Source: Dysgonomonadaceae bacterium PH5-43 (GTDB taxonomy: Bacteria > Bacteroidota > Bacteroidia > Bacteroidales > Azobacteroidaceae). From it: a stretch of 64,000 nucleotides of DNA. The translations under genes and the position numbers were made by a program. The notes beneath the pieces were generated by a model. It was not told where the DNA came from. It was given only the letters and a program-made list of their open reading frames with translations, and made no database searches. Shown in pieces: positions 1 to 64,000 of the stretch; the stretch's first letter is position 1; every line of letters begins with the position of its first letter. The stretch spans positions 1 to 64,000 of the forward strand of contig JARXWK010000009.1 in NCBI GenBank assembly GCA_029916745.1. Reading direction: 5' to 3'.

Positions 1-266
1 AACAAACAAATAGATATATTGCTGTTAATCAGCTGAATAAAATTATTTAACATAAAAAAGAAGCTCTTAAATTTGGATTACAACATAGAAGAGACGAGGG
101 GTATCTCCTAAGAGAGATTTAGATCTTGATAACACCATGTAATTTCGGTGAGTTAGGATACGTTCAAAGGTTTATGGTCTTATGATTGACATCGCTGAGA
201 ATCGCGTTAAGATTGATATCCGAAAAAAGTTTTAGAGGACAGTAATATATCAAACATTATTTTGAC

Positions 267-274
267 TACCTTTG
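267..274 (+). promoter_or_regulatory. -7 promoter box for the restriction-modification cassette
   Basis: TACCTTTG matches the Bacteroidota -7 consensus TAnnTTTG. It overlaps the TTG that could otherwise open the first reading frame, so that TTG would lie upstream of the transcript and the ATG at 323 is the better start. No clear -33 box is seen. Confidence 0.5.
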
Positions 275-322
275 AAGCAACAAATCAAAATTATTTTTGC
301 AATAAAAGGATATTACTCTAAA

Positions 323-1117
323 ATGATGTTTAATGATTTAAATATTGAAGACTGGAAGCAACTTGACATAGATGTTAATTCGTTATGGATTATAAATGAA
401 CGTGATAAAAGGGGGAAACACAAAAATATCTATCACGGGAATTTCATTCCTCAAATACCAAATCAACTAATAAGGCGATTTACCAAAGAAAATGATTTAG
501 TGTTAGATGTCTTTTTAGGTAGCGGCACTTCATTATATGAATGCGAAAGCTTAAACAGAAAATTTATAGGTCTAGACATTAATCAAAATATTATAGATTA
601 TGTCAGTTCTCAAATGGCAAATTCCCAGTTTGGAAATTTTTCGATTCACAATTGCGATGTAACTAGCGAAACTCAGACAAAGACTGAAATTGAGAAAGGT
701 TTGTCTTTTTTAGAAGAAGAAAATGCAAAATTTATATTATTTCACCCTCCATATATGGATATTGTGAAATTTACAGACAACCCTAATGACCTTTCAAAAA
801 TTGGCGACTTAAATACATTTGTGAAAACATTTGTGAGCGTGTGTAAAAACACATTACAATATCTTGCAACAAACAGATATTTTGCTGTGATAATCGGCGA
901 CGTTTACAAAAACGGAGAAGTTATCCCTCTTTCGTTTTATCTTATGGACGCAATTAAGCGTAATTTCAAAACAAAATTAAAGGGAATAATTGTAAAAAAC
1001 ATTGAGGGAAACAAAGGGAAATTAGGGCAAAATGGTATTTGGACCTATCGGGCGATGAATAGCGATTATTATATTTTTAAACACGAATATATATTTGTTT
1101 TCAAAAAAGAATTTTAG
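323..1117 (+). CDS. DNA methyltransferase of a Type II restriction-modification system
   Basis: This is an S-adenosylmethionine-dependent amino-methyltransferase that would protect host DNA from the neighbouring nuclease. From the ATG at 323 it has 264 residues. Motif I (DVFLGSGT, about residues 62-69) is preceded by a motif X-like segment (IPNQLIRRF). The catalytic motif IV is HPPY, near residues 141-144. Motif I before motif IV is the reverse of the usual beta-class order. HPPY and SPPY variants occur in both N4-cytosine and N6-adenine enzymes, so the modified base is not decided. The frame stays open upstream to a TTG at 272, but a -7 promoter box overlaps that codon. A second ATG follows at 326. 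It is first in a cassette with the HNH endonuclease and a D12-class methyltransferase. Confidence 0.8.
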   Translation: MMFNDLNIEDWKQLDIDVNSLWIINERDKRGKHKNIYHGNFIPQIPNQLIRRFTKENDLVLDVFLGSGTSLYECESLNRKFIGLDINQNIIDYVSSQMANSQFGNFSIHNCDVTSETQTKTEIEKGLSFLEEENAKFILFHPPYMDIVKFTDNPNDLSKIGDLNTFVKTFVSVCKNTLQYLATNRYFAVIIGDVYKNGEVIPLSFYLMDAIKRNFKTKLKGIIVKNIEGNKGKLGQNGIWTYRAMNSDYYIFKHEYIFVFKKEF

Positions 1118-1155
1118 AAATGACTACAACTTAACGTTTAATAAAATGAAATAAT

Positions 1156-1824
1156 ATGACTAAGACGGAATTGTTTTTAGAATTAGCAAAGCCAAACGAC
1201 CAAGGGATTAGCCGTTGGGTTCACGCAACTGAATTTGTTGGAAAATATAAGAGTTTGCAACTGGGTAATGGTGGAAGTTGGTGTAGGGCAAGTTCAAGTT
1301 TGGCAAAAAAATATAATGTTGAGGTTGACAAAACTAAAACAAATGGAAATTCTATTGATGCGATTAGACTTGTTGGTTTCAATACTTCTAAAACATTTAA
1401 TCAAAACATTCGACAAGACATTAAAGATTTTTATAAAAATCAAAATTGCGTAATGCTTGGCATTAATGGAAATTCCGAAAATACAAAAATTGAGATAGAT
1501 CATAAAGATGGCCGAAAAGACAATCATAGAATCTCTGATACAAAAACTCAAAGATTAGAAGATTTTCAACCATTAACAAAGGCGGCCAACGACGCAAAAA
1601 GACAAATTTGTAAGCGTTGTAAAGAAACAAATATGCGATGGAATGCTAAAAATCTAAAAGGTAATCCTTATTCTTTCTATGAAGGAGATGAACAGTACAC
1701 AAAAGAATATGGCTGCATTGGGTGTTATCAATACGATCCTGTTGCGTATAGAAAAACGAGTGTGATGAAAATAAGTAAAGAGGTTACTGAAGACCTAATG
1801 AAAAGACTTTATCCTGACGACTAA
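1156..1824 (+). CDS. HNH-family Type II restriction endonuclease
   Basis: A 222-aa protein with a beta-beta-alpha-metal (HNH) nuclease core: the acidic-His pair in IEIDHKDGR (D115, H116) and the later QPLTKAANDAKR helix with N145. Two CxxC pairs (C152/C155 and C187/C190) form a probable zinc ribbon around the core. The N-terminal 100 residues probably recognise DNA; I do not recognise a named domain there. It sits between two methyltransferases and is 1 nt from the second, which strongly suggests a restriction enzyme rather than a homing or repair nuclease. Two separate methyltransferases are typical of enzymes with asymmetric (Type IIS-like) sites, where each strand needs its own modification. 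That is inference. The recognition sequence cannot be read from the protein. Confidence 0.75.
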   Translation: MTKTELFLELAKPNDQGISRWVHATEFVGKYKSLQLGNGGSWCRASSSLAKKYNVEVDKTKTNGNSIDAIRLVGFNTSKTFNQNIRQDIKDFYKNQNCVMLGINGNSENTKIEIDHKDGRKDNHRISDTKTQRLEDFQPLTKAANDAKRQICKRCKETNMRWNAKNLKGNPYSFYEGDEQYTKEYGCIGCYQYDPVAYRKTSVMKISKEVTEDLMKRLYPDD

Positions 1825-1825
1825 T

Positions 1826-2821
1826 ATGAATTACATCGGCTCAAAACATAAACTTTCTAATTTTATTAAACAGTCTGTTTATTCTGTTGTTGGAATGGAT
1901 TTGTCAGATAAAGTTTTCTGCGATTTATTTGCAGGAACTGGAATTGTTGGTAGAAATTTCAAAACAGAAGTAAAGCAAATAATCAGTAATGACATTGAAT
2001 ATTATAGCTTTGTATTAAACAAAAATTATATTGAGAATCATAAAGAATTTGAATATCAATATTTGATTGAAGAACTAAACAGCCTTGATGGGGTTGACGG
2101 TTTTGTATTTGAAGAATATTCGGAAAATGGGAAAGCACAACGACAGTATTTTTCCGAACCTAATGGAAAGAAAATTGATGCAATCAGACAAAAAATTGAA
2201 GACTGGAATACGAAAACGCAAATAACAGACAATCAATATTATTTTCTTTTAGCTTCCTTGTTAGAAAGTGCCGACAAGGTTGCGAACACAGCATCTGTTT
2301 ATGGAGCGTTCCTTAAACAGATAAAAAAATCGGCACAAAAAGAGATGTTAATCGAACCTGCTATTTTTGCAACGAATGAAAATGAGCATAAAGTCTTTAA
2401 TACAGACTGTAACGAACTGATAAAAAAAATTGATGGAGATATACTTTATCTTGATCCGCCTTATAATACAAGACAATACGGAGCTAATTATCATTTGCTA
2501 AATACTATTGCAAAGTACGATAACTTTACACCCAAAGGGAAAACAGGACTTCGGTCTTACGAAAAATCTACTTTTTGTAGTAAAAATTCCGTATTGCTCT
2601 CTTTTGAAGAACTAATTAAGAATGCTCAATTTCAATATGTTTTTTTAAGTTACAACAACGAGGGATTAATGACTGAAAGCGAGATAAAGTCAATAATGTC
2701 AAAATATGGGAAATACAATCTAACCACTACAAGTTATCAGCGCTTCAAAGCCGACAAAGAAAAAAATCGAAATCACAAAGCTAACTCTACAACTGAATAT
2801 CTACACATTTTGGAAAAATAA
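1826..2821 (+). CDS. D12-class adenine-specific DNA methyltransferase
   Basis: An N6-adenine DNA methyltransferase of the Dam/D12 family. The N-terminal MNYIGSKHKL is the motif X segment. DLFAGTG (residues 33-39) is the SAM-binding motif I, and DPPYNTRQYG (starting near 210) is the catalytic motif IV with the tail typical of this family. The 331-aa length is slightly above Dam and normal for restriction-associated D12 enzymes. The start codon follows the endonuclease stop by one base, so the two are probably translationally coupled. The likely role is to modify one strand of the recognition site while the first methyltransferase modifies the other. The gene converges with the cytochrome biogenesis gene that begins 42 bases further on, and no terminator is obvious between them. 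Confidence 0.85.
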   Translation: MNYIGSKHKLSNFIKQSVYSVVGMDLSDKVFCDLFAGTGIVGRNFKTEVKQIISNDIEYYSFVLNKNYIENHKEFEYQYLIEELNSLDGVDGFVFEEYSENGKAQRQYFSEPNGKKIDAIRQKIEDWNTKTQITDNQYYFLLASLLESADKVANTASVYGAFLKQIKKSAQKEMLIEPAIFATNENEHKVFNTDCNELIKKIDGDILYLDPPYNTRQYGANYHLLNTIAKYDNFTPKGKTGLRSYEKSTFCSKNSVLLSFEELIKNAQFQYVFLSYNNEGLMTESEIKSIMSKYGKYNLTTTSYQRFKADKEKNRNHKANSTTEYLHILEK

Positions 2822-2863
2822 TAACATCATAATTCTCTACCCAATATTTGTCCGTTTCCTCCA

Positions 2864-5098
2864 TTATTTATAACTATGCATACCTCCCAAAAACATATTT
2901 ACTCCGAAGTATGTCATAAGCACAGTGCCGAAGGCAAGTATCATATAAATATGAAAGAATATTGGCTTCCGAAACCAAGAGATAGAATCGGAATGAAAGC
3001 CTAATCCATAGACAAGAAAAGTTATTAATGCCCAAACTTCTTTAGGATCCCACGCCCAATATCTTCCCCACGATACATTCGCCCATATAGCACCTATGAA
3101 AATGCCAGCACCTAATAAAAAAACGGCAGGGTAAAGAAATATTTTATTTATAATCATTAATCGTTCAGCCTGATTATTATTTTTATTTGTACACTCAAAA
3201 AACAAAGAGGCTATTGAGTTGAAGAAGATAAACGCAAAAAGAGCATACGAAATCATTATTAAAGACACGTGTGCGCTAAGCCACGACGAAAGTAAAACAG
3301 GCATAAGGGGTGTTATCTGAGGATTCATTTGCCCTAAAGTTGAAACCAATAGCGTAAAACCAGATAGCAAAAGGGCAAAAGCGATAATCAGATTGTATCG
3401 TTTACGAAAAATTAAACCTATAAGCATAATACACCAAGACGCAAATATCATTGTTTCGTAGCCATTACCCAATGGTAGTCTTTCGCTAATATAAGTTCTT
3501 AATACTATAGATGTTGTTAAATACGTAAAACTCAGAAACAATAAGACGGTAAATATGCTTAAAACAATTTCCGAAGCTCTTTTTTCTTTCTTCTTTCTTA
3601 GAAAGACAAAGAGTAGGTAAGAAATACAAAGTAATCCTAAAGTTAGATTGGTGCGATATAATATGGTTGTTGTATTCATTTTATTATACCATAGCTCAGT
3701 CTTTACCTTACTATCGTTAGGAATAAATCCTTCGCCTCGTTGCTTTTGATAAGTTTTTATTTGATTGATAATCTTACTTGCTTGCTCTTGTTCGTTATTT
3801 ATTGAATGTTCGTACAAAAGGGTAAGTATATTGCCAATGAATATCCTATCATTCTCTTCAATATAATCAGGCAGTTTGTCGGTCGGAGAAAGCCAACTTA
3901 TAGTTTCATTATATTTATATGGGAATATGTTTAGAAGATTGCCTTGCTCTAACATAAGAATTAGTTGTACTCTTTCGTCAGTTTCTTCTATGGCTTTTAT
4001 TAAAGAAGATTTCTTACCCCCTTTGTGAATGTCATTCCAAAAAGAAGCTAACAGATATTCATTTTTCTCGGAGAAGAAAGCGGTAAGAGGAGCATACTCT
4101 TTTACTTTGAGCATCTTTTGTAATTCTTTATTTTTTACTCTAATTAAAGGTTCAAACTGCCACTTTTGAGGATAAAACATCCAACCTGCTAACACTTGCA
4201 TAGAAGTATAATCCTTATATGTAGGTTTACCCGTAAGTTTTAGAGTGAAATCGCGCGCAAAAGTTTCTAATGGAGCAACTCGAGAGTTATATGAAACTAA
4301 TATTTCGCCCAATTCATCGGCGTTTTGTTTGTTTAGCGTGTTTGTATTGTTGGCTTGCGTAGCAAAAGTTGTTGAAAGAAAAACGCCAATTAATCCAACC
4401 TTTAACAATGGGTGCTTTAGCAGTTTTCTAAATCGTCCGTTTTTAGAGAATAATAATAAAAGCATAGAGAGTCCCAACATAATATACCCTGTGTATGTAA
4501 TAGGAATACCCCACTTATCGTAATTAACAGAAAGAATAGTTCCCTTTTCATCGTCATCAAAAGAAGATTGATAAAATCTATATCCTTGTTCAGACAAGAT
4601 ATTATTCATAGATATACGAGTTGAAAAGTTTTTATTTTCAGTATTTACTTTTACATAGCTTACATAGTCTGATGGAGCCATAGTTCCTGTATAGTGCTCC
4701 ACCCTGAAGCTATCTAAAGCAAGAGAAAAAGGAAGTATTGTACCTTCCCTTGTTTTTTCGTTTATGTATATTTGAGAGCTTTCTCCTTCCCTTAAATGAA
4801 TATATCCTTTTTCTGAATTAAAGAAAGTAAAGCCGGCTCCAAGAAGTATTATTAAAAAAGCACAATGAATACCAAATGCTGATATTTGCTTATAGAGTTT
4901 ACGCTTTACTATCAACCAGAAAGACGTAATACTCAATAATACCCACAATAAAACAAACCAGTAAGAACTATAAATGACTGTTTGAACATACTCTGTACCT
5001 TTGTACTTTTCTACAAAAGTAGCTACGCTCAAACAGATTATAACAAGAATAAGAATCCAGAAAGATATTTTCTTTATTACTGTTGCTTTTACATTCAC
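2864..5098 (-). CDS. ccsBA: CcsBA-type cytochrome c haem lyase (ResB-CcsA fusion)
   Basis: System II cytochrome c biogenesis protein. It exports haem and attaches it to CxxCH motifs of apocytochromes outside the inner membrane. The N-terminal half is ResB/CcsB-like: membrane helices near residues 10-85, a large extracytoplasmic domain, and another helix near 205. The C-terminal half, from about residue 480, is a multi-spanning CcsA domain. It ends with the haem-binding tryptophan-rich WWD motif WGRYWAWDPKE (about 677-687) and flanking histidines. At 744 residues it is a compact single-chain version. It is the last gene of a seven-gene operon, 3 nt after the Rid gene. The operon also encodes two proteins with CxxCH motifs, which are its probable clients. 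Confidence 0.9.
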   Translation of the reverse strand: MNVKATVIKKISFWILILVIICLSVATFVEKYKGTEYVQTVIYSSYWFVLLWVLLSITSFWLIVKRKLYKQISAFGIHCAFLIILLGAGFTFFNSEKGYIHLREGESSQIYINEKTREGTILPFSLALDSFRVEHYTGTMAPSDYVSYVKVNTENKNFSTRISMNNILSEQGYRFYQSSFDDDEKGTILSVNYDKWGIPITYTGYIMLGLSMLLLLFSKNGRFRKLLKHPLLKVGLIGVFLSTTFATQANNTNTLNKQNADELGEILVSYNSRVAPLETFARDFTLKLTGKPTYKDYTSMQVLAGWMFYPQKWQFEPLIRVKNKELQKMLKVKEYAPLTAFFSEKNEYLLASFWNDIHKGGKKSSLIKAIEETDERVQLILMLEQGNLLNIFPYKYNETISWLSPTDKLPDYIEENDRIFIGNILTLLYEHSINNEQEQASKIINQIKTYQKQRGEGFIPNDSKVKTELWYNKMNTTTILYRTNLTLGLLCISYLLFVFLRKKKEKRASEIVLSIFTVLLFLSFTYLTTSIVLRTYISERLPLGNGYETMIFASWCIMLIGLIFRKRYNLIIAFALLLSGFTLLVSTLGQMNPQITPLMPVLLSSWLSAHVSLIMISYALFAFIFFNSIASLFFECTNKNNNQAERLMIINKIFLYPAVFLLGAGIFIGAIWANVSWGRYWAWDPKEVWALITFLVYGLGFHSDSISWFRKPIFFHIYMILAFGTVLMTYFGVNMFLGGMHSYK

Positions 5099-5101
5099 AG
5101 C

Positions 5102-6235
5102 TTAATTACATTTAATTGCGATACATTCCATTTCTATTAACCAACCAGGTCGGCAAACTGGAGCCAACACTAATACTTTAGGAATGTCAGGAAATTTATT
5201 GTCGAAAAGCTCTTTTACAGTATCATAATCAGCAACATCTCTCAAGTACACTATTAAGTGAGCAACATCTTGATAAGAACATTCGGCTTCGGCAAGTAAT
5301 ACTTCTACATTCTCCCACATACGTTCAGTTTGTTTGCGTATATCCCCTACGTGAACTATTTGTCCTTTGTTGTCAATGCTTGCAGTTCCCGAAATAAACA
5401 CGTGGCGACGATCGTCATATTTAACGCAAGTGCCACGCTCAAAGCTTACGCCATATTCGTGAGTTGGGTTAAGATGAGTAGGAGCATAAAGATATTGAAC
5501 TTGCTGTTGAGATATTCCTTTTACTGCATAGGTATCCATCTGAACAAATACTTTAGGGTCGGCATTACGTCCTGCAATACCAGTGCTTGATATAAAGTGA
5601 GTTTTGTCTGTTAGATTTTGAGTAACGAATACTTCGTTTCGTGCTTTTACTACACCAGCATAATTAACATCGACATTTTGAACAAACAACCAAGTGCGAA
5701 TGCAATTCTCGGCTAACGTGCAATTATTGTTGGTAAGTTGCATTATATAGTCGTTAAATATTAAACGTGTTTGATATTCAGAGTTGGCTGCTTTATTAAA
5801 AGCACTACCTCCCCAAAGGTGAGTATAGGGGCTGTTTTTATGTTTAACCTGAAATAAATTGCTTTCCCATTGCGCCTTTTCTATATCTGATTGAAAATAT
5901 GCCCACAGAGCAACCTTGGTTCCGTTCAGAGGAGGTTGTTCAACCATAGATACTGCACACTCTTTAGGGTTAGTGATCATACTTTGCAGTAGTTCGCTTT
6001 GATTAGCTATATCGCTTAGAAAGTATCTTTTAAACACAGGAGAAGCTCCATTCAGTTCTTCTTTACTTAATATATCGCAAGTGTTAAATAACGACAATAA
6101 TTGTTCATTAAGCGTTAGTTTTGAATTTGTTATCTTTATTATAACATTATATTCTTTTACGTTCTCTACTTTTTCTAAAACAGAAATCTCAGCTAATGTG
6201 TTCTTTTCTCTATATTCTTTTCTTATATATCTCAT
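5102..6235 (-). CDS. Rid/YjgF-family protein with long N-terminal extension
   Basis: A 377-aa cytoplasmic protein without a signal peptide. The C-terminal part (about residues 255-377) looks like a Rid (YjgF/YER057c/UK114) fold, with segments such as GTASIDNKGQIVHVGD and a terminal IEMECIAI strand. Rid proteins hydrolyse reactive enamine/imine intermediates or act as related deaminases. The N-terminal 250 residues are larger than a simple RidA (about 130 aa), and part of them may be a second, diverged Rid-like domain, as in FkbO/Hyg5-type chorismatases. I do not assign a substrate. Its place inside a haem/iron operon, 12 nt after the cytochrome-like lipoprotein and 3 nt before ccsBA, is clear but its role there is not. 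Confidence 0.6.
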   Translation of the reverse strand: MRYIRKEYREKNTLAEISVLEKVENVKEYNVIIKITNSKLTLNEQLLSLFNTCDILSKEELNGASPVFKRYFLSDIANQSELLQSMITNPKECAVSMVEQPPLNGTKVALWAYFQSDIEKAQWESNLFQVKHKNSPYTHLWGGSAFNKAANSEYQTRLIFNDYIMQLTNNNCTLAENCIRTWLFVQNVDVNYAGVVKARNEVFVTQNLTDKTHFISSTGIAGRNADPKVFVQMDTYAVKGISQQQVQYLYAPTHLNPTHEYGVSFERGTCVKYDDRRHVFISGTASIDNKGQIVHVGDIRKQTERMWENVEVLLAEAECSYQDVAHLIVYLRDVADYDTVKELFDNKFPDIPKVLVLAPVCRPGWLIEMECIAIKCN

Positions 6236-6247
6236 TTTATATTTTAA

Positions 6248-6952
6248 TTAATTGTTTCTTGCTCCATTTTCTATCCAACTACGAAGTAAGATAATATCTT
6301 CTTCTTTCATTGAGCTTAACGTTGTGTGAAAAGTTCCTATTGTATAATCTGTTAATTTATCTACAATTAAACTCCGCGAAACATATCCTGGCTCTACTAA
6401 CATTTTATCACCTGCCTTAGATAATTTGTTTACTATTGCATAACTTACATCGCTTTCTAAATTTAGTCTTCCAGACATATTCGTTTTACTATGACAAGTA
6501 ATACAACTCTGATTAAACAACTGAGACTGCAATCTATGAAACGATGCCAAGTCGATAAATCCTCCATCAAATTCGAAGTCTTTATCATCAGAAGGAAGAA
6601 TTTGTGTATATAAGTTACAAATCACATCAGAACTTTGGTTGGTTATAACCAAAGCTACCGAAGTAGCAGAAAGAGATGTTTTCGTAAGTTTTATATTTAT
6701 TTCGCGATCTTCTTCCGCCTCAGAAATACGCACCATACGAATAGGTTTAATATGGCTTTCCTCAGAAAAAGCAGCGAATGCCAATTTTCGCTCTTTATCT
6801 ACAGGTATGGTATTCGTGTTTTTAAGAATAAAACGAGCCGATATAAGTCGCGAGTTAGTTAAATCTTCCTCTTCAGGATAAATATCTCCGCTATCACAGC
6901 CCAAAAATACAATAAGAATTGATAGAAAGAAAATTAAATGCTTATAATTCAT
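6248..6952 (-). CDS. CxxCH lipoprotein (cytochrome c-like)
   Basis: A 234-aa lipoprotein. The N terminus has a hydrophobic signal sequence ending in the lipobox FLGC with C19 as the lipidated cysteine. A single haem c attachment motif CITCH lies at residues 150-154. It is followed by short segments (a run containing KLSKAGDKML, then a late DIILLRSWIENGA helix) that resemble the C-terminal half of planctomycete-type or other small c-type cytochrome domains. No other domain is recognised in the first 140 residues. It lies between the second porin and the Rid gene. Two genes downstream is the haem lyase that would mature it. The likely role is an electron-transfer partner of the DUF1111 protein on the outer membrane or periplasmic face (inference). 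Confidence 0.7.
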   Translation of the reverse strand: MNYKHLIFFLSILIVFLGCDSGDIYPEEEDLTNSRLISARFILKNTNTIPVDKERKLAFAAFSEESHIKPIRMVRISEAEEDREINIKLTKTSLSATSVALVITNQSSDVICNLYTQILPSDDKDFEFDGGFIDLASFHRLQSQLFNQSCITCHSKTNMSGRLNLESDVSYAIVNKLSKAGDKMLVEPGYVSRSLIVDKLTDYTIGTFHTTLSSMKEEDIILLRSWIENGARNN

Positions 6953-6964
6953 ACTTTTCTATTA

Positions 6965-8188
6965 TTAAAATGAATACTGAAGCATAACGGTTGCACTATG
7001 GTAAGGCATTCCCATATCGTCGTTATCTCTTTCTAACTGAGTTTTATGTCCGCATTTGCCTATGTATTGATACATTGCTTGAAGTTTAAGATTGTACCCT
7101 AAAAAGAAATAATTAACTCCAACGGCAGGCATATTTAATATCCCGTCTAAATTAGTTCCATTTCTATCAAAGAAATCATACCTAGCAGCAAGTTGCATCT
7201 TATTTGTAACGAAGTAACCAGCATGGGCATAAGCACCCCAAGTAGTAAACGAGCCTGTGCGTTGCATTCTCTTTGTCCACTTCATATTGAGCATATAGGC
7301 TTCGGCTGCTACATAAAATCTGTTTTTCAACCATGCAAATTCTATTCCAGCTCTATAATCGTCAGAACTTTCACTATTTCCTTCAATATTTATACTTCCC
7401 GAAAGAGCAAATAGCATTTTATCGTTATTCAAATCATCGGGGTCGCCTTGATGTGTAGGCATAATACCTTTAGGCATATAGGCAAGCCGTGCAGCATAGA
7501 GGAGAGATGGTAGCCAGTTACGATCGTCACTTGTGCCTATAGTTGCACTGTTAACCCCTGACCCGGTTCCATTAAATATCCCAACTTGATACCCATACTT
7601 ATTTTTTATTGTGCCGTGAAGTTGAACTCCCACATCAAAACCAGTGTACATACTTGGTTGAACGGCATCTAAACTTAAGTTAGTACGTACCGGAGCAGTC
7701 ATAGATGAAGGTAGGTTAGGAAGCAATGTTTGTCCTAAAGTAGATAAATAACCATTTTGGTATGGCGTTTTGAATTTACCTACTCTTATGCGCAAACTTT
7801 CTTTTAAGTTTACATCAAACCAAGCTTGTTGAAGTAAGTCTCCCCCACTCTTAGCTGCATTCAATGCAATGTTAAATGTAACTTTACCAAAAGCTTTACC
7901 GCTAAACCCCAATATTGCATTATTAATAGCAAACCCACTATTTGCAACATTATCTTGTTCTGCCAAATTAAGTCCTTCATCATCATAATACTTAAAGTTG
8001 GCTGTGGTCTGAACCAAAGCGTAAGGTTTGAAAAGGAAATCACCTGTTTTAGTTGTAAAGCTAAAACCTGTTTTGCCAGCTAAAGGCACTACATCGCTTT
8101 CTATATATTTATCATCGACATCTTGTGCCGATAGATTAAAAGCGAATACTATTGAAAGAATAAACAATAAATTATATTTTGACTTCAT
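6965..8188 (-). CDS. Outer-membrane porin, phosphate-selective porin O/P family
   Basis: A 407-aa outer-membrane beta-barrel with a signal peptide (cleavage probably after LSAQ, near residue 22). It has the alternating aromatic pattern of OprO/OprP-like porins (for example LRIRVGKFKTPYQNG) and ends in a phenylalanine (MLQYSF), as expected for BAM-dependent insertion. Family members form anion-selective channels, but specificity cannot be inferred here. The gene has a paralogue as first gene of the same operon, so the operon encodes two distinct barrels. It follows the di-haem protein gene by 27 nt and precedes the CxxCH lipoprotein by 12 nt. Confidence 0.8.
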   Translation of the reverse strand: MKSKYNLLFILSIVFAFNLSAQDVDDKYIESDVVPLAGKTGFSFTTKTGDFLFKPYALVQTTANFKYYDDEGLNLAEQDNVANSGFAINNAILGFSGKAFGKVTFNIALNAAKSGGDLLQQAWFDVNLKESLRIRVGKFKTPYQNGYLSTLGQTLLPNLPSSMTAPVRTNLSLDAVQPSMYTGFDVGVQLHGTIKNKYGYQVGIFNGTGSGVNSATIGTSDDRNWLPSLLYAARLAYMPKGIMPTHQGDPDDLNNDKMLFALSGSINIEGNSESSDDYRAGIEFAWLKNRFYVAAEAYMLNMKWTKRMQRTGSFTTWGAYAHAGYFVTNKMQLAARYDFFDRNGTNLDGILNMPAVGVNYFFLGYNLKLQAMYQYIGKCGHKTQLERDNDDMGMPYHSATVMLQYSF

Positions 8189-8215
8189 CTTAGAATAAAT
8201 TTTATTAATGATTAA

Positions 8216-9715
8216 TTATAAGCTTCTTAAGAATGCAAGAAGAGCATCTCTGTCTTCTTTACTCATTTTTCGGAAAAGTTCTCTTGATACTGCTCCTTCT
8301 CCTCCATGCCACATTATAGCTTCTGTTAAGTTACGAGCACGTCCGTCGTGTAAAAACTGTGTATGCCCGTTTACAGTTTCCTGTAATCCTAAACCCCATA
8401 GAGGAGTAGTGCGCCATTCGTATCCTGCAGCAAGCCCAGAAGGATAATGGTCGTTTAATTCTTGTCCCATATCGTGTAAGAGAAAATCGCTATAAGGGTG
8501 AATTACTTGTCCGCTTAACCATGGAAGTTCGGTTCCGTTAATAAGAGCAACTCTTGATGTACGAGTATGTAAAGTAGGTGTATGACAAAGTTGGCACTTT
8601 GCGGCATAAAAATTCTCTTCACCTTTCTTTATTACCGCATTAAATACATTACGGCGAGCAGGAACTCCCAAAGCGTGCATATATAAATCTACATCTTCCA
8701 TCTCTTCACTTGTTATTTGCATACCGTGATGTCCATTAGGGAACGTTTGATTATATTGATCTTGATTTTGCGACACTTCTTCGGGATACCTATCGTTGGT
8801 AACTCCTAAATCTGACGAGAATCCAAGTTCGATTGTTAAATCAGCATGTTGAGACTTATTTCCCGATATACCAATTTGTTTTACCCCACGCTCAACAATA
8901 TAGTTTAACCGACCACTAATACCGTATTCGGGATAGTTGCTTTGAGCTTCAAGACGTTTGAGTTCTTCTAAATCTAAAGCCATCATCTGTCCCATACCTA
9001 CATGGCGAAGAGGAACTCTTACACTTACAATCAGATCTTCGGCTTTCAGAGAATCGGCATACCATTCGGTTATTCGGTAATGAGGTGTGGCAAGTTCATA
9101 CTCTTCTCCATCTGGGAAAGAATACCTTTCGTAAGTATACTCAGCTACAAGTTTTCCTTCGGGTTCAACACCTATTATTGATGTTTGATCGTGAAGCACT
9201 CGACCATAGTTTCGCATAAAACCTCCATCTTTACGCGTTATATAAACAAGACAAGAAGAAAAGCCTGTCTTCCCGCTACCGCCATCAGTCCATAGAGTAC
9301 TTGAAGTTCGTCCTGCATTATTATGGCAACTGCCACAAGAGAATCCGACATACACTGGTCCTAAACCGCCCATATTAAAATCGTTTACTTCAGGAATACG
9401 CCTATCATCGTAAAGGAGATCGCCTTTTAAGAAACGGGTATACAAATCTCCTGTTACCCAAGATGCAGGTGTATCGTAAGCATACCTTGATGTGCTAAAT
9501 ATAGTAGCCGTACCTGCCGATAGTTCTTCGTAGCTTGCATATTCACCAGTTGATGTGTTTATTATTTGGTTTTCTATTACATTATCTTCGTTGCACGAAC
9601 TGAAAAACAGAACTATGCAAAAACACATAAAACAAGCTGTGTAATACAGCTTGTTTATGCGCTTGGCTACGTAATTAATCTTTCTATGTATTACACAGAA
9701 ATCTTTTATGTTCAT
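8216..9715 (-). CDS. DUF1111-type di-haem oxidoreductase lipoprotein
   Basis: A 499-aa exported protein with two c-type haem motifs: CGSCH (C127-H131) and CQLCH (C374-H378). The C-terminal region (LPWLSGQVIHPYSDFLLHDMG, TPLWGLGL, FLHDGRARNLTEAI) matches the putative di-haem peroxidase/thiol oxidoreductase family DUF1111. The N terminus has a basic stretch, a hydrophobic core and a lipobox FFSSC with C41. The first 25 residues are unusually long for a lipoprotein signal, so translation may begin at an internal Met. DUF1111 genes commonly sit beside imelysin genes, as here. The activity of the family is not firmly established. A redox role in iron handling is the usual inference. The haems would be attached by the operon's own CcsBA. 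Confidence 0.85.
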   Translation of the reverse strand: MNIKDFCVIHRKINYVAKRINKLYYTACFMCFCIVLFFSSCNEDNVIENQIINTSTGEYASYEELSAGTATIFSTSRYAYDTPASWVTGDLYTRFLKGDLLYDDRRIPEVNDFNMGGLGPVYVGFSCGSCHNNAGRTSSTLWTDGGSGKTGFSSCLVYITRKDGGFMRNYGRVLHDQTSIIGVEPEGKLVAEYTYERYSFPDGEEYELATPHYRITEWYADSLKAEDLIVSVRVPLRHVGMGQMMALDLEELKRLEAQSNYPEYGISGRLNYIVERGVKQIGISGNKSQHADLTIELGFSSDLGVTNDRYPEEVSQNQDQYNQTFPNGHHGMQITSEEMEDVDLYMHALGVPARRNVFNAVIKKGEENFYAAKCQLCHTPTLHTRTSRVALINGTELPWLSGQVIHPYSDFLLHDMGQELNDHYPSGLAAGYEWRTTPLWGLGLQETVNGHTQFLHDGRARNLTEAIMWHGGEGAVSRELFRKMSKEDRDALLAFLRSL

Positions 9716-9727
9716 ATTGATTTTTAC

Positions 9728-10921
9728 TTATTTTACGAGAGGTTTTAACTTGTTCATAGCCTCTGAAAGCTCTCCAATTATAGACATAGCCTCTTCAACC
9801 TCTGGACTTTTTATTCCGTTAGCATTATCTAAAACCATATCTCTAAAACATTTAGGCATACCAGTTAGTGCATTGTGAGCATCGGCTATAAGTTGTTTCA
9901 CATTTTCGGCAGCAACCGAATCTTTTGATTTAATGTAAGTATATAAGCTGCTTGAAGAGTCTCTATTGTTTTTAGGACCACCCATAAAAGAGTTTTCTAT
10001 AGAAGTTATATTGTTGTCGTAGTCTGTAAAAGAGTTGAAACTATACCACGACTCAACGCCATACACATCTTTATTATTATATGGTTCTCCTATTTTAGCG
10101 TCTGCAACTTCAGTTGCAATGTCTACGCAACCATCAATAATAGCATCAAGACAAGCTTTTTGATTTGGGAAAACTTGGTCGTAAGGGTTAGGGTTTTTGA
10201 AACGAGCTCCATATCCTTTAGCAGTAAGATCGGCAATACCTAACTCCTCTGCCAATTCGGCTTCTTCACTACTCAAGTTGTCTTCTCCAGCCCATAAAGC
10301 ATAAACTTGAAAAGCGTCGTTGCTTAAAACCTGAGATACCACTACCATATACCATAAATAACTTTCTTTGTCGTTGCGCTCTAAAATATCTGAAGCTTTA
10401 CGAGGCTCTCCCCCTTCAAACATAAGATATTCTAATGTGTGGAAGCCCAAAGTAGCAGCACCCATAGAAGAACCATCTTCTAACTGTTCGCCATCAGCAT
10501 CAGTCCATTTAATACTACCGCCTAAAATAGCGTTTATATTAGTTTGGTTTAGAGGCCAAGAGTCTAAGTGAGGGTCTATCTGCTGATTAGCCACAGGTCC
10601 GAATAAGAAAGATTCACTTTCTTCCCAAGGAATACGAGTTGCTCTCCATTGCTCACAAGCCGTTTCAAGATTAGCTTGTGTAGGTTCTTGTTTGAACGTT
10701 TCTACTGCTTCATTTAACTTTTTAGCCTCATCTCTAAGAGATTCATAAGTTGGTATAATTGTTTTGTCAACATAATTGTTGATAATAGCAGTGTAAGTTT
10801 CGTTTTCTGTTCCATCGCCGTCACCATTACCACCATTTATAGTGTCATCATCACAGGCTGCGAATGAGAATAGCAAACCAAATACAAAAACTGTTGATAG
10901 AAACTGTTTAATACTTTTCAT
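9728..10921 (-). CDS. Imelysin-family (M75) lipoprotein
   Basis: A 397-aa lipoprotein with the signal sequence and lipobox FSFAAC (C22 or nearby). It contains the imelysin signature GxHxxE as GFHTLE (G159-E164), followed by a long helical domain. Imelysin proteins are named for a Pseudomonas surface protease, but most members are periplasmic or outer-membrane iron-uptake components related to EfeO. Peptidase activity should not be assumed. A low-complexity, Gly/Asp-rich linker follows the lipobox. It is second in the operon, 28 nt after the first porin and 12 nt before the DUF1111 protein. Confidence 0.85.
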   Translation of the reverse strand: MKSIKQFLSTVFVFGLLFSFAACDDDTINGGNGDGDGTENETYTAIINNYVDKTIIPTYESLRDEAKKLNEAVETFKQEPTQANLETACEQWRATRIPWEESESFLFGPVANQQIDPHLDSWPLNQTNINAILGGSIKWTDADGEQLEDGSSMGAATLGFHTLEYLMFEGGEPRKASDILERNDKESYLWYMVVVSQVLSNDAFQVYALWAGEDNLSSEEAELAEELGIADLTAKGYGARFKNPNPYDQVFPNQKACLDAIIDGCVDIATEVADAKIGEPYNNKDVYGVESWYSFNSFTDYDNNITSIENSFMGGPKNNRDSSSSLYTYIKSKDSVAAENVKQLIADAHNALTGMPKCFRDMVLDNANGIKSPEVEEAMSIIGELSEAMNKLKPLVK

Positions 10922-10949
10922 TGTTTAATACTTTTTATTTGTTTGTAAT

Positions 10950-12236
10950 TTATTTAGAGAAAAACCAACCGATGTAAGCAACGGCAAGCGACAAAGTGTT
11001 TTCGTCGTTAAAGTTGCCTCTGTCTATTTGTCGATGGGTATAGTCGGCCTTTAATACCAAATTAGGAAGAGGGAAGTAATTTATCCCAACTGTATAAAGA
11101 TCTGACTTATATCTTTTATCTGAGATAACTGAGCCTGTTTTTTCATTTTGCATAGCATTGTGATACTCGTAACGAACGAAAGGTACTAAGTTAATCTTTT
11201 CAGGAAAGAATTTACCTATATTATAGCCTGCCTCTACAAAATACGTCATCGCATTTTTGGCAACAGGGGTATTTGAATAACCGGTGTTTTTATTAGGGCG
11301 TAATTTGTTTATCTCAGTAGCATCGCCAACTTGCCCATATAAAAAATTGCCTCGTAGAGTTAATCCGTATCCTTTATATTGTGCATCTGCAGAGAAAATA
11401 CCTACCGACCCCTTAAGCTTTTTTGTAGTTGATGGATTGGTTACATTCTTGGCTGTTTTTGGTCCATAATATCCCGACAAGCCAAACCGAGCTCCTTTTA
11501 ATCCCTTATACTCTACTCTTGCAGCATAGGCAGGATTAGTCATTTGTACTTTCTCAAATTTAGTTTGTCTTCCGTCTTTAATCCAGTTTTCAGAACTAAA
11601 ACCGTATGGGTCTAAACCATTTATTACCATAGCCTGATAAGTGAAGTTTTTATATCCACCCAACAGAGCTAAACCTGTTTCGTGCCAAGTACAAGGTATT
11701 AGCAAACTTTCGCCTTCGGGGCGTGATGTGCCAAAGAAGTTAATTGGTTCGTGATATGAGTTGGTTATACCTACGGGAACTATAAAGTGTCCTACACGAA
11801 CCGAAATTGCTTTACTGAATATCTTGGTTATATGAAATTGTTCTAAGGCAACTTCTCCTCCTTTTTCAAACTCATATTCATATTCCACGCCTTCGCCATA
11901 TTCGGCTTCGATGCCTGCGCCGGTACCGCCGTATTCAAATTCTATTTCGGAACTCAATATCCACGAAGGTGAAAACTTATAGTCCATAGCCAATATGAAA
12001 CGGGGTAGTGATACCTCCGAGCGTTTGTCTGCTGCCGAGCCTTTCCCTTCGCCGCCCATACGATATGGAGCATAATCAAAATACTGGAACAAAGCTTCTC
12101 CGTATCCTCCTATTCTGAATTGAGAGAAACTCTGTCCCGAGTTATTTGTTTTCTCAGCATTACTATTCAACTGAGAAAAAGAGTTTTGAGTTGTTAAACT
12201 CAAACATAACATAAGTATAATAGAAATATTCTTCAT
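10950..12236 (-). CDS. Outer-membrane porin (OprO/OprP-like), first gene of the haem/iron operon
   Basis: A 428-aa protein with a Sec signal peptide (hydrophobic residues 4-16, cleavage near residue 22) and the repeated amphipathic strands of an outer-membrane barrel, including VRVGHFIVPVGI and GYNIGKFFPEKINLVPFVRYEYH. An acidic, glycine-rich loop (about residues 103-130, rich in GAGIEAEYGEGVEY-type sequence) is a probable extracellular or constriction loop that could bind cations. It is only distantly similar to the second porin of the operon. A -7 promoter box lies 35 bases upstream of its start, making it the promoter-proximal gene of a roughly 9.4-kb transcription unit. Confidence 0.75.
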   Translation of the reverse strand: MKNISIILMLCLSLTTQNSFSQLNSNAEKTNNSGQSFSQFRIGGYGEALFQYFDYAPYRMGGEGKGSAADKRSEVSLPRFILAMDYKFSPSWILSSEIEFEYGGTGAGIEAEYGEGVEYEYEFEKGGEVALEQFHITKIFSKAISVRVGHFIVPVGITNSYHEPINFFGTSRPEGESLLIPCTWHETGLALLGGYKNFTYQAMVINGLDPYGFSSENWIKDGRQTKFEKVQMTNPAYAARVEYKGLKGARFGLSGYYGPKTAKNVTNPSTTKKLKGSVGIFSADAQYKGYGLTLRGNFLYGQVGDATEINKLRPNKNTGYSNTPVAKNAMTYFVEAGYNIGKFFPEKINLVPFVRYEYHNAMQNEKTGSVISDKRYKSDLYTVGINYFPLPNLVLKADYTHRQIDRGNFNDENTLSLAVAYIGWFFSK

Positions 12237-12270
12237 TTTTTATAACAAGTATAGTATAATTGAATGGGTG

Positions 12271-12278
12271 CAAAGGTA
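12271..12278 (-). promoter_or_regulatory. -7 promoter box of the seven-gene haem/iron operon
   Basis: On the minus strand this reads TACCTTTG, an exact TAnnTTTG match 35 bases before the first porin. No convincing -33 box or Fur-like operator is visible. Confidence 0.55.
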
Positions 12279-12376
12279 TACGTTTGCAATTTTTCAGAAA
12301 ATACCTATAATTTGTTATAATATATGTTTAGAGTAACAACGAATAGGGAGTAACAATAAGTAAGGTGTAAAATATT

Positions 12377-13636
12377 TTATTTAATCATATCTTTCTTAAA
12401 CAATAGCGACGCGGCAATAATAGGAACAACAGAACAAATCATTACATATATAAAGAAGTTCTGATAACCCAACTGTTCTTGTATCCAACCAGCCACCATA
12501 CCAGGAAGCATCATACCCAAAGCCATAAAACCCGTGCATATAGCATAATGCGCCGTCTTATGTTCACCTTCGGCAAATTGCATCAAAAACAACATATAAG
12601 CCGTAAAACCAAATCCATAACCAAACTGCTCTAAAAGTACGCAGAAGTTAATAACATACCAGTTACTATTGGGGAAGTAAGCCAGATAAACAAAAGTAAC
12701 AGACGTAAGCAACATACTCATCATCATAGGCCACAACCATTTCTTCAGACCGCCCTTAGCTGCAACTATACCGCCCACAATTCCGCCTACGGTTAAACCT
12801 ATAATTCCTACCACACCGTATATTATACCTACCTGCTCGGTTTCCAAACCCAATCCGCCAACCTCTAACGAATCGAGCATAAAGGGCTGAATAAGTTTCA
12901 ACAACTGCGCCTCCGAAAACCTATAAGTAAGCATAAAAAATATAGCAATAAGAGCATGCTTCTTCTTAAAGAACGAAACAAACGTTTTAGCAAACTCACT
13001 CAGAATACCAGATGCCGTATGATTAAGGCGAGGCTTATCAGACTCTGGGCGAGGCAACGAAAACTTATGATACACAAAGAGAGCCAAAAAAACACCAGCC
13101 ATCACATAAAACGTTATCGACCAAGCATAAGAAATATTCCCAGTTCGTTTCTCTAAATAGCCAGCCAGAAAAACCAAAGCTCCCTGCCCCACAATAGTCG
13201 ACAGACGATAAAAAGTGCTACGGATACCCACAAAAAAAGCCTGATCCTTTGCCTCCAGACCAAGCAGATAAAACCCATCAGCAGCTATGTCGTGCGTAGC
13301 CGACGAAAAAGCCAACAACCAGAAAAACGCAAGAGTAGCCTGAACATAAAAATCAGTAGGAATACAAAAAGCAATACCCGCAAAACCAGCCCCGATTAAT
13401 AGCTGCATCGAAACTATCCACCACCTTTTTGTTTTCAGAATGTCGACAAACGGACTCCAAAACGGCTTAATAACCCACGGCAAATAAAGCCAACTTGTGT
13501 ACAAAGCGATGTGAGTATTCGACATCCCTAAGTTTTTATACATTATAACAGCAATAGCCGTAACCGCCACATAAGGCAGCCCTTCGGCGAAATAAAGAGA
13601 CGGAATCCAGCCCCAATGATTTTTATTTTCTTTCAT
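12377..13636 (-). CDS. AmpG-like major facilitator permease
   Basis: A 419-aa inner-membrane transporter with about 12 hydrophobic helices. The opening WGWIPSLYFAEGLPY and the following TSWLYLPWVIKPFWSPFVD loop are characteristic of the AmpG / acetyl-CoA transporter branch of the MFS. AmpG imports anhydro-muropeptides for cell-wall recycling, but in Bacteroidota close paralogues transport other substrates, so the substrate is open. It stands alone, divergent from aroB, with its own upstream region. Confidence 0.8.
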   Translation of the reverse strand: MKENKNHWGWIPSLYFAEGLPYVAVTAIAVIMYKNLGMSNTHIALYTSWLYLPWVIKPFWSPFVDILKTKRWWIVSMQLLIGAGFAGIAFCIPTDFYVQATLAFFWLLAFSSATHDIAADGFYLLGLEAKDQAFFVGIRSTFYRLSTIVGQGALVFLAGYLEKRTGNISYAWSITFYVMAGVFLALFVYHKFSLPRPESDKPRLNHTASGILSEFAKTFVSFFKKKHALIAIFFMLTYRFSEAQLLKLIQPFMLDSLEVGGLGLETEQVGIIYGVVGIIGLTVGGIVGGIVAAKGGLKKWLWPMMMSMLLTSVTFVYLAYFPNSNWYVINFCVLLEQFGYGFGFTAYMLFLMQFAEGEHKTAHYAICTGFMALGMMLPGMVAGWIQEQLGYQNFFIYVMICSVVPIIAASLLFKKDMIK

Positions 13637-13720
13637 GGTATAACTTATAAAATAACGTTAACTTTAATTCTCAGCGCACTATTTTTAACTAACCGTGCGG
13701 CTAAAGTAATGATTTTTGTG

Positions 13721-13728
13721 TAAGTTTG
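13721..13728 (+). promoter_or_regulatory. -7 promoter box of aroB
   Basis: TAAGTTTG matches TAnnTTTG. The expected transcript start is close to 13735, downstream of the in-frame TTG at 13716, which supports the ATG at 13758 as the translation start. Confidence 0.5.
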
Positions 13729-13757
13729 CAACACATTCATCATTCGCACAAAGATTT

Positions 13758-14804
13758 ATGAAACAACAGATTATTCGCGCAAGCAGAATAGACGCAGATT
13801 TAGCCCGCTTTATCCGAGAAGTAAGTTACGACAACTTGTTCGTCTTTTGCGACGAAAACACACACAAACATTGCTTCCCGCTTATCCAACACATACCCGA
13901 AGTGTATCAAGCCAAGCAGTTTACCATTCCCTCGGGCGACGAAAACAAAAAGCTGAAAACGCTCACAAAAGTATGGCAATTCTTGTCGGAAAACGGAGCA
14001 AGCCGACAATCCCTAATCCTAAATCTGGGAGGAGGTATGCTTACCGACTTGGTAGGATTTGCCGCCTCAACCTTTAAAAGAGGAGTTCGCTTCATCAACA
14101 TTCCCACCACACTGCTCGGAGCCGTAGACGCCGCCGTGGGAGGAAAAACAGGAATCAACTTCAACGGATTGAAGAACGAGATTGGAGCATTTGCCCCCGC
14201 TATTGCAGTGTTTATCGACGCTAAGTTTTTCGTATCGCTCGACCCCATAAATCTGCTTTCGGGCTACGCCGAGATGCTTAAACACGCTCTGCTCGAATCG
14301 GATGATGAGCTGAACAAAACCCTAGCCTTCAACCTCGAAGATGTTGATTATGATGCGCTTAACGATTTGCTATTCAAATCCGTATTGCTAAAAGAACGCA
14401 TCGTTACCGAAGACCCTCAGGAGCGAGGCATTCGCAAGGCGTTAAATTTAGGACACACGTTCGGACACGCATTTGAGAGCCTGTCGTACGAAAAAAACCG
14501 TCCGTTACCACACGGCTATGCCGTTGCCTGGGGAATTATATGCGAGCTATATCTTTCGTACATCCGGTTTGGGTTCGACAAAGGCACGCTCTCCAAAATT
14601 ATTTACTTCATTAAAGACAATTACGGCACCTGTCCGATAGATTGTTCCGACTACGATAGCCTTTACGAGCTTATGAGGCACGATAAGAAGAACGAGGCGG
14701 ACACCATAAATTTCACTCTGTTGAGGGGTGTGGGTGAGGTTGAAATTAATCAGACGGCTAGCAAATCTGAAATCATAGAGGCGTTGGATTTTCTGGTTAG
14801 TTAA
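13758..14804 (+). CDS. aroB: 3-dehydroquinate synthase
   Basis: Second enzyme of the shikimate pathway. It converts DAHP to 3-dehydroquinate using NAD and a divalent metal. The sequence contains the family hallmarks: SGDENKKLKT, the NAD-binding GGGMLTDLVGFAASTFKRG, PTTLLGAVDAAVGGKTGIN, and the metal-site helices with YAEMLKHALL, NLGHTFGHAFE and PHGYAVAWG. From the ATG at 13758 the protein is 348 aa, normal for AroB. The frame is open upstream to a TTG at 13716, but that codon precedes the likely transcript start. The gene is monocistronic and converges with trpS across an intergenic repeat array. Confidence 0.95.
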   Translation: MKQQIIRASRIDADLARFIREVSYDNLFVFCDENTHKHCFPLIQHIPEVYQAKQFTIPSGDENKKLKTLTKVWQFLSENGASRQSLILNLGGGMLTDLVGFAASTFKRGVRFINIPTTLLGAVDAAVGGKTGINFNGLKNEIGAFAPAIAVFIDAKFFVSLDPINLLSGYAEMLKHALLESDDELNKTLAFNLEDVDYDALNDLLFKSVLLKERIVTEDPQERGIRKALNLGHTFGHAFESLSYEKNRPLPHGYAVAWGIICELYLSYIRFGFDKGTLSKIIYFIKDNYGTCPIDCSDYDSLYELMRHDKKNEADTINFTLLRGVGEVEINQTASKSEIIEALDFLVS

Positions 14805-14819
14805 TCCCCCTTTTATTTA

Positions 14820-14995
14820 CGCACGTCTGGAAATAAATTTTCGCACGTCTGAAAAATTATTTTCGCACGTCTGAAAATAAATTTACGTACGTACGAAAAT
14901 ATATTTACTCCCGCATGAAAATATATTTACATCCGCATGTAAATTTATTTATGTCCGCATGAAAATTTACTTGCGTCCGTATGTAAATTTATTGC
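14820..14995. repeat. Eight-unit array with exact 22-nt period (family B)
   Basis: Eight consecutive 22-nt units fill the gap between the converging aroB and trpS genes. Units 1-3 share CGCACGTCTG followed by an AT-rich half such as AAAATAAATTTA. Units 4-8 drift to CGTACGTACG and then NNNCCGCATG or NNNCCGTATG with the same AT half. Each unit therefore alternates a 10-nt GC-containing block with a 12-nt A/T tract. The spacing is close to two helical turns, so the A/T tracts are in phase. Sequence changes stepwise along the array, as expected if it grew by local duplication. No protein is encoded and there are no CRISPR-like spacers. Confidence 0.85.
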
Positions 14996-15008
14996 CTCTT
15001 GTGGTGGC

Positions 15009-16001
15009 TTAGAATGGCTTAAAGCCCATTATTTCGCGCACTTCTTTGAGGGTTTTGCTTGCGCTTTCGCGAGCTTTTTCGGCTCCCTCTTGTGTTACTT
15101 TGCGAAGATAGGCGTCGTCTTCTTTTATTGCGTTTATTTTTTCGCGTATGGGCGATGTTACGTTAATTATGTCTTCGGCCAATTGTTTTTTCATATTGCC
15201 GTACCATCTTGTTTCGCCGCTGTTCCATAGGTTGTCGTAGTGTGCTACTACGTCGGGCTGCGATACTACGTTCATCAACGTGAAGAGGTTTTCGATGTAA
15301 TCGGGCTTGGGGGTGTTTATGCCTTCGGGACCGTTGTCGGTTAGTGCCTTTTTTACTTTCTTTTCGATGGTCTTTGGGTCGTCTATCAGATAGATGCAGT
15401 TTCCTTCCGATTTGCCCATTTTTCCGCTTCCGTCTAGTCCGGGTATTTTTATCAGCTCTTTGCTTTGTATGTATGCTGTGGGCTGTTTGAAGTATTCGAC
15501 TCCGTATTTGTGGTTGAATCGGTTGGCGAAGTTACGTGTCATCTCGAGGTGTTGTTCTTGGTCTTTGCCTACGGGAACGTAATCGGGGTTGTGTATTAAT
15601 ATGTCTGTTGCCATAAGCACAGGATAGGTGAGCAATCCGGCGTTTACGTTATTGGGCTGTTTTCGGGCTTTATCTTTGAAAGATACGGTTTTCTCTAACT
15701 CGCCTAAGTATGCTTGCATATTTAGGAGTAGGTATAGCTCGGCTATTTCGGGGACGTCGCTTTGTACGTATATTGTTGCTTTGTTGGGGTCGAGTCCGCA
15801 TGCGAGGTATTCGGCTAATACGTTCTTTGTATTTTCGTGTAGCATCTTTGGGTCGGGATGCGTTGTTAGCGAGTGCCAATCGGCGATAAAGAAGTAGCAT
15901 TTGTTTTCTTCCTGCATTTTTAGGAAGTTTATTATTGCTCCGTAGTAATTGCCTAGGTGTAGGTTGCCTGTTGGGCGTATTCCGCTTAAAACTGTCTTCA
16001 T
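15009..16001 (-). CDS. trpS: Tryptophanyl-tRNA synthetase
   Basis: Class Ic aminoacyl-tRNA synthetase that charges tRNA-Trp. The ATP-binding HIGH-type motif appears as PTGNLHLGNY (residues 10-19), and the KMSKS motif as KMGKSEGN near residue 198. The 330-aa length is standard for the bacterial enzyme. A strong promoter (TTTG, 20-nt spacer, TAACTTTG) lies at 16027-16058 and overlaps the 3' end of the upstream glycosidase gene, so trpS can be expressed independently. No T-box or leader peptide was seen in the short upstream gap. Confidence 0.95.
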   Translation of the reverse strand: MKTVLSGIRPTGNLHLGNYYGAIINFLKMQEENKCYFFIADWHSLTTHPDPKMLHENTKNVLAEYLACGLDPNKATIYVQSDVPEIAELYLLLNMQAYLGELEKTVSFKDKARKQPNNVNAGLLTYPVLMATDILIHNPDYVPVGKDQEQHLEMTRNFANRFNHKYGVEYFKQPTAYIQSKELIKIPGLDGSGKMGKSEGNCIYLIDDPKTIEKKVKKALTDNGPEGINTPKPDYIENLFTLMNVVSQPDVVAHYDNLWNSGETRWYGNMKKQLAEDIINVTSPIREKINAIKEDDAYLRKVTQEGAEKARESASKTLKEVREIMGFKPF

Positions 16002-16026
16002 AACTATATTTCTTTTTTTACGGTCG

Positions 16027-16058
16027 CAAAGTTAGTCTTTCGATGTGTTCTCTCCAAA
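16027..16058 (-). promoter_or_regulatory. Promoter of trpS
   Basis: On the minus strand, TTTG (16055-16058), a 20-nt spacer and TAACTTTG (16027-16034) form a full Bacteroidota -33/-7 promoter. It is embedded in the last codons of the preceding gene. Confidence 0.6.
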
Positions 16059-18689
16059 CTCTTGCTGTTGTTTTTCTACTTCTCGCAGTCTTTCGTCGCT
16101 GTCAGACTGCTTTATTGTTTTTTTTGCTTTAAGATTTTGCACTTTTTCGCCGTTGCCGTCAATCTCCGAAGGGAGGTAAATGGTTGGTATAACTGGTGGC
16201 AGGGTTTCTATCTCTATTTCGGCCGATGTTGGAGTGCGGCTTCCTTCGAGCATCAGGCTGGCTCGCACTTTTATTTTGCCTGCTTTGGTGGTCGATTTTA
16301 TCAACACGGGAGCTGTTCCCCAGCGTAGTGGGGCGGGGTTGGCAAAGATGTCGGCATTGCCTACGATGTGTCCTTCGCCTTCTATCTCGAACCGTATTGA
16401 TTGATTTGTTAGTCGTTTTACGTTTCCGTTGTTGTCGGTTATCGATGCTACGAGGGTAACAACGTCTGAGCCGTCGGCATAAAAATTCATTCCTTCGTTA
16501 TCTAAGGTAAGTTTTACTTTGGTGGGGCGCATAGCGGGCGTTACTGTGTGCGATGCTACTAACTTGCCGTCGATGTATCCTTCGGCAACCATAGATGGCT
16601 GAAGCCTTGTTCCGTCGCTTTTGTTTCGGTATCGGGTGTGCATAAAGTCGTACACGTCTTTTATTACGATTGGTGGATAGGGCATCTGGTTGCTATTGTG
16701 TGTGGTTTTGTATGTGTATTCGTATTCTCCGTCGTTATAATTAAACCTAACTTCGTCGCAGTTTGAGAAAATTATAACGTCTTTCCCAGAGGCAGGTGTC
16801 ATCTCGTGAGCGATATACACCATAGGGCCCGAGTCGGCTATTGCGTGTGTGCTTTTGGGGTTTCTCTGCGACATAAACATATAGTATGAGTATTTAGGCT
16901 GACGAAAGACGTCCATTATTCCTCCGTAGAAAGGGTCGGGGTGGTATCCTCTCTGATGGTCAAAAGAATGCCAAAGGGCTCCTCCGATGTGGTGTCGGGT
17001 GGTTTTATAAAAGCTGTCGTAACTTGTTTTTCCGTTGTTAGGCATTGCGTATAAATGGGCTTGCACGTGCATTGCAGCCTCTCCCCAGTTTCGGGCTATA
17101 CGGCTCGAAGAGTTTTGTGCAGTCCAGTCGTCAACGTTATCTCCCCACTCTCGGGTGAAGTATGTCTTTGTACTGTCGATGTTTTGCAAAGCCCAGCTTT
17201 TATCGCCCGTAGAAGGGTGTCCGAAGATTATTGGGAAGTGCTCGCTACCTCCTGCCCTTTCGTCGCTTGCTGTATAACAGTAGGGATAAGGATATTCTTC
17301 GTTCACAACATTAATTGTGTTTTGCGCAAAATCTCCTGGGTAATGAGTTTCATTAAGTATTGGCTCCCAAAGCCAAACGCAAGGACGATTGCGGTCGCGA
17401 CGAACTATCTGACGAATATCGTTATAAACTCGCTGTTCGAATGTGGGTGCTGGATTCCAATATTGCCAACCTGGTGTATTCTCGATTAGCAACAATCCAA
17501 GTTCATCGCAAGCGTCCATAAAAGCAGGGTCTTGCGGGTAATGTGCATTGCGGATAACTTCGAGTCCGGCATCGCGTAGTTTCTTGGCATCTCGCCAGTG
17601 CGCACTGTTAGATACTGCATTGCCAACGATAGCATAATCTTGATGGCGGTTAGCTCCAATTACTGGGCGAGGATAGGGTTCTCCATTAAGCCAAAATCCA
17701 TCTACGCCCTTAAACTCTATACTTCTTATTCCTATCTTTTGTCGGTAGCCGTCAACAATTTTTCCTTTGCTATCTTTAATTGTAACATAGAGATTGTATA
17801 GGTGTGGTTTATCGGGCGACCACAAGTCTGGGTTTCTTAATGTTATCTTATTTAGAAAGTGATTTGCCGTTGCTGACGACAGCGAAACTTTTTGTTTTTT
17901 CTTACTTACTGATTTACCTTCAATGCTTTGCAAATCATATTCTACAGAGCCGTTAAATTTCTGCGAAGTATTGTTTCTTATGTGTAATCGCAAGTTAATA
18001 TCCGCCGATGATTTAGATACATTATTATAAGAGACGAACAAACCTCCTCCTGCTATTTCGTTTTCGAAGTTGGGGTCTGTAATATACACTTCGTTATGAG
18101 CTATCAACCAACAATCACGATATATTCCTCCGAAGTAGGCAAAGTCTAACACATCTTGAAACTTACCCGGAGGATAATCTTTATCATCGCTATTATCTGC
18201 CCACACTGCAATAACATTATCTTCGTTCCACTTAATATATTCCGAAATGTCTATTATCACAGGCAGATAGCCTCCAAACTGTTCTTTCACCAAGCTACCG
18301 TTAATATAAACTTTGCTTTTACCCATTATGGCTTCGAAGTGAAGGAAAAGTTTCTTGCCTTTAAGTTTAGTGTCAGGATTGAAATGCTTTCTATACCACA
18401 CCTCTCCCTGATAATTAATACAACCACTTGCCTCTAAGGGCAATAATTCGATACCGTCAGGAAGCGATACCACCTGCCAATCTTTATCATCAAAAGATAC
18501 TTGTTCTGCCCCTGAGACATTCCCAATATGCATACGCCAAGCTGGATTCATACTATAAACAGTTCGACCGCTATTGTCGACTTGATAAAAACCTGCAGTA
18601 GAAAACTCCGGCTGATGATTCGCTTTTAGTTGTATCGCTATCAATAGTAGCACCCAAACAATAATATACTTAGAATTTAATCTTTTCAT
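16032..18689 (-). CDS. Secreted glycoside hydrolase family 2 protein
   Basis: An 885-aa exported glycosidase with a signal peptide (hydrophobic residues 8-21). The order is: N-terminal jelly-roll sugar-binding domain (about 40-200), immunoglobulin-like domain (about 205-325), TIM-barrel catalytic domain (from about 330), then further beta-sandwich domains (about 690-840). Catalytic residues are visible: E447 in ILNETHYP as acid/base and E514 in FTREWGDN as nucleophile. These fit the beta-galactosidase/beta-glucuronidase family, and the substrate is not decided. The C-terminal 35 residues are highly charged and Gln/Glu/Lys-rich. No SusC/SusD pair or sigma/anti-sigma genes lie nearby, so it is not part of an obvious polysaccharide utilisation locus. 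Confidence 0.85.
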   Translation of the reverse strand: MKRLNSKYIIVWVLLLIAIQLKANHQPEFSTAGFYQVDNSGRTVYSMNPAWRMHIGNVSGAEQVSFDDKDWQVVSLPDGIELLPLEASGCINYQGEVWYRKHFNPDTKLKGKKLFLHFEAIMGKSKVYINGSLVKEQFGGYLPVIIDISEYIKWNEDNVIAVWADNSDDKDYPPGKFQDVLDFAYFGGIYRDCWLIAHNEVYITDPNFENEIAGGGLFVSYNNVSKSSADINLRLHIRNNTSQKFNGSVEYDLQSIEGKSVSKKKQKVSLSSATANHFLNKITLRNPDLWSPDKPHLYNLYVTIKDSKGKIVDGYRQKIGIRSIEFKGVDGFWLNGEPYPRPVIGANRHQDYAIVGNAVSNSAHWRDAKKLRDAGLEVIRNAHYPQDPAFMDACDELGLLLIENTPGWQYWNPAPTFEQRVYNDIRQIVRRDRNRPCVWLWEPILNETHYPGDFAQNTINVVNEEYPYPYCYTASDERAGGSEHFPIIFGHPSTGDKSWALQNIDSTKTYFTREWGDNVDDWTAQNSSSRIARNWGEAAMHVQAHLYAMPNNGKTSYDSFYKTTRHHIGGALWHSFDHQRGYHPDPFYGGIMDVFRQPKYSYYMFMSQRNPKSTHAIADSGPMVYIAHEMTPASGKDVIIFSNCDEVRFNYNDGEYEYTYKTTHNSNQMPYPPIVIKDVYDFMHTRYRNKSDGTRLQPSMVAEGYIDGKLVASHTVTPAMRPTKVKLTLDNEGMNFYADGSDVVTLVASITDNNGNVKRLTNQSIRFEIEGEGHIVGNADIFANPAPLRWGTAPVLIKSTTKAGKIKVRASLMLEGSRTPTSAEIEIETLPPVIPTIYLPSEIDGNGEKVQNLKAKKTIKQSDSDERLREVEKQQQEFGENTSKD

Positions 18690-18750
18690 TTCATTACCTT
18701 TAATTATATAATACAGATACTATAAGACTTTTGTGTCTCATTAATTATGG

Positions 18751-18758
18751 CAAATGTA
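18751..18758 (-). promoter_or_regulatory. -7 promoter box of the GH2 gene
   Basis: Minus strand TACATTTG, a TAnnTTTG match, 62 bases before the glycosidase start. No -33 box is evident. The rest of the 212-bp divergent gap holds only the opposite promoter. Confidence 0.45.
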
Positions 18759-18859
18759 GGAAATTATATTGAACTTGCGAAATAGTTGCCTTTGGGGTTA
18801 TGAATCTACTAATGGATTAAATGGATAGAAAAATTAGGCTTTTTACGATTTTTTCACTA

Positions 18860-18867
18860 TATATTTG
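18860..18867 (+). promoter_or_regulatory. -7 promoter box of the secreted metalloprotease gene
   Basis: TATATTTG matches TAnnTTTG and lies 35 bases before the ATG at 18902. No -33 TTG is seen at the expected distance. Confidence 0.5.
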
Positions 18868-18901
18868 TAGCGGAAATTAAAAACAATAAATAATTTACGT
18901 T

Positions 18902-21900
18902 ATGAAAACATTTTCTACAATTAGAAAAATGCTTATGCTGACAACGATGTTGTTTGCCTTTACGAGTGTGTTTGCTCAAGGAACCCTCAATTATACGGTT
19001 TCTGGGTTGCAGGCTAATGATAAGTCTGTGGTGTCTTTAGGCTCTAATGCTTATTTGGATACAAAAACAATTTCTGCTGATGGAAGCTATACTTTTACAG
19101 ATATTCCAGCGGGAGAGTATTTTATTAAAATTGAAGCCAACGGCTATAACTTGCCAGATGCTCAAACTGTTATTGTTCATGAGAATGGGAGCATAGACCC
19201 AGCAGTTGGCATTAAAATGGTTATTACAAAAATGGAAGCAGACTCGGATACATGGACACATTCTTGGAGTGAAGATGTGAGTAATTCAGGATATACGAAA
19301 ACTGCATACGTAAACAATCCTCCAGAGATTGAGTTTCTGGGTAAAAAAATAGTTCCATCAGATGTAGCTTTTGCGGGAGAGTTAAAGAATAAATACAATA
19401 TTATTTTGTCTGACGAAGAAGAAATGTGGACACAGGAATATGCTTATCGTCTAATAGAATCATTAAAAACACTACCTTGTTTTTCTGCATATAATATGTC
19501 TGAAGGTAAAATTAAACCTGCAAAATTTGTATTGACAGAAGATCATATATATGAAGATATTACTATAGACAAACAAGAAGATGCTCAAATTGTGAGGATA
19601 TCAAAAGCTTGTTTCGTTTATGCTAATCCTTTTTTGGTAAATTTAGATGGAGTTAGAGGACGTTTCTTTTCTAAACGCTTGCATCATGCATTAGTAAATT
19701 TCGCTACTGATTTTGGAAATGATTCAAAGCGAGTAAATTCTATTTTAAAAGAAAGGTTTGGTTGTACTACTAATGTGCCAAATTATTCCGTTTTAACCGC
19801 AGGCACTACAAATGAAGATGCAGGACACTTTCAGAAATTCAACCCTGATGAGTTAGTGAGTATTATAAATATGTTTGAAGAATTGCCAGAGGGTTTTCAT
19901 AAAACACCTCATCTTAATTATTTAGTTCGTCGTCTTAATGGAACAGAACATCCACATTATCCCGATGCTGCGGCTGTTGCGTGGTATTTAGATAATGGGT
20001 ATATCGAATTTATGGAAAATGCGTTTAGAGGAGATGCCAACAATTTCGAAACCTTGCGATTGATTTTGCATGAAAAAACACATTTCCTATGGGCTTTCTC
20101 TTTCTCTGAAGAGATTAGAAACGATTGGACAGCATTGGGAGGCTGGTATGAAGATCCTAATTCTGAGTCAGGGTGGTCGACAACTAAAGATACAGAGTTT
20201 GTGTCGGCTTATGCTCATTCAAAAAATCCGAATGAAGATATGGCTGAGTCGGTAGCGCATTACCTAAAGAACCCCGAATTATTGCAATCGCGTTCGCTTC
20301 CAAAGTATGAATTTATTCGCGACCGCATTATGCACGGAACACGTTATATTTCTAAAATACCAGAACATCTTACTTTTGAAGTATTAAATCTTTTTCCTGA
20401 TTATGATTATCCAGGGAAGATTAAACGTTTAGATATTAAAGTAGAAGGGGCGCCCAATGATGATAAGTTGCTAACTGTAGAAATTGAATTAAATCATATA
20501 GAAGGCTTTGAAGATGGGGCCATTGGTGGTGGAACTCGCCTTACGAGTCCTTATTTTATTGATGAAGATGGCGTGATGCGCTCCCAATTTGTAGATATGG
20601 GGTTTGAATTGGTAGATGACAATCCTCATTTATTAAGAGGCTCTGTGCCTATTAGTAAATATAGCAAAACAGGATACTGGCAAGCAGGAGATATTATTAT
20701 AAGAGATGTACACGGTAATCAACGTTTTGAAGGGCGAAATGATTGTGTGTGGAATATGTATGTAAATAATACTTTGGAAGATTTAGAGGCTCCAAAGTAT
20801 GAGCCAGGTAGCTTAAATTATGAATTGATGGATACAGTTGTCGAAGGACATAATGCTAAAAATTTAAGAATAAGCTATAAAGTTACAGACAATGTAGATA
20901 TTCAAACCACATTTGTTAGAATTTTGCGAAGTGACGGAATATATTCTTATGGGGAACAATATGGAGTTTATGATCCTATAACACAAATCGCTACAGTTGA
21001 TTTTTTAGTTACAGAATTTTTAGAATCAGATGATTATTGGGTTGTATGGTTGTCTGCTAGTGATTTTGCTAGAAATACAAAAGATGTCACATTCTCCGAC
21101 TCTCCTTTAGACCAACCTATTCAGAAAATTTATATCGAATCTACAAATCCAGATACAGAAGCTCCTGAAGTTGATATAAATCGTATAACTGTTTATGCAG
21201 AACCGACTAATCAAGAAAATCCAGATGGAGAAACTTTGGTAACAATCAACTATTATGTAAGAGATAATAAATCTGGAGTTAGAACAATTAGGTATTCTTT
21301 AAGAGATCCACAAGGCGTAGATCATAAAGCATCTCATTATCATCAACACCATTATGATGGGGAGTATTTTAAGGGTGATCCTACTGTTTGGGAAAAATAT
21401 ACTATTTCGTGTGTTTTGCCAAAGGGGTCAGCTCCTGGGATTTGGGGATTGTCTGAATTGGAATTGACAGATAGAGCTTGGAATATTCGTACTTACAACT
21501 TCGTTGAGACTTTGATTTTTGAACCAGACAACTCAACAGCTGATTATGTTCTTTTTGCAGAGTTAGGAGATGATAGTAATTATATAAATCTAAATGTAAC
21601 ATCAGAAACAGATAATGTTTCGGGATTTAATTACCGTATCATAAATGAAGATACTGGTGTAGAGATAACTGGAGAGATTGAATTAGCTAAACCTCAAATG
21701 CTAAGATCTTCAAATGATATATTGCTTGATATTTCTTCCTTAGGTACGGGTAATATAGTTGTTATAGTGCATGTAAAAGATAAAGATGGTGAAGTTTTGG
21801 CTGTTCGTTCTTCTAAAATAAATAAAGCGGCAACTCCAGCTACTCTTACTTGGAAAGGAACAAAATCGGCAGATTGGAATGATGCCGCAAACTGGATGGA

Positions 21901-22753
21901 AGGGGGTAAGCCAAACAATTTGTCTTCAATTATAATTCCAGCCAATACTTCTAATGTTGTAACTATCCCTTCGGGCATTACTATTGCAGGTCTTACAATG
22001 AAAGAAGGAGCTAAAGCTATTCTTGATGGAAGTATAAATATTTCAGAAAACATAAAAGTCGAGGTATCGCCAGTTGCCGACAGATGGTATCCTGTAGGTT
22101 TCCCATTTGAAATAAGTGGAGCTTACTATTATGGTTTTGATGAGGGAGAAGAATTATTAAATCCTTACAAAGTAGAAGAAGGGGGAGATTATTGGTTGAA
22201 AGAATATTTATCATCTGATGACAAGTTTGAGTATACACAAAACTATAGTGCTGGTAATGGATACATAGTTCAATATCCTGAATATTTCAGTACGGCTACT
22301 CTTCCCGTGATTTATACTTCAGCTTCAGATATCACTCTTAAAGTATCAAGCGAAGCAAAAATAGTTCCTTCAACTGAAAATACGTACGAATTAAAAGCCA
22401 ATCCTACTCTTAATACCATTACAGTTAAATCAGAAAATGGAACTTATTACTATAAATACGAAGCAACAAATAATATATTCAGAAGAGTGGAAAATGATGC
22501 AACTGCTGAAATAGATCCTTTTGAGTCGGTGGTTGTTGTAAAGAATGCAAGTTTATTGAAATCAATAATAAGTGATGGCGACCTTACTAATTTAGAAGAT
22601 GTAAACGTATCGAATGATGAGGTTGTAAGAACTCAATACTTCAATCTTCAAGGTGTTGAAATTAAGAGACCATCGAACAGTAGTTCGGGTGTGTTTATTA
22701 TAAAACAAACGATGAACTCAGGTATTATTAACACAATAAAAATAATAAAATGA
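18902..22753 (+). CDS. Large secreted zinc metalloprotease with Por-type C-terminal tail
   Basis: A 1283-aa secreted protein. It has a signal peptide (cleavage after VFAQ, residue 25) and then a carboxypeptidase-regulatory-like beta domain (about 28-100). A zinc-protease core carries HEKTH (H390-H394), with a downstream AES glutamate near 449 (in EDMAESVAHYL) that could be the third ligand. Several Ig-like/discoidin-like beta domains follow (about 510-960), then a TWKGTKSADWNDAANW segment (from about 980) common in secreted Bacteroidota proteins. The end, with YFNLQGVEI, SSGVFIIK and a terminal KIIK, resembles the type IX secretion sorting domain. HExxH spacing to the glutamate is wide, so the family is unassigned. 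The stop overlaps the start of a tiny membrane protein by 4 nt. Confidence 0.75.
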   Translation: MKTFSTIRKMLMLTTMLFAFTSVFAQGTLNYTVSGLQANDKSVVSLGSNAYLDTKTISADGSYTFTDIPAGEYFIKIEANGYNLPDAQTVIVHENGSIDPAVGIKMVITKMEADSDTWTHSWSEDVSNSGYTKTAYVNNPPEIEFLGKKIVPSDVAFAGELKNKYNIILSDEEEMWTQEYAYRLIESLKTLPCFSAYNMSEGKIKPAKFVLTEDHIYEDITIDKQEDAQIVRISKACFVYANPFLVNLDGVRGRFFSKRLHHALVNFATDFGNDSKRVNSILKERFGCTTNVPNYSVLTAGTTNEDAGHFQKFNPDELVSIINMFEELPEGFHKTPHLNYLVRRLNGTEHPHYPDAAAVAWYLDNGYIEFMENAFRGDANNFETLRLILHEKTHFLWAFSFSEEIRNDWTALGGWYEDPNSESGWSTTKDTEFVSAYAHSKNPNEDMAESVAHYLKNPELLQSRSLPKYEFIRDRIMHGTRYISKIPEHLTFEVLNLFPDYDYPGKIKRLDIKVEGAPNDDKLLTVEIELNHIEGFEDGAIGGGTRLTSPYFIDEDGVMRSQFVDMGFELVDDNPHLLRGSVPISKYSKTGYWQAGDIIIRDVHGNQRFEGRNDCVWNMYVNNTLEDLEAPKYEPGSLNYELMDTVVEGHNAKNLRISYKVTDNVDIQTTFVRILRSDGIYSYGEQYGVYDPITQIATVDFLVTEFLESDDYWVVWLSASDFARNTKDVTFSDSPLDQPIQKIYIESTNPDTEAPEVDINRITVYAEPTNQENPDGETLVTINYYVRDNKSGVRTIRYSLRDPQGVDHKASHYHQHHYDGEYFKGDPTVWEKYTISCVLPKGSAPGIWGLSELELTDRAWNIRTYNFVETLIFEPDNSTADYVLFAELGDDSNYINLNVTSETDNVSGFNYRIINEDTGVEITGEIELAKPQMLRSSNDILLDISSLGTGNIVVIVHVKDKDGEVLAVRSSKINKAATPATLTWKGTKSADWNDAANWMEGGKPNNLSSIIIPANTSNVVTIPSGITIAGLTMKEGAKAILDGSINISENIKVEVSPVADRWYPVGFPFEISGAYYYGFDEGEELLNPYKVEEGGDYWLKEYLSSDDKFEYTQNYSAGNGYIVQYPEYFSTATLPVIYTSASDITLKVSSEAKIVPSTENTYELKANPTLNTITVKSENGTYYYKYEATNNIFRRVENDATAEIDPFESVVVVKNASLLKSIISDGDLTNLEDVNVSNDEVVRTQYFNLQGVEIKRPSNSSSGVFIIKQTMNSGIINTIKIIK

Positions 22754-23019
22754 AAACAAGACATATCATTATAACTGTATTTTGCTTATTTGTATCTTGC
22801 CAGCTTTTTGCTCAAGATATATTCAGAGAAAAAGCAGATAATTGGACAAAGCGAGAGTCCCTAACAGAAAGTAGAGGTAATCTTATTAACGCAAATACTA
22901 ATCCTACAAATGGAGACCCTGGAGTTACTCCGGTAGGAGATGCTTTGTTAGTGGTTCTTGGTTTAACAGGAGTTTATGCGATAGCAAAAGCTCGCAACAT
23001 TAAAAAAATACTTTCTTAA
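22750..23019 (+). CDS. Small exported protein with C-terminal membrane anchor
   Basis: An 89-aa protein that starts in ATGA overlap with the metalloprotease stop. It has an N-terminal signal peptide (cleavage after LFAQ, residue 24), a polar Asn/Gly/Pro-rich middle, then PVGD (about 65-68), one hydrophobic helix (ALLVVLGLTGVYAIA) and a short basic end (KARNIKK). A short motif, helix and basic tail recall tripartite sorting or rhomboid/exosortase-type C-termini, but I do not recognise a named family. Translational coupling to the protease suggests a partner such as a membrane anchor, chaperone or secretion aid. A long terminator hairpin follows. Confidence 0.7.
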   Translation: MKTRHIIITVFCLFVSCQLFAQDIFREKADNWTKRESLTESRGNLINANTNPTNGDPGVTPVGDALLVVLGLTGVYAIAKARNIKKILS

Positions 23020-23024
23020 ATAAA

Positions 23025-23090
23025 TAGCTCTTCGTTGCTTTAGCCTAAACTTAAAAAGTTTTCTCCTAAAGTAGCGAAGAGCCTTATTTT
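23025..23090 (+). terminator. Long-stem terminator after the protease operon
   Basis: GCTCTTCGTTGCTTTAG (23027-23043) pairs with CTAAAGTAGCGAAGAGC (23066-23082), one mismatch in 17, followed by CTTATTTT. The loop is about 22 nt. This ends the two-gene unit. Confidence 0.75.
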
Positions 23091-23094
23091 ATCA

Positions 23095-23102
23095 TACATT
23101 TG
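23095..23102 (+). promoter_or_regulatory. -7 promoter box of the beta-class methyltransferase gene
   Basis: TACATTTG matches TAnnTTTG, just after the preceding terminator and 50 bases before the ATG. Confidence 0.5.
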
Positions 23103-23151
23103 TATTGTATTTCAATTATCAATTAAAAATAACAAATTCAATACAATATTT

Positions 23152-24126
23152 ATGACAGCAAAACAACGTTCCACTAAAAACAAAACGCTAACCTTAAGCG
23201 AAGAAGAAAAACTTCAACTTTCGGGGAAACTATTACAACCCGAAAGCGATTTAACAGTTGAAGAGCTAACAAACAAAACCATTTACAGTGATATGTTTGC
23301 TGCTATAAAACTTCTTCCCGAAGCTTTTGCCGATCTTATAATAATAGATCCTCCGTATAATCTTACTAAAGACTTTGCTGGAATGAAATTCAAAAGAATG
23401 TCGGACGATGAATACTTGGATTATTTAGAATCTTGGTTCCCCGATGTTCTTAAATGCTTAAAACTTAATGGTTCTCTTTATTTGTGCGGCGACTGGAAAT
23501 GCACATCAGCTCTTTATCAGATTATGAGTAAATATATGACTGTTGTAAATCGTATAACCTGGCAAAGAGAAAAAGGAAAGGGAGCAAAAGCTAATTGGAA
23601 AAATGCAATGGAAGATATCTGGTTTGGTGTAAATAAACCTAATGATTATTACTTTGATATAGATGCGGTAAAGATTAGACGGAAAGTTATAGCTCCTTAT
23701 AAACAAGATGGTAAACCTAAAGATTGGGAAGAAACAAGCGAAGGCAATTTTCGTATGACTCACCCTTCTAACTTCTGGGACGATATAACCGTTCCTTATT
23801 GGTCGATGCCTGAAAATACAGATCACCCGACACAAAAACCAGAGAAGCTTATTGCTAAGTTAATTCTTGCAAGTTGTCCTGAAGGCGGATTAGTCTTCGA
23901 CCCATTTGTAGGTTCTGGAACTACCTCTGTTGTTGCTAAAAAACTTAATAGAAACTACTGTGGAATAGAGCATAACTTAGAATATGCATATTATACAGAG
24001 AAGCGATTATTAATGGCAAAGAAAGATAAAACTATTCAAGGATATGCCGATGGTGTGTTTTGGGAAAGAAATACTGCTTTGACTCAGAAGCAACGCCAGA
24101 AAAAAAAACAGATAACAAACACCTAA
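23152..24126 (+). CDS. Solitary beta-class DNA methyltransferase (probably adenine-specific)
   Basis: A 324-aa DNA methyltransferase of the N4/N6 family in beta order: DPPYN (residues 66-70) comes first and FDPFVGSGTTSVVAKK (near 250) last. The target-recognition region lies between. DPPY favours N6-adenine. About 40 polar residues precede the catalytic domain. No nuclease gene is adjacent: the neighbours are a protease operon and a DedA gene, each with its own promoter. It could be an orphan methylase with regulatory or replication-linked function, or a relic of a lost restriction system. The tail is very basic (KQRQKKKQ). Confidence in the enzyme class is high and in the role low. Confidence 0.85.
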   Translation: MTAKQRSTKNKTLTLSEEEKLQLSGKLLQPESDLTVEELTNKTIYSDMFAAIKLLPEAFADLIIIDPPYNLTKDFAGMKFKRMSDDEYLDYLESWFPDVLKCLKLNGSLYLCGDWKCTSALYQIMSKYMTVVNRITWQREKGKGAKANWKNAMEDIWFGVNKPNDYYFDIDAVKIRRKVIAPYKQDGKPKDWEETSEGNFRMTHPSNFWDDITVPYWSMPENTDHPTQKPEKLIAKLILASCPEGGLVFDPFVGSGTTSVVAKKLNRNYCGIEHNLEYAYYTEKRLLMAKKDKTIQGYADGVFWERNTALTQKQRQKKKQITNT

Positions 24127-24144
24127 CTTTAGACTTTTAATGTC

Positions 24145-24152
24145 TATATTTG
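24145..24152 (+). promoter_or_regulatory. -7 promoter box of the DedA gene
   Basis: TATATTTG matches TAnnTTTG, 24 bases before the start codon. Confidence 0.5.
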
Positions 24153-24176
24153 CGACTTAATTAACATTCCTCTGTT

Positions 24177-24914
24177 ATGTACAAGAAAATATTTATTTGC
24201 TTATTTTTATTCGCTCTTACTCCATTGTTCGTAAATGCACAAGAACAAGAGGTAACTAAGACCGAAGAAGTTGTAGTTGTTGAAGAAAAAAACGAGTCTA
24301 TCATACAAAAAGTAGAACATTGGTTCGAAAATAATATGAACTATACTACTATAACTCTTTTAATGACTGTTGAAAGTTCATTTATCCCCTTCCCCTCGGA
24401 AATTGTAATTCCTCCAGCAGCTTATATTGCAAGTAAACCCGACTCTAAGCTTAATATATTTTTAGTTGTTTTGTTCGGTACTTTGGGTGCTTTAATAGGA
24501 GCTCTTATTAATTACTACCTTGCTATGTGGCTTGGCAGACCTATTATTTATAAGTTTGCTGATAGCAAAATAGGCCGTGCGCTTCTTTTGAATAGCGAAA
24601 AGATAAAGAAATCGGAAGATTATTTTAATAAACACGGAAAGGTTTCTACCTTCGTAGGACGTCTAATTCCTGGTATTCGTCAGTTTATATCTATTCCTGC
24701 AGGACTTGCTCGAATGAATATTTTTAGTTTTATGCTTTATACAACTATAGGAGCTGGTATCTGGAATGTGGTTTTAGCATTAGTTGGTTATTTAGCTCAA
24801 GGGCAACAAGATGTAATAGAAGAATACAGTCACGAATTATCTTATATTATCTTAGCTCTTGTAGTTGTGTTTGCCATTTATTTCGTGTATAAACATTTTA
24901 TAAAGAAGAAATAA
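24177..24914 (+). CDS. DedA-family membrane protein
   Basis: A 245-aa inner-membrane protein of the DedA/VTT family, now linked to lipid-carrier recycling and membrane homeostasis. It has a cleavable signal-like N terminus (ending VNAQ, residue 22), unusual for enterobacterial DedA but plausible here. The family signature ESSFIPFPSEIVIPPAAYIA follows near residues 65-84. Next come the conserved GRLIPGIRQFISIPAG re-entrant segment (about 162-177) and a C-terminal helix ending in KKK. It is monocistronic, with its own promoter, and lies upstream of the carB leader. Confidence 0.9.
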   Translation: MYKKIFICLFLFALTPLFVNAQEQEVTKTEEVVVVEEKNESIIQKVEHWFENNMNYTTITLLMTVESSFIPFPSEIVIPPAAYIASKPDSKLNIFLVVLFGTLGALIGALINYYLAMWLGRPIIYKFADSKIGRALLLNSEKIKKSEDYFNKHGKVSTFVGRLIPGIRQFISIPAGLARMNIFSFMLYTTIGAGIWNVVLALVGYLAQGQQDVIEEYSHELSYIILALVVVFAIYFVYKHFIKKK

Positions 24915-24974
24915 TTGTGATTTTTAGTTGAAAAATACTGAGTTCGCAATTTTTAATCAAAATACTTCAATACT

Positions 24975-25008
24975 TTTGCTTCATTTACAATTATTCTTTG
25001 TACTTTTG
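24975..25008 (+). promoter_or_regulatory. Promoter of the carB leader
   Basis: TTTG (24975-24978), a 22-nt spacer and TACTTTTG (25001-25008) fit the Bacteroidota consensus. A second TACTTTTG lies at 24971-24978. Transcription should begin near 25015, about 160 nt ahead of carB. Confidence 0.65.
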
Positions 25009-25037
25009 CATCTCAAACAGGGAAAAGTTTGAGCTTT

Positions 25038-25079
25038 ATGAATTTCAAGATTAAAATAACAGTATTATATACGTATTGA
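25038..25079 (+). CDS. Possible 13-codon leader peptide upstream of carB
   Basis: An ATG opens a 13-residue frame reading MNFKIKITVLYTY. Its stop codon (25077-25079) touches the base of the terminator hairpin that follows. A purine-rich GGGAAAAG lies about 10 nt upstream. A ribosome finishing this peptide would cover the 5' arm of the hairpin, as in translation-coupled attenuation of the E. coli pyrBI type. The peptide could also be chance in AT-rich DNA. Confidence 0.4.
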   Translation: MNFKIKITVLYTY

Positions 25080-25114
25080 ATGCGGCTGGTTTTCAAACCT
25101 TCCGCATTTTTTTT
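25079..25114 (+). terminator. Intrinsic terminator in the carB leader (attenuator candidate)
   Basis: AATGCGG (25079-25085) pairs with CCGCATT (25102-25108), with an inner stem GGTTT/AAACC (25088-25092 with 25095-25099), followed by eight T residues in all. It lies downstream of the carB promoter and 61 bases before the carB start, so transcripts must read through it to reach carB. Confidence 0.75.
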
Positions 25115-25175
25115 GACTTGTTGTAAGCTAAAACAAAAATCCTCGACAATTCGTTAATAAATAGTTATACAAAAT

Positions 25176-28100
25176 ATGAGTATGGACAAAATTAAAAAAC
25201 TAAACAAAGTCTTAATCTTAGGCTCAGGAGCCTTGAAGATAGGACAAGCTGGGGAGTTTGATTACTCCGGGTCGCAAGCGTTAAAAGCTTTGAAAGAGGA
25301 AGGTATATCTACCTTGCTTATTAATCCTAACATTGCAACTATTCAAACATCTGAAGGCGTTGCCGATAAGGTTTATTTTCTTCCTATTACTCCTTATTTT
25401 GTAGAAGAGGTAATTAAGAAAGAACAACCCGATGGTATTCTTCTTGCTTTTGGTGGTCAAACAGCTCTTAACTGTGGTACGGAAATGTATCTTAACGGAA
25501 CTCTTAAGAAATATGGAGTGGAAGTGTTAGGGACTTCGGTTGAAGCTATTATGAAAACAGAAGATAGAGACTTGTTTGTTAAAGCTCTTTCTGAAATAGG
25601 TGTAAAAACTCCTGTTAGTCAGGCAGTAGAAACACTCGACGATGCAATTAAAGCTGCTAACGAAATAGGATTCCCTATTATGGTGCGCTCTGCTTATGCT
25701 TTAGGTGGACTTGGTAGCGGTATTTGTGAAAATCAAGATGAGTTTGTTACACTTTGTGAGTCTTCTTTAGCTTACTCAAAACAGATATTAGTAGAAGAAT
25801 CTCTCAAAGGTTGGAAAGAAATAGAATTTGAAGTTATCAGAGATAAAAACGATCATTGCTTCACTGTGGTTCCTATGGAAAACGTAGACCCACTGGGTGT
25901 ACACACAGGAGAAAGTATTGTGGTTGCTCCTATCTGTTCTTTATCTAAAGAACAAATAACATTATTAGAAGATTTAGCAAAGAAAACTGTTCGCCACTTA
26001 GGTATTGTGGGCGAATGTAACATTCAATACGCATTCAATCCTTTCACTAACGACTATAGAGTAATAGAAATCAATGCTCGATTGAGCCGCTCTTCGGCTT
26101 TAGCTTCTAAGGCAAGTGGCTATCCGTTGGCTTTCGTAGCTGCAAAATTGGCTTTAGGTTATTCTTTAGACCAAATAGGCGAAATGGGAACTCCTAACTC
26201 TGCTTATGTTGCTCCTTCAGTAGACTATATGATAGTAAAGATACCTCGTTGGGATTTAACTAAATTCGCTGGAGTATCTCGTCAGATAGGTTCGAGTATG
26301 AAATCGGTTGGAGAGATTATGTCTATCGGTAAATCTTTTGAAGAAATTATTCAAAAAGGTTTACGTATGATAGGACAAGGTATGCACGGATTTGTAGGTA
26401 ACAAAGATATTACTTTCGAAAACTTAGACGATGAACTTGCAAACCCTACCGACCTTCGTATATTTGCCGTAGCTGAAGCTTTAGAAAAAGGCTATACTAT
26501 AGAACAAATTTACAATCTTACAAAGATTGACACTTGGTTCTTAAACGGACTTAAAAATATTGTTGACTATACTAAGGTTTTAAGTAAATATAACTCAATA
26601 GAAGACCTTCCTGCTGACGTTATTAAAGAAGCTAAACGTTTAGGATTTTCCGACTTTCAGATTGCTCGCTATGTAGAAGACCCTGAAGGTAATATGGAAA
26701 ATAGCAACTTAAAGGTTAGAGAAGTTAGAAAGAAACTTAATATCGTTCCTGCTGTTAAGAGAATAAACACAATAGCTTCGGAACACCCCGATATTACTAA
26801 CTACCTTTATATGACTTATGGCACAGAAGGTTATGACATATCTTATCAGAACAACGACAAGAATGTTGTAGTGTTAGGTTCGGGTGCATATCGCATCGGT
26901 TCTTCGGTAGAGTTCGACTGGTGTTCGGTTAATGCTGTGCAAACAGCTCGTAAGTTAGGTTATAAAGCTACTATGATTAACTATAATCCTGAAACAGTTT
27001 CGACCGACTACGATATGTGCGACCGTCTTTACTTCGACGAACTTTCGTTCGAAAGAGTAATGGATATTATCGACCTTGAAACTCCTAAAGGAGTGATAGT
27101 ATCGGTAGGAGGACAGATTCCTAACAACCTTGCAATGAAACTTAATCGTCAGCAAGTGCCTATCTTGGGAACATCTCCTTTAAGCATCGACCGTGCCGAA
27201 AACCGTCACAAATTCTCTTCGATGCTCGATCAACTTAACATCGACCAACCACAATGGAAAGAGCTTACAAGTATGGAAGACATTAATGCTTTCGTCGACA
27301 AAGTAGGCTTCCCTGTTCTTATTCGTCCTTCTTACGTTCTTTCGGGTGCGGCAATGAATGTTTGTTATACTCACGAAGATATGAAAACATTCCTTAAAGA
27401 AGCAGCTAAGGTTTCTAAAGAATACCCTGTAGTTGTGTCGGAGTTCTTACAAAACGCTAAGGAGATAGAGTTTGATGCAGTAGCTAAAAACGGAGAAGTA
27501 GTAGAATATGCAGTGTCGGAACACGTAGAGTTTGCCGGAGTTCACTCTGGAGATGCAACATTAGTATTCCCTGCACAAAAGATTTACTTCGAAACATTCC
27601 GCAGAATAAAGAAAGTAAGTAAGATGATTGCGAAAGAACTTAACATATCAGGTCCTTTCAACATTCAATACTTAGCTAAAAACAACGAGATAAAAGTTAT
27701 AGAATGTAACCTTAGAGCTTCTCGTTCGTTCCCATTCGTATCTAAAGTTCTTAAAAGAAACTTCATAGAAACAGCAACAAAGATAATGCTTGATGCTCCT
27801 TACAGCAAACCCGATAGTTCGGCTTTCGATATAGAATGGATAGGAGTAAAAGCTTCTCAATTCTCTTTCACTCGCCTACACAATGCCGACCCAGTATTAG
27901 GTGTAGATATGTCATCAACAGGAGAAGTTGGTTGTTTAGGAGATGATTATAACGAAGCTCTTCTTTCTGCTATGATGGCAGTAGGATACGATACTCCAAA
28001 GAAAGGTATTCTTATCTCTTCTGGAGCTGCTAAATCTAAAGTTGATATGCTTGACGCTTGTAAACTTTTAAGCAGCAAGAATTATCAAATTTATGCAACA

Positions 28101-28406
28101 GGCGGAACTCAGAAGTTTTTGGAAGAAAACGGAGTAAGTGCTGTATCGGTAGATTGGCCAGATGAAAACGGGGTTAATGATGTAATAGAAATTATGTCGC
28201 AACATAAAATCGACCTTGTTGTTAACATACCGAAGAACAATACTCGCCGCGAGTTAACCAATGGTTATAAGATTCGCCGCGCAGCTATCGATCACAATAT
28301 TCCTCTTCTTACTAACGCTCGTTTAGCAAGTGCATTTATCGAAGCATTCTGCACAATGAGTGAAAAGGATATTCAGATTAAAAGCTGGCAAGAGTATCAG
28401 CTGTAA
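25176..28406 (+). CDS. carB: Carbamoyl-phosphate synthase large subunit
   Basis: Makes carbamoyl phosphate from bicarbonate, ATP and ammonia (delivered by CarA) for pyrimidine and arginine synthesis. The 1076 residues show the duplicated ATP-grasp layout. The first half opens with VLILGSGALKIGQAGEFDYSGSQA and the second with VVVLGSGAYRIGSSVEFDWCSVNA (near 558). An oligomerisation linker separates them, and a C-terminal MGS-type allosteric domain (from about 940, ATGGTQKFLEENG) follows. The ATG at 25176 is used; an in-frame ATG at 25182 is the alternative. carA is not adjacent. Expression is probably controlled at the leader terminator. A strong terminator follows. Confidence 0.97.
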   Translation: MSMDKIKKLNKVLILGSGALKIGQAGEFDYSGSQALKALKEEGISTLLINPNIATIQTSEGVADKVYFLPITPYFVEEVIKKEQPDGILLAFGGQTALNCGTEMYLNGTLKKYGVEVLGTSVEAIMKTEDRDLFVKALSEIGVKTPVSQAVETLDDAIKAANEIGFPIMVRSAYALGGLGSGICENQDEFVTLCESSLAYSKQILVEESLKGWKEIEFEVIRDKNDHCFTVVPMENVDPLGVHTGESIVVAPICSLSKEQITLLEDLAKKTVRHLGIVGECNIQYAFNPFTNDYRVIEINARLSRSSALASKASGYPLAFVAAKLALGYSLDQIGEMGTPNSAYVAPSVDYMIVKIPRWDLTKFAGVSRQIGSSMKSVGEIMSIGKSFEEIIQKGLRMIGQGMHGFVGNKDITFENLDDELANPTDLRIFAVAEALEKGYTIEQIYNLTKIDTWFLNGLKNIVDYTKVLSKYNSIEDLPADVIKEAKRLGFSDFQIARYVEDPEGNMENSNLKVREVRKKLNIVPAVKRINTIASEHPDITNYLYMTYGTEGYDISYQNNDKNVVVLGSGAYRIGSSVEFDWCSVNAVQTARKLGYKATMINYNPETVSTDYDMCDRLYFDELSFERVMDIIDLETPKGVIVSVGGQIPNNLAMKLNRQQVPILGTSPLSIDRAENRHKFSSMLDQLNIDQPQWKELTSMEDINAFVDKVGFPVLIRPSYVLSGAAMNVCYTHEDMKTFLKEAAKVSKEYPVVVSEFLQNAKEIEFDAVAKNGEVVEYAVSEHVEFAGVHSGDATLVFPAQKIYFETFRRIKKVSKMIAKELNISGPFNIQYLAKNNEIKVIECNLRASRSFPFVSKVLKRNFIETATKIMLDAPYSKPDSSAFDIEWIGVKASQFSFTRLHNADPVLGVDMSSTGEVGCLGDDYNEALLSAMMAVGYDTPKKGILISSGAAKSKVDMLDACKLLSSKNYQIYATGGTQKFLEENGVSAVSVDWPDENGVNDVIEIMSQHKIDLVVNIPKNNTRRELTNGYKIRRAAIDHNIPLLTNARLASAFIEAFCTMSEKDIQIKSWQEYQL

Positions 28407-28428
28407 GTAATCAATAAGATTAAATAAA

Positions 28429-28473
28429 AAGCGAGCGAAGATGGTCGAAAGACTTCTTCGCTCGCTTTGTTTT
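28429..28473. terminator. Bidirectional terminator after carB
   Basis: AAGCGAGCGAAGA (28429-28441) pairs perfectly with TCTTCGCTCGCTT (28455-28467), with TGTTTT after it on the plus strand and an A-rich flank that gives a T run on the minus strand. Confidence 0.85.
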
Positions 28474-28509
28474 AGTACGTAAAAGCTAATAATTTATTGC
28501 AAGTTTGTC

Positions 28510-28661
28510 GTTTCACCCGTATGAAACAGGTTGTTTTATTAGTATGAAACAAAGTGTTTCACCTATATGAAACAAGTGTTTTCAAACCGTGAAACGAATT
28601 ATATCAAACCGAGAAACGGATCGTTTCAAAGTATGAAATGGATTATGTCTATGTATGAAAC
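28510..28661. repeat. Family A array: GTTTCA-N6/7-TGAAAC units, 22-23-nt period
   Basis: About six and a half units of the form GTTTCA, 6-7 variable bases, TGAAAC, then 3-5 bases. Each unit is an imperfect palindrome. The arms can pair within a unit or with the next unit (TGAAAC to GTTTCA), giving two alternative hairpin registers. It lies between converging genes, after the carB terminator. Related arrays occur at 45721, near 56960 and at 63615. Confidence 0.8.
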
Positions 28662-28663
28662 AA

Positions 28664-28684
28664 AAAGGCTTTCAGCCTTTTTTG
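28664..28684 (+). terminator. Short terminator-like hairpin
   Basis: AAAGGCT, loop TTC, AGCCTTT and more T residues. It directly follows the family A array and is a back-up terminator in the converging-gene gap. Confidence 0.6.
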
Positions 28685-28725
28685 AACTAAGAACTAAGAG
28701 TGAATAACTAAGAGTTGCTGTTAGT

Positions 28726-28820
28726 CGAGACTATCCGCCCCTATAATAACAACGGCAAGGGGTTTCTTATAAGAGACACGAGGGAGATATAATAAGAAAG
28801 GCAAGGAGGTTCTAATAACT
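28726..28820. repeat. Family C array fragment (about four 23-nt units)
   Basis: Units such as TAATAACAACGGCAAGGGG, TTATAAGAGACACGAGGGAG and TAATAAGAAAGGCAAGGAGG repeat every 23 nt: an ATAATAA-type half followed by an A/G-rich half. They match the larger array between parC and nadA. The last unit merges into a terminator hairpin at 28798-28836. Confidence 0.65.
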
Positions 28821-28836
28821 TCCTTGCCTTCTTTTG
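28798..28836. terminator. Terminator of the lipoprotein/rsmI operon or of family C
   Basis: AAGGCAAGGA pairs with TCCTTGCCTT across a 12-nt loop, with CTTTT after it and AAAG before it. It lies just downstream of the minus-strand lipoprotein gene and could stop transcription from either side. Confidence 0.65.
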
Positions 28837-28882
28837 CTGAGATTTTATAACAGCAATAATTTTAGTTTGCTAGTATTGCAAA

Positions 28883-29740
28883 TTACATATTAACCTGCAC
28901 TACTAAGTATTTTGTTAGACTCCAAAAATTATTTACATCAAGTATTCTAAGTTCTTCTTGTCCGTTAGCATCTTTACCAAACTCATAAGAACCGTCGGGG
29001 TGCTTAGAAATTAACTTACCCTTTTTAGCATATAAAGGAACAACCTTAAGAGTATGTTTATTTTCTTTTATAAAGTAATTTCTATTTAAGTCAGTACCAA
29101 CCTGACCTCCATCTAATATTTTCTGAGCTTTAAGCTCTTTAGAAGTTCCGAAACAATAAAAGACTGAATTAATTTCGTTTTGTTGGTCTTTAATCATCTC
29201 TTGTTGTAAAGACGATTGAGTTCTAAGAGTCTGAACATCACCAGAAAGAGTATTCACACTTTCACTAAGAGAAGCTATTTGTTCGTTCTTTTGTTCTAAT
29301 TCATCTTTCAATGCAACCAAAGCCATTGTTTTTTGTTCCAACTCTAATCTTAATCCATTTAATGTTTTGGATAATTGAGCCGAATTAAGGTTTGACGACT
29401 TAAGTTTTGCTTCCAAGTCGGATATTTGTTTACGGTTTTTGTCTAAAGTTTCAGTAATAAACTTCATATCATTTTGTATACGCTCCTTAACCGTAGGAGT
29501 TAATTCGCCAGTTGAAGACGACTGAACAGAAAGATAGTTCTCTGCCGACTTAATACTCTTAAAGTTTTCTTCGATTTCATCGAATAATAACATCACCTCA
29601 TCTAACTCTGAAGTAACTTTTGCATTAGCCGCAGCAATAGAATCTCTTTCGGCTTGGAGTTTTTTATACTCCGATGAGTATTTTCCGCACGATGTAAATA
29701 CCAGTGCTAATACTGTTGTTAATAATAATGCCTTTTTCAT
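28883..29740 (-). CDS. Coiled-coil lipoprotein of unknown function
   Basis: A 285-aa lipoprotein: signal helix then lipobox VFTSC with C18. Residues 24-195 form long heptad-rich coiled coils (for example LQAERDSIAAANAKVTSELDEVM and LRLELEQKTMALVALKDELEQKNEQIASLSE). A C-terminal globular piece has a conserved-looking VFYCFGTSKELKAQKIL stretch near 197. Similar proteins are widespread in Bacteroidales without a function. It is the last gene of a three-gene operon, 13 nt after rsmI. Confidence 0.7.
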   Translation of the reverse strand: MKKALLLTTVLALVFTSCGKYSSEYKKLQAERDSIAAANAKVTSELDEVMLLFDEIEENFKSIKSAENYLSVQSSSTGELTPTVKERIQNDMKFITETLDKNRKQISDLEAKLKSSNLNSAQLSKTLNGLRLELEQKTMALVALKDELEQKNEQIASLSESVNTLSGDVQTLRTQSSLQQEMIKDQQNEINSVFYCFGTSKELKAQKILDGGQVGTDLNRNYFIKENKHTLKVVPLYAKKGKLISKHPDGSYEFGKDANGQEELRILDVNNFWSLTKYLVVQVNM

Positions 29741-29753
29741 TTTCTTTATTTGT

Positions 29754-30461
29754 TTATTGATTAATATATTCCTTCTTCTTTTTTTCTTTTTCTTTACCCT
29801 CGATAATTAGAACAAACTCTCCTCTGATTTCGTTCACTGAGAAGTGAGAAATTAATTCTCTAAGACTTCCTCTAACTGTTTCTTCGTGTAATTTAGATAT
29901 TTCTCGAGAAGCAGAGGCTTGTCTTTCTTCTCCAAAATACTCCGCCAGTTGTTCTAAAGTTTTAAGAACTCTAAATGGCGATTCGTATAGAATAATGGTT
30001 CTATCTTCTAACGCAAGTTCTTCTAATTTAGTTTTTCTTCCTTTCTTTTGTGGAAGAAAACCCTCAAAACAAAATCTATCAGTAGGAAACCCCGACATAA
30101 CAAGCGCAGGAACAAAAGCTGTTGCACCAGGCAAACATTCAACCTTTACGCCCTCTTTAATACATTCTCGCACGAGAAAAAAACCAGGGTCTGATATACC
30201 AGGAGTTCCTGCATCAGAGACAAGAGCTATACTTTCACCTCCTTTTATTCGAGAAACAATATTACTTGACGTTTGATGTTCGTTAAACTTATGATGAGAC
30301 ATCATTTTGTTTTGAATCTCGAAATGTTTGAGCAAAAATCCTGTAGTTCGTGTATCTTCAGCCAGAATCAAATCGACTTCTTTCAATACTCGTATCGCTC
30401 TAAAGGTAATATCTTCAAGATTTCCGATAGGTGTAGGCACTAAATAGAGTTTGTTATCCAT
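29754..30461 (-). CDS. rsmI: 16S rRNA C1402 2'-O-methyltransferase
   Basis: Methylates the ribose of C1402 in 16S rRNA with SAM, as the partner modification to RsmH. The N-terminal YLVPTPIGNLEDITFRAIRVLKEVDLILAEDTR is diagnostic of RsmI/YraL. Further on are SDAGTPGISDPG (around 85-96), CLPGATAFVPALVMSGFP and FEGFLP. The 235-aa length lacks the extra C-terminal domain of the E. coli protein, as is usual in Bacteroidota. The C terminus is Lys/Glu-rich. It is the middle gene of a three-gene operon. Confidence 0.93.
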   Translation of the reverse strand: MDNKLYLVPTPIGNLEDITFRAIRVLKEVDLILAEDTRTTGFLLKHFEIQNKMMSHHKFNEHQTSSNIVSRIKGGESIALVSDAGTPGISDPGFFLVRECIKEGVKVECLPGATAFVPALVMSGFPTDRFCFEGFLPQKKGRKTKLEELALEDRTIILYESPFRVLKTLEQLAEYFGEERQASASREISKLHEETVRGSLRELISHFSVNEIRGEFVLIIEGKEKEKKKKEYINQ

Positions 30462-30471
30462 AAAACAACAT

Positions 30472-31077
30472 TTAAATAAAGCGTTTGTCTAATATTTCTT
30501 TGAACGCAACAACCGATTCGGACTCCCAATCCCAAGAGAAATATTCTTTAAGGTAATCTAAAGCCTCAGTCTTCGACTCTATATTGTTAAGATAATTCAT
30601 TGTTTCATTCATTAGCTCAGAATTTCCGCTAAACAAATCTCTTTGAAAACGGAACTTATCATTAAAAGTTAACGACGACTGTATAGTCGCAAATAGCTTT
30701 TTACCAATTTTATCGCCTAAAAACTCTACAGAACTTTCTGCTATTTCTTCAGAAACTTCTTCTTTCGGAAGCTCTTCTATTGATTCTAAAACTTCTTCTA
30801 TAGTTGTTTCAACAACATATTCCTTTGGAGGCATACACTCTTCGGGGAGATCGTTGTCTTGATTAAGCATTTCCAACTCTCGCTTTTTCTCTTCTTCTCT
30901 TTCTCTAAACTGTTTTTCTTCCAGTTTATTTAATTGGTCCTTTAATTTGTAGATTTTATCATGACTTTCACTAAAAAAGGAAAGAGGTAAGACTTGTTCT
31001 TGAAGCATACATTCAAAGGCATTCTCTAAAGAATGAAGGATTTTCAAACATTCGTCGATTTCTGTTTTGTATTGCAT
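30472..31077 (-). CDS. Acidic hypothetical protein, first gene of the rsmI operon
   Basis: A 201-aa cytoplasmic protein with no signal or membrane segment that I do not recognise. Residues 1-75 are helical with a coiled-coil segment (LKDQLNKLEEKQFREREEEKKRELE). A strongly acidic Glu-rich linker follows (about 80-118). The C-terminal domain (about 120-201), with SLTFNDKFRFQRDLFSGN and a closing SWDWESESVVAFKEIL, is the most conserved-looking part. The promoter lies 29 bases upstream and rsmI follows after 10 bases. Confidence 0.65.
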   Translation of the reverse strand: MQYKTEIDECLKILHSLENAFECMLQEQVLPLSFFSESHDKIYKLKDQLNKLEEKQFREREEEKKRELEMLNQDNDLPEECMPPKEYVVETTIEEVLESIEELPKEEVSEEIAESSVEFLGDKIGKKLFATIQSSLTFNDKFRFQRDLFSGNSELMNETMNYLNNIESKTEALDYLKEYFSWDWESESVVAFKEILDKRFI

Positions 31078-31105
31078 CTGTATATTGTTTTATAATGATA
31101 CTTGA

Positions 31106-31113
31106 CAAATGTA
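31106..31113 (-). promoter_or_regulatory. -7 promoter box of the rsmI operon
   Basis: Minus-strand TACATTTG matches TAnnTTTG. It lies in the 63-bp gap after the helicase gene. The same gap contains several copies of ATTAGGAATT-like sequence next to the helicase stop codon. Confidence 0.5.
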
Positions 31114-31140
31114 TAAAATAATTAGGAATTGGAATTATAA

Positions 31141-32565
31141 TTAGGAATTATTAGGAATAATTTCTTCCACCGGATTAAGCAAGTAAAGATTTTCAGTGGC
31201 ACGAGTAAAGGCGGTATAAAGCCAACGATAGAAGTTCAGACCAAGGTATTCTTCAGGTATATATGAAAGATCTAAGAAAACATTCTTCCACTGACCACCT
31301 TGTGCTTTATGCCCTGTAACGGCATAGGCATATTTAACTTGCACTGCATTAAAAAAGGGGTCGGCTTTAATCTTTTGAAGCTTTCCTTTTTTTGTTGGTA
31401 TGTCGGCATAGTCTTCCAGAACGCTATAAAATAGTTTATCTGATTCTTCTTTTGAAAGAGCTGGTGAATTAGAATGTAGAGTTTCTTTTATAATCTTCAA
31501 ATCCATCTCAACGTTATAATCAGGAAAGTATGCTGTTACATCGCAGAAGTTGAAGCCATATAGTTGTTGCTCCTTCCCTACTCTCTTTATTTCCATAATA
31601 TCTCCATTTGCTATAAAATCTAACTCTGGAATCTTTTCTGTCCAATGATAATTATTTTTTACCACCATAAGCATTTCACCAGACGATAGCTCTTCTTCCC
31701 TCCACAGGATTTGATTTCTAATTCCTTTATTAAATAGATTTGATGCATAGTTTGAGCGAGAAATCACAATAGTTTCCTCCATTCCATCGCGACTATAAGC
31801 ATCTTCTATAGCTTCAACCATCTCCTCTCCTCTTACTATCTTTACATCTTTATAGTTGCTTATTGTTATTTTAGGGAAAGTAAACACTTTATCTAACTCT
31901 ATAGCTTTGCGGAGATTTGTTGCATTCATTAAAATTCCCGACATCTCGGCTTGTCTCACTACCTGAGTAAGAGTAACCGAAGTTACATCTAATCCATATC
32001 CCGAAAGTATATTATCATCTAAAGCGGGACTTTCTGTTTGCGACACTGGAGGTAACTGAGCCGAATCGCCCAACAGCACCATACGGCAACCTTCGCCAGA
32101 GTAAACGTAATGAATAAGGTCGTCAAGCAATCTTCCATTACCAAAACTTATAGAATCTATTCCTGAGTTAGCTATCATCGAAGCCTCATCGACAATAAAA
32201 AGGGTGTTTTTGTTTAAGTTATCTGCTGTTGTGAAATCAACGTAATCGTTAGAAAAAGCTTTTTGTCGATATATCTTCTTGTGAATAGTGTAAGCTGGCT
32301 GTCCTGCATAAAGAGCGAAAACTTTAGCAGCTCTACCTGTAGGAGCAAGCAATACAGTTTTTTGTTGTAAGCTATTCATAGTTTTTACAAGCGCACCTAA
32401 CAACGACGACTTTCCCGTACCTGCATATCCTTTAAGTAGGAAAATAGATTTATCGTTGTGCGAGAACATAAATTTACTTATTTCGTTCATAGCAAGTTCT
32501 TGGTCTTTGGTAGGGCTAAAGACAAAGTTGTTTTTAATTTGTTCTAAGAATAACTCCGTTATCAT
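31141..32565 (-). CDS. RecD-like superfamily 1 DNA helicase
   Basis: A 474-aa ATP-dependent helicase. Walker A is GYAGTGKSSL (about residues 46-55), the Walker B segment is LFIVDEASM, and motif III is LLGDSAQLPPV. The C-terminal UvrD/RecD-like part has AVTGHKAQGGQW and YTAFTRATENLYL. It is much shorter than RecD and lacks RecB/RecC neighbours, so it is probably a stand-alone Dda/RecD2-type repair helicase. It is divergent from the DUF3822-rsmD operon. The proximity of such a helicase to DUF3822 and rsmD is, to my knowledge, a recurring arrangement in Bacteroidales. Confidence 0.85.
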   Translation of the reverse strand: MITELFLEQIKNNFVFSPTKDQELAMNEISKFMFSHNDKSIFLLKGYAGTGKSSLLGALVKTMNSLQQKTVLLAPTGRAAKVFALYAGQPAYTIHKKIYRQKAFSNDYVDFTTADNLNKNTLFIVDEASMIANSGIDSISFGNGRLLDDLIHYVYSGEGCRMVLLGDSAQLPPVSQTESPALDDNILSGYGLDVTSVTLTQVVRQAEMSGILMNATNLRKAIELDKVFTFPKITISNYKDVKIVRGEEMVEAIEDAYSRDGMEETIVISRSNYASNLFNKGIRNQILWREEELSSGEMLMVVKNNYHWTEKIPELDFIANGDIMEIKRVGKEQQLYGFNFCDVTAYFPDYNVEMDLKIIKETLHSNSPALSKEESDKLFYSVLEDYADIPTKKGKLQKIKADPFFNAVQVKYAYAVTGHKAQGGQWKNVFLDLSYIPEEYLGLNFYRWLYTAFTRATENLYLLNPVEEIIPNNS

Positions 32566-32608
32566 ACAGATTTAGTTGTTAAGGGTGTAAAGTTAAACAA
32601 TAATTTTC

Positions 32609-32616
32609 TACATTTG
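32609..32616 (+). promoter_or_regulatory. -7 promoter box of the DUF3822-rsmD operon
   Basis: TACATTTG matches TAnnTTTG and lies 20 bases before the start of a 27-codon ORF that begins the operon. Confidence 0.5.
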
Positions 32617-32635
32617 TACAACAAAAGATACAGCA

Positions 32636-32719
32636 ATGAGACGTGTAATTCAATTCATACTATTAATATTTGTTATCGTATTAGTTTATATGTGTGTTGC
32701 AAGTATATTAAATAATTAG
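32636..32719 (+). CDS. Predicted 27-aa single-pass membrane peptide
   Basis: A short frame beginning MRRVIQFILLIFV and continuing as one hydrophobic helix, ending ILNN. Two basic residues at the N terminus give a normal inside-positive topology. It starts about 13 nt after the expected transcript start and ends 2 nt before the DUF3822 start, which fits a real, translationally coupled small protein. It could also be a non-functional leader ORF. Confidence 0.4.
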   Translation: MRRVIQFILLIFVIVLVYMCVASILNN

Positions 32720-32721
32720 AA

Positions 32722-33507
32722 ATGAAGATAGAACTTCCTGATAATATAAACTTAGATTATCTCGATAAATATATATTGTCGATATTAATCGATAAACAAT
32801 ATTCTTTTTCTTTATACAACAAAGAAACACAAAGCGTTGACTTTTACTATACTTTGAAATCTAATAAGAATAATGCTTTTACCGATTTTCAGGATTTAAT
32901 GTTCGAAAATGAGTTCTTTACGTCGACCTTTGGTAAGGTTTATATCATAAACTATAGCGATAGGTACACTCATATTCCCGAAATACTTTTCGATGAGAAA
33001 GATAAAGAATCATTTATGAACTTTCTTTTTTCAGACAAGTTAGAAAAGATACTTTCAAATACAGTAAACGAGACAGGTATTGTTACGCTTCATTCTATTA
33101 ATGAAAATATTTACGACTTCTTTCATCGTTCGTTTGTAGATTTTGAATTGACACATTATACAGTTCCTATTATTTCTTATCTACAAAACATAGAGAGTAG
33201 CAATAGCAAACAAATGTTTTTCAACAAATCCAACACCAGATTAGATGTATATTGCTTCTTTCATAATAAACTACAACTTGTAAATAGTTTCGATTGTAAT
33301 TCAAACAACGAAGCTGTATATTATTTGTTATTAATATGGAAGCAATTAAAGTTAGATCAGATGAACGACTTTTTATATTCTCTATCTTACAATGAAGAAA
33401 TACTTGAAATATTAAAGACTTATATCAACAAAGTTGAGACATTAGAATATCATAACGATATAGACAAAAACGTTCCTTTTGAAATACAAATATTATGGAA
33501 TACATAA
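32722..33507 (+). CDS. DUF3822-like protein
   Basis: A 261-aa cytoplasmic protein. Its pattern matches DUF3822: short strands at the start (ILSILIDKQYSFSLYN), an FTSTFGKVYIINYSDRYTHIPEILF segment (about 67-91), and an FELTHYTVPIISYLQ segment (about 141-155). It suggests an actin-like or ASKHA-type fold of unknown function. In Bacteroidota this family usually sits directly upstream of rsmD. Here the last 13 bases overlap the ATPase gene, and rsmD comes only after two inserted genes. Confidence 0.6.
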   Translation: MKIELPDNINLDYLDKYILSILIDKQYSFSLYNKETQSVDFYYTLKSNKNNAFTDFQDLMFENEFFTSTFGKVYIINYSDRYTHIPEILFDEKDKESFMNFLFSDKLEKILSNTVNETGIVTLHSINENIYDFFHRSFVDFELTHYTVPIISYLQNIESSNSKQMFFNKSNTRLDVYCFFHNKLQLVNSFDCNSNNEAVYYLLLIWKQLKLDQMNDFLYSLSYNEEILEILKTYINKVETLEYHNDIDKNVPFEIQILWNT

Positions 33508-34337
33508 AAGAAATTAAATTAGATAATCTGTGGGGGTCTTCTCGTAATATTCATTGGGAAAACTTACACCCGCACGTTAATATTTTAGTAGGAATTAATG
33601 GTTCGGGGAAAACTTCGTTACTTAATGTTTTATGGGGAAGTATTAATGAAGATTTTCGTCCTCTTAAAAAGTATAAAGTAAACGGCATTACCATAGAAAC
33701 TGTTAATGCAGAAGAGGAAACAACTACTCCTCTTCGCATATTAAAAAAGAGTAATCCTTACATTGCTATAGGTGATACTAATTTTGGCACTGAGTTTATC
33801 AGCACTTTCGACGTTATTCCCTCCAATAAGTCAAAACTTGACACACCTCTTACTACAGAACTTTTAGATGTTATCTACACAACAGGCAAAGGCAGAAACT
33901 CTTTCTTCGATTATCGACTTAAAACAAGCAATTTCCCCGAAAGAGCAGCCGAAATAAACGCAAATATTCAGTGGCTTTATAAACTTATCAACAAACAATT
34001 TGAAGCTACTAATAAGAAAATAATGATTGATGTTGATTCTAACAAATTGGTATTTAAGCAGAACAACGACATAATACACCTCGAAGAACTATCGTCTGGA
34101 GAAAAACAATTCCTATTGATAATATTCAAAGTATTTTTAATGGAGAAAAAGCCTTTTGTTTTGATAATGGACGAACCTGAAATCTCTTTAGACATAGATT
34201 GGCAATTCGATTTAATAAATATAATTCACGAACTAAACCCTAATTGCCAGATAATAATATCAACACACTCGCCAAGCATATTCGGAGACGGCTGGGGCGA
34301 TAAGGTTGTGTATATGGAAGATATTACTAAAATATGA
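33495..34337 (+). CDS. ABC/SMC-type AAA ATPase of a PARIS-like pair
   Basis: A 280-aa ATPase with Walker A GINGSGKTS (33-41), signature LSSGEKQ (199-205), Walker B VLIMDEPE (222-229) and an H-loop histidine at STHSP (H258). This is the AAA_15/AAA_21 layout without transmembrane parts. The next gene encodes a DUF4435 protein with 4-nt overlap. An ATPase plus DUF4435 is the composition of PARIS (AriA-AriB), where the ATPase cage holds the effector until a phage trigger appears. This ATPase is shorter than typical AriA, so the pair may be a minimal relative or a housekeeping version. It overlaps the preceding DUF3822 gene by 13 nt. Confidence 0.75.
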   Translation: MEYIKEIKLDNLWGSSRNIHWENLHPHVNILVGINGSGKTSLLNVLWGSINEDFRPLKKYKVNGITIETVNAEEETTTPLRILKKSNPYIAIGDTNFGTEFISTFDVIPSNKSKLDTPLTTELLDVIYTTGKGRNSFFDYRLKTSNFPERAAEINANIQWLYKLINKQFEATNKKIMIDVDSNKLVFKQNNDIIHLEELSSGEKQFLLIIFKVFLMEKKPFVLIMDEPEISLDIDWQFDLINIIHELNPNCQIIISTHSPSIFGDGWGDKVVYMEDITKI

Positions 34338-35302
34338 AAGTTCAATCTCCACATAAAATACGACACTACAAATCTTTAGCAAATTACTATAAAAACCTTC
34401 CTATAAGACAGAGAAGGGTTAAGGCATCGGTGCACTTAGAGTCGGGAGATGACGTTCATTTTTGGAAAACAATATTCAAACATTATTTCCCAAAAGACAA
34501 TTTTCACTTCATAACCTATTCGAGAAGTCATTCGGGCAACAATGCTACTGGTAGCGCACAATGCTTAGCTTACAAAGATTACCTAAGCAAAGAGTTTGTT
34601 GTGTGCATTGATAGCGATTATAAATACATTTCAGGATACCCTAACATCGACATAAATCATTTCATATTTCAAACTTATACTTATTCGTTCGAAAATCATA
34701 ATTGTTACAGTGCCGGACTTTCAGATGTTTGTAAGGCTTCGACTGGATACGACAACAATTACTACAACTTTGAAAACTTTTTTGTTGATTATTCTAATAT
34801 CATCTTCGACCTCTTTGCTTGGCATATAGCATTATACAGAAGAAATCATAAAGCATTCCCTATCAAATCTTTTCTGGAAGTTATAACTCTACAATCAGGT
34901 TCTAATGATATTTACAATGAATCAAAGGAATTTCTTTACACCATTAATATAAAGGTGCAAAATAAAATTAGAAAGCTCCGAAAAGATTATCCTTCAATAA
35001 ATATTCATAAAGAAAAAGAGCATTTGTATTCTTTAGGTATCCACGACGACAATGTTTATCTTTTTGTGCGAGGACATAATATTCACGCTCTGTGTGTATC
35101 TATTGGCAGAGATGTTTGTAAGTGGATACTTAATGAAGAAAAAGGCAAGTCGTATAACTCTCCTGATAAAATTAGCAAGTTATACAATGAACGAAGAACT
35201 TTCAAAAGTAAGATAAGGAACAATATACTTTTTGAAGAATACCCCGAAATACAAAAGATTGGGGAAGATATGAACTATTACAAATCTTTATTTAATAAAT
35301 AA
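34334..35302 (+). CDS. DUF4435 (TOPRIM-like) protein of a PARIS-like pair
   Basis: A 322-aa protein. The N-terminal part has the DUF4435/TOPRIM pattern: an acidic residue in ASVHLESGDDVHFW (E36) and DSD in VVCIDSDYKY (D93, D95). These could coordinate metal for nucleic-acid cleavage. The C-terminal half is basic and helical (KVQNKIRKLRKDYP) and may bind RNA or DNA. In PARIS the AriB effector is a DUF4435 nuclease that cleaves host tRNA once released. By analogy this could be a toxic effector kept in check by the ATPase upstream (4-nt overlap). It is followed by rsmD after one base. No transposase or integrase flanks the pair. Confidence 0.75.
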   Translation: MKVQSPHKIRHYKSLANYYKNLPIRQRRVKASVHLESGDDVHFWKTIFKHYFPKDNFHFITYSRSHSGNNATGSAQCLAYKDYLSKEFVVCIDSDYKYISGYPNIDINHFIFQTYTYSFENHNCYSAGLSDVCKASTGYDNNYYNFENFFVDYSNIIFDLFAWHIALYRRNHKAFPIKSFLEVITLQSGSNDIYNESKEFLYTINIKVQNKIRKLRKDYPSINIHKEKEHLYSLGIHDDNVYLFVRGHNIHALCVSIGRDVCKWILNEEKGKSYNSPDKISKLYNERRTFKSKIRNNILFEEYPEIQKIGEDMNYYKSLFNK

Positions 35303-35303
35303 T

Positions 35304-35834
35304 ATGCGTATTGTTAGCGGAAAATACAGAAGCAGACGCTTCGATGTGCCTAAGTCTTTTAAGTCTCGACCAACTACCGACTTTGCAAAAGAGAATCTAT
35401 TTAATGTATTGAATAATATGATAGATTTTGAAGATACTGTTGCCTTAGATTTGTTTTCGGGTACAGGCAGTATAAGTTTTGAGTTATTATCTCGTGGCTG
35501 TCCTTCGGTTACTTGTGTGGAAAAAGATTCTATGCATTATTCATTCATTAAAAAAGTAAAAGCGGAACTTAACGACAACAACTTAACCACGATAAAAGCT
35601 GATGTTTTTAAGTTTATTGAATCGTGCAACCAAAAATTCGACCTTATCTTTGCCGACCCTCCTTATGCCTTAAAGGAATTAGAATTAATACCCAATATTA
35701 TTCTATCAAAAGATATTCTTAACCCTGGCGGTATATTCATAATGGAGCACCCGAAGGAATACGACTTCTCAAGTATAGATCGATTTAGTCAGAAAAGGGT
35801 GTATGGTGCAGTAAACTTTAGCTTGTTTATGTAA
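35304..35834 (+). CDS. rsmD: 16S rRNA G966 N2-methyltransferase
   Basis: SAM-dependent methyltransferase that modifies G966 of 16S rRNA in the 30S subunit. Seen in the sequence: the N-terminal RIVSGKYRSRRFDVP, the PTTDFAKENLFNVL helix, SAM motif DLFSGTGSISFELLSRG (about 48-64) and catalytic ADPPY (near 116). The 176-aa length is normal. Its start is 2 nt after the DUF4435 stop, so its translation probably depends on that upstream pair. Confidence 0.93.
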   Translation: MRIVSGKYRSRRFDVPKSFKSRPTTDFAKENLFNVLNNMIDFEDTVALDLFSGTGSISFELLSRGCPSVTCVEKDSMHYSFIKKVKAELNDNNLTTIKADVFKFIESCNQKFDLIFADPPYALKELELIPNIILSKDILNPGGIFIMEHPKEYDFSSIDRFSQKRVYGAVNFSLFM

Positions 35835-35888
35835 GTCAAGGTTTAAATAATAATGTCAATATTCTTTTCAATAGTTTATATATTTTTC

Positions 35889-35896
35889 TATTTTTG
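35889..35896 (+). promoter_or_regulatory. -7 promoter box of plsC
   Basis: TATTTTTG matches TAnnTTTG and lies 19 bases before the ATG. Confidence 0.45.
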
Positions 35897-35914
35897 CATT
35901 ATTAATAAAATAAA

Positions 35915-36679
35915 ATGAAAAAGATTATCATTCTAATTTATCAGTTGTTAGTATGGCTTCCTCTCTCCGTTACAGCAACAGTAATAACGGCTATAACTGT
36001 AAGTGTTGGCTGTTTGTTAGGTGGCGAACGGTTCTTTAGTTATTATCCTGGCGTATGGTGGTCGCGTTTTATTTGTTTTATTTCTTTATGTCCTGTAAAA
36101 GTAAAAGGACGAGAAAAGTTAAAAAAACAATCATATATCTTTGTTGCTAATCACCAAGGAGCTTATGATATTTTCCTTATATATGGATTCTTGAATTATC
36201 CTATAAAATGGGTAATGAAGCAGAGTTTACGCAAAATCCCTTTTGTTGGAAAAGCGTGCGAACTGGCAGGTTTTATATTTGTAGATAGTTCTTCGCCACA
36301 AGCTGCAGCCAAAACAGTAAAAGAAGCCGAAGAAAAATTAAAAAACGGAGGAGCTTCTATAGTTATCTTCCCTGAAGGCTCAAGAACATTTACTGGAGAA
36401 ATAGGTAAGTTTAAGAAAGGGGCTTACCAAATGGCTATGGACTTAAAGCTTCCGATAGTGCCAATTACTATAAATGGTTCGTTCGATGTTATGAAAAGAG
36501 GTTCGTTTTTACTTAATCCTCACAAAATGGAATTAGTTATGCACGACCCTATACTTACAGATAACTTAAATGTCAACAATGTAAGAGATGTAGCTAACAA
36601 TATCCGAAATTTAGCAGACTTATCTCGAAATGAAATAGATGCAGGTCTGTGGAGTAAATACAAATCAAAAAACAATTAA
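35915..36679 (+). CDS. plsC: 1-acyl-sn-glycerol-3-phosphate acyltransferase
   Basis: Transfers an acyl chain to lysophosphatidic acid to form phosphatidic acid at the inner membrane. The two family motifs are present: NHQGAYD (H80, D85, the catalytic HX4D) and FPEGSR (about 152-157). An N-terminal hydrophobic region (about residues 5-33) anchors it. The 254-aa length is typical. The reading frame of the next long ORF extends back into its 3' end, but that gene most likely starts further on. Confidence 0.9.
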   Translation: MKKIIILIYQLLVWLPLSVTATVITAITVSVGCLLGGERFFSYYPGVWWSRFICFISLCPVKVKGREKLKKQSYIFVANHQGAYDIFLIYGFLNYPIKWVMKQSLRKIPFVGKACELAGFIFVDSSSPQAAAKTVKEAEEKLKNGGASIVIFPEGSRTFTGEIGKFKKGAYQMAMDLKLPIVPITINGSFDVMKRGSFLLNPHKMELVMHDPILTDNLNVNNVRDVANNIRNLADLSRNEIDAGLWSKYKSKNN

Positions 36680-36770
36680 AATATTTTTATCTACTTGCAA
36701 CGTTTTTAATATTTCTATCATCATAGTTAAAGACAAGGATGAAAATCATATTTCCGAATTAAAAAACTTT

Positions 36771-37889
36771 ATGAGTATGAACAAAAGAAACAACATTACG
36801 AAATGGTTAGTTGCGGGGGCTTCTATCGCTGCTTGCGCATCTTTAATTTGGATAATATTCCCTTTTGTTCAACAGTTTTTCCAGTCGTATAATACCATCG
36901 CCAAAGTCGAAAATACTTCAACTCCTTTAGAAGAAGCAACAATTATTAGTGATGAACCATCGCTAATAGAGCAAGAAACTGAGTCGTTGATAATAGCTGA
37001 AGCAAAAAAATCAATATCATCTAAAGCCGTTACAGTAAAAGCTATAAGAGAAGAAAGAGAAACAAAAGAATTTATAGAGTCTCAAACTGCCGAGACGGAA
37101 ATTAAGCAAGAAAACACACAGACAGAAAATAAAAAAGAAACTCCATCATTAAAAGAGAGCTTTAATTCGCATTTATCTGCTGACTATAATTTATTATCAT
37201 CGTTAGAGAAAAAGACACAAAAGAAAACCAGTTTTGGAGTATACACAGGCTCTTCTACAGGAGAGTTAATTGCCTCAAATGAAAAATCGTCTGATTTTGT
37301 TTACTACGATGCAAGTCAACTAAGAAACGACATAATGGAAAATGATGGCGGACAATATAATATACCTCTAACCTCTGATAACTTTTCAAACATATCTCAC
37401 AATATTCCTTTGTCGTTTGGTTTAAGTTTTAGAAAAGACTTAAATCAATATATCTCTTTAGAGACTGGTTTGGTGTATACTTATCTGTATTCTAAATTCA
37501 GAAACAAATACCCGAGAGAAGAACTGAAACAAGGATTACATTATTTAGGCATTCCAATAAAAGGAGTTGTTAATATTTATTCTGATAAATCTGATTGGCA
37601 TATCTATTTCTCCGCAGGTATTATGATGGAGAAAGGGTTAAACGCTCATTATTCTTATATTTATCACGACAACAACAGAAACTATTCTACCTCTTCTAAC
37701 GAGAACATAAAAGGTTTGCAGTGGTCGGTAAATGCAGCTTTAGGATTCGGATATAAACTCAACAACAGTTACAGTATTTACTTCGAGCCTAACATCAACT
37801 ATTACTTAGACAATAATCAGCCATTAAATTCAAGAACACAAAACCCCATAACAATAGGAGTTTCTGCTGGTCTTAGATATATCTGGTAG
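36771..37889 (+). CDS. Membrane-anchored protein with C-terminal outer-membrane-type beta-barrel
   Basis: From the ATG at 36771 (or 36777) this is 372 residues; the frame is open back to 36639 inside plsC, but that part overlaps a conserved coding region. After a basic start there is one hydrophobic helix (about residues 12-31), then a long polar Glu/Thr/Lys-rich linker (about 40-140). A C-terminal domain of amphipathic strands follows (from about 150, for example ISLETGLVYTYLYSKF and LGIPIKGVVNIY), ending in ITIGVSAGLRYIW. This layout occurs in Bacteroidales proteins annotated as PorT-like or OMP_b-brl domain proteins. Placing a barrel after an inner-membrane helix is unusual. No specific function is assigned. 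Confidence 0.6.
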   Translation: MSMNKRNNITKWLVAGASIAACASLIWIIFPFVQQFFQSYNTIAKVENTSTPLEEATIISDEPSLIEQETESLIIAEAKKSISSKAVTVKAIREERETKEFIESQTAETEIKQENTQTENKKETPSLKESFNSHLSADYNLLSSLEKKTQKKTSFGVYTGSSTGELIASNEKSSDFVYYDASQLRNDIMENDGGQYNIPLTSDNFSNISHNIPLSFGLSFRKDLNQYISLETGLVYTYLYSKFRNKYPREELKQGLHYLGIPIKGVVNIYSDKSDWHIYFSAGIMMEKGLNAHYSYIYHDNNRNYSTSSNENIKGLQWSVNAALGFGYKLNNSYSIYFEPNINYYLDNNQPLNSRTQNPITIGVSAGLRYIW

Positions 37890-37894
37890 AATTG

Positions 37895-39199
37895 CTACAA
37901 ATAAGGAACAACTCTTTCTAACTGATTACCTCGAGAACCTTTTATTAAGATGTTGTATCCTTGTATATTTTCTTCTTGAAGATATTCTATTAGGTTATCA
38001 GTAGAAGAAAATAATCTCCAATTAATAGGGAACAATGCTGTGTGAACTTTGAAATTATCTCCAACTAATAGCACCTTATCTATATCGTTTAGTGATTTAA
38101 GCAAGTTCAAAACTTTTAAGTGTTCTTCTTCCGAATATTCTCCTAATTCTTTCATCTCGCCTAATACAATAATCTTAGGAGAAGCTATATATCTACCAAA
38201 ATCAGTAAGTGAAACAAGCATACTACTCGGATTTGCATTGTAAGCATCTAAGAGTAAATTATTGTTTTCTGTTTTCAGAGTTTGAGAACGATTGTTTGTA
38301 GGGAGATAGTTTTCAAGTGCATTGTTAATATTATTTTGACTTACCCCAAAGTAATCGGCAATAGTTATAGCGGCTAATATATTTTCGAGATTATAAGTGC
38401 CCGAAAGATTTGTCTTAACAAGCGAATAGTTATTATCTCCTTCTTTACTCCATCTTACCGTAACATTATTCGTAGTATCAACAATGTTTCCTTTTATCTC
38501 AGCCTCAGCAGAAGAAGCGTAATAAACAACCGACAAGAGGTTATGGTATTTACTTAATATTTCATTGTCTTTATTAGCAAACACAACTCCATTCTTTTTG
38601 CGAAGATAGTCATACAACTCCGTTTTTGTTTTAATTATTCCCTCAAACGAACCAAAACCTTCTAAGTGAGCCTTACCTATATTTGTGATTAACCCATAAT
38701 CTGGATCTGCAATCTTACACAAATCTTTAATTTCTCCTTGATGATTAGCCCCCATTTCAATTACTGCAAATTTATGTTCGGGTTTAATTCTTAATAAAGT
38801 AAGAGGAACACCTATATGATTGTTGAGATTTCCTTGAGTATAAAGTGTTTGATACTGTGCCGACAAAGCCGTTGCTACAAGTTCTTTTGATGTAGTTTTG
38901 CCGTTAGTTCCTGTTATTGCAATTACCTTAGGATTTAGATGTTGCCTATGGTACAGAGCAAGCTGCTGCAAAGTAATAAGAGAATTCTCTACCTTTATTA
39001 TTTTTTCGTTGTCGGGTAAGTCTTGTTTGTCAGCTACTGCAAATGCAGCTCCATTATTAAGAGCTTGTTCAACATAGTTGTTGCCATCAAATCTATCTCC
39101 CTTAATTGCAAAGAAAATAGAATTAGTTTCACAATTACGACTGTCAATGCTTATGTTGGGATATTTTACAAACAAATTATATAACTCGGATATTTGCAT
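37895..39199 (-). CDS. murF: UDP-MurNAc-tripeptide--D-Ala-D-Ala ligase
   Basis: Adds D-Ala-D-Ala to the UDP-MurNAc-tripeptide in the last cytoplasmic step of peptidoglycan precursor synthesis. Residues 1-85 form the N-terminal MurF domain (SIDSRNCETNSIFFAIKG). The central ligase domain has the ATP loop ITGTNGKTTSKE (95-106) and EMGANHQGEI. The C-terminal domain contains NNRSQ and DAYNANPSSM, characteristic of MurF. The 434-aa length is standard. It is not in a mur cluster here; it is divergent from folP. Confidence 0.95.
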   Translation of the reverse strand: MQISELYNLFVKYPNISIDSRNCETNSIFFAIKGDRFDGNNYVEQALNNGAAFAVADKQDLPDNEKIIKVENSLITLQQLALYHRQHLNPKVIAITGTNGKTTSKELVATALSAQYQTLYTQGNLNNHIGVPLTLLRIKPEHKFAVIEMGANHQGEIKDLCKIADPDYGLITNIGKAHLEGFGSFEGIIKTKTELYDYLRKKNGVVFANKDNEILSKYHNLLSVVYYASSAEAEIKGNIVDTTNNVTVRWSKEGDNNYSLVKTNLSGTYNLENILAAITIADYFGVSQNNINNALENYLPTNNRSQTLKTENNNLLLDAYNANPSSMLVSLTDFGRYIASPKIIVLGEMKELGEYSEEEHLKVLNLLKSLNDIDKVLLVGDNFKVHTALFPINWRLFSSTDNLIEYLQEENIQGYNILIKGSRGNQLERVVPYL

Positions 39200-39228
39200 A
39201 AATCTTCAAAATCAAATTATTAGATAAA

Positions 39229-39236
39229 CAAAGGTA
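39229..39236 (-). promoter_or_regulatory. -7 promoter box of murF
   Basis: Minus-strand TACCTTTG, a TAnnTTTG match 30 bases before the murF start. Confidence 0.5.
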
Positions 39237-39246
39237 TAAAATACTC

Positions 39247-39276
39247 TTGATTACTGAGTAAAAAAATTTACTTTTG
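39247..39276 (+). promoter_or_regulatory. Promoter of folP-cdaA
   Basis: TTG (39247-39249), a 19-nt spacer and TACTTTTG (39269-39276). Transcription would start near 39283, so the upstream in-frame GTG at 39281 cannot be the start codon; the ATG at 39302 is chosen. Confidence 0.6.
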
Positions 39277-39301
39277 TGTTGTGAATTTATCTAAAGAATA
39301 T

Positions 39302-40135
39302 ATGACTTCGAATGTACAAGGAGAACTAATGAATTTCTCTTCTCCTAAAGTTATGGGCATACTTAATATTACGCCCGACTCTTTCTTTTCTGGAAGTAGG
39401 AAACAAACAGAAAAAGAAATAACCGAACGTGTAATTAACATTGTAGAAGAAGGAGCAGACATAATAGATGTAGGAGCATACTCTTCGCGACCCAATGCAG
39501 TGTTTGTAAGCGAAGAAGAAGAGTGGGAAAGAATGAAGTATGGCTTAAGCATTCTTTACAAATTAGCACCAAAAGCTATAGTTTCGATAGATACTTTCAG
39601 AGCCGAAGTTGCCAAAAGAAGCGTGGAAGAGTTTGGAGCCGCAATAATCAACGATATTTCTGCAGGCGAATTAGACTCTAAAATGTTTGATACAGTTGCA
39701 AGTCTGCAAGTTCCGTATATAATTATGCATATGAGAGGTACTCCGCAAACAATGATGCAGTTTACTGATTACAATCATCTAACCCAAGACATTCTTATAT
39801 ACTTCTCTGAAAAAGTAAATATACTAAACCAGAAAGGAGTGAATGATATTTGGATAGACCCTGGTTTTGGCTTTAGCAAAACAACAGATCAAAACTATGA
39901 ACTGCTTAGTAATTTAGAACAATTCGACATATTTAATATGCCTATACTTGTAGGTTTTTCGAGAAAAACAATGATAAGAGAAGTAATAAACGCTTCCCCA
40001 GCAGAAGCTCTAACAGGTACAGTGGCATTAAATATGTATTCTCTCACAAAAGGGGCTGATATTATCAGAGTTCACGATGTTAAAGATGCAGTAGAAACTG
40101 TAAAACTATTTAATAAAATACAACAACAATGTTAA
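39302..40135 (+). CDS. folP: Dihydropteroate synthase
   Basis: Joins p-aminobenzoate to dihydropterin pyrophosphate in folate synthesis, and is the sulfonamide target. The signature MGILNITPDSFFSGSR is near the start. GADIIDVGAYSSRP, SIDTFRAEVA, NDISAGELD and the late WIDPGFGFSKT follow. Length is 277 aa. The tail overlaps the diadenylate cyclase start by 7 nt, a folP-cdaA pairing common in Bacteroidota. Confidence 0.94.
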   Translation: MTSNVQGELMNFSSPKVMGILNITPDSFFSGSRKQTEKEITERVINIVEEGADIIDVGAYSSRPNAVFVSEEEEWERMKYGLSILYKLAPKAIVSIDTFRAEVAKRSVEEFGAAIINDISAGELDSKMFDTVASLQVPYIIMHMRGTPQTMMQFTDYNHLTQDILIYFSEKVNILNQKGVNDIWIDPGFGFSKTTDQNYELLSNLEQFDIFNMPILVGFSRKTMIREVINASPAEALTGTVALNMYSLTKGADIIRVHDVKDAVETVKLFNKIQQQC

Positions 40136-40896
40136 TCGACTTCGGAATTAAAGATATTATAGATATACTTTTAGTAGCATTCTTTCTTTACGAAACTTAT
40201 CTCTTGATGAGAAAGACAGGAACTACTGCTATTTTCTTAGGAGTATTAGCCTTTATCGCTCTTTGGTTACTTGTTTCGCAAGTATTTGAGATGCGACTAA
40301 TGGGTGCAATTCTTGATAAATTTATAAGCGTTGGCTTTATTTTACTTGTTATAGTGTTCCAAAAAGAAATAAGAGAGTTTTTACAAGCCCTGGGCTCTAA
40401 TAAAGGAATTAAAATCATCACGCGACTTTTCAGACCTAAGAACAAAACCAACGAAGAAGATGTGTCGCATATAACTCCTATTGTAATGGCAGCTATGGAT
40501 ATGGCAAAGAGAAAAGAAGGTGCTCTCATTGCCATTCAGCAATACGACTTGTTAGACTCTTATGCAGAAACAGGAGAAGATATTAATGCAAACATTAGCA
40601 CTCGACTTATTGAAAATATCTTTTTCAAGAATAGTCCGTTACACGATGGGGCGATGATTATATCGGGTAAAAAAATAAAAGCGGCTTCGTGTATCTTACC
40701 AGTGTCACAAAACCATAATATCCCTAAACGTTACGGTCTTCGACACCGTTCCGCCTTAGGATTATCGGAAGAAACCGACGCAAAGGTTATTATAGTATCG
40801 GAAGAAACAGGAAAAATTTCTTTAGCTTACAAAGCTAAACTGAAGTCTAACATTTCGGCCGAAGAGCTTCAAAAACTACTTATTACGAAAGAGTAA
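40129..40896 (+). CDS. cdaA: Membrane diadenylate cyclase (CdaA/DacA)
   Basis: Makes cyclic di-AMP from two ATP, a signal for osmotic and cell-wall homeostasis. Three N-terminal membrane helices (about residues 10-75) precede the DAC domain (about 100-250). The active-site motifs are DGA (173-175) and RHR (205-207), with NSPLHDG upstream. The 255-aa length is normal for the membrane-bound form. It is translationally coupled to folP. No CdaR-like regulator follows; an 845-bp non-coding region with the 650-bp repeat comes next. Confidence 0.93.
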   Translation: MLIDFGIKDIIDILLVAFFLYETYLLMRKTGTTAIFLGVLAFIALWLLVSQVFEMRLMGAILDKFISVGFILLVIVFQKEIREFLQALGSNKGIKIITRLFRPKNKTNEEDVSHITPIVMAAMDMAKRKEGALIAIQQYDLLDSYAETGEDINANISTRLIENIFFKNSPLHDGAMIISGKKIKAASCILPVSQNHNIPKRYGLRHRSALGLSEETDAKVIIVSEETGKISLAYKAKLKSNISAEELQKLLITKE

Positions 40897-40991
40897 ATAC
40901 ATTAACATATAGAACCATTTTCGACCAGAATCTTATCATAATCTTGTTGACTTAATTTTATATTACTCACACAGTCAACTATCTGACAAAT

Positions 40992-41084
40992 AAAAAAAGG
41001 GAGTGCCTTTTAGTATCGACACGCCCTTGATAATAGTTAAGGTAAGTAAAATGGGTTAGGATAATTATATCTTGATATATAATT
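40992..41084 (-). ncRNA. Predicted small RNA in repeat copy 1
   Basis: A minus-strand promoter lies just upstream: -33 TTG (41119-41121), a 20-nt spacer and -7 TACTTTTG (41091-41098). The transcript would be about 93 nt. It has a 5' AT hairpin (ATTATAT/ATATAAT), a single-stranded middle with CCTAACCCATTTTACTTACC, then a terminator hairpin AAGGGCGTGTC/GGCACTCCCTT (one mismatch) followed by seven T residues. The same unit is in copy 2 with a perfect stem. There is no coding potential. Expression is not shown. Confidence 0.6.
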
Positions 41085-41090
41085 ATAACA

Positions 41091-41121
41091 CAAAAGTAAC
41101 ACATATATTTATACTTAGCAA
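41091..41121 (-). promoter_or_regulatory. Promoter of the small RNA, copy 1
   Basis: Minus-strand TTG, 20-nt spacer, TACTTTTG. This is a full -33/-7 match, conserved in both repeat copies. Confidence 0.6.
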
Positions 41122-41439
41122 GTGTTTTGTTAAAAATATTTCTAAAACTCTTGAATGTATTTCGGGGTTTATATATGGTTTTTTAGAATTTCAAGACTTT
41201 AGTTTTGTTTTTTACCTCTTAATGTGCTGGTATATAATATAATACAATAATATTTTGTTTGTAGTTGTGTGCTATTAGATTTGAATTAAATTACATTTTG
41301 ATTTGAAATTTCTATTAAGTGCATTTAATGTGCAATTCAAAGTATATTAAAAAAGTAATAAAATCATTTTTTAATTCAAGTAGTGAAAGAGTGATAAAAT
41401 ATATATTCATTATAAATCACACATACATCTATAATATTA

Positions 41440-41560
41440 TGATAAAATCAAAAATGCCATTTCTTGCGAAGGTGTATTAAGATAATAGTTAAGAAGCTTA
41501 AATGGATTAGGAGCGTTTATATTTTTATATATAAAAGAATATACAAAATATAATATATAT
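41440..41560 (-). other. Diverged second copy of the small-RNA unit inside repeat copy 1
   Basis: On the minus strand this reads an AT palindrome (TTTTATATATAAAA), then TCCTAATCCATTTAAGC and TTCTTAACTATTATC. These correspond in order to the AT hairpin, TCCTAACCCATTTTACT and CTTAACTATTATC of the small RNA at 40992. A weak hairpin and GCATTTTTG follow in place of the strong terminator. The -7 box is poor (spacing off by one). It is also present in copy 2 (about 45565-45690). Confidence 0.5.
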
Positions 41561-41741
41561 GCTTATATGACACAGGCATTTTTAAAAATATATTTTATCG
41601 GACAGAAATAAAATTCTTTAGTGTAATCAAGTTTTGTCGATGATTTTGTTGACCGCCATTAACTTTGATTTGTATAGTTACTATAGTTCGAGACAAAGCT
41701 AAAGTTTTATCGGATAACAATAATTCATAGTAGATGGTGGA

Positions 41742-44672
41742 CTATTTCGATTTTCGGGTCGCTTCCTTTAGTTCAGCAACTAACTCTATTGATTCCAATC
41801 GCATAATAGTATCATCTGAATTGCCAAAGTCAAATAGCCCAAAACTTCCATACCAAACAAGTTGGTTATCTATAATGATGTACTTCTGATAGACATTTGA
41901 TTCTTGCATAACCGTAAATTTGGATTGGAGCATTTCAATACATTTCTTCGCTCGTTCTTGTTCCTTATATGATTCTATGGGGAGAGTGATAACCTTTATG
42001 GAAATGCCAGCTTGCAGAGCGGCTTCCAGCCATTCAAAAATTATATGAAGTTGCCTTTTTCGAATATAAGGGCTTGCAATCCATATTTCTTTCTTCGCAT
42101 TGGAAAAGTCGTTCCGTATGATTGGTATAAACGTCTCACAATCATAAATCATACTGATTCCGTCTGGTTTATTCTTTGAGACTAAGGTCTTATACCCAAT
42201 TTGGGAATAACCAGCAAGACGCTTGTGATACATACGCTCCAATACGGGGATATGGACATCTACATAGTCGTAAACAATTACATCTTGTTTGCCTGGATAT
42301 TCTCGATGCAGTCGCCCTGCATATTGCGCTAACGTTCCTTTCCAAGCTACCGGAGAAGCCAGAAACAATGTGTCCAAACGAGGATAGTCAAAGCCTTCAC
42401 CAATATATTTGCCTGTTGCGATTATTATTAATTTTTCGCTTGGCAGAATAGTCTCTAATGAAGTTGTCATCTCCTTTTTTAATTTTGTCGAAACAGATCC
42501 AATAAGGGTGATAATATGTGCATCTGTTTGCCCTTGAAGAATAGATGCCAACTGCATAACATGCTCTGTTCGTTGCGTAAGAATAATGGGCGTTCTTCCG
42601 TTTATTATGGCATCAATTACGTCTATGGCTATCTGTTGGTTACGCAATTCATCCTCTGCAAGAGCGGTATATATCTTCGTAATATGCCAGTCGGCTTCAG
42701 TTTGAGTTAAGGACTTTCTAAAATTTGTAAAACACGGAATAATATAGTGTTCGAAGTCTCGCTTTCCGGCTTCTTCTTTTGCATTGACGTTATATCGTAT
42801 TGGTCCGCAAAGCATAAAAACAATCGGATGTTGCCCGTCCTGTCGACTGGGTGTAGCCGTTAAGCCATAAACATATTTGGCATTTGTTTCGCTCAATACC
42901 TTTTCAAAGCTAAGCGATGAGGCATGGTGACATTCGTCCACAATGACCATTCCGTAGTTCTTCACTATTTCATCCACTTCATTTTCATGAATCAAACTTT
43001 GAACAAGCGCAATATCTATAATTCCAGATGAACTGTTTTTGCCAGAAACGATTTGTCCAATGATTGAACGTACCTTCTTTCTTCCCCGCTTCTTTTCCGG
43101 CTCGGGCAAATATTCGTTTATTTCAAGGAATTGCTCCAACGATTTCTTCCATTGGTCGCATAAAGTTTGCAAATGAACTAATATTAGCGTATTACATTTT
43201 CTGTTTGCAATAAGCGAAGCGCCGATAACTGTTTTCCCAAAAGCTGTAGGGAGAGATAATATACCATTTTCATGCTGAAGTAGTGTTTCTGCTGCTGAAT
43301 GTTGCTCTTCCCGTAGAGTCCCTTTGAAATTTACATCTATCTGCCTTCCTGCATTTCGTTTATCATCAAAAACAGCCTCTACGCCTGAAGCATCAAGTAA
43401 TTGAACAAGCGACAAACGACAGCCGCGAGATATTCCAATATAATCATCTGTTTCGTCTAATGAATAGATAATCCTCGGAATACCATACGTTGACATTCGC
43501 ATCTTCTGTATTTTATAGAAGAGAGGATTCTGGAATGCCGCCAACCGTTTTATACGGTTAAGTGCCCGAGGACCTACATTCTCTTTTGAAACATACAATC
43601 GGTTTGCTTCTACAATAGTAAGATACTCTGGAAAGTCTTTTTTATCAAGGTTGCTCTCTGTCTTCTTACTCTCCCAAGGCTTGAACAAAGTAGGTTCTTC
43701 TTTTTCCATACTACCAAGCTCACCCAATCCATTGCCTTCACATAATTGGGCAAGCAAACTCTCTATCTCTTCCAGATTCATTTTTCGAATAGAAGCCAGA
43801 TATGCCCATTGGTCGAGGTAACTATCAAAGTTTTCATCCACAAACTCACTATTACCATTCAGGCGTGCTCCACCTTGAAGAGGCAACGCAATCAGGTTGC
43901 CCAACCCACCTTTGGGCATAAAGTCTTGATTGGGAAACATCCGATCATACGAAGAAAAGCGAATCTCGGATCTAACAGACATAGCCTTTGTTAACAGGGC
44001 ATTTCCTAGCCTTCGTGCTGTTATTGCTGGAATAGGTTCTTCAAAGAATATCCATACATGTGCTCCATTCCCCGAACGGGAACGTTCAATAGCGACCGGG
44101 ATATCATACGTATTACAGACCGACCGAAAAGCTCTTATATCTTCCGTCCATTTCTCCTCATCAAAATCAACGGCAAGAAATAAACAATTCTCATCCGACA
44201 ACAACGGGTAGATGCCAACAATACCAGCTCCATGTTCATCTTTATTGCGTAAATGGCTATTAATAACCTCTTTTGTCAAAGGCAATAAATCCCGATTAGG
44301 ACATTCTTTACATTTGACACGGGCTTTGTCGCAAAGCCCTTTTACCCATTCGTTTTTACATGCCGGAACATAATAGCTACTTTCATGTTTCTTGCTGTAG
44401 CAACGTTTTGCATAAACATCTGTCCGCCCTCGAAATAACGATAGATACAGCTCTATCTTCTCATTGGGAGTGCTATATTTATTAATCGAATGAATAGAGC
44501 TTTCTTTTGTATCTTTCTGTTTAGGTATATCCAATACCTGCACTTCCTCTTGAAAAGTCGGTTCTTTCCTGGGAAGCCCCAGCATATTCCGAAGCTTTTC
44601 ATTTTCTACAAGTAGTTCACTGTTTAGTGCTTGCAATTCAGCTATCTGCTTTAATAAATCGGGATCAGGCAT
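41742..44672 (-). CDS. TOTE-type primase-helicase-PLD protein (conflict system)
   Basis: A 976-aa multidomain protein. Residues 5-32 form a coiled coil. A cysteine cluster (C105, C114, C121, C124) leads into an archaeo-eukaryotic primase domain (about 130-300) with catalytic DFD (169-171) and SGNGAHVW (200-207). A superfamily 2 helicase follows: Walker A TAFGKT (476-481), DECHH (579-583), TATP (605-608) and QYAGRLHR (783-790). Last is a PLD-like domain (about 850-965). This is the architecture described for TOTE conflict systems, thought to act against invading DNA. The PLD motif reads YQKYIIID where HxKx4D is expected, so the catalytic His appears replaced and nuclease activity is doubtful. 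The gene stands alone between two 650-bp direct repeats. Confidence 0.85.
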   Translation of the reverse strand: MPDPDLLKQIAELQALNSELLVENEKLRNMLGLPRKEPTFQEEVQVLDIPKQKDTKESSIHSINKYSTPNEKIELYLSLFRGRTDVYAKRCYSKKHESSYYVPACKNEWVKGLCDKARVKCKECPNRDLLPLTKEVINSHLRNKDEHGAGIVGIYPLLSDENCLFLAVDFDEEKWTEDIRAFRSVCNTYDIPVAIERSRSGNGAHVWIFFEEPIPAITARRLGNALLTKAMSVRSEIRFSSYDRMFPNQDFMPKGGLGNLIALPLQGGARLNGNSEFVDENFDSYLDQWAYLASIRKMNLEEIESLLAQLCEGNGLGELGSMEKEEPTLFKPWESKKTESNLDKKDFPEYLTIVEANRLYVSKENVGPRALNRIKRLAAFQNPLFYKIQKMRMSTYGIPRIIYSLDETDDYIGISRGCRLSLVQLLDASGVEAVFDDKRNAGRQIDVNFKGTLREEQHSAAETLLQHENGILSLPTAFGKTVIGASLIANRKCNTLILVHLQTLCDQWKKSLEQFLEINEYLPEPEKKRGRKKVRSIIGQIVSGKNSSSGIIDIALVQSLIHENEVDEIVKNYGMVIVDECHHASSLSFEKVLSETNAKYVYGLTATPSRQDGQHPIVFMLCGPIRYNVNAKEEAGKRDFEHYIIPCFTNFRKSLTQTEADWHITKIYTALAEDELRNQQIAIDVIDAIINGRTPIILTQRTEHVMQLASILQGQTDAHIITLIGSVSTKLKKEMTTSLETILPSEKLIIIATGKYIGEGFDYPRLDTLFLASPVAWKGTLAQYAGRLHREYPGKQDVIVYDYVDVHIPVLERMYHKRLAGYSQIGYKTLVSKNKPDGISMIYDCETFIPIIRNDFSNAKKEIWIASPYIRKRQLHIIFEWLEAALQAGISIKVITLPIESYKEQERAKKCIEMLQSKFTVMQESNVYQKYIIIDNQLVWYGSFGLFDFGNSDDTIMRLESIELVAELKEATRKSK

Positions 44673-45063
44673 ATCGTACTTGTTTTTTACATTACTTACA
44701 ATAATTTAACCCTACTATCTAACTGCAAAAAATAATCATTCGACAGATATCCAATTCTTTACTGAATCGGGTAAGTTCATTAAAAATTATCAAGCAAGTA
44801 TCTCTATGTAACTCTTCCAGTGTTATTGCTTGCATTACTTCGTATATTGTATTTTCTTATGCTTATTGGTTTTTATCTCGTCCCTTGAGAGATCCGTATT
44901 ATAAATTAATTACCGAACAAATATAATAAATTTTACGCACTTAGTCTTATATAATAAGACTAACTACACAAATACTACTAAGCCGAAGGGTGCTGAAACA
45001 TTCGAGAAAACACTCTCCAAGTTTGATAATTTTGCAAGCCTGAAGACGTGATAAGGATTATTA
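44673..45063. other. Non-coding region upstream of the TOTE gene
   Basis: About 390 bp without a credible gene. The clearest element is a perfect 10-bp inverted repeat at 44941-44963. No exact TAnnTTTG box was found on the minus strand near the TOTE start, so its promoter is not located. Confidence 0.5.
44941..44963. promoter_or_regulatory. Perfect inverted repeat upstream of the TOTE gene (operator candidate)
   Basis: TTAGTCTTAT, 3-nt spacer, ATAAGACTAA: ten perfect base pairs 270 bp ahead of the TOTE start. There is no T run, so it is not a typical terminator. It could be an operator or recombination site. Confidence 0.35.
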
Positions 45064-45122
45064 TTATCATAATCTTGTTGACTTAAATTTTATGTTACTC
45101 ACACAGTCAACTATCTGACAAA

Positions 45123-45217
45123 TAAAAAAAGGGAGTGTCTTTTAGTATCGACACGCCCTTGGATAATAGTTAAGGTAAGTAAAATGGGTTAGGATAATTA
45201 TATCTTGATATATAATT
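45123..45217 (-). ncRNA. Predicted small RNA in repeat copy 2
   Basis: Homologue of the RNA at 40992-41084. The promoter is at 45224-45254 (TACTTTTG with TTG 20 nt upstream). The terminator stem AAGGGCGTGTC/GACACTCCCTT has one internal mismatch (G opposite A) and no other, so pairing is better than in copy 1. A minus-strand T run follows. Sequence differences avoid the central single-stranded segment. Confidence 0.6.
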
Positions 45218-45223
45218 ACAACA

Positions 45224-45254
45224 CAAAAGTAACACATATATTTATACCTAGCAA
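45224..45254 (-). promoter_or_regulatory. Promoter of the small RNA, copy 2
   Basis: Minus-strand TTG (45252-45254), a 20-nt spacer and TACTTTTG (45224-45231). Confidence 0.6.
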
Positions 45255-45720
45255 GTGTTTTGTTAAAAATATTTCTAAAACTCTTGAATGTATTTCGGGT
45301 TTTATATATGGTTTTTTAGAATTTCAAGACTTTAGTTTTGTTTTTTACCTCTTAATGTGCTGGTATATAATATAATACAATAATATTTTGTTTATAGTTA
45401 TGTGCTATTGGATTTGAATAAATTACATTTTGATTTGAAATTTCTGTTAAGTGCATTTAGTGTGCAATTCAAAGTATATTTAAAAAGTAATAAAATCATT
45501 TTTTAATTCAAGTAATGGAAGAGTGATAAGATGTATATTTATTATAAATCACACATACATCTATAATGTTATGATAAAATCAAAAATGCCATTTCTTGCG
45601 AAGGTGTATTAAGATAATAGTTGAGAAACTTAAATAGGTTAGGAGTGTTTATATTTTTATATATAAAATAATATACAAAATATAATATATATATGCTTAT
45701 ATGATACAGGCATTTTCTAC

Positions 45721-45873
45721 ATTGAAACGTATTATTTCATATGATTAAAACGTATTATTTCACACATTGAAAGAATTTGTTTCTTACATTTAAACTACCC
45801 GTTTCATACTAATGAAACTACTTGTTTCATATAGGAGAAACACTTTGTTTCATACTGGTGAAACTACTTGTTT
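45721..45873. repeat. Family A array, reverse orientation
   Basis: Six to seven units of about 23 nt in which TGAAAC-type and GTTTCA-type arms alternate (for example ATGAAACTACTTGTTTCAT). They are the same as the arrays at 28510 and 63615 but entered half a unit later. The array directly abuts the end of repeat copy 2. The region from here to 46006 holds nothing else recognisable except a short duplicated CCGTGATC near 45961. Confidence 0.75.
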
Positions 45874-46006
45874 GTTGCTGTTAATGTTTTAGTTGACTGT
45901 TCTTCGGCTTAATTAATTGCAAAGTCGGTTGACTCGGTTTATGCTTTGTTGATAATTTTTCCGTGATCCGTGATCCTAACTGATTGATAATAAGCCTAAA
46001 AACAAA

Positions 46007-46034
46007 AATCTCTCCAAACTTAATTGAAGAGATT
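46007..46034 (-). terminator. Terminator after tRNA-Leu
   Basis: On the minus strand AATCTCT pairs with AGAGATT across about 14 nt, followed by a T-rich tract (TTTTGTTTTT). It lies 10 bases past the 3' end of the tRNA. Confidence 0.65.
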
Positions 46035-46043
46035 CCTGTTTTG

Positions 46044-46125
46044 TGCGGCTGAAGGGACTCGAACCCCCACGCCTCTCGGCACCAGATCCTAAGTCTGGCG
46101 CGGCTACCAATTACGCCACAGCCGC
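46044..46125 (-). tRNA. tRNA-Leu (anticodon UAG)
   Basis: Minus-strand cloverleaf. The acceptor GCGGCTG pairs with CAGCCGC and the discriminator is A. The anticodon stem CCAGA/TCTGG encloses loop CTTAGGA with anticodon TAG, decoding CUA leucine codons. A long class II variable arm (TGCCGAGAGGCGT) and a GGTTCGAGTCC T-loop are present. CCA is not encoded. Length is 82 nt. Confidence 0.95.
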
Positions 46126-46195
46126 ATTTTCTTTTAGCGATGCAAAGGTAAACATTATTTTTGAAAAAACAATAAGCTTGAGAGTTTTTTATTAA

Positions 46196-47200
46196 TTATT
46201 CATCTCCTTTTATTATGCTTATGGCTTTTTCTATGATTGTATCTCTTTTTTTATAGATATCAATATCTGTTATCCTAACAAAAACATCTGGGGTTATACC
46301 GAACTCAAGATGTTCCATTTGGTCGTTATACATCGGACAGGCAGAAAATCTTACGTGCCAACCATTAGGTATTTCAGAAGAGAAGGGAAGCCCGCTACCA
46401 CCTCCTGTTTTGTCTCCTATTATTAAAGCATTAGGAGCATACTTCATCACATTTACAAAATCGTTAGTTGCACTATAACAACGTCTATTAGTTAGTACTA
46501 TTACTTTTTTATTGTAACTCAATCTGTTCGATGGTTCTATATACATAGGGTGAGGCTTTGAGAACTCATTATGTCCCTTTCCTGTTTTGTGCTGTATGTA
46601 ACCCACCAAAGTTTTTTCTTTAAAGAAACGAGAAGCTATTCTTTCCGAATTAGTAAGATAACCTCCTCCATTATTTCTCACATCAATTATTATGCCAGCA
46701 CAATGGTAGAATTTCTTAATAATATAGTCTAAATTACTTTCCGAGAATGAAGATGAAAAATCGGCATACCTTATATATCCAATACTATCATTTAGCATTT
46801 TATATCTAAAACCTCCAGCTATTTGATAGTCTGTACCCAAATACTTATCTATAATCTCTTGGTAGTAATTGTCTTCATAATCTTCGAACCATTTCCAGTA
46901 TCTGCCTAAATCGAAAGCAGATACAATATTAACGTGACCGTCTTTTAATTCTTGTAGCATTTCGTCCATTAAATAAAACAAAGAGTCTTTACTCATATCT
47001 GGTTTTATTTGTTTGGAATAATCAACATAAACCTGATCCCAATCAATATCTTTATATTCGAAGAAGCAATAATTTTCGTCTATTACCTTCCAAAGAGCAC
47101 GAAAGTTATCCTCTGGAGTATTCTTAAACTCTTCTATATCTAAGCAAGAGTTACACAAAATACACAATGTTGCGACTAATATTTTAGATAACAGTTTCAT
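46196..47200 (-). CDS. S41-family peptidase lipoprotein
   Basis: A 334-aa lipoprotein (lipobox near CNSC, C18/C19) with the tail-specific/interphotoreceptor-retinoid-binding protease fold. Seen: an N-terminal helical region (FRALWKVIDENYCFFEYKDIDW), IIIDVRNNGGGYLTNS (about 170-185), and the catalytic serine in RRCYSATNDFVNVM (near 242). GDKTGGGSGLP follows, with a lysine that could complete the dyad. The PDZ domain of classical CtpA is not obvious. The start overlaps the preceding gene by 4 nt, so it is coupled to the DUF3316-like protein in a parC-led transcription unit. Confidence 0.8.
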   Translation of the reverse strand: MKLLSKILVATLCILCNSCLDIEEFKNTPEDNFRALWKVIDENYCFFEYKDIDWDQVYVDYSKQIKPDMSKDSLFYLMDEMLQELKDGHVNIVSAFDLGRYWKWFEDYEDNYYQEIIDKYLGTDYQIAGGFRYKMLNDSIGYIRYADFSSSFSESNLDYIIKKFYHCAGIIIDVRNNGGGYLTNSERIASRFFKEKTLVGYIQHKTGKGHNEFSKPHPMYIEPSNRLSYNKKVIVLTNRRCYSATNDFVNVMKYAPNALIIGDKTGGGSGLPFSSEIPNGWHVRFSACPMYNDQMEHLEFGITPDVFVRITDIDIYKKRDTIIEKAISIIKGDE

Positions 47201-48096
47201 TCTATGTTAGAATATGCGTTGATAAAAGGATTATAATACTTTTTTGATTTCTTACCTGATACGCCAAAAATATTTCGAGAAAATCCTACACAAAAAGAGT
47301 TTGATATTATTTTTGTGTTTAAGTCGTTTATTTCTGTCTCATACACCCAATTACTATAAGATAATCTTAGTGTACAATGTTTTAATGGAATATCTAAAGA
47401 TAATAAGTTACGTATTTCTCTATGATTATGTAAAGAAGAAAAATGATATAATTGAGCATCAACATCTAAGTATATTTCGTAATACGACTGACCGAACTGA
47501 GGCGAAAACATACCTCCCATAACAGGTAAATCAATCTGATAACGAATAAGAAAAGGCTGTTTTCCTACATTAAAGCCATAACTTGCCAAGCCCGAAACAT
47601 TCAGATTAATATGCGCTTTCGCTGTTGCTGGGTTATTTGTGTTTCTTGTATTGTAGATTCCGCCAATTAGTCCGTTAGCTTGAAGTCCGCCAAATATAAA
47701 TAAATCCTTCATAGGATTAAAACGATAGTGCATACCAAAACGATAGTCGAGACTTGCAAAGTAGTTTTTTGCATTTCTTGCCGGATTGTATGTGTTTGCC
47801 ACATTTAAGTCGATAAGATGCTGAAGCGAAACTTTGTTTTGTAAAAGCTTTGTCATCTTAATGCTTTCGTAAGCAAGTCCGTAGGTTGAGCCTTTATATT
47901 GTAAAGGAGAGAGATAAGAGTCGTATATATTTGAATTACCTATACTAAACATTAGCGATTGGTATTTCATATTCAAATTATCTTTTTGTTCCTCTTGTGT
48001 GTACGAATTAAAAACAATACAAAAGGATAAACACAACAGCAAGAAAGATGATGTTATCACTTTTCTTACTGTTCTCTTTATTTTATTTCTTTTCAT
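47197..48096 (-). CDS. DUF3316-like outer-membrane protein
   Basis: A 299-aa exported protein. The basic N terminus is followed by a hydrophobic signal (about 14-30). The rest alternates beta-strand-like segments (YGLAYESIKMT, NYFASLDYRFGMHYRF, YEIYLDVDAQLYHF) and ends without a membrane anchor, consistent with an outer-membrane barrel. The pattern resembles DUF3316, a Bacteroidales family without known function. It lies 6 nt after parC and overlaps the S41 peptidase gene. Confidence 0.55.
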   Translation of the reverse strand: MKRNKIKRTVRKVITSSFLLLCLSFCIVFNSYTQEEQKDNLNMKYQSLMFSIGNSNIYDSYLSPLQYKGSTYGLAYESIKMTKLLQNKVSLQHLIDLNVANTYNPARNAKNYFASLDYRFGMHYRFNPMKDLFIFGGLQANGLIGGIYNTRNTNNPATAKAHINLNVSGLASYGFNVGKQPFLIRYQIDLPVMGGMFSPQFGQSYYEIYLDVDAQLYHFSSLHNHREIRNLLSLDIPLKHCTLRLSYSNWVYETEINDLNTKIISNSFCVGFSRNIFGVSGKKSKKYYNPFINAYSNIE

Positions 48097-48102
48097 CGAT
48101 AA

Positions 48103-50772
48103 TTAGAACAATCTTTTCTGACCTATAATATCGTCAATCAATTCTGAAATAGATGTATTGTCTTCTTCAGGGTCTATATCTATGTCGGGAGTAGGAGTGT
48201 CTTCTGGTTCAGGCTCAGGAAAACGTAGAGGTTCTATTTCTTTAATGCTCTCCGTTTCAAAAGTAGTAATTCGTTTCCCTTTTGCTTTTATTCCTTTAAC
48301 TGCTATAAATTCATCAACATCAATGATAAGAGGCTCTCTGAAACTATCATTACCCCCGAATACAACTTCAATTCTTGGGAATACAGTCTCGGTAAGTAAT
48401 AAAAGTTTTGAATTAGGGTTGTCGCCTATAAAGCTTTGTTGTTTATTGCTTACTTCAAAGTTAAATCTCTTAATATAAGGATACTTCTGGTCGGCATCAA
48501 ACAAAGCTACCGACCATATTTTATTAGGATTAAATTTTTCTATTACCTGAATATCTCCCTGATAATGATTACTTGAATCGAAATTTGTAGTATAGAACTC
48601 GCCACTTTCTGTTGTAACGAGAATTAAATCGTCGGAATGAAACTCACCAAGAAACTCACCACGTCCATCGTAGTTAAGTCTGAGTACGTCTCTGTCGAAC
48701 CAAACTTTGCGTCCTCCCAGTGTAGAGCCCCCTTTAGATTTAAGCGATATTTTATGAATGTCGGCTTTAGTAAGTATATTACCCATAGAACCACGACCTT
48801 TAATAACTATTTCTCCAAAATTTTTATCGAAGGCAAGAAGTTTCTGTCGAGGTTTAGGTTTAAGAATTATTCTTACCACTTCGGCCTCTCCGTTAGGATT
48901 TGCTGAAAAATACAGTATACGACTGCCTGCCTTTCCTTGAGTTAGGTCGTACTCTCTATCTCTCGAAACACCTGTTACAGCAAATCGTTTTATATGGTTA
49001 TTTCCTGCTTTTCCATCGCGGTAGATAACATTGTATATAGTACGGTTGTCGCTTCTTTTGAAAACATTAAGGTATAGTATGTTTTTTCCGACAAACATTT
49101 TCTCACTTACCTTAACTATCTTATATTTTCCATCTTTGAAGAAAATGATTACGTCGTCTATATCAGAGCAATTACAAACAAACTCATCTTTTTTAAGACC
49201 ATAACCTATAAAACCTTCCTCTCTATTAATGTATAGCTTCTCATTTGCTTCTACTACCTTAGTAGCTTCTATAGTATCGAAACTGCGTATTTCTGTTTTA
49301 CGAGAATAATCTTTACCGTATTTATCTTTCAGTTTAGAAAACCAGTTGATAGTATATTCTACTATGTGTTCTATATTATTCTTTATCTCTTCTATTTGTT
49401 CTTTGTAAGAGGCTATCAGATTTTCGGCTTTCTCTTTATTGAACTTAAGTATTCTTCCCATTTTAATTTCCATCAAACGAAGCAGATCGTCTCGAGTAAT
49501 CTCTCTAAAGAAATCTTTCTTGTATGGGTCGAATCTCTTATCTATATGATTAAGAGCAGAGTCTATATCTTTAGCATTCTCAAACTCTTTGTCTTTATAC
49601 ATTCGTTCTTCGATAAATATTCGTTCTAAAGATGCGAACAGAAGACTTTCTAAGAGTTCGTTTTTATGAATTTCAAGTTCTAATTTCAGTAACTCAAGAG
49701 TTTTGTCGGTTACGTTTTTAAGCACGTCAGACACCGACATAAACTGAGGTTTGTTGTTTTCGTCGATAACACAGCAATTTGGCGATATACTTATTTCACA
49801 ATCGGTAAAAGCATAAAGGGCATCAATTGTTTTATCAGACGACACGCCTGGAGCTAAGTTGATAACTATTTCAGCATCTTTAGCTGTCATATCATCTACT
49901 CTTTTAATCTTTATCTTTCCTCTTTCGTTTGCTTTAAGGATAGACTCTGTTAGAGTTGATGTTGTTTTGCCATAAGGAATTTCGGTTATAGCAAGGGTTT
50001 TGTTATCTATTTTATTAATTTTAGCTCTCACCTTTACCGAGCCACCTCTTTCTCCGTCGTTATACTTCGATACATCTATGTATCCTCCTGTTTGGAAGTC
50101 GGGATAAAGATTAAACTCTTCGTTGTTAAGATAAGCTATTGCGGCATCTAACAGTTCGTTGAAGTTATGAGGTAGCACTTTCGACTGTAAACCTACAGCA
50201 ATACCCTCACCTCCTTGTGCTAAAAGAAGTGGAAATTTAAGAGGAAGCGTAATAGGTTCTTTGTTTCGTCCGTCGTACGATAATTTCCATTGAGTTGTTT
50301 TAGGATTAAACACAACATCTAAGGCAAATTTAGATAAACGAGCCTCGATGTAACGAGGTGCGGCAGCGCCATCTCCCGTAAGAATATTTCCCCAGTTACC
50401 CTGACAATCGATTAATAAGTTTTTTTGTCCTAACTGTACTAAAGCACCTCCTATTGATTGGTCGCCGTGAGGGTGAAATTGCATAGTTTCTCCAACTATA
50501 TTTGCCACCTTGTTGTATCGTCCGTCGTCTTTACGCTTCATTGCGTGAAGTATTCTTCGTTGCACTGGCTTAAGTCCGTCGTTTATATGAGGCACGGCAC
50601 GGTCGGTAATAACATAAGATGCGTAGTCTAAAAACCACTCTTTATACATTCCCGACAATCCATAGCGGTTAATTTCTGGATTATTGTCAGGAACTTTATA
50701 CTCCGAATGCTCTTTTTCTAAGTCTTCGTTGTTATCTAAATCGTTATTATCTATTATGTTTTCGGGTGTCAT
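48103..50772 (-). CDS. parC: DNA topoisomerase IV subunit A
   Basis: The DNA-breaking subunit of topoisomerase IV, which decatenates chromosomes with ParE. The N-terminal winged-helix/tower domain includes GLKPVQRRILHAM, FHPHGDQSIGGALV and the active-site tyrosine Y141 in AAAPRYIEARLS. The C-terminal beta-propeller region is diverged and ends in an acidic Glu/Asp/Pro-rich stretch. Length is 889 aa. It lacks a clear GyrA box (QRRGGKG), which favours ParC over GyrA. parE is not adjacent in this window. A TATATTTG -7-like box lies upstream at 50796-50803 (minus). Confidence 0.9.
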   Translation of the reverse strand: MTPENIIDNNDLDNNEDLEKEHSEYKVPDNNPEINRYGLSGMYKEWFLDYASYVITDRAVPHINDGLKPVQRRILHAMKRKDDGRYNKVANIVGETMQFHPHGDQSIGGALVQLGQKNLLIDCQGNWGNILTGDGAAAPRYIEARLSKFALDVVFNPKTTQWKLSYDGRNKEPITLPLKFPLLLAQGGEGIAVGLQSKVLPHNFNELLDAAIAYLNNEEFNLYPDFQTGGYIDVSKYNDGERGGSVKVRAKINKIDNKTLAITEIPYGKTTSTLTESILKANERGKIKIKRVDDMTAKDAEIVINLAPGVSSDKTIDALYAFTDCEISISPNCCVIDENNKPQFMSVSDVLKNVTDKTLELLKLELEIHKNELLESLLFASLERIFIEERMYKDKEFENAKDIDSALNHIDKRFDPYKKDFFREITRDDLLRLMEIKMGRILKFNKEKAENLIASYKEQIEEIKNNIEHIVEYTINWFSKLKDKYGKDYSRKTEIRSFDTIEATKVVEANEKLYINREEGFIGYGLKKDEFVCNCSDIDDVIIFFKDGKYKIVKVSEKMFVGKNILYLNVFKRSDNRTIYNVIYRDGKAGNNHIKRFAVTGVSRDREYDLTQGKAGSRILYFSANPNGEAEVVRIILKPKPRQKLLAFDKNFGEIVIKGRGSMGNILTKADIHKISLKSKGGSTLGGRKVWFDRDVLRLNYDGRGEFLGEFHSDDLILVTTESGEFYTTNFDSSNHYQGDIQVIEKFNPNKIWSVALFDADQKYPYIKRFNFEVSNKQQSFIGDNPNSKLLLLTETVFPRIEVVFGGNDSFREPLIIDVDEFIAVKGIKAKGKRITTFETESIKEIEPLRFPEPEPEDTPTPDIDIDPEEDNTSISELIDDIIGQKRLF

Positions 50773-50825
50773 ATCTCTATTTTTATCGAGGATTGCAAAT
50801 ATACATATTTTTTGCCAAAGTTTTT

Positions 50826-50882
50826 AAGACATTCCCTTTTATTTATTTTATCAGATATTTGACTATGTGAGTAACCTAAAAT
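50826..50882 (-). repeat. Inverted fragment of the 650-bp repeat
   Basis: The minus strand here reads TTACTCACATAGTCAAATATC and continues TGATAAAATAAATAAAAGGG. It aligns to GTTACTCACACAGTCAACTATCTGACAAA...AAAGGGAGTGTCTT at the start of the 650-bp repeat, with roughly 50 of 57 positions identical and two small insertions. The fragment stops inside the small-RNA terminator stem. Orientation is opposite to the two full copies. Confidence 0.65.
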
Positions 50883-50894
50883 GCAAAGCTTCAC

Positions 50895-51160
50895 TTAGGG
50901 TCTTCTCTCTACTAAGAGACCCCTTCTCTCTCTTAGTAGATAGGCGAGGTCTCTCTACTAAGAACGGCGGGGTGCTTTAAGTACTAAGGCGAGGCGGTTC
51001 TATTAAGAGCGGTATGGGGTATCTACTAAGAAACACCTCGCCTATCTAGTAACAACGACAAGGGGTATCTAATAAGAAGCAACCCTCATCTCTAGTAACA
51101 ACGACAAGGGGTATCTAATAAGAAGCAACCCTCATCTCTAGTAACAACGACAAGGGGTAT
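50895..51160. repeat. Family C array between parC and nadA
   Basis: About eleven units of 22-24 nt. Each has a TCTACTAAGA- or TCTAATAAGA-like half and a G- or C-rich half (GGCGAGG, ACAAGGGG, CCACCCCT-type). The last 2.5 repeats are an exact 46-nt doublet (TAGTAACAACGACAAGGGGT followed by ATCTAATAAGAAGCAACCCT), showing recent expansion. Fragments of the same family are at 28726-28820 and near 88-120 at the window start. Confidence 0.75.
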
Positions 51161-51226
51161 TCAAGCTACTGTAGATACCAAGAATAATGTATCTAAACGA
51201 GGATAGTCAAAGCTTTCTCTAATATA
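51161..51226 (-). pseudogene. Relic of a second TOTE-type helicase gene
   Basis: The minus strand encodes 21 codons matching residues about 756-776 of the TOTE protein. Seventeen of 21 residues agree, including the uninterrupted FDYPRLDTLFL, and several differences are silent. A stop replaces the codon before the match and another follows it. It is too short and interrupted to function. It directly adjoins the family C array and lies 240 bp from the inverted repeat fragment. Confidence 0.7.
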
Positions 51227-51244
51227 TTAACGAGTTTTTTGTTC

Positions 51245-52231
51245 TTACGATAATTCCAACATTCTTTTTATTGGTTTAACTGCTTTCTCTATAATATCGT
51301 CGGAGATAAATATCTCTGGCATTTCGTATTTAAGACAGTTATAAAGTTTTTCAAGAGTATTTAGCTTCATAAACGAACATTCGTTACAAGCACAAGTACT
51401 ATCATCAGGAGGAGCAGGGATAAATAACTTATCTTTATTAGCATCTTTCATCTCGTGTAAAATTCCTGATTCGGTAGCTACTATAAATTCTTTCTTATCA
51501 GAGTTATTAACAAAATCTAATAAGGCACTCGTAGAACCTACAAAATCAGCAGCCTTAAGTATAACACTTTTACATTCGGGGTGAGCTATAAGTAGAGCTT
51601 CAGGATATTTCCGTTTTAATTCTAATATCTTCTCTAAAGAAAATCTTTCGTGAACGTGACAAGCTCCGTCCCAAAGAACCATATTTCGCCCCGTAACACT
51701 ATTTATATAAGAACCAAGGTTTCTATCAGGTCCGAAGATTATCTTCTCGTCAATAGGAAATTTGTCAACAATTTTACGTGCATTAGTAGAAGTTACTACT
51801 ACATCAGTAAGAGTTTTTACTGCTGCGGTAGTATTAACATAAGATATAACTGTATGATCGGGATGTTGTTTTATAAATTCTTCGAACTTATCGGCAGGAC
51901 AACTATCGGCTAACGAACAACCAGCATTCAAGTCAGGAACAAATACTCTTTTATCAGGACAAAGTATTTTAGCTGTTTCTCCCATAAAGTGCACTCCACA
52001 CAATACAATAATATCTGCGTCAGTTTTAGTAGCCCACTGAGCTAAAGCTAAACTATCGCCCACAAAGTCGGCAATATCTTGTATGTTACCTTCTTGGTAG
52101 AAATGTGCTAATATTATAGCATTCTTTTCTTCCTTTAGTCTTTTAATTTCTTGTATTAAATCAATATCTTTGGGAACTGAAATATTCAAGAAGCCGGCGG
52201 GCTTAGAGTTTTTAGAGTTATCAATAGCCAT
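51245..52231 (-). CDS. nadA: Quinolinate synthase A
   Basis: [4Fe-4S] enzyme that condenses iminoaspartate with dihydroxyacetone phosphate to quinolinate in NAD synthesis. Seen: AHFYQEGNIQDIADFVGDSLALA near residues 41-63, CGVHFMGETAKIL, PDLNAGCSLADSC, the DGACHVHERF segment, HPECK, and the CACNECSFMKLN end motif. Cysteines in these motifs include the three cluster ligands. Length is 328 aa. nadB and nadC are not nearby. Confidence 0.94.
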   Translation of the reverse strand: MAIDNSKNSKPAGFLNISVPKDIDLIQEIKRLKEEKNAIILAHFYQEGNIQDIADFVGDSLALAQWATKTDADIIVLCGVHFMGETAKILCPDKRVFVPDLNAGCSLADSCPADKFEEFIKQHPDHTVISYVNTTAAVKTLTDVVVTSTNARKIVDKFPIDEKIIFGPDRNLGSYINSVTGRNMVLWDGACHVHERFSLEKILELKRKYPEALLIAHPECKSVILKAADFVGSTSALLDFVNNSDKKEFIVATESGILHEMKDANKDKLFIPAPPDDSTCACNECSFMKLNTLEKLYNCLKYEMPEIFISDDIIEKAVKPIKRMLELS

Positions 52232-52741
52232 ATATTATATATTTATTATATTTAAAATTTAAATAAAAAGAATGATGATAATAATGTCTTGTTAATAAGT
52301 TGGAAAACTAATAATTGAATTACTTGCTTTTTTACTTATTAAGATTAGAAAATAATTTATTATAAAATTATCAACATATCTAATTAATCGTAATATCAGT
52401 ATAATTAATTAATTAACGCATTTCATCAATCTTTTGTTGATAAAGTGCAAAGTTAAAAACTTTCTTCTAAAAGTTATTAGTACTTATCTAAAAGGATATG
52501 TATAAATTAAAGATAAAAAGCTTACTTAATATTTTGAAGGTTGCCTTTACTCGATTAATAAGATAGAAATATTAGAAATACAAATTTATTTATCAACTTT
52601 TGTTTACTGGTTATTAACAATGTTTTTATCTTTATTTATTACCACTCAACACTCTAATATTACCATTCTGCAACTATTATTTCTTAACTATTATATCGTC
52701 TATTAGTTTTGTAGCAGATTATTAATTAAATTTGTTACATA
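52232..52741. other. AT-rich intergenic region between nadA and the LytS gene
   Basis: A divergent 510-bp gap. I see two candidate -7 boxes, TAACTTTG on the minus strand at 52448-52455 (toward nadA) and TAGTTTTG at 52704-52711. No ORF, repeat array or stable hairpin was noticed. Confidence 0.5.
52704..52711 (+). promoter_or_regulatory. -7 promoter box of the LytS/LytTR operon
   Basis: TAGTTTTG matches TAnnTTTG and lies 31 bases before the kinase start. Confidence 0.45.
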
Positions 52742-54025
52742 ATGAAAAAGATTAGAGATTATTTTAAGAACCCATTTATAGTGGGGGTTGTTTTTGCACT
52801 AGTGTATATCTTGTATAGATTAATACCTGTATGGAGTGTTACAGATGATTTTTTTACATTTAATAATGTTATGTCTATACTGGCATGCTTTATTGTTCCT
52901 TGTGGTATAGGATTTTTAATTTATATTCCATTTAAGATTAAAAAGATTCGCAATTATTCTAAGAATCCGTTTATAGTGATTATTGTTATTGCATTAGTAT
53001 ATGGTTTGTATAGAACAATGTATTTGTGGTATCTTACAAATGATTTTTTTACTTTGAATAATCTAATATCTATATTGTCTAGTGTTATTGTACCTTTAAG
53101 TATAGGATTTTTTGGTATTAAGTTATTTAAGGGTTATTCTGAAAGACCTCCTGAAGAACAAAAGAAAAGATTTATTCCTACTATATTATTGTTTTTCTTA
53201 GGAACTATTGTAATTACCTTTTTAATAACTTTTATCTTTTTACCTTTATTTTCCCATATAATCTATGCTGTACCTTTTTTATTTAATGCGATAGATAAAG
53301 AGAATATAATTTTCCCTGATTTTGTAGAATTGTTAGGTCCGTTTCATTTTGAATTAATATTTTCTCATTCTAATTTCTTGATTTTGTTTATTATACTTCC
53401 TCTGTTTCTACTATACAATCTTTGGACACAATCAATAAATAAAGAAAAGAAACTTCAAGAAGAAAATCTTAAATACAAATACAGAACACTTAAAACTCAG
53501 ATTAATCCCCATTTTCTTTTTAATAGTCTTAATACTTTATCGGAGATTGTTTACATAGATGCTAAGAAGGCAGATAATTATACTCAGAAACTTGCAGGTG
53601 TTTATAGGTTTATTCTTGATAACGAAGATGTAGATTTATTACCTCTTACCAAAGAATTAGAGTTTGTAAAAGAATATTTCAGTTTACAGAAAGAACGTAA
53701 TGAAGATAAAATAGTGTTGAATATTAATATCGATAATCCGCAGAACTATAAGATAATTCCTATATCTTTACAAATACTTATAGAAAACGCATTAAAGCAT
53801 AACTCGGCATCGAAAGAACAGCCTCTTACGATAGACGTATTTATAGAAGAAGGCTTTATTATAGTGAAGAATAATTTACAGAAGAAAACTATTTTAGATA
53901 ATTCTTCGGGAACTGGTTTGGCTAATCTGAAAGAAAGAGCAAAATTGATAATGAATAAAGAAATGATTATTGTGCAAGATAATAATCAGTTTGTAGTAAA
54001 ACTACCTGTTATAAGCATTTTATAA
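52742..54025 (+). CDS. LytS-type membrane sensor histidine kinase
   Basis: A 427-aa sensor kinase. The N-terminal half has about six membrane helices. The first four come as a tandem duplication: residues 3-67 and 68-131 repeat the pattern KIR-Y-KNPFIV...DFFT-NN--SIL...VP-GIGF. The C-terminal half is a His_kinase domain (PF06580 type), with the phospho-acceptor in TQINPHFLFNSLNTL (about 247-261), the N box LIENALKHN and a G box GTGLANLKERAKL. The stop is 2 nt before the response regulator gene. The signal sensed is unknown. Confidence 0.88.
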   Translation: MKKIRDYFKNPFIVGVVFALVYILYRLIPVWSVTDDFFTFNNVMSILACFIVPCGIGFLIYIPFKIKKIRNYSKNPFIVIIVIALVYGLYRTMYLWYLTNDFFTLNNLISILSSVIVPLSIGFFGIKLFKGYSERPPEEQKKRFIPTILLFFLGTIVITFLITFIFLPLFSHIIYAVPFLFNAIDKENIIFPDFVELLGPFHFELIFSHSNFLILFIILPLFLLYNLWTQSINKEKKLQEENLKYKYRTLKTQINPHFLFNSLNTLSEIVYIDAKKADNYTQKLAGVYRFILDNEDVDLLPLTKELEFVKEYFSLQKERNEDKIVLNINIDNPQNYKIIPISLQILIENALKHNSASKEQPLTIDVFIEEGFIIVKNNLQKKTILDNSSGTGLANLKERAKLIMNKEMIIVQDNNQFVVKLPVISIL

Positions 54026-54027
54026 TA

Positions 54028-54774
54028 ATGAGAGTACTAATAATAGAAGACGAACAGCCTGCTGCTAATAAATTGAGCAGGCTGCTTAAAGAAATAGATT
54101 CGGAAATAGATATTATATCGGTGCTTAAATCGGTCGAAGAGTCTATCAATTGGTTTATTAACAATCCAGCGCCAGAACTTATATTTATGGATATTCAGTT
54201 AGAAGATGGACTTTCGTTCGATATCTTTGAAAACTGCCGTGTAGAAACTCCAGTAATATTTACTACGGCTTATGATGATTATGCCCTGAAAGCTTTTAAA
54301 GTAAATAGTGTAGACTATCTTCTAAAACCGGTTTCTATACAAGAATTAAAAACTGCTATAAATAAGTTTAATAACATATATAAGGCTGATTATGCAAAGA
54401 TAGAATCGGTTGTTAGATTGATGCAACCAAAAACTAAAGAACGTTTCTTGATAAAGATAGGAGAGAGATACAAATCTATATCTACTACCGACATAGATTG
54501 CTTCTATATTGAAGAACGAAACTCTTTTATTTTCACTAACTCTTCACGTAGCTATCCCATAGATTACTCTTTAGATAAAATAGAAAAGATGATAGATCCA
54601 AGTATATTCTTTAGAGTAAACCGTAACTACATTATAAACTACTACGCAATAAAGGATATTACAGTTTATTCTTCAAACCGTTTGAAAGTAACTTTAAACA
54701 ATAAAGTAGGAGAGGAGGATATATTAGTTAGCCGAGATAGAGTAAACGAGTTTAAGAAATGGAGCGACCAATAA
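54028..54774 (+). CDS. LytTR-family response regulator
   Basis: A 248-aa DNA-binding regulator. The receiver domain (1-120) has acidic E7/D8, phospho-acceptor D55 in LIFMDIQLEDG, T in TTAYDDYALKAF and K in LLKPVS. The C-terminal LytTR domain (about 145-245) has FLIKIGERYKSISTTDIDCFYIEERNSFIF and FFRVNRNYIIN. It is coupled to the LytS kinase, which is its obvious partner. Targets are unknown. Confidence 0.92.
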   Translation: MRVLIIEDEQPAANKLSRLLKEIDSEIDIISVLKSVEESINWFINNPAPELIFMDIQLEDGLSFDIFENCRVETPVIFTTAYDDYALKAFKVNSVDYLLKPVSIQELKTAINKFNNIYKADYAKIESVVRLMQPKTKERFLIKIGERYKSISTTDIDCFYIEERNSFIFTNSSRSYPIDYSLDKIEKMIDPSIFFRVNRNYIINYYAIKDITVYSSNRLKVTLNNKVGEEDILVSRDRVNEFKKWSDQ

Positions 54775-54780
54775 TACTTA

Positions 54781-54812
54781 TTTGTAGTTAAGCTAATAAA
54801 TAACTACTTTTG
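54781..54812 (+). promoter_or_regulatory. Promoter of ychF
   Basis: TTTG (54781-54784), a 20-nt spacer and TACTTTTG (54805-54812), 26 bases before the ychF start. Confidence 0.65.
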
Positions 54813-54838
54813 CGCTCTAAAATACTTATATACATATT

Positions 54839-55942
54839 ATGGCTTTACAATGTGGCATTGTTGGACTTCCAAATGTAGGAAAGTCAACTCTTTTTAATTG
54901 TCTTTCTAATGCAAAGGCTCAATCTGCAAATTTTCCTTTCTGTACAATAGAACCCAATGTTGGTGTAATTACTGTTCCAGACGAACGACTAAATAAATTA
55001 GCTGAATTAGTTAAACCTAACCGAATACTTCCTACTACGGTAGAAATTGTAGATATTGCAGGCTTGGTAAAAGGTGCAAGTAAGGGAGAAGGTTTGGGAA
55101 ACAAATTTTTAGCTAACATTAGAGAAACTGATGCAATACTTCACGTTTTGCGTTGTTTCGACGACGATAATATAACTCACGTTGATGGTTCTGTGAATCC
55201 TGTTAGAGATAAAGAAATTATAGACATAGAGCTTCAGCTTAAAGACCTTGAAACAGTTAATTCTCGAATACAAAAAGTTGAAAAACAAGCTAAAACAGGG
55301 GGAGATAAAGAAGCTAAACGTATGTTCGATATTCTTGTTCAGTTTAAAGAAGCTTTAGAACAAGGAAAATCGGCACGAACTGTTAAATTCGAGAACAAAG
55401 ACGATGAAAAACTTGCACGAGAAGTTTATCTTCTAACATACAAACCTGTACTTTATGTTTGTAATGTAGACGAAAATAGTGCTTCTTCGGGTAATGCGTA
55501 TGTAGAACAGGTGAGAGAAGCAGTTAAAGATGAAGATGCTCAGATATTAGTTATTGCAGCTAAAATTGAATCAGAAATAGCAGAGTTTGAAACTTATGAA
55601 GAACGTCAGATGTTTTTAGAAGAAATAGGACTTAAAACATCGGGAGTAGCTCGACTTATCCAGTCGGCTTATAAGTTATTAGGATTACAAACTTACTTTA
55701 CAGCAGGAGTACAAGAGGTGCGCGCCTGGACTTTCATTAAAAACTGGAAAGCTCCACAATGTGCCGGAGTTATTCATACCGACTTCGAAAAAGGATTTAT
55801 TCGTGCTGAAGTGATAAAATATGACGATTTTATTGCCTTAGGCTCAGAAAGTGCCGTAAAAGAGGCTGGTAAAATGAATGTTGAAGGAAAAGAATATATT
55901 GTACAAGATGGAGATATAATGCATTTCCGTTTCAATGTTTAA
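54839..55942 (+). CDS. ychF: Ribosome-binding ATPase YchF (OBG family)
   Basis: P-loop NTPase related to Obg that hydrolyses ATP and binds ribosomes; in E. coli it is linked to oxidative stress and translation. Seen: G1 GLPNVGKSTLFN (residues 8-19), DIAGLVKGASKGEGLGNKFL (71-90), the noncanonical base-recognition motif NVDE that gives ATP preference, and the C-terminal TGS domain from about 278 (YFTAGVQEVRAWTF). The 367-aa length is standard. A DUF3078 gene follows after 15 nt. Confidence 0.95.
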   Translation: MALQCGIVGLPNVGKSTLFNCLSNAKAQSANFPFCTIEPNVGVITVPDERLNKLAELVKPNRILPTTVEIVDIAGLVKGASKGEGLGNKFLANIRETDAILHVLRCFDDDNITHVDGSVNPVRDKEIIDIELQLKDLETVNSRIQKVEKQAKTGGDKEAKRMFDILVQFKEALEQGKSARTVKFENKDDEKLAREVYLLTYKPVLYVCNVDENSASSGNAYVEQVREAVKDEDAQILVIAAKIESEIAEFETYEERQMFLEEIGLKTSGVARLIQSAYKLLGLQTYFTAGVQEVRAWTFIKNWKAPQCAGVIHTDFEKGFIRAEVIKYDDFIALGSESAVKEAGKMNVEGKEYIVQDGDIMHFRFNV

Positions 55943-55957
55943 TTATAAATTGTAGTT

Positions 55958-56845
55958 ATGAAAAACAAACTAATTTTCTCTATTATCTTTCTATTTGGGT
56001 TTATAACTATACTTAATGCCCAAACAGGAACAGAGGCAGCTAAAAAGTTACGCGACTATGGTGCTGCCGAAAAAGACCATGGTTGGACTCACTCGGGGGT
56101 AGTAGGTATAACTTTCGGACAAACATCTCTTTCTAATTGGTCGGCAGGAGGAGATAACACTGTGTCTGGAAATTTTTTACTAAACGGTTCTATGAACTAT
56201 CTTAAAGACAAATGGTTTTGGGATAATAGTCTTGCCCTACAATATGGATTAGTATATTCTTCTTCCGACGACTGGAAAAAAAGCTCAGATAAGATTAATC
56301 TTACTTCTGTAGCAGGGCGAAATATATCTAATAAATGGTCTGCTTCGTTTTTATTAAACTTTCATACACAGTTTGCAAAAGGTTATAATTATCCCGACAG
56401 AGAAAACTATCTTTCTAAGTTTATGGCTCCAGCATATTTAGATGCTGCTTTAGGTTTTACTTACAAGCCAAACGCAAACTATTCTGTATTTATTTCTCCA
56501 GTAACAGAAAGAGCTACCTTTGTTTTAGACGATAAATTGTCTGACGCAGGTGCTTTTGGTGTAGATAATGGTAAAAAAGTTAAATGGGAAACAGGTGCTT
56601 ATCTTAGAGCAACCGCTAAACAAACATTATGGAGCGATTTAAGCATCATTTCAACCTTAGATATGTTTACCCCTTACAACGATGATTTCGGAAACGTAAA
56701 CATAAACTGGGACTTATTATTGAACTATAAATTAAACAAGTTCTTAACCGCAACATTAAACACTACTCTTAGATATTACGATACCGAAGTAACTAAAGTT
56801 CAGTTTAAAGAAGTGTTAGGATTGGGCTTTACTTATAACTTCTAA
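55958..56845 (+). CDS. DUF3078 outer-membrane protein
   Basis: A 295-aa exported protein. The signal peptide is cleaved after LNAQ (residue 22). The mature part is made of amphipathic beta strands (GITFGQTSLSNWSAGGDNTVSGNF, WFWDNSLALQYGLVYSS) and ends with phenylalanine (GLGFTYNF), fitting an outer-membrane barrel. The SNWSAGG segment is typical of DUF3078, a Bacteroidota family of unknown function. It probably shares the ychF transcript. Confidence 0.8.
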   Translation: MKNKLIFSIIFLFGFITILNAQTGTEAAKKLRDYGAAEKDHGWTHSGVVGITFGQTSLSNWSAGGDNTVSGNFLLNGSMNYLKDKWFWDNSLALQYGLVYSSSDDWKKSSDKINLTSVAGRNISNKWSASFLLNFHTQFAKGYNYPDRENYLSKFMAPAYLDAALGFTYKPNANYSVFISPVTERATFVLDDKLSDAGAFGVDNGKKVKWETGAYLRATAKQTLWSDLSIISTLDMFTPYNDDFGNVNINWDLLLNYKLNKFLTATLNTTLRYYDTEVTKVQFKEVLGLGFTYNF

Positions 56846-56868
56846 TCACTAACAAGTGTTAATTAACA

Positions 56869-56900
56869 TTTGACAAACGCTCATAAAAGTATTATCTTTG
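56869..56900 (+). promoter_or_regulatory. Promoter of a short terminated transcript
   Basis: TTTG (56869-56872), a 20-nt spacer and TATCTTTG (56893-56900): a full consensus promoter whose transcript meets a terminator within about 45 nt. Confidence 0.6.
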
Positions 56901-56906
56901 CGTAAG

Positions 56907-56952
56907 CAAAAAATATGTAACCACTGATAGATAGTTCTTCAGTGGTTTTTTT
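56907..56952 (+). ncRNA. Predicted very short RNA or leader fragment
   Basis: From the expected start, about 12 A/T-rich bases are followed by hairpin AACCACTGA/TCAGTGGTT (56919-56947) and seven T residues. Nothing is encoded (its only ATG is followed at once by a stop). It may be a small RNA of about 46 nt, or an attenuated leader of ybeY, although ybeY also has its own promoter. Confidence 0.45.
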
Positions 56953-56959
56953 GTACTAT

Positions 56960-57110
56960 GTTTCAAAGAAATTGCAGTGAATTTTGATGCAAAACACGGT
57001 GTTTTAAAGATGAAACTCTGAGAGTTTCAAGGTAAAAGACACTGAGATATTTCTGAAACGCACTGTGTTTTTGAAAAAAGCCTTTGTACTACCAAAAACA
57101 TACAGTTTGT
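56960..57110. repeat. Degraded family A repeats
   Basis: Several TTTCA/TGAAA arms at 22-26-nt spacing, including GATGAAACTCTGAGAGTTTCA with a 7-bp stem and TTTCTGAAACGCACTGTGTTTT. The unit pattern is looser than in the other arrays. Confidence 0.45.
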
Positions 57111-57152
57111 ATAGAAACACATACGGTTAAAGATTCTAAAATGGCGTTAAAG

Positions 57153-57182
57153 TTTGAGTTTTCCGTCAAAGTTGTATCTTTG
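57153..57182 (+). promoter_or_regulatory. Promoter of ybeY-mnmG
   Basis: TTTG (57153-57156), an 18-nt spacer and TATCTTTG (57175-57182). The start codon follows 22 bases later. Confidence 0.55.
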
Positions 57183-57203
57183 TAGATTATTTCAAGTTAT
57201 ACA

Positions 57204-57641
57204 ATGATTTCGTATTGTTCTGTAGACATAAAATTCCCAACAATAAAACGACGTGAAGTTTCTCGTTGGGTTAAGGCAGTCGCCAATACTTACAACAAGA
57301 GAGTAGGGGAGATTGCTTATATATTTTGCTCCGATGAAGAGATATTACGCATAAATAAACAGTATCTCGAACACGATTACTATACCGATATTATAACTTT
57401 CGACTACTCGGAAGACGATGTTATATCGGGAGATTTATTTATCTCATTAGATACAGTAAAATCTAATTCGGAGAAATTTAATACAAAATACGAAGATGAA
57501 CTGTATCGCGTTATCATTCACGGCATATTGCACCTTTGCGGTTTGAAAGATAAGCAACCCGAAGAAGAACGCATTATGAGAAATAGTGAAAACGGAGCAC
57601 TTGAATTATTAAAAACAAGCAAAGAGGAGTTGAAAAAATGA
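57204..57641 (+). CDS. ybeY: YbeY endoribonuclease / rRNA maturation factor
   Basis: Zinc-dependent RNase for 16S rRNA 3'-end maturation and ribosome quality control. Seen: YIFCSDEEILRINKQYLEHDYYTDIITFDY (about 34-63), GDLFISLDTV and the zinc motif HGILHLCGLKDK (about 109-120). The third ligand, usually His in GxDH, is Lys here (KDK). A DK variant is, as far as I recall, common in Bacteroidales YbeY. Length is 145 aa. The stop overlaps the mnmG start (ATGA). Confidence 0.9.
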   Translation: MISYCSVDIKFPTIKRREVSRWVKAVANTYNKRVGEIAYIFCSDEEILRINKQYLEHDYYTDIITFDYSEDDVISGDLFISLDTVKSNSEKFNTKYEDELYRVIIHGILHLCGLKDKQPEEERIMRNSENGALELLKTSKEELKK

Positions 57642-59512
57642 CATTTAATTACGATGTTATAGTAGTAGGAGCAGGGCACGCAGGTTGTGATGCCGCAGCC
57701 GCAGCTGCTAATTTGGGATCTAACACATTGTTGATAACAATGGATATGAACAAAATAGCACAGATGAGCTGTAATCCTGCTGTAGGAGGTATTGCAAAAG
57801 GTCAAATTGTAAGAGAAATAGATGCACTTGGTGGTCTTATGGGGATTGTAACAGATATGACTGCCATTCAATTTAGAATGCTAAACCGATCTAAAGGTCC
57901 TGCAATGTGGAGTCCGCGAGCACAGAGTGATAGAGCTCGCTTTATCGACAAATGGAAAGAAGAGTTAGATAATATAAACAATCTTAGTATTTGGCAAGAC
58001 GTTGTACGTCAATTAATTATAGAAAACAATAGCGTAGTAGGAGTAAAGACTTCTCTCGGAGTTGAGTTTCGCGCCAAAGCTGTAGTATTAACAGTAGGAA
58101 CCTTCCTAAATGGTTTGATGCACATAGGTAAAGTGCAGTTCCCCGGAGGCAGAATCTCCGAACCTGCATCGTATGGAATTACTGAGCAATTAACAGATCT
58201 TGGTTTTACAAAAGATAGAATGAAAACAGGAACTCCTGCCCGTATTGACGGTCGCAGTGTTGATTACTCTTTAATGGAAGAACAAAAGGGAGAGACAGAT
58301 TTTCATAAGTTTTCTTATCTTGATTTCACACCACGTCCTCTTAAACAGTTGAGCTGCTGGACATTATATACAAACGAAGCTGCTCACGATGTTCTTCGTA
58401 AAGGCTTAAAAGATTCTCCTTTATACAACGGACAGATAAAAAGTATAGGTCCGCGTTACTGTCCGAGCATAGAAACAAAGATAGTAACCTTTGCTGATAA
58501 ACTACAACATCAACTTTTCTTAGAGCCAGAGGGAGAGAATACTCAAGAGTTTTATCTAAATGGTTTTTCATCTTCACTGCCTTTAGACATACAGTTGAAT
58601 GCTTTGAAAGAGATTCCTGCTTTTAAAGATATTCGTATTTATCGACCAGGTTATGCAATAGAGTACGATTTCTTTCACCCAACCCAACTATATCACACTC
58701 TTGAAACAAAACTTATAAAGAATTTATTCTTCGCCGGACAAATTAATGGTACAACTGGTTATGAGGAAGCGGGAGCGCAGGGTCTTATTGCTGGAATTAA
58801 TGCTCATATAAATGTTCACGGTGGAGATTCTTTTGTGCTAAAACGCAACGAAGCTTACATAGGCGTACTTATCGACGATTTAGTTACTAAGGGAGTTGAT
58901 GAGCCATATCGTATGTTTACATCAAGAGCAGAGTATCGTATTTTATTAAGACAAGACGATGCCGATATGCGCCTTACCGAAAAAGCATATAACTTGGGTC
59001 TGGCAACAAAAGAACGCTATAAGCTTTTAACCGATAAAAAGGAAAGTATAGAAAATATAATAACATTTGCTCGGAATTATTCTGTTAAAGGAGAATATGT
59101 AAATTCGGCATTGGAATCTTTCGGCACTACACCTTTAAGACACGGTGTTAAGTTGATAGATTTGATTCTTCGTCCGCAATTAAACATCTACAAAGTGGCA
59201 TCAATAATTCCAGCCTTCAAACAAGAGTTAGATAAAGTTTCGGAAAGAAAGGAAGAAATTTTAGAAGCTGCTGAAATTCTTATGAAGTATGAAGGTTATA
59301 TTGCGAGAGAGAAGGTAATCGCAGACAAAATAAACCGCTTAGAAAATATAAAGATAAGAGGTAGGTTTGATTACAACACAATACAATCTCTTTCTACAGA
59401 AGCAAAACAAAAGCTAACAAACATAAATCCTGAAACGATAGCGCAAGCGAGTAGAATACCAGGAGTTTCTCCAAACGATATAAATGTTTTATTAGTTTTA
59501 TTAGGCAGATAA
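57638..59512 (+). CDS. mnmG: tRNA uridine-5-carboxymethylaminomethyl modification enzyme MnmG
   Basis: FAD-dependent subunit of the MnmE-MnmG complex that modifies U34 of several tRNAs. The N-terminal dinucleotide motif VVGAGHAGCDAAAAAANLG (residues 7-25) is followed by NPAVGGIAKGQIVREIDALGG, GTFLNGLMHIG, FAGQINGTTGYEEAGAQGLIAGINA and the C-terminal ALxxIPGVSPxD-like region. The 624-aa length is typical. A parS-like palindrome lies just after its stop codon. Confidence 0.96.
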   Translation: MTFNYDVIVVGAGHAGCDAAAAAANLGSNTLLITMDMNKIAQMSCNPAVGGIAKGQIVREIDALGGLMGIVTDMTAIQFRMLNRSKGPAMWSPRAQSDRARFIDKWKEELDNINNLSIWQDVVRQLIIENNSVVGVKTSLGVEFRAKAVVLTVGTFLNGLMHIGKVQFPGGRISEPASYGITEQLTDLGFTKDRMKTGTPARIDGRSVDYSLMEEQKGETDFHKFSYLDFTPRPLKQLSCWTLYTNEAAHDVLRKGLKDSPLYNGQIKSIGPRYCPSIETKIVTFADKLQHQLFLEPEGENTQEFYLNGFSSSLPLDIQLNALKEIPAFKDIRIYRPGYAIEYDFFHPTQLYHTLETKLIKNLFFAGQINGTTGYEEAGAQGLIAGINAHINVHGGDSFVLKRNEAYIGVLIDDLVTKGVDEPYRMFTSRAEYRILLRQDDADMRLTEKAYNLGLATKERYKLLTDKKESIENIITFARNYSVKGEYVNSALESFGTTPLRHGVKLIDLILRPQLNIYKVASIIPAFKQELDKVSERKEEILEAAEILMKYEGYIAREKVIADKINRLENIKIRGRFDYNTIQSLSTEAKQKLTNINPETIAQASRIPGVSPNDINVLLVLLGR

Positions 59513-59517
59513 GTTAG

Positions 59518-59533
59518 TGTTCCACGTGGAACA
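59518..59533. promoter_or_regulatory. parS-like 16-nt perfect palindrome
   Basis: TGTTCCACGTGGAACA is a perfect palindrome with the CACGTG core of bacterial parS (consensus TGTTTCACGTGAAACA). It differs from that consensus by one symmetric change and equals Pseudomonas-type sites in its central 14 bases. It sits 6 bp after mnmG (gidA), a gene often near oriC and parAB. There is no T run, so it is not a terminator. Confidence 0.6.
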
Positions 59534-59553
59534 TAATTATAAATCTCAGTCAA

Positions 59554-60084
59554 ATGAATATTGAAAGATTAACTAAATCGGTTCGTAACATTCCCGATTT
59601 CCCTGTTGAGGGTATACAATTCAAAGATGTAACAACCTTGTTTAAGGACTCGTCTATATTAAATGAATTAGTAGAGGGATTATACGAAATGTATAAGGAT
59701 AAAGGCATCACAAAAATAGTAGGGATAGAGTCTCGAGGATTTATTCTTGGTCCGCTTCTTGCTTACAAATTAGGAGTAGGGTTTATTCCTATAAGAAAAC
59801 CAAACAAGCTCCCGGCTGCTACTTTCGAAGAAGTTTATGATAAAGAGTACGGAACAGATTCGATACAAATACATCAAGATGCCTTAACTGAGGGTGATGT
59901 AGTTTTAATTCACGATGATTTGTTAGCTACAGGAGGAACTATGGTTGCCGCAGTTAATTTAGTGCGTCGATTTAATCCGCAGAAAGTATATGTGAACTTC
60001 TTAATAGAATTAGAGGATTTGAAAGGTCGAAATTTGTTTCCTAAAGACATAGAAGTTACCAGCATTATTAAGTTCGACATTTGA
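59554..60084 (+). CDS. apt: Adenine phosphoribosyltransferase
   Basis: Purine salvage enzyme: adenine plus PRPP to AMP. Seen: the opening IRNIPDFPVEGIQFKDVT-type segment (residues 8-28), VGIESRGFILGPLLAYKLG, and the PRPP-binding motif VLIHDDLLATGGTM (about 114-127). Length is 176 aa. The start is 41 nt after mnmG, and uvrC follows after 15 nt; these genes appear co-directional in one transcription unit. Confidence 0.95.
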   Translation: MNIERLTKSVRNIPDFPVEGIQFKDVTTLFKDSSILNELVEGLYEMYKDKGITKIVGIESRGFILGPLLAYKLGVGFIPIRKPNKLPAATFEEVYDKEYGTDSIQIHQDALTEGDVVLIHDDLLATGGTMVAAVNLVRRFNPQKVYVNFLIELEDLKGRNLFPKDIEVTSIIKFDI

Positions 60085-60099
60085 ATATAACTTTTTAAG

Positions 60100-61911
60100 A
60101 TGATTGATATAAACTTAAATATATCAGGTTTGTCGGAGATACTTTCTACTATTCCTGAAAGTCCGGGAGTGTATATGTATTTCGATGAGAATAATGATAT
60201 TATTTATGTTGGAAAGGCTAAAAACTTAAAGAAACGGATTTCTTCGTACTTTACTAAAACCTTAGAACACCCACGTACGAGGATAATGGTTAAGAAGATT
60301 CGTAAAATGAATTACATTGTCGTCGCCTCCGAAGAAGATGCTTTTCTGTTAGAAAACAATCTTATAAAAGAACACAAGCCCCGTTATAATGTATTGCTTA
60401 AAGATGATAAGACATACCCTTGGATAGTTGTTCGAGCCGAAAGCTTTCCAAGGATTTATCTTACAAGAAAGAAGTTTAACGATAAGTCGCATTATTATGG
60501 GCCATACACCTCTCTCCCTGCTGTGAAGAACATACTTCGCTTACTCACAAACTTATATCCTATACGTATCTGTAAGCATAATCTTATTCGAGATAATATA
60601 GAAAAAGGAAAGTTTAATGTTTGTCTTCAATATCATATAAAAAAATGTTTAGCTCCTTGTGTTGGCTTACAAACAGAGGAAGAATACAACAAAAATGTAA
60701 ATACAATAGAAGAAATTCTTAAGGGAAACTCTAATGAAGTAAGCAAAATGCTTTACGAAGAAATGATTAAACTTGCTTCTGAAATGAGATTTGAAGAAGC
60801 GGAACATATAAAAGAGAAGTATAATCTTCTCGAAAATTATTATTCTAAGTCGATTGTAGCAAGCCCTTCGTTGAATAATATAGATGTGTTTTCTTTCGAT
60901 GAAAACGAACAATCTGCTTATATTAATTATCTTCATATTGTAAACGGTGCTATAGTGCAAGGCTACACAATTGAATACAAAAAACGCTTAGATGAAGCGA
61001 AAGAAGATATATTGTCTTTGGGAATTATAGAGCTAAGAACTCGTTTTAAGAGTAAAGCTAAAGAGATAATAGTTCCGTTTATGCCTAATTTAGGACTAAA
61101 CAGTGTAAATATCTTAGTGCCTCAAAGGGGGGATAAGAAGAAACTACTGGATTTATCGCTTAAAAACGTAAAACAATACAAAGTAGATCAATTAAAGAGG
61201 GAGGAAAAACTTAATCCTGAACAACGATCAATTCGTATTCTTAAAACATTACAAGCCGATTTACACCTAAAAGAGTTGCCAATTCATATCGAGTGTTTCG
61301 ATAATTCAAATATACAAGGGACTAATCCTGTATCTGCTTGTGTTGTATTTAAGAAAGCTAAACCATCGAAGAAAGATTACCGTCATTTTAATATAAAAAC
61401 AGTTGTTGGTCCCGACGATTTTAAGTCGATGTACGAAACTGTATTCCGAAGATATAAAAGATTGTTGGAAGAAAATCAATCCCTGCCTCAGTTAATTGTT
61501 ATTGACGGAGGTAAAGGACAGTTACATTCTGCTATAGATGCCTTAAATGACTTAGGATTAACTTCTATATCTATTATTAGTATAGCAGAAAGGTTAGAAG
61601 AAATATATTTTCCTAACGATTCTGTTCCTTTGTATTTAGATAAAAACTCCGAAAGCTTGAAGCTAATTCAACATCTAAGAGATGAAGCACATAGATTCGG
61701 TATCACTTTTCATAGAAACAAAAGAAGTAAGCAACAAGTGGCTTCCGAATTAGACAACATAAAGGGGGTAGGACCTGCTATAAGAGATAAATTATTGAAG
61801 AATTTCAAGAGTATTAAGAGAATTAAAGAGGCTTCTTTTGATGATATAGTAAGCGTAGTAGGAGAGAGCAAGGCTAAAATAATTCAAGAATATTTCAAAA
61901 TAAACAAATGA
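60100..61911 (+). CDS. uvrC: Excinuclease ABC subunit C
   Basis: Makes both incisions in nucleotide excision repair. The GIY-YIG nuclease is N-terminal (PESPGVYMYFDENNDIIYVGKAKNLKKR, about 19-46), followed by a Cys-containing middle (YHIKKCLAPCVG), a UVR segment (about 205-240), the RNase H-like endonuclease domain with ECFDNSNIQG and VIDGGKGQL, and C-terminal helix-hairpin-helix motifs (IKGVGPAIRDKLL). Length is 603 aa. The last 4 nt overlap dtd. Confidence 0.96.
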   Translation: MIDINLNISGLSEILSTIPESPGVYMYFDENNDIIYVGKAKNLKKRISSYFTKTLEHPRTRIMVKKIRKMNYIVVASEEDAFLLENNLIKEHKPRYNVLLKDDKTYPWIVVRAESFPRIYLTRKKFNDKSHYYGPYTSLPAVKNILRLLTNLYPIRICKHNLIRDNIEKGKFNVCLQYHIKKCLAPCVGLQTEEEYNKNVNTIEEILKGNSNEVSKMLYEEMIKLASEMRFEEAEHIKEKYNLLENYYSKSIVASPSLNNIDVFSFDENEQSAYINYLHIVNGAIVQGYTIEYKKRLDEAKEDILSLGIIELRTRFKSKAKEIIVPFMPNLGLNSVNILVPQRGDKKKLLDLSLKNVKQYKVDQLKREEKLNPEQRSIRILKTLQADLHLKELPIHIECFDNSNIQGTNPVSACVVFKKAKPSKKDYRHFNIKTVVGPDDFKSMYETVFRRYKRLLEENQSLPQLIVIDGGKGQLHSAIDALNDLGLTSISIISIAERLEEIYFPNDSVPLYLDKNSESLKLIQHLRDEAHRFGITFHRNKRSKQQVASELDNIKGVGPAIRDKLLKNFKSIKRIKEASFDDIVSVVGESKAKIIQEYFKINK

Positions 61912-62360
61912 GAGTTGTAGTTCAAAGGGTTTTAAGTGCTTCTGTTACAATAGATAAGGAGATTTGCTCAAATGTAAAGGAAGGTTTACTTATTTTAGTA
62001 GGTATAGAACACGAAGATAATAGAGAAGATGTGGATTATTTAGTGAAAAAAGTAATAAATTTGCGCATCTTTGATGATGATAATGGTGTTATGAATAAAT
62101 CGGTCTTAGACATTAACGGAGATATTTTGTGTGTAAGTCAGTTTACGCTACACGCTTCTACCAAAAAAGGTAACCGTCCATCGTATATAAAGGCTGCAAA
62201 GCCAGATATTTCTATTCCTTTATATAACTTGTTTTGCGATGAGTTGAGTCTATCCTTAGGCAAACAAATACAAACAGGGCGATTTGGTGCTGATATGCAA
62301 GTAGAACTGATAAACAACGGACCTGTTACAATAATAATTGATTCAAAAACAAAAGAATAA
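61908..62360 (+). CDS. dtd: D-aminoacyl-tRNA deacylase
   Basis: Removes D-amino acids (and Gly from tRNA-Ala) misattached to tRNA. Both family motifs are present: SQFTLHA (about 78-84) and the C-terminal NNGPVT (about 137-142) carrying the cross-subunit Gly-Pro. Length is 150 aa. It overlaps uvrC by 4 nt and precedes deoC by 4 nt. Confidence 0.95.
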   Translation: MRVVVQRVLSASVTIDKEICSNVKEGLLILVGIEHEDNREDVDYLVKKVINLRIFDDDNGVMNKSVLDINGDILCVSQFTLHASTKKGNRPSYIKAAKPDISIPLYNLFCDELSLSLGKQIQTGRFGADMQVELINNGPVTIIIDSKTKE

Positions 62361-62364
62361 TAAT

Positions 62365-63213
62365 ATGGATAAGTATGAAGAGGTATTTAGTAAATACAAT
62401 TTTGATTTAAGTGAGAGTGTAATCTCTGATAAATTAAGAGAAATTCTCGATAAAAAGGCGGAAAATAACAATGAAGAAGTTCTTAAATTGATTTACTCGT
62501 GCATCGATTTAACCTCTCTAAATTCCGACGACTCTAAAGAAAGCATCTGGAAGTTTATAGATAAAGTAAATAACTTTGAAGGCTCGAGCGATATGAACAA
62601 TGTTGCGGCTGTTTGCGTTTACCCCAACTTTGTAGAAACAGTAAAAGAAGCCCTAACTGCCGATGTTAAAATAGCGTCTGTAGCAGGTGGTTTCCCATCT
62701 TCTCAAACCTTTATGGAGATAAAGATAGCCGAAACATCTCTTGCTATTGGTGACGGAGCAGATGAGATAGACATTGTTCTAAATATTGGAGATTTCATCG
62801 ATGAAAATTATGCCGAAGTATCAGAAGAAATAAGTGAATTAAAAGATTTTTGCGGAGATGCAAAGCTTAAAGTTATATTAGAAACAGGCTTGTTAAACAC
62901 TCCCGAGAATATAAAAAAGGCAGCTTTATTAGCAATGTATTCGGGAGCCGACTTTATTAAAACCTCAACTGGTAAGGTATATCAGGGAGCTACTCCCGAA
63001 GCGGTATATGTTATGTGCAGGGTAATAAAAGAATACGACAGAAATCACAATAGAAAAGTAGGAATAAAAGTATCGGGTGGTGTAAAAACTTGTGATGATG
63101 CGATTACTTACTATACCATAGTTAAAGAAGTATTGGGTAAAGACTGGTTAACGCCAGAATTGTTTAGAATAGGAGCGAGTAGTTTGACCGAAAACATCTT
63201 AAATGCCTTATGA
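62365..63213 (+). CDS. deoC: Deoxyribose-phosphate aldolase
   Basis: Class I aldolase that splits 2-deoxyribose 5-phosphate to acetaldehyde and glyceraldehyde 3-phosphate. The frame is open to an ATG at 62338 inside dtd, but the ATG at 62365 right after the dtd stop is the likely start, giving 282 aa. Schiff-base lysine is in GADFIKTSTGK (about 193-203), with VCVYPNFVETV and IKVSGGVKT around it. The roughly 60-residue N-terminal extension is usual for the longer DeoC type. Confidence 0.93.
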   Translation: MDKYEEVFSKYNFDLSESVISDKLREILDKKAENNNEEVLKLIYSCIDLTSLNSDDSKESIWKFIDKVNNFEGSSDMNNVAAVCVYPNFVETVKEALTADVKIASVAGGFPSSQTFMEIKIAETSLAIGDGADEIDIVLNIGDFIDENYAEVSEEISELKDFCGDAKLKVILETGLLNTPENIKKAALLAMYSGADFIKTSTGKVYQGATPEAVYVMCRVIKEYDRNHNRKVGIKVSGGVKTCDDAITYYTIVKEVLGKDWLTPELFRIGASSLTENILNAL

Positions 63214-63611
63214 TGAGTATATTGTTGCAGATAAAGCAGTATTGGATTAGTATATTATTGTCGTCGGTAATATTATTTCTTTGCTTTATGAGCACAGAAC
63301 CTCTTCCTGCTGTTCCGATGACCGACTTCGATAAAGTAGTGCATTTCTTAATGTTTTTAGCTTTGTCGGGAACTGTATTTTTTGATAATACTTCGTATTT
63401 TAAGAAGCGAATAACTTATCAAAGGATAGTTTGGGGATCTTTCTTTTTCCCTATAGTTTTTAGCGGACTTATCGAAATATTGCAAGAATATGCTACCACT
63501 TATCGTTCTGGCGATTGGATGGATTTCTTTTACGACACTATGGGAGCTTTTGTAGGCTTAGCTATTTGTCTTAAGATTAACTCTAAACTTACCGATAAAC
63601 AAAGTCATTAA
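63210..63611 (+). CDS. VanZ-like membrane protein
   Basis: A 133-aa protein with about four hydrophobic helices. The DFDKVVHFLMFLALSGTVFF segment (about 39-58) and SGLIEILQEYATTYRSGDWMDFFYDTMGAFVG (about 87-118) are typical of the VanZ-like family. Function is unknown; VanZ itself gives low-level teicoplanin resistance, which should not be assumed here. Its start overlaps the deoC stop. An in-frame ATG at 63213 is the alternative. Confidence 0.85.
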   Translation: MMSILLQIKQYWISILLSSVILFLCFMSTEPLPAVPMTDFDKVVHFLMFLALSGTVFFDNTSYFKKRITYQRIVWGSFFFPIVFSGLIEILQEYATTYRSGDWMDFFYDTMGAFVGLAICLKINSKLTDKQSH

Positions 63612-63614
63612 TTT

Positions 63615-63786
63615 GTTTCAGCCGTGTGAAACGAGTTGTTTCAGTTAGGTGAAACAGGTTGTTTCATCAGTATGAAACAAGTAGTTTCAATAGGGTGAAA
63701 CAAATAATTTCGAACCGTGAAACGAATTATTTCAAAATAAGGAAACAGATTATCTCAAAGTATGAAACGAGTAGTTTCAAAGCAAG
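63615..63786. repeat. Family A array, best preserved copy
   Basis: Seven and a half units: GTTTCA, 6-7 variable bases, TGAAAC, then RAGTT-like bases. Unit lengths are 23, 23, 23, 23, 22, 23, 22. Variable bases differ in nearly every unit while arms are conserved, which suggests selection on the palindrome. It lies between converging genes and ends beside a terminator. Confidence 0.85.
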
Positions 63787-63789
63787 AAA

Positions 63790-63830
63790 AAGCCGCTAAG
63801 AATAGTTCTTAACGGCTTACTTATTTTAGT
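63790..63830. terminator. Terminator between converging genes
   Basis: AAGCCGCTAAGAA (63790-63802) pairs with TTCTTAACGGCTT (one mismatch), loop TAG, then ACTTATTTT. The A-rich left flank makes it usable from the minus side too. Confidence 0.75.
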
Positions 63831-63846
63831 TACAATGATATATTGC

Positions 63847-64000
63847 TTACTTTTCTCGTTCGATTATATAATTAACTAATTCGAACATTGCTTTTTTCGC
63901 TTCCGAGTTGTCAAACAAGTCTAAAGAAGTAAGAATCTCTTGTTTTAATTCGTTCATTTTGTTTTGAGCGTACTCTATTCCGTTATTTTCTTTAGCAAAA
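63847..64000 (-). CDS. C-terminal end of a polyprenyl synthetase (partial)
   Basis: The last 50 codons of a minus-strand gene that runs off the window edge. The sequence (AQNKMNELKQEILTSLDLFD, then a closing FELVNYIIEREK) resembles the helical C terminus of Bacteroidales octaprenyl/solanesyl diphosphate synthases, which make the menaquinone side chain. The catalytic DDxxD motifs lie outside the window, so this is tentative. Confidence 0.55.
   Translation of the reverse strand, partial: FAKENNGIEYAQNKMNELKQEILTSLDLFDNSEAKKAMFELVNYIIEREK

Follow-up and report, generated by a model that had tools for sequence, protein, structure and literature searches.

The window analysed here, a stretch of 64,000 nucleotides from contig C9 of Dysgonomonadaceae bacterium PH5-43, harbours a gene for a 976-residue protein between two non-coding blocks of like orientation. 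The gene is the single intact open reading frame between the blocks (minus strand, 41742-44672), and in its product the AEP DFD and H motifs, Walker A, Walker B (DECH) and motif VI are all conserved. The protein also matches PLDc_2, yet the histidine of the HKD motif is a tyrosine in the window's clade and a histidine in the sister clade. This loss extends across the clade (YQK for HQK in the window gene, L054-L061, L068, L071 and L083), with the remaining protein conserved. The neighbouring genes encode a pterin-binding enzyme, CdaA, a Mur ligase, an S41 peptidase, a DUF3316 protein and topoisomerase IV subunit A. Elsewhere in the window, positions 33495-35302 carry an AriA/AriB pair, the PARIS anti-phage system (AAA_15/21 ATPase and DUF4435; PADLOC E 2e-95 and 2e-80), and the segment directly upstream of it (32722-33507) gave no PADLOC match. 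At 272-2821, two type II methyltransferases surround a 222-aa open reading frame that appears HNH-like by eye, forming a probable restriction-modification (RM) cluster.

The original prediction had placed the gene among TOTE-type conflict genes, which holds at the level of domains: as in TOTE systems, the protein carries an AEP-TOTE primase domain (PF22548) and an SF2 helicase. According to the part of PMC12458937 that cites Aravind, Iyer et al. 2022, however, TOTE (TPR, OB, TBP, Effector) conflict systems are defined by their partner genes. The window gene, in contrast, stands alone, and TPR, OB/cold-shock and TBP partners are absent both from the window and from the sampled homologous loci, so that a TOTE system is not established despite the AEP-TOTE domain. 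The thirty-odd homologues stem mostly from gut-type Bacteroidales genomes and occur in varied neighbourhoods (AbiEii, Schlafen-AlbA, DUF4143, RhuM, housekeeping genes); matches were also found on 266 plasmid records, mostly distant or partial, and none in viral contigs. One related genome (G013) contains several fragments and pseudogenes of the gene on contigs C36, C7 and C97 (L189, L196 and L195, respectively), which suggests repeated gain and decay.

Extent and ends of the flanking blocks

The left block (40933-41582) and the right block (45064-45716) lie on the same strand and are 95.6% identical over 654 bp (E ~1e-303, far beyond chance), bearing out the proposal of 650-bp direct repeats of about 95% identity around a lone 976-aa gene. 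No transposase or integrase was found among the open reading frames of the gene-block unit, again as anticipated. The unit and its surroundings comprise the following features:

40933-41582, plus strand: left block, the 5' 650 bp of the element with the 3' tail missing; it stops at the point from which the other copies continue into the tail repeat
41583-41741: spacer from the left block to the stop codon of the gene, unique in the sequence compared
41742-44672, minus strand: gene for the 976-aa AEP-TOTE primase / XPB-like SF2 helicase / PLD-like protein (Pfam PF22548, E 3.6e-97; PF04851; PF13091)
44673-45063: spacer from the gene start to the right block, single copy in the sequence compared, with a -7 box at 44925 on the minus strand
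45064-45955, plus strand: right block, the full element (TTATCA...TGATAA), shared over its full length with the copies on contigs C5 and C4 at 95-97%
45712-45880: tail of 23-bp units rich in GAAAC/TTTC, also dispersed elsewhere in this genome as an intergenic repeat
46043-46125, minus strand: tRNA-Leu, with the right block ending about 88 bp away from its 3' end

With its -7 box, the spacer at 44673-45063 is the probable promoter and leader of the 976-aa gene. The blocks had been described as having precise ends and unrelated outer flanks, and both statements need amending on the right-hand side. A precise right end does exist and is common to three sites, but position 45716 is merely where the left-right similarity stops, and the right block runs on to 45955. 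Since the C5 and C4 copies match its whole length, the left block is a 3'-truncated copy, which lacks the last 240 bp of the element, including the GAAAC-rich tail. The flank is unrelated on the left side; what had been taken for the outer flank on the right is the tail, which recurs in the window at 28497-28701 and 63615-63735 and also in L025 (4417-4567) and L027 (5181-5397), in the latter two between two convergent tRNA genes. The block end on C5, like that of the right block in the window, lies within about 90 bp of a tRNA-Leu 3' end (tRNA-Leu(CAA), L009 4916-5000).

Within 379 kb examined (15% of this genome), no repeat without overlap to a large open reading frame exceeds the block in size; the only longer repeat, a tandem one of 1.6 kb, overlaps a 510-codon frame. 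A second dispersed repeat family (CTACTAAG/GGCGAGG, ~200 bp) is found in the window at 50826-51123, upstream of the gene for topoisomerase IV subunit A, next to a 57-bp stretch related to the 5' end of the block.

Block copies and gene relics in the genome

We searched the whole genome (2.54 Mb in 46 contigs) for the block and found four long copies at three loci, two on C9 and one each on C5 and C4, together with a fifth, internally deleted copy at the end of contig C15. The right copy on C9 and those on C5 and C4 have ~870-890 bp in common and stop at the identical point, ...GCTTTGTTGATAA, a sequence with exactly three occurrences in the genome, while the element's left end is present in two places only, at 40933 and 45064. 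On C5, a relic of the 976-aa gene is fused to the block, and the two are oriented as in the window. This relic matches the window gene at 90% of amino acids and 85% of nucleotides, compared to at most 71% and 73% for other homologues; it is thus the window gene's closest relative, indicating that gene and block were duplicated together within the lineage. The C4 copy preserves the same gene-block junction, though with only ~28 bp of the gene, and its similarity to C5 extends over 910 bp. The surmise that gene and block form a duplication unit is thereby supported. Each of the three copies with a right end has the gene or one of its relics next to it, identically arranged and oriented, so the block is not a widespread sequence that never occurs near the gene; as C4 and C5 are of common ancestry, however, these pairings do not represent three independent associations. 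No block was detected in plasmids, phages or viral contigs, in 47 other genomes of the family, or beside the loci of the ~30 other homologues. Direct repeats of ~52 bp around the C4 copy were considered as a feature of the block unit and discarded, as related sequence occurs elsewhere (L203) and probably represents a dispersed terminator repeat.

The right block on C9 and the C5 block are 97% identical, compared to 85% for the adjoining gene sequence, a difference that would fit homogenisation of the blocks. An alignment of the four long copies contains 21 sites at which two copies differ from the other two, and these fall into three uninterrupted runs (shuffle p 5e-5): four sites join left and right against C5 and C4, the next eight left and C4 against right and C5, and the last nine left and C5 against right and C4. 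Two of the 21 sites belong to one indel and three to one hairpin, making the effective number somewhat lower. A mosaic of three runs is the expected signature of exchange between copies, by recombination or gene conversion, although assembly chimerism could mimic it. With three clean partitions along four copies, the view of the blocks as substrates of homologous recombination has fared well.

Origin of the bracketed arrangement

The reading we favour, at about an even chance, is that the window contains a lineage-specific gene-plus-repeat cassette that has been duplicated and homogenised by homologous recombination. The cassette would consist of the AEP-helicase-PLD gene with a non-coding block of 0.65-0.89 kb upstream, the window holding the intact copy; it would have been duplicated inside the genome (C9, C5 and C4), with the gene decaying in two places, and its blocks would have exchanged sequence through gene conversion or homologous recombination. 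A further block, truncated and presumably placed on the gene's other side by recombination and not by transposition, would turn the C9 locus into a recombination bracket, from which the 4.1-kb interval could be excised or amplified without a transposase. We infer that such excision happens, and that the gene probably spreads or is lost via recombination between block copies. A search for the empty site by synteny near cdaA yielded none, the gene order downstream of cdaA being different in the relatives examined.

Long repeats around a gene can also arise by other routes. In those parts of PMC3031569 and PMC3874152 that cite Nobusato 2000 and Furuta 2010, RM systems are described as inserting with long target duplication. 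The window resembles such insertions in its defence-type gene, the lack of a transposase, the long same-orientation repeats on both sides and the possibility of amplification or loss by recombination. Had it arisen likewise, gene and spacers would have entered a pre-existing block and duplicated ~650 bp, giving the geometry of RM insertions with long, variable target duplications (PMC3031569, PMC3874152, PMC4978471). A comparable case might be the homologue in Bacteroides sp. 519 (L061), located between 210-bp direct repeats of 90% identity, 32 and 10 bp from the gene. These repeats (5759-5968 and 8926-9123) contain half a terminator, a leader and the opening codons of the host gene that follows, are found nowhere else in that genome and, by analogy to the RM insertions, likely represent a long target duplication; in 99 other genomes of its group, a search for the empty site did not find the locus. 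The window repeat, however, is not a unique target, adjoining relics at two other loci; unlike the repeats of RM insertions, it is non-coding with its own sRNA-like unit, has been duplicated with the gene elsewhere, and exceeds the reported duplications, which are of the order of 100 bp. Nor do flanking direct repeats qualify as a general property of the homologous loci, most of which are without them: 2 of 23 such loci, one of which is the window itself, chosen for its repeat, share a repeat of at least 100 bp between their two 1.2-kb flanks, compared to 1 of 324 control genes, and the signal is weak once the window is set aside. On balance, we consider an insertion of this type unlikely.

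It seemed conceivable, too, that the block is a non-autonomous, MITE-like element, bounded by TTATCA and TGATAA, which inserted twice at this locus with the gene as a bystander. As in composite transposons and MITEs, same-orientation repeats bracket a gene and the repeat ends are discrete, the left end being identical in two contexts and the right end in three; a transposition-like process, too, would fit a right end shared precisely by three sites. The 6-bp inverted ends and the internally deleted copy on C15 are likewise in keeping with such an element. Yet the inverted ends span 6 bp only, no target-site duplication was apparent at any copy by inspection, and the unit contains no transposase, nor is an autonomous partner known. 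Moreover, the C5 and C4 copies have no left end, and the right ends number only three, all next to the gene or its relics, which makes a mobile element of this kind a rather poor prospect.

An assembly artefact, with repeats collapsed or misjoined, might be suspected in an assembly of 46 contigs, one of which (C15) ends in the repeat tail. The C9, C5 and C4 copies are embedded in long unique flanks, however, the left and right blocks differ at ~4% of sites, and the C4-C5 junction is consistent, so we regard an artefact as improbable.

The candidate small RNA and its relation to the gene

Each block contains two related units on the minus strand:

40987-41121, minus strand: unit A of the left block, with the same promoter, hairpin, core and terminator signatures as its right counterpart; covariance model 166.6 bits
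41444-41573, minus strand: unit B of the left block; covariance model match, E 0.07
45119-45254, minus strand: unit A of the right block, with -33/-7 promoter-like boxes, a hairpin, an unpaired core and a terminator; covariance model 173.8 bits
45576-45703, minus strand: unit B of the right block, a divergent relative of unit A; weak covariance model match (E 1.7) in the expected place

Small RNAs of Bacteroidetes have TTTG / TAnnTTTG promoters and intrinsic terminators. In every copy, unit A displays a promoter pair of this type (TTG / TAnTTTTG) on the minus strand, followed by a hairpin of 7-10 bp, the conserved unpaired core CCTAACCCATTTTACTTACCTTAACTATTATC and a strong hairpin with seven T; the predicted RNA of the right block would extend from ~45219 to 45119. 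Unit B, at a distance of 450 bp, is 75% similar over 90 bp, with a weak fold and no good terminator. Unit A resembles Bacteroidetes small RNAs in its promoter boxes, its ~100-nt size and its 3' hairpin with a T-run, but differs from them in having no Rfam family and in being known from this genome alone. In the C4 copy, two pairs of the first hairpin are changed on both sides relative to the left and right blocks, with pairing kept. Across the copies, 97% of hairpin cells are paired, compared to 43-65% with partners slid, although this comparison involves four sequences only and the counts are matched or exceeded in 128 of 500 shuffles; the AT-rich palindrome could be a DNA feature instead of an RNA hairpin. 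Searches of the blocks against Rfam (gathering score or E up to 5) returned no family, and ARAGORN found no tRNA in them, the tRNA-Leu outside the block being the only RNA. Of the earlier claim that the blocks carry RNA genes, there remains a plausible sRNA-like gene, unit A, with a predicted transcript that we expect to be made, plus a decayed second unit; support from Rfam or ARAGORN did not materialise.

Could this RNA act together with the enzyme? A functional pair, in which the primase-helicase protein uses the RNA from the block or is regulated by it, would account for a structured sRNA-like unit with promoter, terminator and two compensatory double changes, and for right-end copies that in this genome always lie by the gene or a relic in one orientation. 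Against this, the covariance model detected unit A in this genome only, with no match in 47 other genomes of the family or at homologous gene loci, antisense pairing between the RNA core and the gene leader is not significant (rank 19 among 229 genes, p 0.16 by shuffling), and intact RNA units stand beside dead gene relics. We consider such a partnership very improbable, and the block-encoded RNA is probably independent of the enzyme. As block and RNA are absent from the 47 family genomes and from the ~30 other homologues' loci, the evidence lends no support to an RNA component of TOTE systems, nor to the suggestion that the RNA belongs to the conflict system. The core's best antisense matches to other leaders look incidental and were rejected as targets. 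Least credible of all, and scarcely to be expected, is a self-copying, transposase-free unit of protein and repeat-encoded RNA, in which the protein would help to prime or recombine the RNA-bearing repeats.

The gene-plus-repeat cassette provides a testable case of a defence-type gene that would be spread and lost by recombination of non-coding repeats and not by a transposase, with its decayed copies documenting earlier events of this kind. If the mosaic is true, the block would make the surroundings of a stand-alone AEP-helicase gene a natural hot spot of recombination, and the small RNA predicted in the block would be an undescribed, lineage-specific RNA gene.
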